64,000 nt of DNA from Viridothelium virens (lineage: Eukaryota; Ascomycota; Dothideomycetes; Trypetheliales; Trypetheliaceae). A program made the translations under genes and the position numbers. The stretch is from NCBI GenBank assembly GCA_010094025.1, contig ML991817.1, forward strand, positions 1 to 64,000, given 5' to 3'. This document shows, in pieces, positions 1 through 64,000 of the stretch. Below the pieces are notes generated by a model, which saw nothing but the letters and a program-made list of their open reading frames with translations, was not told where the DNA came from and searched no databases. Position 1 is the stretch's first letter. Each line of letters begins with the position of its first letter.

Positions 1-3000
1 CCTCCCTCTCCGCCCCGGCAGGTCTTTCCATGACAAGCGAGATCGCTTGCACAACAATTTTAGCGTCGCTGAGAGCGTATGAATCCCCCACTCCCAATGC
101 AAGGCTATGCCTGTTTCCAGTTGTGCCTTTCACCTTGTGCGAGCAGGTATCCCTACATGTTGAGTGTGCCTCGTATGACGAAATACACCTGATCATAGCC
201 CTTGCAACGATCTCCACGATTAAATTGAGGTCCACATCATATCTCCCTCGACCGCGATTTGACAATCCGCAGGTTCACACCTACAATCGTTCAGCGCCAG
301 GAATCTTATATTGATGTCATATTCTTCTTGCTTCGTGGACACGTTTGACTTTGCTTCGTAGTGATGCGTTTTACATTCTTGTGGTAGAAATGATACCATC
401 TCGTTTGCCAAGGAGGAGTTGCCTCTTGTTCTCCATTGTCGCGCGTCTACTCCCTTTACCGGCAGCTTTATCTCCTCGAGGGTACTTCTGCCTCATTTCA
501 TAATGGCTTGCTGCGCTCGATGAAACCCATTGCTGGAGTATACCTTACTGTACCCTGAGCGTCACACGACTAGAATCTCATCAACTCTACCATTTGGTCC
601 GCTGCGCCCAAGAATCGTACGTAATCTTTTTCCTCTTCTTCTCATCGAACGTGACTCAGAATCCAGAAGCTGAAGAGACTCCCTCGACGTCGAAATACTT
701 GGCCTCTTCTAATAGCGGCCCGTATGAGTCATGGCTCTGCAAATCCGGTGTCCTTCATTTGGTAAATACCAGTTCTTGAGATTCTCCCGGGGTTATGTAG
801 TCATCAGCTTCAACCACCTACTGCCGTACCTATATATCTGAACCTCCATCCTGAATAATAGTCTGGAACTCGGGTCCTCACGCTCGTCTACGAATACCTC
901 CACATTGTTCACACCATCGACGAGCCTGAGCACTCTATCCTTAAGCTGCTGATATTTCTCTCCAATAGCGAATTAGAACCTTGGCTCAATTGTGCTTGGT
1001 TCTGGTTTTGTCGGATTCTTGGTGTCACAGTTTTTGGGAGGCATTCTTGTGGCCCTTCTTCACCATCGCTCCTGTCCAAGCGATTGAGTATGTCCTGTAT
1101 GAGCCATTGAAACTCGTCATATCCATAGAACCCGCTTTCCTGGTGCTTCGTTCTCAACAAATGGCCGGAGGACTTCTTGAAGATTCACCGTAAGAGTAAA
1201 CGTTGTCCCGGACGACTTGCTCCTTTCCTTTTTTTTTTTTTTAAATGACCCGCACCTTTCCCTTGATGCATCCGCCTTCATTGGGTTGCTTCCGGGTCCA
1301 TGAACGCCAACCTCTTATACTGCTTGTATGATAACCGATTGAGTCCACGGCTTGGTGCTGTCGGACGTTGCTAAGATTGCGGCTGGGGGCCACCCGACTC
1401 GTTCAGAGTGATAGCACTGACTCATTCAGTGCGATCCGTGTTTGTGTATCCATGCGGCTTTATTAATTCACGAAGGATACCTTCCGCCTGTGATGCAGAG
1501 TAGAACCCTACATTCTGTCCTTGTGTACGGACTCTCGCTGAACCCACATGATGTGCAATCTGCATAATGCGTCGATACGCGGTCAGGATTGGCCAATGAT
1601 GCCACTTGTTGCAAGGTCTATTGACGGGCCGGAGGAAAGGATGATTTTTCATTTTTCCCAGTACTTGGTATCTTGGACAAGACTATCCGTTCACGGCGAA
1701 CATTCGCCCAGTCTCCTCGATACAACGAACAAGAGCCAATAGCCATTAGCGTTATGACCCGCCGTTGTAGGCAGCAGCCCACCGATCAAATCCGCTTTTG
1801 CTTCTTTTGAGTTTTTAGCCTACTCCATAAGAAAATGGAACCTCGACGTTGTGGGCTCTCGCTAGGACTGCTCAGAAATTGCGCGAGCTCCGTTGTGCAA
1901 GAATTAGAGTTTCACGATATAGCAACGAGCTATCGGCCTGAAGGGAAGAGTCACATCGGTCCAAAGGAGCGCGGATACCCACTGTTGTTTATAAGCTCTT
2001 CAGCGACAGGAGCATGGAGTTGCCAAAGCATCTCGTGTGCCAGTCTTCAACCAAACGACTTCAATCCAAAAGCGTTGATTCCCTTGGGCATTCTATTCAG
2101 CTAGGCTTCGGCTCCGCGCTACTCCAGGATCGCACTCGATCATCTCCCACAAAGAGAATCGACTTTTGCGACGCCAGATCTCGGCTAACATCTTCCAATG
2201 AACGACAATGAGGCAAGATGCTTTGAAGTTGAGGGTGTCCGTCGCGCCGCGTCCATTAATGAGGAGGGAAGTTGTCATTGAATTGTGCAACAAGGAATAA
2301 AAGACGGCACAAAGAAAGATAAGGAAATGAGCCTCGTCGGCGGCTAAGCCAAGAAAGGCGTGCATGGCGGGCCGCTTACTTCCGTCCAGTTCAGAACAAC
2401 CTTGAACCCGGGCCAGACACGAGGACGCACATGCAGTTCACCGTTACGTCGTCAGGGTCTTTCTTTGCATATCTTAGCCGACTTTGAAACTAGGACTCGA
2501 CGTCTTGCTTAGACTTCAGTTGATCCTCTAACTCTATGTTGTCTTGCTCTCGCTGCAGACCCGCTGTGCCCGGCTCGATGAAGCGGCACGAAACGAGATA
2601 ATCCGAATCCGCCCGGCTCATATCTCGGAAAGATAAGGCCAACAAAGCTAGGTAGACGTGTATCGAGCATAAGCAGTGGATGGCTGGTTGTGCCTGCGCT
2701 TTGTGAGGTTCAGCTCTCGGCCGTCCATCTCTGCAAATGGTGAGGGCCCAATGCTACACAGCAATGATGTACACATGGGTTACAAAGATAAGTTCATCGC
2801 ATCTCATAGGCTCTTTTTCACCTTGCACATATTTCTATCTTTCGTCAGGCTCGTTTCACAGTTCACCCTTATCTTTCACTGGGTATTCTCCACCAAAGAT
2901 AGGCTGAGTCTGGCCCTCCTTTTCGCCCTCGCACCTCCCGTGTAACGATGTCTGGCTATCCGCTTCTAGTGCATGTAGGCGAATGTGAGTTTGGGGCCCA

Positions 3001-3279
3001 GTGCTGGGTGACTCGCAAGGATGCTCACGATATCCCACACCCGTGAGCCGACGTGGTGGAGCTGCTGCCAACAAAGCTCTATTTGTATGTACACCCCCCA
3101 GGTGCCCCCCTGATTCTGTACCTCCACAGCTTGCGGCATTTCAAAGCCTCGTGGGACCCCGGTCAATTTCTTGAGCTCCTCTCAAGATTTTTCTGGGAAT
3201 TTTTCTACTCGAATTGTTTCCCGTCACATAAAGTCGACACGCTCCGTTACACGTGGAGCTCGCCACTCAAGCCTCCACG
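1..3279. other. Intergenic stretch left of the ammonium transporter
   Basis: Only short open frames (under about 95 codons) occur on either strand. None shows a recognisable motif or a convincing set of splice sites. The last 700 bases hold GATA-type sites, listed separately. I see no gene, tRNA or repeat here. Confidence 0.6.
2597..2903. promoter_or_regulatory. Cluster of GATA-factor sites upstream of the ammonium transporter
   Basis: GATA cores lie at 2597-2602 (GATAAT), 2632-2637 (GATAAG), 2787-2792 (GATAAG), 2868-2873 (CTTATC, the reverse of GATAAG) and 2898-2903 (GATAGG). Further TATC cores are at 2621 and 2837. One more GATAAG lies farther out at 2318-2323. Fungal AreA/Nit2-type GATA activators bind HGATAR pairs upstream of nitrogen-scavenging genes. 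The clustering some 380-680 bases before the transporter start therefore suggests nitrogen catabolite control. This is inference from motifs only. Confidence 0.55.
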
Positions 3280-4677
3280 ATGTCGGCCACTGCGCCTAGC
3301 TGGCTTAACAATGGTGATAACTCCTGGCAACTGACAGCTGCCACCTTCGTCGGCCTGCAGTCTGTTCCCGGCCTCATGCTCATTTACTCGGGTATGGTCA
3401 AGCGAAAATGGGCTATCAACAGTGCCTTCATGGCATTCTACGCTTTCGCCATGGTACTCATCTGCTGGGTCGTCTATGCCTACAAAGCTGCATTCGGTAA
3501 ACAAATGTTGCCCTTCGTCGGCGTTCCTGGACCCGCCGTCCCAATGGACTACGAACTCGAACAAAGTATCCTCCCGGCAACAGGACTTTCAGGACAAGCC
3601 TTCCCAATGAGTACAATGGTCTATTTCCAGTTCGTTTTCGCCGCTATCACCCTTGTTCTTATCGCAGGAGCTTGGCTCGGCCGCATGAATTTCTTGGCCT
3701 GGATGATCTTCGTTCCCCTTTGGCTTACGCTCTCCTACACTGTTGGCGCATTCAGCATTTGGGGCGGTGGCTTCCTCTTCAAAATGGGAGTTATCGACTA
3801 TTCCGGCGGATACGTTATTCATCTTTCTTCCGGTACCGCCGGCTTTATTGGATCCTACTTCATCGGACCGCGCCTGCAGAGCGATCGCGACAATTTTACA
3901 CCCAACAACGTGGTTATGGCCCTCGGTGGCTGTGGCCTGCTCTGGCTAGGCTGGAATGGCTTCAATGGTGGAGACCCTTATACGGCATCCCCAGACGCCG
4001 GCGCCGCTGTCCTCAACACCAATATAGCCACCGCCATGAGCTTCCTGGTCTGGATGTCACTCGATATTCTCTTTTTCAAGAAACCCTCAGTCATCGGCGT
4101 AGTTCAGGGCATGATCACTGGTCTTGTCGCCATTACTCCCGCTGCAGGTGTTGTTGCCGGTTGGGGCGCTGTTATTATTGGCCTTTGCAGCGGTAGCATC
4201 CCTTGGGTGAGCATGAACATCTTCGGCAAAACACGTATCATGCATCATTTCGATGACACGCTTGGTGTTGTCCATACGCACATGCTGGCTGGCTCGCTTG
4301 GTGGCTTTCTTGTGGGCCTCTTTGCCACAGCGAAAGGGTGTGCGGCATTTGGGCTTACGAATAATGGTGGCGCGATTGATGGCAATGGCAGACAAGTCTG
4401 GTTGCAAATTGTGGGTGCGCTGTTCGTCATCGGATGGAATTTGTTCTGGACGCCAGCGATCCTACTCTTCATCAAATACGTCCTTCGAGTACCATTGCGG
4501 ATGAGTGAGGAGGAGTTGTTGATTGGTGACGAGGCTATCCATAATGAGACGGCATATACCTTTGAAGATAAGGTCGTGAGGACTCCGCATGTGTTGCATG
4601 GCAAGTATGGAGACGGGAATGGGGACATCGACATGGAGGCACAACACGGGATAGCAGAAGACGCGAAGAGGGATTGA
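3280..4677 (+). CDS. Ammonium transporter, Amt/Mep/Rh family
   Basis: Plasma-membrane ammonium transporter of 465 residues in one exon. The ATG at 3280 is chosen because the frame upstream of it has no other ATG. About eleven hydrophobic segments fill residues 15-420. The family's pore histidines are visible: H181 in the motif [11 protein letters not shown] and H332 in VVHTHMLAG, preceded by HHFDDTLG. The first twin histidine is kept, unlike in yeast Mep1/Mep3-type proteins. The segment [12 protein letters not shown] (about 220-231) is typical of fungal members. The cytosolic tail (about 420-465) is short and charged. GATA sites upstream suggest induction under nitrogen limitation. Which Mep/Amt paralogue this is cannot be settled by eye. 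Confidence 0.95.
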
Positions 4678-5862
4678 CTTTAGCTTCTTTGAAGTCTTTC
4701 AATTGAAGTTTCAGACTGCTTGATTGCGTTATAAGAGCTTGTTCATATTGGAGTTGATTGCATGGGATATACCCCTAGCTTGCTAATGTCAATTATTTTC
4801 CCTTTCTAACATCAAATCCGCAAGTGAATCAAGATTTGGACTGCCGGGTACATGATGCAGAAGCGTAACTGCAGGTCTAAATGGAGAGACTACCTTACCG
4901 CGGTTGGGGGGGTTCCTCATCTGAAAGAATAAGCTCATCAGTCATGCTACTAGCGTTATGCGGCAAAAGGTGGAAAGCACAGATGGAGATAGGCATGGCC
5001 TTGCATTGGGGTGGGGGGATTCATGCGCTCTTCAGCGACGCTAAAATTGCTGTGCAGCCAATCCGATCAACTAGGTAAATTATGAGGACCGTCTTTGATT
5101 GGTGCCGCGCCGGCGACTGCAACCTCACCTCCCAAGCTCTACCGTGCCTGACCTCAACTCTGGCTAAGATCCTTTCCAAAATATCTTCATGACTTGTAGA
5201 CTGCGGGCTGGAGACGTTTCAGAGTTCACTGAAGCGTCAACCTGCCTACTACTCAGCTTCATGCACTGTATGAGTGTCTATTTAAAATTTTAATCACAAC
5301 ACCTTTCTACATCTAATGTCCACGGCATCCTTAAGGTGGGACCTTTTACGCCTATTTGCGAGATTTGCGCAAAGATCTTGACGAATTGAAATGTAATAGG
5401 ATTACTCTATAATCCTCCGTGTTCTCTTTAAGTAGCGACTCTCATTATTTGTACGAGACCACGCTATGCAAGTCGTAGAAATCGGACGCTGGAAGATGTT
5501 GCTTACTCTTGGCTTATGAAGTGTTTGTCAGAAACGAAGAGGCCGGCAAATCTAAAGAGGCTATGGAGCATTTAAAAATATGGGTAGATTAGAGATAGAC
5601 TACATGAGCCCTGGATTTTTCCGTGGAGGTACACGATTCTAGGTGCTACTCAATCAATGTATAGTTCTCCAAAGCCCGCTGACAATGAAGAGCAAATCCA
5701 TCGAGAATAAACGCCTTCAGCTATTAACAAATATCTGTCGGAAGCCAAAAACGTAGCATCGCTGTTGAAATCGTACATGCAAATATACAACAAGCAGGAT
5801 TGGGACCCAAACCCCACACGTACTGCTAGCAGGTCGTTCCGGACTTCTCCTGGTCACAGAAC
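4678..5862. other. Intergenic, no gene seen
   Basis: Separates the transporter from the convergent OSH3 gene. Only short open frames are present, with AT-rich patches near 5280-5300 that fit terminator or 3' UTR sequence. Confidence 0.6.
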
Positions 5863-8800
5863 TTATCGAAATACGTCCACTACGCCACTCCATTCTCCCC
5901 TCGCCCTCTCTTCCCAGTAGCCTTCCTTTCCCACCTTCAACTTCCACACCTCATCTCCACCTTCACCTTCCTGCACCTTCGTGAACCACCTCGGCCGCCA
6001 TTCATCCCCATGATCCTCCATGATTTTTCTCCGCGCTCTCTGTCTCTCCTCCAATCTTGCCTTCATCCCCTCCGCTCCATCCAGATCTCCTCCCTCCGCC
6101 GCCCTCTGATCCGGCCTCAATCTCGAATCCGTGACCGGCAGCTTCCCTTCCTCCAGACTCGTAATCTGATTCAAACTCGCTGCAAACGTCGTGAAACCGT
6201 ACCGGGACGCGGCATCCGGGACCAGCGCACCCGTCTTCCAGACCGTTGTCCCGGTATCCGCGCCATCGTTCGTCAGATTCAGATGCGTAGTCCACTTGCC
6301 TACGAGCCCAAGGGGAAGAGGAGCATTATCCGCATCATACGCCACCACGCTCACCTCCTCACTGCGTCCACTGAACATGCCTCCAGCCTTGAACGTCGCA
6401 ACCGCCTTCGCTCCCGTACTCTCACACACCATCGTCAGCGTCCCCGTCGGCTCCACATACTTCTCCCCCGCAATAATATTCCTCAAGAACGACGTCGGCT
6501 GTGCAAACGAGTAGCACTCCCCCCCAGCAGCTCCACCACCACCACCACTCGACTGCCCATGCAGCACGACCCTCACCCTCCCCTCCGTATTCAGCTCCGC
6601 GCTCTTCCCCCAAAACTTCTGCATCGGCAACGGCGCCTGCGCCAGCGTCCACGCCGCGCTCTCCGCCTGACACGCAATCCTCACCGGCCGATGCAGCACC
6701 TTCTCGGCCACGAACCTGAATCCCAAGTCCTCGCGCACGAGCTCGAACGTCTCGCCCAGCATGGGGTTGAACGGCTTGCGTATCGCGCGATCCTTGACGC
6801 GGTTGCTCGATAGCTGCGACACCGCGAACGCCGCGATGTGCAGCAGGCGCGACGTCGTTTCGCTGGCGGGGATCGACGAGGCGGCGTCCAGCAGTGAGGT
6901 GTATTCGAGGGATTCGGCGACGCGTTGGAGGAGCGAGAGTGGCTCGTTGGCCGAGACGGGCATCGAGATGGTGGAGAGGTCTTTGCCGACGTTTTTGCGG
7001 AGGAAGCCGATGAGGGAGGGGGGGGAGACTTTCGCGGGGGCGACGGTGGTGCGCCGGGCGATGCGGGAGGGGATAGGGAGTGGGGTGAGGGTTTTGGCGC
7101 GGAGGGGGAAGAGGCTGTGCTCGCTGTCTGTAGGGGATTTGCGGCCGATGCGCTCTTCGTCTTGGGATTCTTCTTCGTCGGTGCCGGCTTCGGAATCGGG
7201 ATTGGAGACAGCGTCGTCGAATTCGCCTTTGTCGGAGGTGCCGTCGCTGTCTTGGCGGATGGTGAGGATTTGAGAGGGACTCAGGATGCCGCCGTCTTCG
7301 GCATCAAAGAATTCTTGGGTTGATGCAGAATCTATGGAGAGGCGGGAAGCTCCAGATGGAGGGACGGCTGAGCGCCTCTGTTTGCTCTCGTTTAGAAGGG
7401 CAGAAAAGTCAGCAAGCACGGAATCTAGATCTCGAAGAATGACCTCGCAATGCTCAGATAATTTGCGGTCTGTTGAAAGATCCCTGTTAGACTTTCTACT
7501 TCTAGGTACGGAGATAGTTCCGTTTGGAAGCTGTTGAAGTGATTGTGTGCCGGCAGGCAATGGGACCGCGAGTTGTGCAGAGACACTACGTCGGAATAAG
7601 CCAGAAGGACTGACGCCGCCACTGCTGGGGCTCCGTTTCCAGAATGGTCTCTTCTCCGGCTTCAAATTATCATCTCCGAAATAGTCACTGGATGTCGATT
7701 CGGCCGGACTGGGAGTATCAGTGCCGCCAGGAGCCGAAATCGCGAGACCCGTATTGACAGGAGATAATCTTCTGGAGCCTTGATTTCTTGCTAATCTTCT
7801 GACGGCATCTTGAATGCCCGAAACTCTTCCAACTAGCGTCTCTACCTGCGCCCACTCTCGATCCTCTGCGTTACCTCCTCGCGCTGGGATTGTGAGACCG
7901 GAAGGCGTACTCGTGTTGATGACAGGAGATGAGACGGAGACTGTGGCATGGGCAGCCTTCTCCAAAGCTTCTCGCCACCCATCGAAGTCCTTCTTGTTAC
8001 CAGCTTTTAGATGCCATATTTCCGCCCCTGAATCAATTGAGATTTCTCGATTTTTCTCGTGGACGCCTACAGCTGCCAGAGAGAGAGGTACTGAGCCACG
8101 CAGAGCGGAGGACTGCCGATTGCGGTAATATGAAAGGGTACTGGTTTGAAAATCCAGTGAGAAGAATCTACGGGCATAGCCTTGGTTCTTTCTCCGTCTC
8201 TTTTTCAACAGAACACCGGTGTAAAATGTAGACCCCATAGGACTCTTCGACTGCTTTGCATGACCATGACCAGATCGAGGTCTTGGATCCGACAGCGTCC
8301 CCTTGTGTAGTTCTTGTGGCAATGCTTCAGAGGAATCAGATAGGGGAGCGAGCGCAGGACTGCCTTTTGAGTTGACGCTTGTTGGAACCGATCCTGCAAA
8401 AGCTTGCGAGAAATGTAGGTGGTGTCCTGATTTAGGCGGAGATTTGGTGGGATAAGTCATCAATACAAAGGTGACTTTCTTGGAGTTTTGCTTCGAAAAG
8501 GTATTGTCAAGCACCAGACCATACATCCCGCCTTCTCCCTCTGAGACATCATATGTGCCCATCGACACTTTTTCAGCTTCGCATCTTCCAGTCCAAGCGA
8601 CACACTTTAATCCAATACCCTGTAATTTGTCCACCACGGGATTCTCATTTTTTTGTGATCCGACAGACGATTTTCGCTGATCCGAGTTGCCCGTGAACGT
8701 GGATGGTTGACCGGCATCAAAGTTTCCAATCGCAGGTAGACTAGGTGTCAATTCGCTCGTCGCTGTAGGGTGTTTAAATACGCCGAAGTTTATCGACTTC

Positions 8801-8968
8801 TTATGAGGCTGAATGCTCCAAGAGATAGAATGCCCAGAAGTGACCTGAATCCATCGGACAAGGTAGGACTACGAACAACCAGCACCGTTAGCATAGCAAA
8901 TGATGCCGTCAAGGTACACGAGCTTCAATTACCTTGCTATGGATCACCAATTGCTCCATGCCAGCCAT
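5863..8968 (-). CDS. OSH3: Oxysterol-binding protein Osh3 (GOLD-PH-FFAT-ORD)
   Basis: Lipid-transfer protein of 1013 residues acting at ER-plasma membrane contacts. Exon 1 is 8933-8968 and encodes MAGMEQLVIHSK; a 64-nt intron (8869-8932) follows; exon 2 is 5863-8868 and opens with SYLVRWIQV. The start is supported by the match of this N-terminus to fungal Osh3 proteins, whose GOLD-like domain begins this way. Order: GOLD-like (1 to about 160), PH domain (about 229-320, GYARRFFSLD core), an FFAT-like EFFDAED near 530 for VAP/Scs2 binding, and a C-terminal ORD (about 650-1000) with KPFNPMLGETFE. The ORD fingerprint, usually EQVSHHPP, reads EKVLHRPV here, so one of the two PI4P-contacting histidines is an arginine. 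Convergent with the ammonium transporter gene. Confidence 0.93.
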
Positions 8969-10607
8969 ATTCGCATGGGTTAGCTACGTCAACAGGTAGC
9001 TTTCCACAGCCCCTTCTGTAGTTTATCAGAGTCGCGTCATGGTCCTTGCCTAGAATATTGGCAGAAAACGAGAGTTACTTTCCGGATGTCGAAGAAATTG
9101 GAGCAAAGAGGTCGGTATTCGTAGAGAATAGGCACGCGTTTTGGTGATTAGATCTGATGCGGCTAGGGCCGGGCCGGGGGTGGTCGGGGTCGGAATCGCC
9201 GCAATCAGATGTAGCCGTCAGCAAATACAGTACGAAACACCACGCCAATAGGAATCGCCTCGGCTTTATTTTTCAGTATATGAATCAGGCTAAGATTTGA
9301 GAGTCGTTGAGCACATAGAGAGTATGTTTTTTATCGGCCTGGGTTTCGTAGGCCACATCTCGTGATTACGCGTGTCACGGTCGAGCTAACTCTAAGCCAC
9401 TCCTTTCTTAGAACACAAGTAACGGAGACGCTGGCCCCTAACCTTCCGCACGCTTGGCTACAAGTTTGACCAGTCTCATTGAAAATCTTACATGTCAGGT
9501 TGGTGGAAGAAAGCCGTGTCTTTCGCATAGCAAGCCGATCGTTTCGTCGTCATCCCGGGTCTTTTATTTGTAGGAAGCTGAAGCTTTCGGGACAAGTAGG
9601 AGCGAAAATAGCTGATCTATCTGCATACCGTCTATGGAGGACTCCGTACAACTGGTGAAATTTCGAGCTGGGACGTTCAATCAACAAGGGACTAGCGCAT
9701 GACTAAGGTAGTTATAAAGTTGGCAGAAGATAACAAGTCTCGTGCACCATCCTGACATTGTTGCCCGAATCTCCGCGGGTTGGAGTTGGTCTCTCTTGCC
9801 ATTCAGCAACCGTATAGCTCTCCAGATACAGCAAGGGAGCCTAAACAGTGAAAACGCATCGAGGATGACAAGGAACCCTGCAGAGGCAGGCAACCAGCCT
9901 TCTCTTCGTCAGTTCAACTTCTTTGGCCGGTAACCTTAGTCGTAAAGAGCAATAATTCGAGGGTGACTCGGTAGCGTCGAAGATAGATGAGATATGTTCC
10001 TACAAAGGGCCCGGAGCAAGTTGCTCTATTGTCTTTCCGAGTTCTGTGTTAAGGAATGAAAAATCCCTGAGCTTGGGAGTATTTGTGCTTGAAACAGGCT
10101 GGTCCAGGGATAAATTTAGTAGCAACCTCAACGGCCTCCTTGTCCACCTCGGCTTCACCACCGGCTGTCACAGCTTGTACCGACATGTTACGATGAATTG
10201 CCACAGCGCTACTTCATATAGATGTTGCACAGATATCTCGGATGGCAAAAGGCCATTTCAGGAGCCTGGAGCCCTTCCGGTCTCGATACGCAGCCGCCTC
10301 AATCTACCGACTGTGACCTCCATGTAGACCGGACGTCTGCCGCTGCAAAGGCATCATCAACGCCATATGGACAGGCAAATCAAATGATTCCAGATACACA
10401 AATCTTACAATCGTGGGGCGACATCATATATTTTGGTTTCTGGTGTCTCATTGCGCTTTACACACGTCCCTTCAAGGTTAGTGGTTCATTCTAAAGTTTC
10501 CTGGGTTGGGGAAGCGAAGACGGTCATCATATTCAGCACCGTTTCTCTCTTAAAATTTGTATACACCCACAAAAATTTTCACATTGTTTTCAATCAATTT
10601 TAAGCTG
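8969..10607. other. Intergenic, no gene seen
   Basis: Upstream region shared by OSH3 (leftward) and the esterase gene (rightward). Open frames are short (at most 93 codons), unconserved to my eye and without supporting motifs. Confidence 0.55.
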
Positions 10608-11642
10608 ATGTCTCTCACACTTCCGAAATGGGTTTTTTTCTCTACATTCAGGGTGGCTTTTACGACTTTGGCCTTGCAGCTTACCCTCTCCTCTGCGCAC
10701 ACAGCTGAACAGACTTCCTCTTTGCAGAATCATCCAATAAATAGTCCCCGTCCTCGATGGTCAGGTTGGAGTCATATTGAAACCGTCTTCGTCTTCGGAG
10801 ATTCCTATAGCTCAACCGAGTTCGACTTAAAAGGGGCGCAACCAAATCCAGCAAACCCTCTTGGCAATCCTCCGTATCCAGGCTCAACTTCCTCAAATGG
10901 TCCAAATTGGGTGGATTTCATCACTACCACATGGAATGAAAGCTACATTAGGACGTATAATCTCGCAGTCGGCGGCGCTACCGTTGACTCAGATCTCGTC
11001 CCGCCCTTCCTGCCTTTTATCCCATCAATGAAACAGCAAATTGAAGACCGGTACCTCCCGATCTACGGGTCACCAAGCAAGTGGAACCCTAACACTACTC
11101 TTTTCGCAATTTGGATTGGCATTAATGACGTCGGCAACTCCTTTGCTAACAAAAACCCCACCCTCAACCCCGAAATATTCAAGGTATATAGCAAGCTTGT
11201 CGATAAACTCTACGTCTCCGGCGCCCGAAAATTCCTGTTTCTCAACGTTCCTCCCCTCGAGCTCACTCCACGTACCGTTGCGCAGGGTCCCGATGCCCAA
11301 GCTACCGAGAAGGCCGACATTGCGGACTTTAATTACCGCCTCGATAAACTCACACAGAACTTGACAAGCACTTATTCGGATGCTCATGCCATGCAATTCG
11401 ATGCATACAAGCTCTTTTCCAAGATTCAGGAGAACCCGACGGCGGTCGCCGAAACGATGGGGTACAAAAATGTTACGGACTGGTGTTGGCATTATGAAAA
11501 CGGGACACCAAAATGGGATACGTTTCATCCTAGATGTGGTGTTGCAGTGAACGAGTATCTGTGGCTGAACAATCTGCATCCCACGTATCCTATTCACAAT
11601 GCGACGGCGCATTCCATTGCGGTACAATTAGCCCGTTCATAG
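10608..11642 (+). CDS. Secreted GDSL-type esterase, CE16-like
   Basis: Single-exon protein of 344 residues. The ATG at 10608 gives a signal peptide (about 1-31: basic start, hydrophobic core, cleavage near SSAHTA). An open extension upstream lacks ATG. SGNH/GDSL blocks are visible: block I FVFGDSYSS with nucleophile Ser66, block II YNLAVGGA (Asn118), block III GINDVGN, and a C-terminal block V NNLHPTYPIH with the catalytic His. The residue three before that His is Asn where the classical family has Asp, so the His may lack its usual partner. Members of this family remove acetyl groups from plant polysaccharide fragments; the substrate here is unknown. Several NxT/S sequons (NES, NTT, NAT) fit an extracellular glycoprotein. 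Confidence 0.88.
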   Translation: MSLTLPKWVFFSTFRVAFTTLALQLTLSSAHTAEQTSSLQNHPINSPRPRWSGWSHIETVFVFGDSYSSTEFDLKGAQPNPANPLGNPPYPGSTSSNGPNWVDFITTTWNESYIRTYNLAVGGATVDSDLVPPFLPFIPSMKQQIEDRYLPIYGSPSKWNPNTTLFAIWIGINDVGNSFANKNPTLNPEIFKVYSKLVDKLYVSGARKFLFLNVPPLELTPRTVAQGPDAQATEKADIADFNYRLDKLTQNLTSTYSDAHAMQFDAYKLFSKIQENPTAVAETMGYKNVTDWCWHYENGTPKWDTFHPRCGVAVNEYLWLNNLHPTYPIHNATAHSIAVQLARS

Positions 11643-12369
11643 TGCTGTACTGGGTGGCTTTTCAACCGCGTGAGCGTTCTTTTAGCTTTGTACTACGGAC
11701 TAATAGGTTTTGGGCGACTGATGAGAATAGCTTGCCACGACAAACTCAAGATAGAGCGCTTTACCACGCACCCTCTCATGGACTGCAAGGACATCTCGAA
11801 CTACTCCATCCTAAGACTAGACCTCCTTTGTTGAATCATGAGCATGGCTCTATTCATGCGAATTATCCCCTGACAGCTCTTACATCTATTTGAAGAAGCA
11901 TTGGGCTAAAATGATGCGGTCTCCTTATGCATTCGCCCTACAGTGGCATTTTTCTCAACACTAGGACGACCCTGATCATCTTATGTCAGCCATTCAATCC
12001 ATGATCAGAGAAACGCTCTGCGTGTTCGCCGCGGGAGGTTGCGGAAATTTGCCTCGCGTCTGCGTCTATTGACTTAGAAGCGTGGTCCTATCTTGAGGAT
12101 CATTTTACTGAATGATCTTGCTAGATTTGACTTGACTCAATATGTATATGAAACACTACAAACTATGAGAAAGATGGGACCGATAGCAGTCCCTCTCTGC
12201 AGCAGTGAGTTTTCCTTTTGAATATAGAAGAATGTCTGAAAAATATAGCGGAACTAGCGTACACATTCAGGCCAGCTACCATCATACGGTGCATCAATAT
12301 AGGTAAAGCATGTAGAGAGACAGTCTCCCATGAAAGAATTGGATGCAGGGTTCATCCTACCGGATGGGC
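11643..12369. other. Intergenic, no gene seen
   Basis: Lies between the convergent esterase gene and the LPxEIRN gene. No credible open frame or repeat. Confidence 0.6.
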
Positions 12370-13134
12370 TTAATTGGGCAATTGGGGGTTACTAACCATG
12401 TAGATTTTGCCCACTCTCACACCCATCTCAGCCTCCTTTCCCATATCAATATTCCTTACTTTCAAGAATATTAACCGCCCCAACTCTCTGCGCTCTCCTG
12501 GGTATAAAAAATCTCCATATCGCACTATTAGCTCGTTCGATCCACTGACCGTATCCAAGTGATCCCACCATTTCTGATGTTGTCCCCCCAGCTTACAGTT
12601 ACGCCAAGAACGATCGAAGTAGTCCATAAAATTGCGGACGAGATATTTAAATTGAGGTTCATCGTTCGTATGAAAGACGATCAAGATACGGTCCAGAGAA
12701 GGGAAGATCGCTTTTGAACGCATTGCTCGGGTGATGCGAAGGACGTCGTTCCGCGGGACTAGTTTTGGCCCTCCCCCCAGGTGAGTCATCCTCACCCAGC
12801 GGAGGGACAGGTGCCAGGGGGTTACATAGCGCTGGACATCGAAGTCAGGAAAAGGTTTCTGCACACCGGTGAAGACGAGGGAATGGATGGCATTTCGCTG
12901 TGTAGATGTCAATTTGTCTAGAGCTTTGCATGCAACGAACATTGAGCTGGTGAAGACGTGATGCGTGCGTCGAAACATCAGGATTTGAGCCTCAGAGTAG
13001 ATCTGGCGGCAAGTCTGGAGAATGTTGAGGCGTGCGCGATTACTCGTGAGGGGGTCCTCTTGGGAATTGTCGCAGATGAACTCGTACACCTGGTTACGGA
13101 TTTCTCCAGGAAGATCCAAGAAAGTCAGGGGCAT
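12370..13134 (-). CDS. LPxEIRN-type fungal protein (F-box-like N-terminus)
   Basis: Single-exon protein of 254 residues starting at the ATG at 13134. It opens with FLDLPGEIRNQVYEF and continues with LNILQTCRQIYSEA, the hallmark pair of a large, poorly understood family in filamentous ascomycetes. The first motif resembles a degenerate F-box or 2EXR helix, so a role as a substrate adaptor is possible but unproven. The rest is a mixed alpha/beta region with no catalytic motif that I recognise. A shorter relative lies at 16117-16503 and a more distant DUF7730-like protein at 23694-25223, so this 13 kb stretch holds three related designs. Confidence 0.7.
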   Translation of the reverse strand: MPLTFLDLPGEIRNQVYEFICDNSQEDPLTSNRARLNILQTCRQIYSEAQILMFRRTHHVFTSSMFVACKALDKLTSTQRNAIHSLVFTGVQKPFPDFDVQRYVTPWHLSLRWVRMTHLGGGPKLVPRNDVLRITRAMRSKAIFPSLDRILIVFHTNDEPQFKYLVRNFMDYFDRSWRNCKLGGQHQKWWDHLDTVSGSNELIVRYGDFLYPGERRELGRLIFLKVRNIDMGKEAEMGVRVGKIYMVSNPQLPN

Positions 13135-13683
13135 TGTGCATCAAATATGTGAGAAAATGCTATGCGCAGGTTGAAAAAGTATTTTCTTGATGTTGATAAA
13201 ATGGTGATGGGAGCTTGTAGATTTAGCTATGGAGGCGAGAACCTTTGTATATTCTAACTGTAGTTGTTGATCACGACCATCACTCGTAATCACGTGGTAG
13301 GATTACCTTCCAACTCACATGCAACAAACATGTTCGATTTTATTTCCCTTCTGACGAAGCATACACAAAGAGCTAGTTTTAGATCTCTTCGTTGTGCAGC
13401 TAACAACCCTTGTCAATGAGAAGGACTTGGAGATAGACGGAAATATCTTTGTTCTGCCATACTTTGTCAACAGACGCAGATCCTCGCAGCTGAATTTCGA
13501 AACGGTGATAGGAGTGGAAGATTACAAAATGCTGACGATTATTATGATTACGGAATGAAACTTACCTCCGAGAACGAATTCGCATTAAGACCAAACGGAT
13601 CGTTCCAACGATGAAGATGGTATTGTCGATTTTGTCGCTGAGCAAGAATGGTAATACTAACTTCAAAAATCGATGGATTCGAT
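13135..13683. other. Intergenic, no gene seen
   Basis: 5' flank of the LPxEIRN gene and 3' flank of the lactonase gene, both transcribed leftward. The lactonase could carry a 3' intron here: a GTATCT donor follows the codons for RDFAG at its C-terminus, which would alter only the last few residues. Confidence 0.45.
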
Positions 13684-14802
13684 CTAGAATGCAAAGATAC
13701 CTGCAAAGTCTCGCAAAAACCTCCACATGCCTTTCCCTTTCCAGGCCTTCTCTATCCATGCATTCGCGTCCTCAGGAAACTCGTCCACGACATCTTTAAG
13801 ACTCCAATCATGTGCCATCACTGTCAGAATCTGGCTGTGTCCATCGAGCTCCTCGATTTTCTGGATTGTCGCTCTCAATTCGCTGTAGTTGGCAGCATAC
13901 TTCGTATCATGTTTGGGATGCTCAGGTGGATTCTGAAATTCAAGGATGTGCTCAAGTGGTGATTCATTCCGCATAATAGGTTGGAACAAATGGCCAGGAC
14001 ATAGACCAGGATGGGTATTGGGTGATGGTGAGGGCATCATAAATTCCGGCAATGGCTGATACACCGAGGGGCGAACTTCGCCAGCGTGATTGGCTGTGTC
14101 ACCGCACATATGAATGAATGTCGCACCTGGGCTTGGCGTCGTACGGGCCAGGCCACTGAGATGTCCGATAGCATGGCCGGGTGAGTCGAGTATGTAGAAG
14201 CTGCCATCTTTGAAATAGTCAAAGGCTTTGAACTGCGCGATCTGGAGACTATCACTGGAAAAGTCAATTTCTCGCAGCTCTCGACCGGCATAGTCCGACT
14301 GTAGAATAGGACTATTTGGGTCGGTAGGGAAACCAGGAAAGAAGTTTGACTCTACACCAGGGCCCACTATAAGCTTCGTGGTTGGTGGGAAGGTAGAAGG
14401 ATCCCCGATGTGATCCCAGTGGAAATGGCTCCAGATCAGCCCCTCCACCTCTTCCAGCCTTACCCCATTGTCTCGAAGGATCTCTGAAATGTTCTTTTTT
14501 ACCTCGATTCGTTTGATAACTCCAGAGTCGACCAGTTCTTGTAGTCCGCAGGCAGGCGCAGTGTTCCACCAGTCCTTCCTCAGGCCCAGATCAAAGAGCA
14601 ACTTTCGCCCACTCGGATGTTCTATCAAAAATGCCCAGGTACCAGCATCAAAGTTGTCAAATCCTTTGATTGCCGGTTGCCAAATCGTTCGTGCCGGAGC
14701 GCCTAGTAGCCTCACTGTAGTGTCGATGATCCGAACCTTAACGAATATTTCCGAATCTGGAATTTCTAATGGAGGTGGAGACTTTGCTTGCTCGGTAGTC
14801 AT
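13684..14802 (-). CDS. Metallo-beta-lactamase-fold hydrolase, AHL-lactonase-like
   Basis: Protein of 372 residues from the ATG at 14802. It carries the dinuclear zinc signature: SHFHWDHIGD (His126, His128, Asp130, His131), DSPGHAIGH (His209) and CGDTANHAG (Asp234), with a late AHD. The order and spacing match fungal lactonase-like proteins related to bacterial N-acyl-homoserine lactonases (AiiA type). Likely cytosolic: no signal peptide or membrane segment is visible. The natural substrate could be a lactone of fungal or bacterial origin. The last residues (GIFAF) may be intron readthrough, so the C-terminus is uncertain. Confidence 0.85.
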   Translation of the reverse strand: MTTEQAKSPPPLEIPDSEIFVKVRIIDTTVRLLGAPARTIWQPAIKGFDNFDAGTWAFLIEHPSGRKLLFDLGLRKDWWNTAPACGLQELVDSGVIKRIEVKKNISEILRDNGVRLEEVEGLIWSHFHWDHIGDPSTFPPTTKLIVGPGVESNFFPGFPTDPNSPILQSDYAGRELREIDFSSDSLQIAQFKAFDYFKDGSFYILDSPGHAIGHLSGLARTTPSPGATFIHMCGDTANHAGEVRPSVYQPLPEFMMPSPSPNTHPGLCPGHLFQPIMRNESPLEHILEFQNPPEHPKHDTKYAANYSELRATIQKIEELDGHSQILTVMAHDWSLKDVVDEFPEDANAWIEKAWKGKGMWRFLRDFAGIFAF

Positions 14803-16116
14803 CCCAGAATGTAGAGGAAAGTGAAAATTGCAAGACTGCTACGAGGGCGGATTTCATAATTGCAAGAGCTTCAAGGCTTGTCTAAGAGGGGCTCTCTTCT
14901 CTCTCAGCGCTGTTCAGGAAGGAACACGAGGTGCAGGCGGAAGAAAGTGGCTGAAAGCGGAGAAATCGCACACCTATCCTATCTAATCCTCCGCAGGACA
15001 GCCATGGCCAAAACTTTCACCAAGGGTTAGGCGGAGCTCGGATAGGAGATTGCTGCAATCAATCATTTCCCGGCGGCTACGCCATGGGGTCCCAGCCTCG
15101 CTAACCGGCGAACGCTCCTAAACCCTAATAAAAGCTTGTTTCTGACGTCAAAGCAATACAAAGTCAGGCCACGTTGAACGAAACCTCACCATGCACACAC
15201 TGGCGACAACGGGAGACGATCTAACGAGCAGCTCTAGAGGCTTAGCTTCGTCGGCATGATCTAGCAACGTGAATCGTCATCCAGCTTTACCTCGCTTTCT
15301 GGAGAAGGCTAGCTGAGGCCTAACCTTGGACTTTGCCGTAATTCGTGCTTACTCTACTGAGAGGGTAACATGTACATGGCGCTGAAGGTTTAGTAGCTCC
15401 CGCGTACCGATCTATTCTCAGCTCTCGAGAGTGTCACGATTGCTGTCAAGTGTGCCCCAACACCGAACTGGTATCATCGACTTGGAGGTCGAGACCCAAC
15501 TCTACGCTATTTCTGCCTAGATGATGCCTGCTGCGATTCGACATATCGAAAGGGGTCCGTGATGAAACCAGGAGTATGGTGGTTTGATGCCGCCGATGGA
15601 AAAAAAGTAAACCTCGGTGGCGGATTGCACTCCGTCTTTGGCGGATTCATCCCGGAGACGAACTTTTGCAGACTTCATCTCTTGGTCGAGGATGTTGAGC
15701 GATGAGGATGTGAGTGAGGTAAACCACTGAGCGAGACTATACCAGTAGGGGACGATCAAGTTTCTGCTGAGGATTTCTCAGCTTGTACGATGAAGAAGTA
15801 GGATGGCGGGCTCTGTAACTGGTACTTTTTGATTCGCGGTGCTCTACCTTTCCCTTGTTTCTGGTACTGTCCCATCTTGTAGAAAGCCAACGATTCGTAA
15901 GGCATTTACTGGTAGAATCCCATATCCGTTTTCACACAGATACCAGCCAAGACAATCCCGACTTAATTTTGGTGGCCTATGAATTCCGACCCTCCCATTA
16001 ATGTGGGTGTAAAGGTAGTTATGGATGTGATCTACCGATCGAACCGTGTGCCGTTGTAGAGTTAGATCTGATGGGAAACTCGCGAATCTGTTGAGCATTG
16101 CTCATCGAATTTGCCG
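14803..16116. other. Intergenic, no gene seen
   Basis: About 1.3 kb with short open frames only. A minus-strand open frame at 15844-16098 lies just downstream of the short LPxEIRN gene and could be a second exon of it, but I found no splice pair that keeps the frame. Confidence 0.5.
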
Positions 16117-16503
16117 TCAATAATATTTCTTACGTACGAGCTTAAAAGCAGCCCTGAAAGTATGCCCAGCGCTCAATAATCCAGCCCAAGGTCCCCTCTC
16201 ATTCGGTGCAAAAATTGGTTCAGGTACGACGACAACAACCGAGCGGACAAGTTTGCAGGACTCTTCTGAAAGGAGACGAAGTCCTTTTAAGGCTATCAGA
16301 CCGAAACGGCGGCTGTCGTGAAAGATATGATTGGTGTTGGCGAAGGCGATTACGTGCACTTCATTGTAGATTTGGCGACACGTGAGAAGTAGATTTAGAT
16401 TTTGGGAGGAGGGCATCGAGAGGTCTGGTCGCTGAGCTGGACTGTAAAAGTACTCGTAAATTGAGTTGCGTATCTCTGGTGCGAGCTCAAGAAAGTTCAC
16501 CAT
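16117..16503 (-). CDS. Short LPxEIRN-type protein, possibly truncated
   Basis: A 128-residue frame from the ATG at 16503. It begins FLELAPEIRNSIYEY and has LNLLLTCRQIYNEV, so it is a relative of the 254-residue protein at 12370-13134, but it stops about halfway along. A GTAAGA donor lies at the end of the frame next to an ACAG acceptor 46 nt on. The minus-strand frame beyond does not join in phase, so either the exon structure is more complex or the gene is decayed. Function unknown; the family's role as an F-box-like adaptor is only a guess. Confidence 0.55.
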   Translation of the reverse strand: MVNFLELAPEIRNSIYEYFYSPAQRPDLSMPSSQNLNLLLTCRQIYNEVHVIAFANTNHIFHDSRRFGLIALKGLRLLSEESCKLVRSVVVVVPEPIFAPNERGPWAGLLSAGHTFRAAFKLVRKKYY

Positions 16504-17095
16504 GATTGCTTTAGTGATGTTGGTATGTAGGGCGATGAGGACGCAGAAATTTCCAAGCAGATCATGATTTTTCCTGGGGCTCTACTGGCCTTAGCAGAGT
16601 ATAAGTAGAGCAACGAAGGGTCATTAAGGTGAGGGCAGCAGGGCATGGGATGGGTGAGCTGTATACATAGCAGTGGCTTCCGTGACCACCGCGACCACCG
16701 CATGACCGAGCAATACATTCACAATGATCGGGCGCAATGTTTTGAATCACGGAGCTCTGAAATCACAACCTTGAGATTCATGGAGTTTTCGGGTCCTATC
16801 TGTTTCTTCAACGAAGTGTGAAGGTTAGATCCAAAACTTGTATAGCTCACCTTTCATTCTATGAGGTAAACATATACATGCGTGATTGCTGGAGGATGAG
16901 AGTCACCAGGTCACCTTTCCCTCAACTCCTCCCCGACTTTTGGATCAACGGATTCGATGTGTGACACATAGGCAGGAGAAGGGGTAAAAGTCATCGTAGA
17001 AGTATGGAATTGCCTCTAGGATAGGAGAAAAGCACACTAACAGGCCCTAGGGAACACCCATAATGCCAATGAAACAGATCTTCCACAATCACTGT
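16504..17095. other. Intergenic, no gene seen
   Basis: Promoter side of the short LPxEIRN gene and 3' side of MRC1, both read leftward. Short frames only. Confidence 0.6.
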
Positions 17096-20000
17096 TTATT
17101 CGAATCCCCCAGAACCACCGCCTAATCCCCTTAACACTCCTCTCCGCATCCCCGCCACCTTTCTCACTCCCTCCTTCCTCTTCCTCTCCGCCTCCTCAAC
17201 AACGCTCCTCCTTTCCGCCTCCCTCGCCGCGTAATTGATACTACTCTTCTTCGACCCACCCCTCCGCACCGCTCCCGTCCCCATCTCCTCTGTCACCGCC
17301 GACGCTCTCGACTTTGCCGAGTCCGAATGTGTCGAAGCGACAGACGAGGTGGTCGTAGCTCGACGCAAGAGACTTGGCACCTTGAAGCCAGGTGTGCTGT
17401 TCTTGTTTGGCGCGTGGAAGGCGAGGCCCGTGGCGCTCTCGGTGTCGGAGAGCATGGACGAGCTGGAGCGCTTGAGGGAGAGGCGGTCGATGATGGGGTT
17501 GGCGGAGGAGCGGCGAGACTCCAGAGGAGCGGGCTTAGGGGGTTTCATTAGGGGTTTGGCGAATACGGCATCGTCTTCTGGCTGTGTCATGATCTCAGGA
17601 GTCTCTTCATTTTCGGAGGCGGAGTTTCCGGGTTCGGAATCGGAGATTGGGGTTTCAGGCACGGATTGCTGGTCGTCTATCAAAAAGCTAAGTGTCTCCC
17701 TGACTTCGGCGAGGTTTGAAGGTTTCTTTCCCTGGTTCGTACGACGCATCTGTGCTGGAGGCCTTGTGAGGACGTCGTCATTGGAACGTTTGCGCTTCAA
17801 GGTCGTCTCATTCGAGGCAGGAACCTGAGTCTCCGACGCTCGCAGAGGTGGCCCAACATTGGAAGTTTGTGAATCTGGTACAGGGGCGTCATCTTCTGGT
17901 GAATTGAAGAAATCAACCTCATCCTCTTCCTCATGATCTTCAACTGCACGAAGGAAGGCTGCCTTTTTTGGGTTCTCTGCAATCTTGCCAAGATTCTCAT
18001 CGTCTTGCAGTAGGGCCTTCCGCTGACGCGCGAATTCGCGCTGTCTGCGGCGGCGACGTGCTTCGACATCGTCATCAGAGTCCGAGAGCTCAAAGTCTGC
18101 ACCTCGCTTCTTGCGAAGACCTCCATTGGCGATATCGCGATAAAGCTTCTCGACTTCCTTTTCATCGCGGACGCGTTCCTTATCACTGTCATACACGTCA
18201 GTATCAGACAGGCAGACTGTATCGGATCTTCTCGTTCTAGACCGGATATCTTCCAGGTCAGACTTACGCGAAGAAAGCAGCTAATTCACGCTCGTTTAGC
18301 TTCACATCACTATCATCAATAACCTTCTTCATCTCTTCATCCTCTCCGCCACTTTCATCGTCACTTGCACCTCCAAGACCGGCGTATTCATCTTCAGATT
18401 CTTCAGCTTGTTCCTCAAACATGTCCTTTGCATCACTTTTCTTCTTGTCAAATACCTTGACTGGGGGCTTTTTAGCGGCAGTTCGCATAACGTCGAAGGC
18501 GTTGGCCGAAATCTCGAATTCGTCCTCGTCATGTCTCTGCGCATCTTGTCCTGCTTCTTCTTCGTCCACATCAGAGAATTCAGCGTTGACGTCCGTCTTG
18601 CGCCGAAGACGTTCCCACTGCTTGGTTTGGGGCGACTGTGTTAGTGCAACTGTATCGACTGTTGAATGAGGCATTGCCTCTTCAGCTCGTGGGGATCGAG
18701 AGAGCTCAAAGCCAAAATCTTGAGTTGGGTCTGGAACTTCAGAGTACTCGGTAGCAGCGTATTTCGCGGTCTTAGCTGTGGCCGGTGTTTGTCTTTTAGT
18801 TCCATTTTCTCGAGCGGGTTTCCGTGGGGTCTCGGCTTGACTGTCGAAGACTATCGGATCCTGTGTAGACTGAGCCATGGCTGCGTCAAAATCAGGTAAG
18901 GTCGGAGGCGGTAGCTGGCGGAGAAATGCCATTGAGTCCTGCTCGGTCTCACCGTTCTCGGTCCCCTGCCATTGGCTCTGTTCCGCATCCATAGTGGCTG
19001 CAAACATTTGCGTCATACTTAAAGGTGCAGGCGCAGAGACAAGACCTAAGTTAAGATCTCCGCTTGCCGGATCCTCCAAGTTCTCAGCTTCGTGCCCCAG
19101 TGCTTGTTCTTCTTCTTCTTCGTCGTCGTCGTCAATGACCCGATTCTTCCTCGCCCTCATCCGTGTTGCATGAACGACAATTGGGGCTTCGTTATCAGAA
19201 GCTTCTTCACTGGCGCGTTTCTGCCGCTCACTGAGCTCTTCCGTGTCGTCTTGCATGCTCTCATCTCCGTCAGAATCTTCAGCTTCGTTGTCAAGCAAAC
19301 CGTCACCTCCGGCAGCGCTACCTTCCTCGTCATCTGCATCCTCTGCGACCTCTTCCGCGTCTTCTTCGTCATCGTTGTCATCTTCTGAACCGGAAAGCTC
19401 GATGACTTTTTCCTGTTCATTTTCGTTGCTTGCCTGAGACCTTTCGTCTTCATATTCCTCGTCGCTACTGGGCAAGCCGTCTCCACCATCCTCTCCATCA
19501 TTCTTTGCGGCATCCTTTTCTTTCTTCGACAGTTCCTGTGCTTCCTGCCTTGCTTTCTCCAATAAGTTCTCAACCATGAGTTGCTCCTTCTGCTTCTCTT
19601 CTTCAGTCGGAATGTAGACCCCTTTGGCTCTGAGCTCATCAAGCCTCTCATCTCGTTCCTTGCGGGCTTGATCACGCGCTCGTCTTGATAGTAATGCTTG
19701 CAATTCAGTTAGAGTCATGGAAGATTTCCCTTTTGCTCTACTCTTTCCGGGTGACTTGAGATGTGCCAAAGCCTTCAATGTTCGCATGACACTAGGTTCC
19801 GTCTTCTTGATTGTAGGCATCTTGTCAAAGATTGCAAGCCCCTTGTCAATGATTTCGATGTCATCTTCCGAATCAGAATGCTGTCTAGAGAACGCTCTCG
19901 ACATTTTAGGGGGAACAATGGGGACAGCCTTGAGCTGGACTTCTTGCTGCTTAGGCTTTGGATCGAATGATCTGCTAAGATCTACATCACCCCTGATTGG

Positions 20001-21242
20001 AGCTTTCCCCTTGTCAATCTTTGGCCTGGGCTGCGAAAACATAATTTCAGACGACGGAAGGTTGTCATCGCTGTCTTCTTGGATGAGATACGAGTAATCA
20101 ACCTGTGGCTCGACGGTCGTTTTTTCGACTCTCCGATCTTCTGACTTCGACTCTGGTGCAGTTGGTGGGCTCGACGGGGGAGTTTCGGCGTCTTTGCTTA
20201 TTTCCATGTCTGAAGAGCCGGCCGCAGAATTGAGAGCGCTCGCACTGCTATCCCCAACTACGAGGGACTGTTTGTTCTCTTGAACCCCCGCTTTCACAGA
20301 ACGAAAGTTGAACCTGGTGAACAGGTCTTCCTTGCGAAATTTCTTTTTGGTCTGAGCTGAATGAGCAAGTTGCTGATTGCGACTGATCCGCTGTGTCTCT
20401 CGATTCATCTCTTCTAAGGCCTTCTTGCTAGCCTTTCGTGTAGGTCGAGCCTCTTGTGTGAGCTTCCTGGCAGAGTATCCTTGTTCATCGCTGTCCGTCT
20501 CTGGTGCATCGATAACTCTTGGTCGACGCACCTTGGCCTTGCCAGGCCTTGGCTTGGGAGAGATTTCCTCTTCATGTAGGTCTTCAATTTCCTCTCTATG
20601 TTGTTCTTCTTCTTTAGCAAGTCTCTCCGCTCGCTTTTTGGCGATCAGCTCCTGTAGTCTGGACTGGATGCGTGGCTTCTCAGCTTCACTAGAACTTTCG
20701 TGGAACGGCCTATTATGCTTCGGGCTAGAGTTTCGCGATGTCCCGGCGGACTTGATCGTAGGCGTCTGAGGTTTCGCTCTATTGTCAGGAGGAAGCGGTG
20801 AGGACTCTGCAGCCTGGACGTCGCCCATGTCTGCTTCTGAGGCGGGACCTAGCAAGTCGGCGCTTAGGCTCTTATTGCTAGGACTCGCGGAAGCCTCCGC
20901 TCCACCGATGTTATTCGTATCTTGAGCTGCGTCTTGTGCCTTCAGAGAACCCTGTTTCTTTCCCAATAGCCGTTGCCGCATGAGTTGATATGCGGTTTTG
21001 CCATCCATCTCCTCTTCAGATTCGCTTCCATCCCTCGCGGCTTGTCGCTGTAATCCCGCAGCTAGTCCGGTCCTGAATCGTTTCATAGGGACTTCATCAT
21101 CGCTGTCGCTGCTACTGGAAGATTTTTCTACGTTTTGCAGAGAGTTATTGCTTGAATTGTAGATCATGTCGTCCAGATGTGCCGGAGTTTGCTGACTGGT
21201 CAATGGCGATCGAGGTGAGTCTGATAGAGCCATGCGCTCCAT
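17096..21242 (-). CDS. MRC1: Mediator of replication checkpoint Mrc1 (claspin orthologue)
   Basis: Acidic, largely disordered protein of 1354 residues that travels with the replisome and passes the stalled-fork signal to the Rad53/Cds1 kinase. Exon 1 is 18268-21242 and exon 2 is 17096-18185. The 82-nt intron (GTAAGT...GACAG) joins ELAAFFA to DKERVRDEKE in phase. The conserved Mrc1 block with TLTELQALLSRRARDQ and DELRAKGVYIPTEEEK sits near residues 520-560. About twelve SQ/TQ sites (for example FSQP, MTQM, STQD, LTQSP, DSQTS, MTQPED) fit phosphorylation by Mec1/Tel1-type kinases. The start is the first ATG of the frame. A TTTGCAG acceptor-like sequence just upstream leaves room for a further 5' exon, but I found no matching one. 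MluI-box-like sites lie about 230 bases upstream. Confidence 0.88.
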
Positions 21243-23693
21243 ATTGTCTGCCTCTGATCTGCTAGTCTTCTGCAAATCAGTGCAGCGTTGTTTTGAACAT
21301 CCTGATTAAAAGGTGAAAATGCTCTTCGTGCTCATGCAGTCCAATTGCGTTTCGTGTTATGATCGAGCAAGGTGCAATTGACAAGATAGCCCAAAGAGAG
21401 AGAAGTACGCCTATCAATATCTTTCGATGTGTAGGTAGCCCTGGATGTAGTCTCGTGGAGTTGCAAAGCAACGCGAGACGCGTCCAGACGCGACATGCAG
21501 GCTGGGGGTGCCTTCACTTGGCCCAAGCTCCTCGACTACCCCGCTTCCCGCTTCCCGCTTGGACACACCACACTTACAGTACCTCACCCTGGGCACTCTT
21601 TGGCCGTACGTACCGCATCTACAATCTACCTACCTAGTAGGTCCTCAGGAAACAAGTTGGACACCTACTCACATTGGTGACGCTAGTTCTGCGCACATAA
21701 TGGAGCTCTGGAAGTTTTGACATTAATCACAAAGTGGTATGATTTGTCGACAAACCTTCCGAAGTATCCTTCGTTCGGATACGAAGTACGCGTTCCTGCT
21801 TACTCGGTAGAATGCTGGAGAATGCCTGCGCCATTGCGATGTTTTACACATCGTTACGAAGTCGATCCCTTCTACGCAGAGAGCACGAGTGAAGAGAAGG
21901 AAGACTTTCCCTGGATGAAAGGAGCTGACCTGGCTTGCTGGCTATGTCCTTTACTCTACCTAGGGAGGACGTGCATAAGCCCCGCAGCCTGTCTCACACG
22001 TTTTGCGCTGTTCTTCCGTCGCTTTCTTTGTCAGTTTGGCAATCTCACAGCCAGATTAAAATCAATCAGATCTTTCTTCGACGCTGCTACTTAACTGTAT
22101 GGTAATCAATCGTTCCAATGTCTGAGAGGAAAGTCATCTCCATGTGGTACCCTCCCGACTTCGGTCCTGTCGATCTGGCGAAACGGCACCGGGGTCCTCG
22201 ACAAGGTGGCCCTAAGTGTATACCTGTTCGGCCTTGGCTCCTTTCTCTATGAAACTTGTCTCCTGCGGCAACTTCATCTACAACGGTTGGACATTTGATT
22301 CGTAGAAGGAAACTACGGACATGAAATATTGTGATAATACTATTTACCGATTCTATATTCGCTGTCCCTCTTGCTCCTCCGAGAATTGATTCCGTACCGA
22401 TCCCAAACATATGATCTACGAGTGTGAGCATGGGTTCCAACGTAATTTTTGAGCCGTGGCGTGCGGCTGTGCCAGCCGAGGAGATAGAGGAAGAGTGTTT
22501 GGACGATCTAGAGTGCGAAGAGGCAGAGTATGGTATCATAGAAGAGCTTGTAGCGAGGCTTTTAGATGAGAAGACGGAATTGAGAATCGCAGATGCCCTC
22601 GATGAGATTTGAAGCCGCGACACTCATACTGAGCGTTGGGTGACGAAGGAGAATTCGGAGGGTACTAAAGTGATGAGCGAGACTACAATAAATTTGCAGC
22701 TCGAGATCGAGGACGCTGAAGATATTGCAGCTACCCAGCAAGTTTTTTATTTCCCCTAAAACAGGCACGAATAAGTTGAGGAAGAGGAAGTTCGAGAGGT
22801 TGAGACGTCCACCAAAACAAGTGAGTGGACAATCCGAAAGCGAAAAAGGAAGCAGGAAACGGATCTCTTTGCTCAGCTCCGCGTCAGACCCAAAGATTGA
22901 GTAAATACTATCCTTATAAAGAGAGAGGTTCTTGCTAAGAAATTGGTTCGACCTGCGATGATATCCACGAATTTAGTAAACAGTTGAATGCGAAGGAACG
23001 ACCTTTAGAAAGAGTTAATAGTCCTTGGATTAGTGCTTCCATAGTAGACTGCTGATATATTCGTCAACGCCAGACTTATTCCTATTCGCTGCGTGTACCT
23101 TGTGTGTAATATAGCGGTATACGCTTAGACTACCCTATAATAGGCACTTTCCGCCGTGAGCATACCTGGTATGTTATCGGAGTGTGATCGTAACGAGAAA
23201 TCAAAGTGATCTGGAGACTGCGCCACGACCACGCCACCGTAGCTCCTAGCAAACACTCGTCCACTTGGCATCACTCACTTGCAGCCTTTCTTGCATTGAG
23301 ATGAACAAACAGGCGCAAATTCTACATCACAGTAGACGGCTGTCGATCAGCGCAAGCGATTTGCTGGTCTCTTTCACTTTGTTGTTCTCTTGACTTTCCA
23401 CCTCCGCCTAACAATCACGAACCCAAACACTTGTCATCAATAAATAAGCCTTACCATGGGTGGATAGATTTATCCTCAACGACTCATAGAGTCACATCAT
23501 CTCGCCCGCCCGTGCCGTCCCACGAAAATTCGTCACATCCACGAATCTGCCTTCCTCTGCGATCAAAGAGATGCAGATAAGCTTTATGTGACCGACTGCA
23601 GCAAGGCTGGGGATCTAGATCCCTCCTCAACTTTTCCCATTTAACTCTCGGTAATTTTCTGCTCTTTGCATCATCGTTACTGATACAGCAAGA
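21243..23693. other. Intergenic, mostly without a credible gene
   Basis: About 2.4 kb between MRC1 and the DUF7730-like gene. Open frames at 21717-22094 (+), 22087-22623 (-) and 22424-22612 (+) overlap or face each other and match nothing I know. The plus frame near 22424 is rich in Glu/Asp and could be an exon, but no gene model could be built. Confidence 0.45.
21471..21493. promoter_or_regulatory. Three MCB-like boxes upstream of MRC1
   Basis: ACGCGA (21471-21476), a perfect MluI cell-cycle box ACGCGT (21478-21483) and ACGCGA (21488-21493) stand in a row about 230-250 bases upstream of the MRC1 start. MBF (Mbp1/Swi6-type) binds ACGCGT to drive G1/S genes, and fission yeast mrc1 is an MBF target. 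G1/S control of this gene is a reasonable inference. Confidence 0.55.
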
Positions 23694-46477: not shown

Positions 46478-47901
46478 ATGCATTTCCTCACCCATCATGA
46501 TGTCTACACCGCGTGTACTCCTAGTTTGCACGAAATCGACATTGAGTCCAAGAGGGTAAGTCTGCAGACGCTCTTCCGTACAGCACACCAAGGGCTGAGT
46601 ATGCCGAGCAGGATCGATTGCGTGTCAATCTTCCCTCATACGACAGGGTTTCACGCTCATCAGATGATGCCTTATTCTGGTTGACTGCCACTGGTATTTT
46701 TCTTGAAAAATTGGTCTCGTACGGTGGCTACAGTAGCGATGAGCAGCGGAAGACGTTTGAATTCTATCGCAACTTCGTGGTGCCAAGTCTTGGGCCCAGG
46801 CCAACATCAGGAGGACATCCCGCCACTTGGAAGAGTTTCATGACTGACGATTTTACGCCGTTGGAGTTCAGTTGGAATTGGGGCAGTGGGAACGAATTGC
46901 CTGAGAGAAGGGTACGCTTCAGTATTGAGGCCATCGGATACCAAGCTGGAAGCTCCGTCGATCCGTGGAACATGACGACCACGCTCCAATTGATTCAGCG
47001 TCTGGGAGGAGGGATGAACAAGCTCGACTTGCAATGGTTCCATCAGCTTGCAGGCAAGCTACTTCCGTTCACCGACTCCAGGAGATCGGGCACACCAGAG
47101 CCATCTCCAGTACAAGCGAGCATTTCCACCATGTTCTTGGCTTTCGAGCTTGGTAAAGGTGAGCCTCTGGTGAAGGTGTATATGATGCCTAAAGCTCGAT
47201 CTTTTGTATCGAAGCGCCCAAGTCAGCAGCTTTTAATAGACACCATGGAGCAATTTGCTCAGGATACCGAATGGGTGTCTCTGGGGGAACTGAGCAAGGA
47301 TTTGAGAAAATGGACAGAAACAAAATTTCTCGACCCGTTCATGATCGCGTTTGACTGCGTTGTACCAACAAAATCACGAATGAAGATCTATGTCAGATCT
47401 TCCGATACTTCATTCGCAAGCGTCGAGAAGATTATGAGCTTGTATGAAGATCCCTCGACGATTGGAAATGGACTAGGAGAGCTTCGCAGACTGTGGGAAA
47501 TCTTGTTTAATGAAGACGAGCCATTTGATTCAATGAGACAGCTCCCGTCGGTAGAGCACGAGACCTCCGGGATACTCTTTTACATAGAAGCGCATCCAAC
47601 GTCGAGGCGCAAAAACGTGAAGGTGTACTTACCGGTGAAGCATTACGCCAAGAACGACTGGAATACCGCTCAAGGCCTGGCCTCATTTATTCGTCAGCGA
47701 AACAGCTGTCAGTGCGACCTCGCAGATCGCTACCTTGGCGCTCTCACCCAGGCATGCAGAGACCGAAACCTTGAGGAGACACGCGGTGTACAGACGTACA
47801 TTGCCTGCAAGATCGAGAATGACTCCTTGAGCATTACATCATACCTGAGCCCGGATATCTATGCGGAACTGCAAAGGGACATGCGGCTTCAAAATTGTTG
47901 A
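46478..47901 (+). CDS. DMATS-type aromatic (indole) prenyltransferase
   Basis: Protein of 455 residues. Exon 1 is 46478-46555, exon 2 is 46612-47901, and the 56-nt intron (GTAAGT...GAGCAG) joins DIESKR to DRLRVNLPSYDR in phase. Family features: FWLTATGIFLEKLVSYGGY (N-terminal helix), FYRNFVVPSLGPRP, PLEFSWNWGSG with the aromatic-substrate Glu, VRFSIEAIG, LVKVYMMPKA, MKIYVRS and KNVKVYLPVKHYAKND. The spaced Lys/Arg/Tyr residues of these beta strands bind the diphosphate. Such enzymes put a dimethylallyl group on tryptophan, tyrosine or indole compounds without a DDxxD motif. Neighbours are two P450s, but no NRPS or PKS is nearby, so a simple amino acid or an imported substrate is possible. The first exon is less certain than the rest. 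Confidence 0.9.
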
Positions 47902-48660
47902 CCGATCTTGATTTGCAAGCTTGTCCCTCAAAGATTTGCCCCGTCTCTATCGAAGTATTCCAAGCCCCAATAGCTAAGAGGTGCTTCAGTACGGAAGGAA
48001 GAGTTTTGTTGAGAAGGTGGCAAAGAACTGGTGAGGTGGGAGGAGCGGAGATGAAAAAGTGTGATAGAACAATCCCAAGATTAGAAAAAGGGGTCATATC
48101 GGAAATCACTTTATCCAGCTCGCTGTGTTTCTAGTCCGACCCTGCATACCTCTACACCTCTTCTTGAATATTTTGGCAAGGGATATGCAATAGTGTAGCT
48201 ACAGTCTACCTCTATCGTGTGTAGTGAGATGCACAGGCCGATTTGCACCATTTACCTCAGCGCATGTGCTTATGACATTCCTGAAACTAGACGAAATAAT
48301 GAATGACTTTTATGGAGGATTCATGTTTGAAGTAACTATTTTGGGAAGAGACTAGTGCAAGGATTCCCGTAGGGCTTGCTAGAGCGAATTTGTCGTCGAA
48401 CAATGCGCGCTCTCTAGCAGACACCTCGATTTCCAATGCCCCGCGTTTACTTACCCCTCCTGAAAACCTGTTGCAAAAATTCGAGCGATTACTCCCTCTC
48501 AAGCTTCTCTCAGTACTCGAAAAGCCTCTGGAATTCTGCACAATCCAAGCATCCATCCATTGATCGCACCAAACCGCCATCTATCCGACGGGCTATCACA
48601 AGACCACACTCCTCAACCGTAAACGCCTGGCCGTACATATACAGTCCCAAGACAGATAAG
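47902..48660. other. Intergenic, no gene seen
   Basis: Holds the 3' side of the DMATS gene and the promoter of DUG1. Short frames only. Confidence 0.6.
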
Positions 48661-50215
48661 ATGGCTCCGCAGCTTGATTCTTACTTCAGACAAGTGGATG
48701 CTCTATCCGAGAACTTCATCGAAAGACTAAGAAAGGCGGTCGGCATACCTTCAGTGTCGGCAGATGATGAGAGGAGAGGGGATGTTGTCAAGGTGGGTGC
48801 TTAGTTGCGGCATTCATTGGAGGAGAACACAAAACCAGCAATTGAGAAGGGCTCGCGCCTGGGACAGGTTGTTTTTCTAGAAGGAGGCATGACTGATGAT
48901 TTATGGCTAGATGGGCAAGTTCCTCGCCTCTGAACTCGAGAGTCTCGGCGCAGAAGTTCAATTACGACCTCTTGGCAAGCAACCGCACAAGGAGTACCTT
49001 GAACTTCCTCCCGTAGTCATTGCGCGATATGGCAATGACACCAAGAAGCGAACGATACTCGTCTACGGACATTACGATGTCCAACCGGCTTTGAAGGAAG
49101 ATGGTTGGGCCACTGCACCATTCGAACTCACGGTGGACTCGAAGGGGCGCATGTATGGTCGGGGTAGCACAGATGACAAAGGTCCAGTGCTGGGTTGGCT
49201 AAATGCCATTGAGGCTCACAAGAAAGCTGGTGTTGATTTTCCCGTGAATCTCCTGATGTGCTTTGAAGGAATGGAAGAATACGGTTCTGAAGGACTCGAC
49301 GACTTTATCAACGACGAAGCAAAGAAATTCTTCAAGGATGCTGATGCCGTCTGCATTTCTGACAACTACTGGCTTGGGACGGAGAAGCCCTGCCTCACAT
49401 ATGGTCTTCGCGGCTGTAATTATTATAGCATCGAAATCAGCGGTCCAGGTCAAGACCTCCACAGCGGTGTATTTGGCGGCACCGCACAGGAGCCCATGAC
49501 TGACCTTGTGCGCGTCATGGCCAGCCTTGTCGACAAGGATGGCAATATTCTGATACCCGGTATCAAGGAACAAGTTGCGCCTCTCACGGACGACGAAAAG
49601 AGTCTGTATGGAGATATTGCTTTTACCATGGACAACCTCTACGAGTCTCTAGGCAGCCAGACTTCTATCTTCTCCGACAAAGAACGCACTCTTATGGGCC
49701 GCTGGCGGTATCCTTCGCTCTCCCTCCATGGTGTCGAGGGTGCCTTTTCTGCTCCTGGTGCCAAGACCGTCATCCCCGCCAAGGTGATTGGGAAATTTAG
49801 CATCCGCACCGTCCCGAACATGGAAATCGAAGCTGTCAACAAAGCCGTCTTTGCCCACATCGATAAGACATTCGCAGCTCTGAATTCGAAAAACAAGTGT
49901 AATGCGAAGCTGCAACACGCAGGAAAGTGGTGGGTCGCGAGCCCGAAGCATTGGAACTTTACCGCAGCGGCGAAGGCGGTGGAGCATGTCTGGGGTGTCA
50001 AGCCTGACTTGACGAGGGAAGGAGGAAGCATTCCCGTGACACTGACATTTGAACAGGCAACTGGAAAGAACGTCTTATTGTTGCCTATGGGGAGCAGCAC
50101 AGACGCAGCGCACAGCATTAACGAAAAATTAGATCGGAGGAATTACATCGAAGGCATTAAGCTTCTTGGGGCCTATTTACATTACGTAGGGGAGGAACCG
50201 ATGAAAGAAACATGA
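48661..50215 (+). CDS. DUG1: Cys-Gly metallodipeptidase Dug1 (M20 family)
   Basis: Cytosolic zinc dipeptidase of 478 residues that splits Cys-Gly in glutathione breakdown. Exon 1 is 48661-48792, exon 2 is 48911-50215, and the 118-nt intron joins RRGDVVK to MGKFLASEL in phase. Metal-site motifs: VYGHYDVQP (His98, Asp100), GRGSTDDKGP (bridging Asp), EGMEEYGSEGL (catalytic Glu and ligand), a ligand Asp in CISDNYWLG, and His in STDAAHSINEKLDRRNY near the C-terminus. GPGQDLHSGVFGG marks the dimerisation-domain junction. Length and motifs match yeast Dug1 and human CNDP2. Confidence 0.96.
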
Positions 50216-50908
50216 CAGATGTAATAAACCATTGTAACAATATCTGAGAAATGAGTATGCATCATTTTCTAGTGTACAACTCATACTCTGCATGATGTTG
50301 GATAGCTCCACCTGCATAGTTGATGACCTGATGGTCGCAGTATCAAGAGTCGCAGTTGTAAGGCTTTTTTCTCTCGTTAATATTCTCTTCACATTGATCA
50401 GAATGATGTCTGCACCAGAATTTCGAGTAGTTTCTTAGGAATTCAATCTCCTTTGTCGACTCATGCAGCTCCTTTGGGGAATTAGGAGCTTGACAATGCC
50501 ATTGGAACTCTCCACGCATGGCCAACAAAGGAAGTGTTTCCTCGCAATTCACAGGCGTGACACGATAAGGTTTGACTCTGTCGTCGTTCTTAGCTTTGGT
50601 TGAGCCCCCCATTAGTCTCCTACCTGAGCTTCTCATATTGGTCTTCCGCCTAATCAGTATAGCCACCATTGGCCTCACAAAAAACATCTATTCGAGAACA
50701 GGGCCTATCAATAGTTTGAGGTTTTGAAGGTCAGAGATTAAAATTCGTTACTGTTCAATAGCATCTCATCGAACTTTTCCGATCAAATTTCAAACTTCGT
50801 GCCTTCCACGTTCATAACATCGGGCATTCAAGCGGAAGACACAATACTTCTTTATTCAAGTTCAAATACTCCAACATCTTCTCCATTCAGTGTCAAGGGT
50901 AATTAGCC
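50216..50908. other. Intergenic, no gene seen
   Basis: Between two rightward genes; no distinctive content. Confidence 0.6.
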
Positions 50909-52378
50909 ATGAAAATTCGAAGCCAACGCCGGGCCTATCATTTCGCTCCCACTTACGAGGAGCACCTCAAGCGCGAAGCCCGGCTCAATGCTCGGAGCAT
51001 CGCAGCTTGGGGCGCAGATACCTCCTCCTCCTCCTCCTCCTCCGCCACCACCGAGTACCCCCCTGAACTCGCCTCCCGTATCCCCTTCTTCCACTACACA
51101 CACCCATCCCACCCCTTCCGGCCCCTCACGAACCCCATCCACCCGATCTTCGCGCGCCAGAACTTCCCCGGCTGGGACTACACCCTCGTAAGCCCCGTCC
51201 TGCGCCTGGCGTCACGCCTCCTGACCAGCCGACCTTTGCTCCCCTTCTGGCACGCGATCTTCTACGGCAACGAAGTCCCGCTGCCCGCGCTCTCCCACGA
51301 ACTCGGCGGCGACATCGGCATGTACGGCCGCCGCTGGATGGTGCTGTCGTGGCGTAACGAGCGGCAGACGTGGGAGGCGCTAGACGGGCTGGCGGAGATC
51401 GTGCGCTTCTTCCCAAGGTTTCCGAGGACGCCCCGGCGGTCGACGAAAGCGGGGGAGGGGCAAGGAGAGAGTGGAGGGAAGGGCGAGGCTGGTGGTGGTG
51501 GTGGTGATGGTGGTGGAGAGGCCTTCGACGACTGTCGCGGGCTTTGTAACCCCCATTGGGTCGACGAGGGCACGTTGTGGAAGATGCGAGGGCATGATTT
51601 CAATGGGCTGGGAAGCTTCATCCATATGCATCCGAGCATGGTCGTGGATCTACGGGATTGTCGGACGAAGATCCCGGGGTTGTGGCGACAGGAGGAGGGA
51701 GACGGATGGGAGGCGGAGGAAGATGACGATTGGCAGTACTATATCGAAGAAGAGCTCGCTGTCCCGTCCGTGCAGGCTACACTCTTCCACTGGGCTAGGA
51801 TTTTGGTCCATGAGGTTGCGCATGCCGCACAAGCTGTCGTACTCTATCCTGGCTCTCCGTACGAGTACTTCTTCGAAGATAACGTTGCAGCTGAGACGGG
51901 CCATGATTGGGAGTCGTGGGCATTTGGTGGAATCCCTAACCTCGAATACGACATGATGCGGCTCGCTGACGGCCAGATCAGACCTGTGCGTTATCTGTCT
52001 CTCGGCCGGTGGCCGCAACTTAGGCACAAGCATGCTTCCCTGCAAATTATCCCGTGTCGAGCGAAAGACGTTCCAGATTCCTCGCGAGATGGCTACGAAT
52101 TCGCGTGGTGGATCAGTCAGAAATTCGTCGAGAGGCTTTTCACAGATAGTTTTTGGGACCAAGAGATGCTGATGAGAGGGAGGCAGGCACTACGACCGAA
52201 ACAAGAAGTAGGCATGACATTTGGTTCAACGCATTGGAACCTTGATAGAGAAGGAGTGCCTCAGGAATTTGATGATTGCCTGGTCGATCGTCTGGGACAA
52301 ATCACAAGGTGCCCTCGCGGTGTAGAGCCAGAGGGACTTGGAAGACTGCTGAGAATGCCAATCCTAGATGACTTATAA
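50909..52378 (+). CDS. Uncharacterised fungal protein with HEVAH zincin-like motif
   Basis: Single-exon protein of 489 residues from the ATG at 50909. I do not recognise a named family. Residues 301-308 read HEVAHAAQ, a textbook HExxH zinc-protease helix, and 24 residues on from its last His comes ETGHDWESWAFGG, where Glu329 or Glu335 could be the third ligand, as in gluzincins. The region before it (LFHWARILV) fits the preceding helix. Residues 39-45 are a poly-Ser run and about 180-203 is a Gly/Glu linker, so the protein has an N-terminal fungal-specific part (about 1-170) and the zincin-like part (about 215-489). There is no signal peptide, so it is probably intracellular. Protease activity is inferred from the motif only. 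Confidence 0.75.
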   Translation: MKIRSQRRAYHFAPTYEEHLKREARLNARSIAAWGADTSSSSSSSATTEYPPELASRIPFFHYTHPSHPFRPLTNPIHPIFARQNFPGWDYTLVSPVLRLASRLLTSRPLLPFWHAIFYGNEVPLPALSHELGGDIGMYGRRWMVLSWRNERQTWEALDGLAEIVRFFPRFPRTPRRSTKAGEGQGESGGKGEAGGGGGDGGGEAFDDCRGLCNPHWVDEGTLWKMRGHDFNGLGSFIHMHPSMVVDLRDCRTKIPGLWRQEEGDGWEAEEDDDWQYYIEEELAVPSVQATLFHWARILVHEVAHAAQAVVLYPGSPYEYFFEDNVAAETGHDWESWAFGGIPNLEYDMMRLADGQIRPVRYLSLGRWPQLRHKHASLQIIPCRAKDVPDSSRDGYEFAWWISQKFVERLFTDSFWDQEMLMRGRQALRPKQEVGMTFGSTHWNLDREGVPQEFDDCLVDRLGQITRCPRGVEPEGLGRLLRMPILDDL

Positions 52379-52727
52379 CATTGTCGGGTTTAAGAAAGAC
52401 AGAAGTATGAAAAAGTGCATGCATGAGTCCAAAAATACGCTTGAAATGTCCTCGCATTCACCGATCTTCAAATTGACGACTGGATATATGACAAATCTTT
52501 GAAAAAAGAAGTGGAATGTTAAACCACAAGCTGCCAAGGGCAGAACTCGTCTTCATGCCGTGTAGCTGATTCAATGAACCGATGAGCATAACCTAGATCT
52601 TTAGTCAACAATGATTGATACAAATTAACCGCCAAAAAGTCTACGTTATCCACCTAACGGCGAATCAGGCGCATCCAAGGACGTGACAGTGCCTCTGTAG
52701 CATTCAACTTGAGATCTGAAGATTGGA
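52379..52727. other. Intergenic between convergent genes
   Basis: No gene or repeat seen. Confidence 0.6.
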
Positions 52728-53295
52728 CTACTTGTTTCCGCCACCAAACCAGCTACTCAGCCCACTCTTTGCCTTTGCTGCCTTGTCCTCGACAGTCTTA
52801 TCAAATGAATTGACCGCAGAGCTTGCAGAGTCCTTTGTCTCCTTACTGTATTGATCAATCTTCTTTTCCGCATCCTTACGGTATGTCTGAAGTTTGGAGT
52901 CCACTTTGTTGTATTCTTGCTTGGCGGAATCGATCTGGATGGGAGAGTTAGCTGAATATCGCACAGTAGCGCACCCGACACTTCAACAGTGGGCAATGGG
53001 TGGAATTACAGTCTGATCGAACTTCGCGCCAGCCTCGGCGCCGAGGACCTTGCCTTCTGTCTTGGCTTCCTTCTCCTTGCCAGGCAGCTCTCCCTTGATT
53101 GCAGATGAGACTCGAGCAGCATCGTCTAGACTAGGTAAGCTATCATTCGATATTTCAATTCACAGAGAACGCACGCTCTGCTTTATTTTGAGCAACTTTT
53201 GGGTCTCCTCCGGCCTGGTAGAAGTAATAGCCAACTCCTCCTGCGGCCGCAAGACCGCCGTACAAAAACAGGTTGCTACCACCGCGGCTTGCCAT
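52728..53295 (-). CDS. Small membrane-anchored coiled-coil protein (calcofluor-hypersensitive-type)
   Basis: Protein of 147 residues in three exons: 53175-53295, 53010-53125, 52728-52934, with introns of 49 and 75 nt. It begins MASRGGSNLFLYGGL and has a Gly/Ala-rich hydrophobic segment (about 10-27) followed by QAGGDPKVAQ, as in a group of small fungal proteins often labelled calcofluor white hypersensitive protein. From about 35 to 135 it is a Lys/Glu/Ala-rich helix (AKQEYNKVDSKLQ, VEDKAAKAK) and ends SGLSSWFGGGNK. A mitochondrial or ER membrane location is plausible; the function is not established to my knowledge. Confidence 0.8.
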
Positions 53296-53479
53296 CTTGA
53301 GGGATGGTATTAGCTAGAGGGATGGGGTACAGCTGTATGTAGCTTCGTATATGGCGAATCGGGGGAGAGAAGAGCTTGGAATGGGAGATGGAGGTAGTTG
53401 GCAGGAGGAATTGCTAAGCTGCGGTAGGGTGACGTAGATTCCCTGCTAGAAGTTTTCCCCACCACCTGCACACCTTTCC

Positions 53480-53760
53480 GCCTTTTTAAAAGATGAATAT
53501 CTCCACAACTAATTAGGATAACTATTAGAAATTTTAGGTGGATATAAAGGGCTTTATTCGTTAAAATTCAGATAAGATTTTATTTTATTATTTTAAATTA
53601 ACCCTCCTTACATTTATTAAAAAAAACATTATACTTTTGATAAACCTTTCTTAAATGGTTTATTAAGCCGTAGTGCTTTAACGTATACGATTACATCTTA
53701 GACCTGTAGACTTGTCTCACTACATGTACTTTTAGCGCTTATGGCTTTTAGCAAGGATAT
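53480..53760. repeat. AT-rich, RIP-like degraded block
   Basis: Sharp fall in GC relative to both flanks, with many TA and A/T runs. The part at 53629-53700 can be recognised as a decayed piece of a glycosyltransferase gene, so the block is probably former coding or repeat DNA eroded by repeat-induced point mutation. Confidence 0.6.
53629..53700 (-). pseudogene. Remnant of the C-terminus of a second Caps_synth-type glycosyltransferase
   Basis: Read on the minus strand, the last 18 codons before the stop at 53629-53631 give YVKALRLNKPFKKGLSKV. The intact gene at 58873 ends YVKAPRPDKTYRKGLLEV, also at its stop. DNA identity is clear over about 70 bases. Several differences are TpG to TpA or CpA to TpA changes, the mark of repeat-induced point mutation. 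Similarity fades upstream, so only the tail of a former paralogue survives next to the P450 at 53865. Confidence 0.65.
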
Positions 53761-53864
53761 ATACGAGTAGGATGAAAATCATCGAAAAGCCCCTCCTCGT
53801 ATGTTTTCGGGGACGCCAACTCTTCGTTTGAAGCTCGATCATCCTCGCTTCAGCAACAGCAATC

Positions 53865-55652
53865 ATGCTGGATCAACTTCACGCATACCCGGTGCAGCAC
53901 CAGACACTGAGTGCCATCCTCGTGAGCGCGCTGGTGCTGGTGGTCGCGTACTTCCTCGCACTGCCCCGCGAACACGCCCCCCCGATACTTATTGATGTGC
54001 CGCTCGTCGACATCTCCCAAGTCAAGAAAGGGCAGGTCGAGCTCGGTGGTTTGCAAGATGCGCTTGCGATCAACTGCGAGAAGGTCGAAAGCTGGCACAC
54101 GTATCGATTGAGATGATGATCAGTCCTTGGCTGACCATCTTCTACAGTACCGCGGCCAGCTCTGGCAGCTGAAGACGCGGCACGGCACGATCGTGGTCCT
54201 GCCTGAACGCTTCATCAGCGAGCTATGCTACCTCCCGGAGGAGTTCGTCTCCCTTGAGGCAAAGAACACGGATGTAAGGGCAGAGCGCGCTATCTATGGA
54301 ACCAAGATTGGGCTGCCATGGGATTGCAGAGCCCAACTGACGCACCCGCTAGCGATTCTTTACACAATACACGCGCTTGACCCCAACATCTATTGGGCAC
54401 GACCCTGCTCACCTGCTCCACTGCGTCAAGCACGACCTGACGCGAAATATCGGCAGCCTGATGAAGGAGATCTCTGAGGAGACCGAGTACGCCTTCAACA
54501 ACAGCCTTGGCGAATGCGATGGTAAGTTAAACGTGCACTTACAGGCAGATAGAGTGCCGTATACGCAAAACTCGAGATAGATTCCGTTCGCTGACCAACA
54601 TCGCCACCACCACTCCAGACTGGAGGGAGATTGCTCTCGGCAATGTCCTCACGCGCGCTGTCGCTCTCGTCTCTGGCCGCGTCTTCGCCGGCCCCGAACT
54701 CAACCGCAACCCTGACTACCTCCAGTCCATCATTGACTTCACTTTCGTCGCCTTCAAGGCGATCGAGGCCATCTCACGCTACCCGGCCTGGCTGCGTCCG
54801 CTGGCCCAGTACTGGGTGGAGGAAGTGCGAGGCATTAAGCGCTCGCTGGACCAGATGGAGAAGATCCTGGCAAGCATCGTGCCCGAGCGGCTGCGACTCA
54901 TCGCCGAGGGCAAGGCGCCTAGCAATTTGACGACATGGCACATTAACAGCGTGCCTGCGGAGAAGAAGAACGACCTGACAGTCCACGCGCACACGCAGCT
55001 GGTGGTGTCGACGGCGGCTATACACAACACCACTATGCTGACTACGCACATTATCTTCGACCTGCTGGCGCGGCCGGAGTACCTTGGTCCTATCCGCGAC
55101 GAAATAACGGAGGTGTTATCGCACGAGAATGAGAGCTACTTGACCAAGTCCAGCATGCCTAAGCTACGTAAGCTAGACAGCTTCATGAAGGAGGCGCAGC
55201 GCATCCACCCGCTGGGCCTACTGACGTTCGAGCGTAAGGTCATGCAGGATATCACTCTGCACGATGGCACGGTGCTACCTAAGGGCTGCTACTTCGCTGT
55301 TCCTGCATACTTCATGGCCATGGACCCGGAGCGCTGGGGCAACCCAGGAGAGTTCGACGGCAACCGCTTCCTCAAGCTGCGCGGCGACAACAGCGTTGGC
55401 GGCAAGTATACCTTCATCGAGACCGGCATTGGCCAGCATGACCTGATCGCCTTCGGGCATGGTCCCCACGCATGCCCGGGCCGCTTCTTCCTCAACAACG
55501 AGATAAAGGTTATCTTGTCGTATCTGCTGCTGAACTACGAAATGAAGCTGCTCGATGGCGAGGGCCGCCCCGCGAACCTAGTATCTGCCGACGGTATAGG
55601 ACCAGCTTATAGCAAGAAGATCCTAATACGCCGCCGAAAGTATACAGCCTAA
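53865..55652 (+). CDS. Cytochrome P450 monooxygenase with HACPGRFF haem loop
   Basis: Four exons: 53865-54083, 54148-54273, 54353-54521, 54619-55652, totalling 515 residues; introns 64, 79 and 97 nt. An N-terminal anchor (about 15-33) is present. FTQYTRLTPTSIGHDP and KHDLTRNIGSL form the B/C region; CDDWREIALGNVLTRAVALVSGRVF follows. The I-helix is VVSTAAIHNTTML, ExxR is FMKEAQRIHP, and the haem loop is FGHGPHACPGRFFLNNEIK with Cys457. This pattern is that of the fungal ent-kaurene-oxidase/CYP68-like group, which often oxidises terpenoid or meroterpenoid skeletons. The gene is GC-rich, in contrast with the AT-rich block before it. A relative with the same haem signature lies at the right window edge. 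Confidence 0.9.
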
Positions 55653-56132
55653 CAGCTCTAGGGGAAAAAAAAGCTACGTATCTCGAGGCCTAGGCATACG
55701 AGGTAGGCGAGGAAGTTATCTACCATATCCGTGAACGAGGTTGCTTAGATCGATGATGCGTGGCAAGCATGTATGCCATAGATATATGTTGGTCCATCTT
55801 CTCGACCAGACTGGCCTTTCATCGGTCCCCGATGTCCAAAAGCATAATTAGCTAGCAATATATTAGGAATACAGCTAGAAGTGACACTTCGGCGCAAATT
55901 GTACACGCGTACCATGGTCTACCAGGGCCTGACCTACTTCACTTCCTCTTCACTGGTGCTTTCACAAAGTCGGTGTGTCAATTCCCGCTTCCTTTCTCCG
56001 CAGCGCGAACTACCTAGCTCGCCTCCATTCGTGATAAATAACGCTTGAAGGACTAATTCAAGTACAACATGCACAGTGAACAGCTGTCGCCATCAATACC
56101 AGGGGCTCTTTTCGAAACCTTTGTGGTTGGAC
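55653..56132. other. Intergenic between convergent cluster genes
   Basis: No gene, repeat or conserved motif seen between the P450 and the FkbM gene. Confidence 0.55.
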
Positions 56133-56903
56133 CTAACCAGCAATTACATCACGGTGACCAATGACCATAAACATCTTCCCTTCGCTTGGTGACCACGGCG
56201 GACTTTCTGTCCTTAGGCGGAAGCCTTTAGATCTCAACAGACTTTCTAAAGCATCCAGTCGTCCCTCGCGTAGATCGCAGACCTCCACTACCACGTTGGA
56301 AACCAGAGCCCAGTGGACTTCCTCAAGACCACGTAGAGTCTCCAGCTCGACACCCTCGACGTCGACCTTGAGCAGATCGATGTTCTTAAGATCTTTGCGC
56401 CCATTAAGAAAGTGTGACAAAGGACGAACGCGTACAGGTATCTCCTGTAAGGTAGAGTACATCCTCTCTGCTGAGTCGGCCCAGTCGTGGCTCAGTTCGC
56501 GGAAGACCTCTCTCACTATCTCTTTCTCCTCAGGTACGAGCGTCGAATTTCCTGGAACAGTCGGATAGAAGGTGAATTTCTGAGTGGTGTCTTCCGCCCC
56601 CAATGCACACTCGTGCAATTCGACACCTTTGAGTTTGTGGAGCTTGACATTTTCGCTCAGCATCTCGAAGGTCTCTGGGGCTGGCTCGAATGCTAGAATC
56701 GTCGAGGAGGGATATTTCCTCTTCATGTAGAGAGTAAACATGCCGACATTCGCGCCCGCGTCAATGATGAAGGCATTTTCGGGAATTTTAGCAACATCGT
56801 AGGCATGGTCCTGGAATATCTCCCGGTAAAAGAAATGAGTTTCCTCGACGCCTCCGGCGTAAGCTGAGAAGCCGGGTGCAAACTCTACTAACTGCTTCCC
56901 CAT
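56133..56903 (-). CDS. FkbM-family SAM-dependent methyltransferase
   Basis: Single-exon protein of 256 residues. The ATG at 56903 is chosen; the frame upstream has no ATG. The Rossmann fold shows motif I NAFIIDAGANVGMFTLYMK (about 44-62), then STILAFEPAPETFEML, ELHECALGA, and NIDLLKVDVEGVELETLRGL, the conserved KxDxEGxE segment of FkbM proteins. FkbM-type enzymes methylate hydroxyl groups of polyketides, sugars and similar substrates and are better known from bacteria. Here the gene shares a 465-bp divergent promoter with the ABBA prenyltransferase, which suggests that both act on one product. Substrate unknown. Confidence 0.88.
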   Translation of the reverse strand: MGKQLVEFAPGFSAYAGGVEETHFFYREIFQDHAYDVAKIPENAFIIDAGANVGMFTLYMKRKYPSSTILAFEPAPETFEMLSENVKLHKLKGVELHECALGAEDTTQKFTFYPTVPGNSTLVPEEKEIVREVFRELSHDWADSAERMYSTLQEIPVRVRPLSHFLNGRKDLKNIDLLKVDVEGVELETLRGLEEVHWALVSNVVVEVCDLREGRLDALESLLRSKGFRLRTESPPWSPSEGKMFMVIGHRDVIAG

Positions 56904-57368
56904 TGTTACACTTGAAAACAGGCACAAGTCAATTGATGAAGTTGTGGTGTAGATCTATAATGGTGTGCCCATTTCAGAAGGGCGTAGGGTGTAGCCGGAT
57001 TTCGACGGCGGATCTGGGTCTTACAGTAACGAGCTAACGGACACTACTCCACGCCTAAACGAGCGGGATTTGTCCGGCCACATTAGTTTGCTTAGCGGAT
57101 GCAAGGTAGAGTACTCCGTCCGGTAGAGTACATGAAGGCGCGCAAGGGTATGCAGAACGAAAGCCAGCTAAGGGATTCAACTCCGCATATGTAGGTGAGA
57201 TGCTAGGATAAGCGTCTGAGAAAGAGGTAGGTTGGGTCTGGGTGCGTTTGAACCCTGACCTTCTCAATCGTGCACCAAGTCCTCTCGATACCTCTGCAAA
57301 CACGTTGTTTCACCTGTCGTGATCTATTCTACTACATCTTCTGAAATATCAGGACGCCCCGATAGAGT
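56904..57368. promoter_or_regulatory. Divergent promoter of FkbM gene and ABBA prenyltransferase
   Basis: 465 bases between the two ATG codons. A TACTCCGTC variant of the TACGGAGTA motif lies near 57112. I see no clear binding site for a Zn2Cys6 regulator. Confidence 0.45.
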
Positions 57369-58274
57369 ATGGCCGCCAGCGCCGAAAAATTCGACCGCTC
57401 TACCTTTCAGTCCGAGCTCTCCACGCTCTGCCACTCGCTCGACGCGCCGTACTCAAGTAAGGTGACAGAGCAGATTCTAGAAGCTTTCGACGAGTACCTT
57501 GATGATTCATATGTCTGGCTACGCTGCACGAGCAAACCTGCGGATGTGGTCAATTTTCGCCTCGCTTTCCATGGCAAACGGGTCGATACTACAGCAATCT
57601 TAGCCAGTGCCGGTTGGATTGGTATCGACGACGAACTCGCGAAGATGGTTAGGTCATGGAGTTCACAGGAGGACACAGAGCAATGGTGCGACTTTGACCC
57701 TAGCCGAGGAATAGCAAAGAGCTGGATCTACTTCCGTCGCCTGCAACCCATCCAGGAGATCCTGTGTACGCATGGCTTGCCAGCCTCCGTGGCTTCCCGA
57801 CTTCCCGACCTCCAGGCTGCGGGTCTCGAACACGTGAACTATGCGGCGGTTGACTACGCTAATCGAAGTATGAACGTCTACTTCTTGCTTCCAGGAGGCT
57901 TGACTGCCGAACGAGCTGCGAGATACGTCGCTTTGGCCGGATCAACGCCTCTATCTGAAGCAGATGTTCAAATCATTAGCGATAATACGCACCCGATGCA
58001 AACCTTTGGCGTCACAATCGTTCCTGAAACGGGCCATATTCCCCGAGTAGCGTTCTACGCGCCTGTCAAGAATGCCGAAAACTTTCCTTCGCTCAAAAAT
58101 GAGCGTCTGAGGAAGTTTTTCTCCGAGCACCCTTCGCATGACCCTCAGAAGCTACACATCCTTTCTTGGTCATATGGTGCTGGCGACTCGAAGACGTATA
58201 TGAAAGGGGAGGCGAGCTATGCTGGGTACTCAGAAGAACTCTCGAGAGATATGTTCCTTCGCTGGATAGAGTAG
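57369..58274 (+). CDS. ABBA aromatic prenyltransferase, NphB/CloQ (Orf2) family
   Basis: Single-exon protein of 301 residues from the ATG at 57369, the normal size for this family. Visible features: an N-terminal helix FDRSTFQSELSTLCHSLDAPYS, VWLRCTSKPADVVNFRL, KSWIYFRRLQPIQEIL, VNYAAVDYANRSMNVYFLLPGG, QTFGVTIVPETGHIPRVAFYAPV, and a tail LHILSWSYGAGDSKTYMKGEASYAGY. These correspond to the beta-strand blocks of NphB/CloQ, with Lys/Arg/Tyr residues for diphosphate binding and no DDxxD. The fold is ABBA, as in DMATS, but the family is separate and mainly bacterial. A few fungal members have been described that prenylate dihydroxynaphthalenes. It likely adds a prenyl group to a phenolic or naphthalene-type aromatic made by enzymes outside this window. 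Confidence 0.88.
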   Translation: MAASAEKFDRSTFQSELSTLCHSLDAPYSSKVTEQILEAFDEYLDDSYVWLRCTSKPADVVNFRLAFHGKRVDTTAILASAGWIGIDDELAKMVRSWSSQEDTEQWCDFDPSRGIAKSWIYFRRLQPIQEILCTHGLPASVASRLPDLQAAGLEHVNYAAVDYANRSMNVYFLLPGGLTAERAARYVALAGSTPLSEADVQIISDNTHPMQTFGVTIVPETGHIPRVAFYAPVKNAENFPSLKNERLRKFFSEHPSHDPQKLHILSWSYGAGDSKTYMKGEASYAGYSEELSRDMFLRWIE

Positions 58275-58872
58275 AGATACGAAGAAGATGGATACAGATT
58301 AATGAGGTAGATAGATGATTGGTTCTTTATCTCAAGGGCGAAGCATGCGGACACCCCTAGCAGGGGGCGGAGTCACCTCGCAAAAGCCGCCGGTCGACAA
58401 GTCCTTCTCACTTTGCATGACAGCGTAGATTCCGGTCATCCGATGCATCGGACTGGATAAATCAACTTCATTTTGGCTTTCCTTTGGTAGCCGTACTGAC
58501 CAGCTTGACTGATCAAAACTGGCCATGATCAACAGCATCAAGGAGCTAGACCATTAATAGCACTGCGTCTAAGGCTGGGGCAAAGACTCTGTCACGGTCC
58601 CTAACTCCTTCGAGTCATTTTCAACTTTGCGGCCGCTTATGTCGATGAGCTTATATATTTTATTAGATAGATAGGCGTACGTGAAGAGCGATAGACAATA
58701 TGATGTGCGCTTAAAACAGGGCTCGGATTCGGATTTGGTATAAGGGTGCGCTTCAAATAGGGCTTAGACTTAGATTTAGTCGATGTTAATTCCTCGAAAG
58801 TATCCCTTTATATTAATTAGTATGTAGTGACCACCTGCTTTCAAAGCTTATACTATTCGTAATCCAAGAACG
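58275..58872. other. Intergenic between convergent cluster genes
   Basis: No intact gene. An AT-rich part from about 58650 to 58870 includes the short tandem repeat listed separately. Confidence 0.6.
58705..58785. repeat. Two 41-base direct repeats
   Basis: Copies start with GTGCGCTT at 58705 and 58746. They share GTGCGCTTNAAANAGGGCT and then the phrase GANTTNGATTT. Most differences are C/T or G/A changes, consistent with decay by RIP. Confidence 0.6.
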
Positions 58873-60138
58873 TTAGACTTCTAGTAAACCTTTCCTATAT
58901 GTTTTATCAGGTCGTGGTGCTTTAACGTATGCGATTGCATCCCTTGTTTGCCTGAAGTTCTCGCACCCATAGCGGAATAGCTCGGCGAATGTTCCCTTCT
59001 TACAGTCATTGCCGTCTTGATCCTCATCCCAAAGCTCTCCCAACTCCTGGTCGTGGGTTAAAGCCTTTCCACGAAAGACCTTTTGCATACTCGATCGGGA
59101 CAGCAGACGCCAAACTAATCGCTCAGCATGTCCATAGTTTTCGCCTGTTGTGTTACCATCAACCGGCAGTGCGAAGAGATCAAACATCCGCTGGCCGCAA
59201 CCTTTGAATCCTAGCGTTGTCTCAGCCCCCCAGGTCTCTTCCAAACCGTCCCAGAGGAGCACCTTGCTCGCCCAGTAGTCGACAGCACTAAAGCCATCAC
59301 CCGCATCTTCGAGGAGGCAGAGGCGGTTCCAACACATGACCTGGGTGACGTATTCGTCCACGATTGCAGCATCTTGGCTAATACCCCACTGGAATTTCTG
59401 TGCTCGCTCGAGGTCCAATGGCTGCTCAGCGACAATCTTCATCAAAGGGCTTTTCATGAGGCCAGCGGAGTTGGTGTGGCCTTCCCACAGATGGCAGAAA
59501 AGTTTGTGCCTGATTAAAGTCATCGTCAGTGGAGACTTCCTTGATGCTGATTTACGGGAGAGCAATTACCATCGATGGATGAATGGGTTTGCCTTCCTGG
59601 CAGCTACAAAGTGATTGCCAATATGAGTGCCATACACCCATGGAGCCGCGATCTCGTAGGGAGTGCTTGGGTCCTCCAGCTTCGCCCAACAAATGCGATC
59701 GATACTTCGAATTAACGGGATGCCCACGTCTAGGAAGATGCCCCCATGTGCATACAAGCAAGCCCCACGGAGCATATCGGCACTGTGGGGCCCTACGTAA
59801 GGGCCATCCATCGTTCCGCATACGAATGACTCTGGTAAAACCGCCTCAGGAACATATTTCAGAAAGTAGTTGTTCGAGTCTGTAGTGCTGTCCAGTACGC
59901 GAACAGTCCAACCATCGTAGACGTGCATGCGGACCCAGGCACAGATATTTCTCTGACACCATGGTGGCATAGAACGTATCCCCGAATGCCAGAAGGCCCA
60001 GATGTTCTTTTCCGATGTCACCGAGCGGAAGGTACTGAGGCTCTCGAGGATTTGTTCATCGCTTCGTTCATCTCGAGCCTCGACAAACGAAAGTTGGTCC
60101 CGGTATGCGGCAGGGATCTCAAATTTCTGAGGCGACAT
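58873..60138 (-). CDS. Caps_synth-type (GT32-like) glycosyltransferase
   Basis: Protein of 401 residues. Exon 1 is 59570-60138, exon 2 is 58873-59509, and the 60-nt intron (GTAATT...ATCAG) completes the Trp codon of IHRWHKLFCH. The ATG at 60138 is the first in frame. Features: NIWAFWHSGIRSMPPWCQRN (about 45-64), WTVRVLD, ADMLRGACLYAHGGIFLDVG (about 120-139), where the usual DxD of GT32 enzymes is DVG as in capsule-synthesis-type fungal proteins, and PYEIAAPWVYGTHIGNHFVAARK. No signal anchor is seen. It probably transfers a sugar to the cluster product, though a wall-glycan role is possible. A RIP-like piece of a second copy lies at 53629-53700. Confidence 0.85.
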
Positions 60139-60484
60139 GAGAGTCAACGATTCAGCCAGCGGAAGAGATCTCGGACCGGCAATGCAACGTGAGCTGAGTC
60201 GAGAGCATTGGCCGCTTATGCAGGAATGTTCGCAAGCTCTTGTACTAAGAAGAAAAAAAAAAAAAATATGCAGGAGAGTCTACCTATTCCTGATGATCCT
60301 TCGGGTTACCCCTCCAAATGGCTCGTCATCTGCTGCAAGCAACGACTCAGCTCAAGACCCACAGTGCAGAAGACTCCTGCTCTTGTCCTCCGCTGCAGTC
60401 AGCATCCTAGCATCGACTGGAACAGCGCAGGAGGCTGCTTGTGCACCAAGTATTCGTGCCTTACTCCCATCTACGTCTACCATT

Positions 60485-60722
60485 TGTTAAGACTCATGCG
60501 CTTGCTCATCGAGCCAAACCACCCAAAAAGGTATCAATGCCTAGAACTGGCATTGGCAAGCGTAACTTAATATATAAAGTCTTTGACAGTGTGAGAGCAC
60601 GAAGTGCACGAGCAGAGAGCGAAGTAGAGAGAAGGATGGTTGGTGTAGCTAGCTAGTGCGGGATGAGCTATGTACGTGCACGGAGTGCCTGCCACCTGCA
60701 TGCTTAGCTCCTGCTCTCAACA
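60485..60722 (-). mobile_element. Ty1/copia-like LTR remnant
   Basis: A 238-base unit with TG...CA ends: on the minus strand it starts TGTTGAGA and ends TCTTAACA, a near-perfect short inverted pair. Just outside its start on the minus strand lies the purine-rich AGAAAGGGGATAT, which looks like the polypurine tract before a 3' LTR. A TATATA-containing stretch lies inside. No matching target duplication was found. A partial second copy is at 61084-61170. The element is a broken fossil with no coding region left; family assignment rests on end structure only. Confidence 0.45.
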
Positions 60723-60963
60723 ATATCCCCTTTCTAAGGGTGCTCGCCCTCGAGCACAAACTTGAGACCTTATCATACTAAGCTACTAAGCTACCTCCCA
60801 GCAGCGTATAAACTACCCCGCCTAGCCCGCATAGCGGAGTTATCTTCTACCATTCAGGTAGTGCTTAGCTGAACCTAGGCATGCGATAGGGCTTCTCACC
60901 CGAGGTTTGACCGAAACCCCGCAGACTCTTGAGACCTAGCTAATATCGGGCCTAGGGGAGTTT

Positions 60964-61080
60964 TAGGTATCCCTCGCACTGTTGTTGAGGGCTGCCGCGC
61001 AAGAACCACTTTTCTATGGGCGACGGCACGCGATTTGAAGCCCGTGCGCGGCAGCCCCACCAGTGCGAGGGAGGTACCTA
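60964..61080. mobile_element. MITE-like element with about 36-base inverted ends
   Basis: The left end reads TAGGTATCCCTCGCACTG and the right end, reverse-complemented, TAGGTACCTCCCTCGCACTG. Farther in, both arms share GGGCTGCCGCGCA. Total length is 117 bases with a small loop and no coding capacity. The ends and size suggest a non-autonomous DNA transposon, perhaps mobilised by a Tc1/mariner-type or other transposase elsewhere. It sits only three bases from the partial LTR copy at 61084. Confidence 0.65.
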
Positions 61081-61083
61081 CTG

Positions 61084-61170
61084 CTTGCTCATCGAGCCAA
61101 ACAACCCAAAAAGGTATCAACGCCTAAAACTGGCATTGGCAAGCGTAACTCAATATATAAGTCTTTGACA
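61084..61170. repeat. Second copy of the 88-base LTR segment
   Basis: Matches 60501-60588 with few differences and in the same orientation (shared CTTGCTCATCGAGCCAAAC, GGTATCAA, CTGGCATTGGCAAGCGTAAC, AATATATAA and GTCTTTGACA). It lies 54 bases upstream of the P450 start and contributes a TATA-like element to its promoter region. Confidence 0.75.
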
Positions 61171-61224
61171 CCATTGCTTTTGCATTCTCGGATTGTAGAT
61201 TTGTTGTGGTCTCAGGCGGTCGAC

Positions 61225-62970
61225 ATGACCGGTACTGCAACTACCCAGTATGTGCTCACCTCTAACTCGTTTGCAAGGCTTGCCATTTCTTTCACAGTCC
61301 TCATCGCCACCTCATACTTTGGACGCATCTTGTATGATGCCTTCCTCGGCCCGCTCAGCAAATTTCCAGGCCCCAAACTTCGAGCAGTGAGCAAGGTCCC
61401 TGGGCTGTATACCACAATCACCGGCCGGGATGCCTTTGTTCGCTCAGAACTCCACGAGAAATATGGACCCGTTGTCCGTGTCAATCCCACGGAGCTATCA
61501 TTCAACGGCGGTGCCGAGGCTTGGGAAGCAATATACAGCTTTAAGAAGCCAAAGCCGCTTCGAGATCCCCAATTCTATGCTGTTGGCGTCAACGGCTGTC
61601 CAGATGTGGTCACCGCCGATGAAGAAAACCACTCAAGGCAACGGAAAATCCTGTCTACTGGTTTTAGTGACCAAGCGATGAAGGGATACGAACCACTGTT
61701 GAAGTCATGGGCTCAGAAGATGATCACGGAGATGTCGGAGCTGGCCGGCAAGGGCGGCAAAGTCGATATGCTCAAGTATCTCAACTGCACCACGTTCGAT
61801 ATCATGGGTGAGTGCTATATACGCTCGAAGAACAGGTCAGGTCACAGTCTCATTGTTTTCAGGGGACCTAGCGTTCGGCGAAGGCTTGGGAATGCTCGAA
61901 GACGGCGAGCTCTCGCCGTGGGTGCAAACTATCTTCGCTGGATTCAAAGCTGGGACGTTTTGGCGCTGTGTGATGCAGTACTCGGCGATTACTAGCTGGT
62001 TGGTCGGGAGGCTCCTTTTCAACAGCAAGCAGGTCCGTGTGAAGCAGTGGGAGAACTTCGAGTATTGTCAGAGTCGCATGGATAAAAGGCTTGCTCGCGA
62101 ACCTGCGCATTCTGATCTTTGGTCGAGGATACGGTCCAAGTCCGATAGCGCTGAGAATTTAAGTCGAGATGAATACCATTCGAATGCTGTCACGTTCATG
62201 GTGGCTGGTGAGCGGGCTCGAGTCTGGGCTGTGCGCTTTTCATTACTTGCTGACCGCGTAGTACAGGGACCGAGACTACTGCTACGGCCCTCAGTGGTTT
62301 GATCTACTTTCTCCACCAGGCCGACAACAGGCATGCTCTGAACAAGCTGAAAGCAGAAGTCCGCGGCAAGTTCTCCAGCTTTGGAGACACCACCTTGGAG
62401 AGCCTGGCCCGTTTAGAGTACATGCACGCTATCATCCAGGAAGGACTCCGGATGTACCCACCCGTAGGTTTTCTTAAACTCCAACAGCAGCGGGAATTGA
62501 CCAAATGCCGTAGGCTCCGAGTCAACTTCCACGACGAACACCTTCCGGAGGTATGATAATCTACGGCCAATTCATACCGGGCAATATCACTGTCGACGTA
62601 CATCCCTTGGCTACATTCAAGTCGCCGACACACTTCAAGAACCCGCAGAAATTTCGACCAGAGCGGTGGCTTGGTGATCCTGAGTATAAGGATGATCATT
62701 TGGATGCAGTGGAGCCATTCTCGTATGGTCCTCAGAACTGTTTGGGCAAAGTCGGATAATAATCTACCTTTTGAGTATGGAAAGCGTGCTGACATATATA
62801 TCTAGAGCCTTGCCTGGCATGAAATGCGACTGCTCCTGGCAGCTCTCATCCTCAGCTTCGACATTGAACCTGCAGCCGAAACCAAAGATTGGATCGATCA
62901 GAAGATCTACGTGTTGTGGGAGAAGAAGCCACTCATGTGCGCACTGAGACGAGTCTCCGAATCTCCCTAG
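61225..62970 (+). CDS. Cytochrome P450 monooxygenase, CYP65/isotrichodermin-hydroxylase-like
   Basis: Five exons: 61225-61807, 61863-62207, 62267-62463, 62514-62750, 62806-62970, totalling 508 residues; all introns are 50-59 nt. An N-terminal anchor (about 15-35) and PLSKFPGPKLRAVSKVP are followed by HEKYGPVVRVNPTELSF and ENHSRQRKILSTGFSDQAM. The I-helix AGTETTATALSG is canonical, ExxR lies in QEGLRMYPP, PERW in FRPERWLGD, and the haem loop is FSYGPQNCLGKSLAWHEMR with Cys451. The usual Arg two residues before the Cys is Gln. The pattern fits the isotrichodermin C-15 hydroxylase group common in fungal metabolite clusters. It ends five bases from the stop of the convergent P450. Confidence 0.9.
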
Positions 62971-62975
62971 ATAGG

Positions 62976-64000
62976 TCAAGAGTTTCCTTCGCGCTTTCGA
63001 ATACGCATCCTAGCACTGGGATCGGCAAGTCGAACGATCTCGTGCTTGATGTCTTGGGGTCGATCATCACCAGGGACGTACTCGAAGTCGTACTCCAAGA
63101 GTAAAATGCATAGCGCAATCTTTATTTCATTCGAAGCAAAGAATCGACCTGGGCAGGCATGCTCGCCTTGTTCGGTCTCGTCAGCAGTTGTAGTAAAAGT
63201 CTCGGTGGGAAGCAACACTACCGAATCCAAAGCCCATTTGATCAGCCGAAGGAGTGCTGAATTGGTGTTGATTTTGTTCTCCTGGTCGTTCTCGTAGTTT
63301 TGCGAATCGCCTCATGTCGAACGTTTCGGCATTCGGGAAGTGCTCCGAAGAGTGAGCCCAGTCGTTCATGACCATCAATGTGCTACCCTTGGGAATCACA
63401 GTGCCGTCGGACAGTGTGAGTGGAGCTCGAGCAAAGCGTAACATGGAGGCTAGAAAAAACGGATCAGTGCTTGTTTCGTGGGCAGAAGTGCGAGGATCCT
63501 TACTGGCGAGTAGGTCCCTCACTCTCTGACATTCCCTCATGAAGCTGTCCAGCAACCTCATATCCTGCAGTGCTTGCTTTGTCCATCCACTATCGTCAAG
63601 AACGCGGCGGCAATCTTCGCGCAGTGGTTCGATCAGCTCTGGCATGTCACACAGCTGCAGCAGGCACATCGTCATCGTTTCGGAGCTCAGGTGAATAGCG
63701 GCGAGACTGAAAGAAAGCTGGGCAGCAGCGTAGTCTATTTTTCGCCCTCTTGCACATTCCACCATCCAGCCGATCGCATCAGAGGCTTTTGACGATCCCT
63801 CGCTCTCTGAAGAGCTAGCCTGCATCTGAGCTTTCCTCCGATCGACGACTGGCTGGATGAGTACCTGTGCTCTCTTGTAATAATGCCTTGCTTGTGTGCA
63901 ATTTTTGGAAAACCAATGGATGATAGGCCTAGCCAGTGCATGCTGTGAACGCAGCTCGCTAATGGCCTCGAAGCTGCTATAGGTGTAGTTCTTGGTGATA
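62976..64000 (-). CDS. Cytochrome P450 monooxygenase (5' part beyond window)
   Basis: The C-terminal two thirds of a P450; the frame is open to the window edge. Exons seen: 63504-64000 (partial), 63222-63449, 62976-63166, with introns of 54 and 55 nt; the 54-nt intron is stop-free in frame. The I-helix is LSFSLAAIHLSSETM, ExxR is FMRECQR, followed by TSMLRFARAPLTLSDGTVIPKG, and the haem loop is FGFGGEHACPGRFFASNEIK. The AAIH and HACPGRFF signatures match the P450 at 53865-55652, so the two are family relatives at opposite ends of the visible cluster. The cluster therefore continues to the right of this window. Confidence 0.87.

Follow-up and report, generated by a model that had tools for sequence, protein, structure and literature searches.

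A candidate meroterpenoid gene cluster of Viridothelium virens with a CloQ-like prenyltransferase and a free-standing class II cyclase homolog

A cluster of about eight genes in the lichen fungus Viridothelium virens may make a cyclized prenyl-aromatic (meroterpenoid), which would probably end as a methylated glycoside. We put this forward as a tentative reading, plausible but short of probable; its observed basis comprises the gene set with its intact reading frames, the matches to known families, and the conservation of catalytic residues and of the core neighborhood. The cluster spans positions 53,865 to about 67,617. Six of its genes lie wholly or partly in the window (the whole stretch of DNA analyzed, 64,000 nucleotides), and two lie fully beyond it on the same contig (C47), which runs on past the right edge with coordinates continuing those of the window.

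Gene content and extent of the cluster

The part of the cluster in the window encodes a P450, an FkbM-family methyltransferase, an Orf2-family prenyltransferase (PT), a Caps_synth-type glycosyltransferase (GT), and two more P450s, all intact. A preliminary description had claimed six genes of these kinds at 53865..64000, and Pfam matches and splice models recovered all six there. The final spliced models contain no internal stops, and each aligned in BLAST over nearly its full length with a protein of another fungus. P450-1 (53865..55652, plus strand; four exons at 53865-54083, 54148-54273, 54353-54521, and 54619-55652; 515 aa) has a Pfam p450 match of 124 bits in the frame at 54531-55652 and shows 92% identity over 512 of 515 residues to Periconia macrospinosa P0118. 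The FkbM gene (56133..56903, minus strand; single exon, 256 aa) matched PF05050 with 68.5 bits (frame 56133-56954) and TIGR01444 with 114.7 bits (cutoff, 37.7), the latter score being taken on P0026, which is 100% identical to the model. PT (57369..58274, plus strand; single exon, 301 aa) matched PF11468 with 215.7 bits (cutoff, 22) over profile positions 1-281 of 287 (frame 57366-58274). GT (58873..60138, minus strand; two exons at 59570-60138 and 58873-59509; 401 aa) scored just over the PF05704 cutoff (28.8 versus 24.5 bits) in the frame of its first exon (59566-60279); the second exon alone had no Pfam match, and the protein shows 92% identity over 401 of 401 residues to P. macrospinosa P0027. 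P450-2 (61225..62970, plus strand; five exons with one corrected splice junction, 508 aa; Pfam P450 frame 61039-61995) shows 87% identity over 506 of 508 residues to Periconia digitata P0117. P450-3 (62976-64699, minus strand; five exons, 496 aa) was identified from a Pfam P450 frame (63181-63999) and a splice model; its window portion is 62976..64000, its 5' part lies past the right edge, and it shows 91% identity over 496 of 496 residues to P. macrospinosa P0121.

Rightward extension had been suggested as a way of finding a PKS or other core enzyme. The right side of C47, where open reading frames were read to C47:93500, added two genes, a UbiA-like gene (C47 65010-65948, minus strand; two exons, 293 aa) and a free-standing gene for a class II cyclase homolog, TCbeta (C47 66519-67617, plus strand; four exons, 312 aa). 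Both lie fully outside the window, 570 bp apart (65949-66518). The exon junctions of TCbeta were placed from its relatives P0037 and P0039; one intron is GC-AG, and the model reads through without a stop. The idea that TCbeta is a broken gene was rejected, because junctions as in the relatives give a stop-free reading. No Pfam match was obtained for four frames (141-193 aa) located in the gap that follows TCbeta.

Core enzymes were searched for in six frames without introns, exon by exon, and the genome counts are lower bounds. PF00109 (ketoacyl-synthase) had at least 75 genome matches, PF00668 (condensation) at least 24, and PF00195 (chalcone synthase) at least 1, none of them on C47. At least five matches to PF25129 (Pyr4-type) fell on C2 and C25 and none on C47, and PF19086 (class I terpene synthase) had no match on C47. 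A missing core enzyme farther along C47 was rejected for these five families, given the lack of matches. The earlier statement that PKS and NRPS genes are lacking thus stands for signatures on C47, and the statement that there is no terpene cyclase stands for the window but not for the cluster, in which a homolog lies 2.5 kb past the right edge.

Conservation of the gene neighborhood

Neighborhoods were compared by BLAST of 155 proteins against the eight models; the resulting table leaves out 39 of the 155 (relatives of FkbM, GT, or P450-2 at 31-52%). PT, GT, TCbeta, P450-1, and P450-3 (five of the eight genes) have homologs with 89-92% identity in P. macrospinosa, all under one listed longest contig (98,693), equal size of the listed longest contig serving here as a proxy for placement on the same contig. 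Because five of eight genes have homologs listed under one contig in that species, the grouping of the genes is not a product of chance. Direct placement came from locus tags, which are consecutive for PT, TCbeta, and two P450s in Zasmidium cellare (012120-012123) and adjacent for the PT and TCbeta genes of two other fungi. The claimed cluster is therefore a real, conserved neighborhood whose core is kept together in other fungi. Orthologs scattered among unrelated neighbors, named in the preliminary description as evidence against a cluster, were not what we found for the core, but FkbM in Z. cellare lies on a different scaffold.

TCbeta was the closest and most regular neighbor of PT in other genomes, and GT was less so. 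This regularity bears on the reading first given for the locus, in which a short prenyl unit would be placed on an aromatic core that is then tailored, with no cyclization, and TCbeta and the UbiA-like gene would belong to another pathway. All six genes of the proposed kinds are present, and the units moved by CloQ and NphB are C5 or C10, too short for drimane-type rings (PMC7839719, in part). The steady company of TCbeta and PT would, however, be hard to explain if TCbeta served another pathway, and we consider a tailoring-only cluster improbable.

The prenyltransferase, the UbiA-like protein, and the cyclase homolog

PT is the sole protein for which a search of the 30.7-Mb genome gave a PF11468 match. 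It had been described as NphB/Orf2-type; the Orf2 family was confirmed, but its closest solved chain is CloQ (E value, 8e-46), and none of the seven distinct PDB sequences matched is labeled NphB. The CloQ acceptor is of the 4-hydroxyphenylpyruvate type. Excerpts of PMC3227686 assign CloQ, NphB, and the Ptf enzymes to the same family, for which they give a 2011 count of five fungal members. FgPT1 of Fusarium globosum was ruled out as a described relative of PT, being DMATS-type (PMC11990136, in part), and the portion of PMC4684245 consulted held nothing on CloQ residues of interest.

FkbM, PT, and GT lie side by side (56133-60138), and the three enzymes could instead build a methylated, O-prenylated sugar on a terpenoid core that has no aromatic acceptor. 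Fusicoccin offers a precedent, its O-prenyl glucose being made by PaPT, and the TCbeta and UbiA-like genes could provide the terpene core. A terpene glycoside of this kind nevertheless seems quite improbable: TCbeta accompanies PT more regularly than GT does; the UbiA-like protein lacks terpene-synthase motifs; and PT belongs to the phenol/phenazine prenyltransferase family, of which all 11 members tested by 2011 C-prenylate aromatics (PMC3227686, in part).

The UbiA-like protein scored 16.7 bits against PF01040, below the cutoff of 34.2, and its best relative scored (P0042) reached 22.9 bits. It carries two Asp-rich motifs, IDVMDKAAD and CDVRDIQED (DxxDxxxD twice), and we infer that it is a transferase. 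A profile search of the PDB with this protein gave no match, and its structure model (pLDDT, 43.5) was too poor for use. Among six aligned proteins, motif position 1 is I rather than N, position 5 is D rather than G or A, and the residue ahead of the second motif is C, S, or A rather than Q. An Fma-TC-type cyclase is disfavored, since the terpene-synthase motif residues are missing. The model is identical to P0028, recorded in UniRef as "Prenyltransferase vviA" (V. virens EV356DRAFT_253807), which lies on a 242,954-nt contig, the same size as C47. Because a public record bears this name, the cluster may already be described in a paper, and calling it unassigned is doubtful. No description of a vvi cluster was found among the matches listed from the open-license PMC literature, and "vviA" was absent from the listed open-license PMC papers naming V. 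virens.

TCbeta aligns from residue 9 with the TC domain only of AstC (E value, 5e-38), a drim-8-ene-11-yl pyrophosphate synthase and its nearest solved relative; no AstC chain was among the matches listed in other searches. The family label PF28380 is that on the records of TCbeta relatives, and two family members had no match in a Pfam search. The TCbeta homologs (n = 10) are 243-358 aa long, and those aligned are 65-78% identical to the first one. Five residues reported to be essential in AstC (D271, D273, T274, N324, and Y361) are all kept in TCbeta (D80, D82, T83, N133, and Y169), and DNDTN is identical in all nine of the 10 aligned homologs that cover that stretch. This conservation argues against a TCbeta that is catalytically dead or repurposed, for example as a chaperone or isomerase working with PT, with no cyclase step. 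We regard that reading as very unlikely, although cyclase function in PF28380 is a prediction.

Cyclization might also come first, TCbeta converting FPP into a drimane-type diphosphate that would survive for want of a HAD phosphatase and serve PT or the UbiA-like protein as donor to the acceptor. The HAD-like domain that precedes the TC domain is absent from TCbeta (the gene starts at 66519, and its 312 residues match the TC domain only), and the TC domains of AstC and AacA, when isolated, convert FPP to the cyclic pyrophosphate (PMC13244436, in part). AstC S450 is kept, and K314 is replaced by an arginine common to all 10 homologs aligned. However, the AstC pyrophosphate sensor K451 is N in TCbeta and R452 is G, and no ABBA enzyme from a fungus is known to us to use a cyclic donor. 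This order of events is a serious alternative, although an unlikely one.

For the favored meroterpenoid route, we infer the acceptor, chain length, step order, and all of the chemistry. The aromatic acceptor would come from general (perhaps shikimate) metabolism and not from an in-cluster polyketide, and it would be prenylated by the CloQ-like soluble PT, the UbiA-like protein, or both. The DxDT aspartate of TCbeta would then protonate the chain at its terminal double bond and set off ring folding, as in MstE. P450-2, P450-3, and P450-1 could oxidize the cyclized product, the FkbM enzyme would methylate it, and GT would add a sugar.

Comparison with known systems

The general plan of fungal polyketide meroterpenoid pathways combines a PKS, a UbiA-like prenyltransferase, an epoxidase, and a Pyr4-type cyclase, and in mfm (DMATS + Pyr4) a DMATS-type enzyme farnesylates in place of UbiA (PMC10882540, in part). 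The present cluster would resemble those with PKS, UbiA, FMO, and Pyr4-type genes, such as that for anditomin, in prenyl transfer followed by proton-initiated cyclization. It differs from them in that the contig has no PKS or Pyr4-type match, the cyclase homolog is TCbeta, and the prenyltransferase is Orf2-type, not DMATS-type. The genome mining described in the same excerpts targeted PKS-containing Pyr4 clusters. It would pass over a cluster that lacks both, and the PT-TCbeta pair offers a compact search key.

The fungal phenol prenyltransferases PtfAt, PtfBf, and PtfSc are likened to PT by family description. CloQ has, to our knowledge, no cyclase partner, whereas PT has TCbeta as a neighbor, and PT would offer a case of a CloQ-like enzyme from a fungus for which a partner reaction can be suggested. 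In AstC, AacA, and drimenol synthase (AsDMS), an HAD-like half is fused to the cyclase. TCbeta differs in lacking that half, in standing alone beside prenyltransferase genes, and in not keeping AstC K451 and R452. A stand-alone domain has been proposed as the source of HAD-fused AsDMS (PMC12365925). It is possible, although we consider it unlikely, that a CloQ-like ABBA prenyltransferase and a free-standing TCbeta (PF28380) form a soluble two-enzyme module of fungi for cyclized prenyl-aromatics that needs no PKS or Pyr4-type cyclase, and that the TCbeta family is a living relative of that source domain. An HAD-free TCbeta makes testable both the need of the HAD half for cyclization specificity and the origin of HAD-fused cyclases from stand-alone ones. 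The type II cyclase MstE of merosterolic acid biosynthesis in Scytonema is, like TCbeta, free-standing, and it works with a separate prenyltransferase. MstE has been solved with bound farnesyl and geranylgeranyl dihydroxybenzoate, as given in the titles of PDB entries 6SBC and 6SBE.

Extent of the cluster and searches for core enzymes on its contig

All six genes of the cluster proposed in the preliminary description (P450-1, an FkbM-family methyltransferase [FkbM], an Orf2/CloQ-type ABBA prenyltransferase [PT; PF11468], a Caps_synth-type glycosyltransferase [GT], P450-2, and P450-3) were recovered with Pfam. Their final spliced models contained no internal stops, and each aligned nearly end to end with a protein from another fungus. 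Apart from PT, the 30.7-Mb genome of this lichen-forming fungus (Trypetheliales) gave no PF11468 match. Between GT and P450-2 lies a 78-nt direct repeat (positions 60500 to 60577 and 61083 to 61160; 95% identical), possibly a duplicated promoter piece, whose two copies were the only ones found across the genome.

The cluster, previously described as open on the right and devoid of a terpene cyclase, continues beyond the right edge of the window, where P450-3 extends to position 64699 (contig numbering, continuing that of the window). Next come a divergent two-exon UbiA-like gene (65010 to 65948, minus strand) and a four-exon gene (66519 to 67617, plus strand) for TCbeta, a free-standing homologue of the class II cyclase domain of AstC without the HAD phosphatase half. 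Within the reach of the genome searches, each of these two genes is single copy. The TCbeta gene holds a GC-AG intron (66778 to 66828; donor GCGAGT), which is backed by the protein sequences of relatives. The following ~5 kb contains four frames of 141 to 193 amino acids with no Pfam match; beyond this gap, Pfam identified apparently ordinary genes for SET-domain, GTP cyclohydrolase II, GH47, and APP1 phosphatase proteins.

Six-frame searches of the 242,954-bp contig, of which the window is bases 1 to 64000, yielded no match for ketoacyl synthase, condensation domain, Terpene_syn_C_2, chalcone synthase, or Pyr4-type cyclase, with 75, 24, 8, 1, and 5 matches genome-wide, respectively; these searches ignore introns, and the counts are lower bounds, while the 75 ketoacyl synthase matches were counted exon by exon on many contigs and represent a lower number of genes. 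The absence of such matches from the contig is notable because the genome is rich in PKSs.

A second small prenyltransferase cluster was observed at positions 41173 to 47901. It comprises a DMATS-type gene (46546 to 47901, plus strand; PF11991, 290.8 bits), a P450 gene (44115 to 45668, minus strand), and a P450 frame (41173 to 41523, minus strand; further, unassigned frames to 42935). An M20 peptidase gene and a 491-amino-acid frame without a Pfam match separate it from the main cluster.

Conservation in other fungi

Locus tags and equal record sizes were used in place of genomic context, which the three protein searches (two with chimeric queries) do not carry. PT and TCbeta tags are adjacent in Trypethelium subeluteriae (Q9165_006772/006771), Periconia macrospinosa (DM02DRAFT_569563/569562), and Zasmidium cellare (PRZ48_012120/012121, followed by P450-3 at 012122 and P450-2 at 012123). 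Z. cellare is represented by another record (ATCC 36951), in which a 184,638-bp contig carries PT, P450-2, and P450-3, and FkbM and P450-3 homologues of Lophiostoma macrostomum are both listed at a contig size of 177,439 bp. Seven of the 10 TCbeta homologues are on a contig of the same size as that of a PT homologue; the other three are on a 4,114-bp record with a UbiA-like homologue, on a 2,172-bp record, and in Periconia digitata. Conversely, 7 of the 25 PT homologues found match a TCbeta homologue in contig size, many of the rest being on short records.

On the basis of tag adjacency and shared contig sizes, and because the FkbM homologues of Z. cellare (P0043 and P0048) sit on other scaffolds, PT, TCbeta, P450-2, and P450-3 look like a conserved core, and GT, the UbiA-like gene, FkbM, and P450-1 look like a variable part. 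Orthologues scattered among unrelated neighbors, named in the preliminary description as evidence against a cluster, were thus not what we found for the core but were partly seen at its edge, with FkbM in Z. cellare.

In P. digitata, FkbM, TCbeta, UbiA-like, GT, P450-2, and P450-3 homologues are on one 5,846,744-bp record, a size that says little about gene distance. None of the PT homologues found came from this species, though six of the eight cluster homologues are present; the locus may be a natural variant without the ABBA enzyme, or an annotation may be missing.

The PT, GT, TCbeta, P450-1, and P450-3 homologues of P. macrospinosa, all listed at a contig size of 98,693 bp, show 89 to 92% identity, which is high for accessory enzymes shared with a Trypetheliales fungus. 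Judging from these five cluster proteins, horizontal transfer may have occurred.

Prenyltransferases and proposed order of steps

The solved chains nearest PT in a PDB search were three CloQ sequences (E values of 8e-46 to 8e-45), followed by AmbP1, "aromatic prenyltransferase" (5YNT), AmbP3, and "Prenyltransferase" (4EE6); none of these seven distinct sequences under 1e-3 is labeled NphB. To our knowledge, no natural acceptor is known for fungal members of this family. Unlike NphB, CloQ is described as having no NDxxD metal motif and as active without divalent cations (PMC7839719), and the family is described as having five fungal members as of 2011 and 11 tested members that all C-prenylate aromatics (PMC3227686).

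The UbiA-like model is identical to V. virens database protein EV356DRAFT_253807. It scored 16.7 bits against PF01040, under the cutoff of 34.2, and five of six aligned proteins, this one included, gave such a weak match (E values up to 1). DxxDxxxD occurs at both expected sites, and by the motif rules in PMC9835599, the protein looks more like a transferase than a UbiA-type terpene synthase. The public name "Prenyltransferase vviA" is consistent with this reading. The predicted structure (pLDDT of 43.5) was too low in confidence to use, and a profile search against the PDB gave no match.

In the accessible open-license PMC literature, we found neither a described fungal pathway with this gene combination nor a paper on vvi genes. 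There is a real chance that the cluster has already been described, because the name vviA shows that somebody has named the locus.

From the sequences, we propose two orders of prenylation and cyclization, after either of which the P450s, FkbM, and GT would tailor the product. TCbeta might form a drimane-type diphosphate, which would survive because there is no phosphatase and would then be transferred; this order fits the retention of AstC residue S450, the arginine in place of K314, and nearest relatives that act on FPP. However, TCbeta is without the AstC pyrophosphate sensor K451, and its most regular partner is an aromatic prenyltransferase. For these two reasons, we weakly prefer prenylation before cyclization: PT or the UbiA-like protein would prenylate an aromatic acceptor, and TCbeta would then cyclize the chain, a step for which the model is MstE, which according to PDB titles cyclizes prenylated dihydroxybenzoates.
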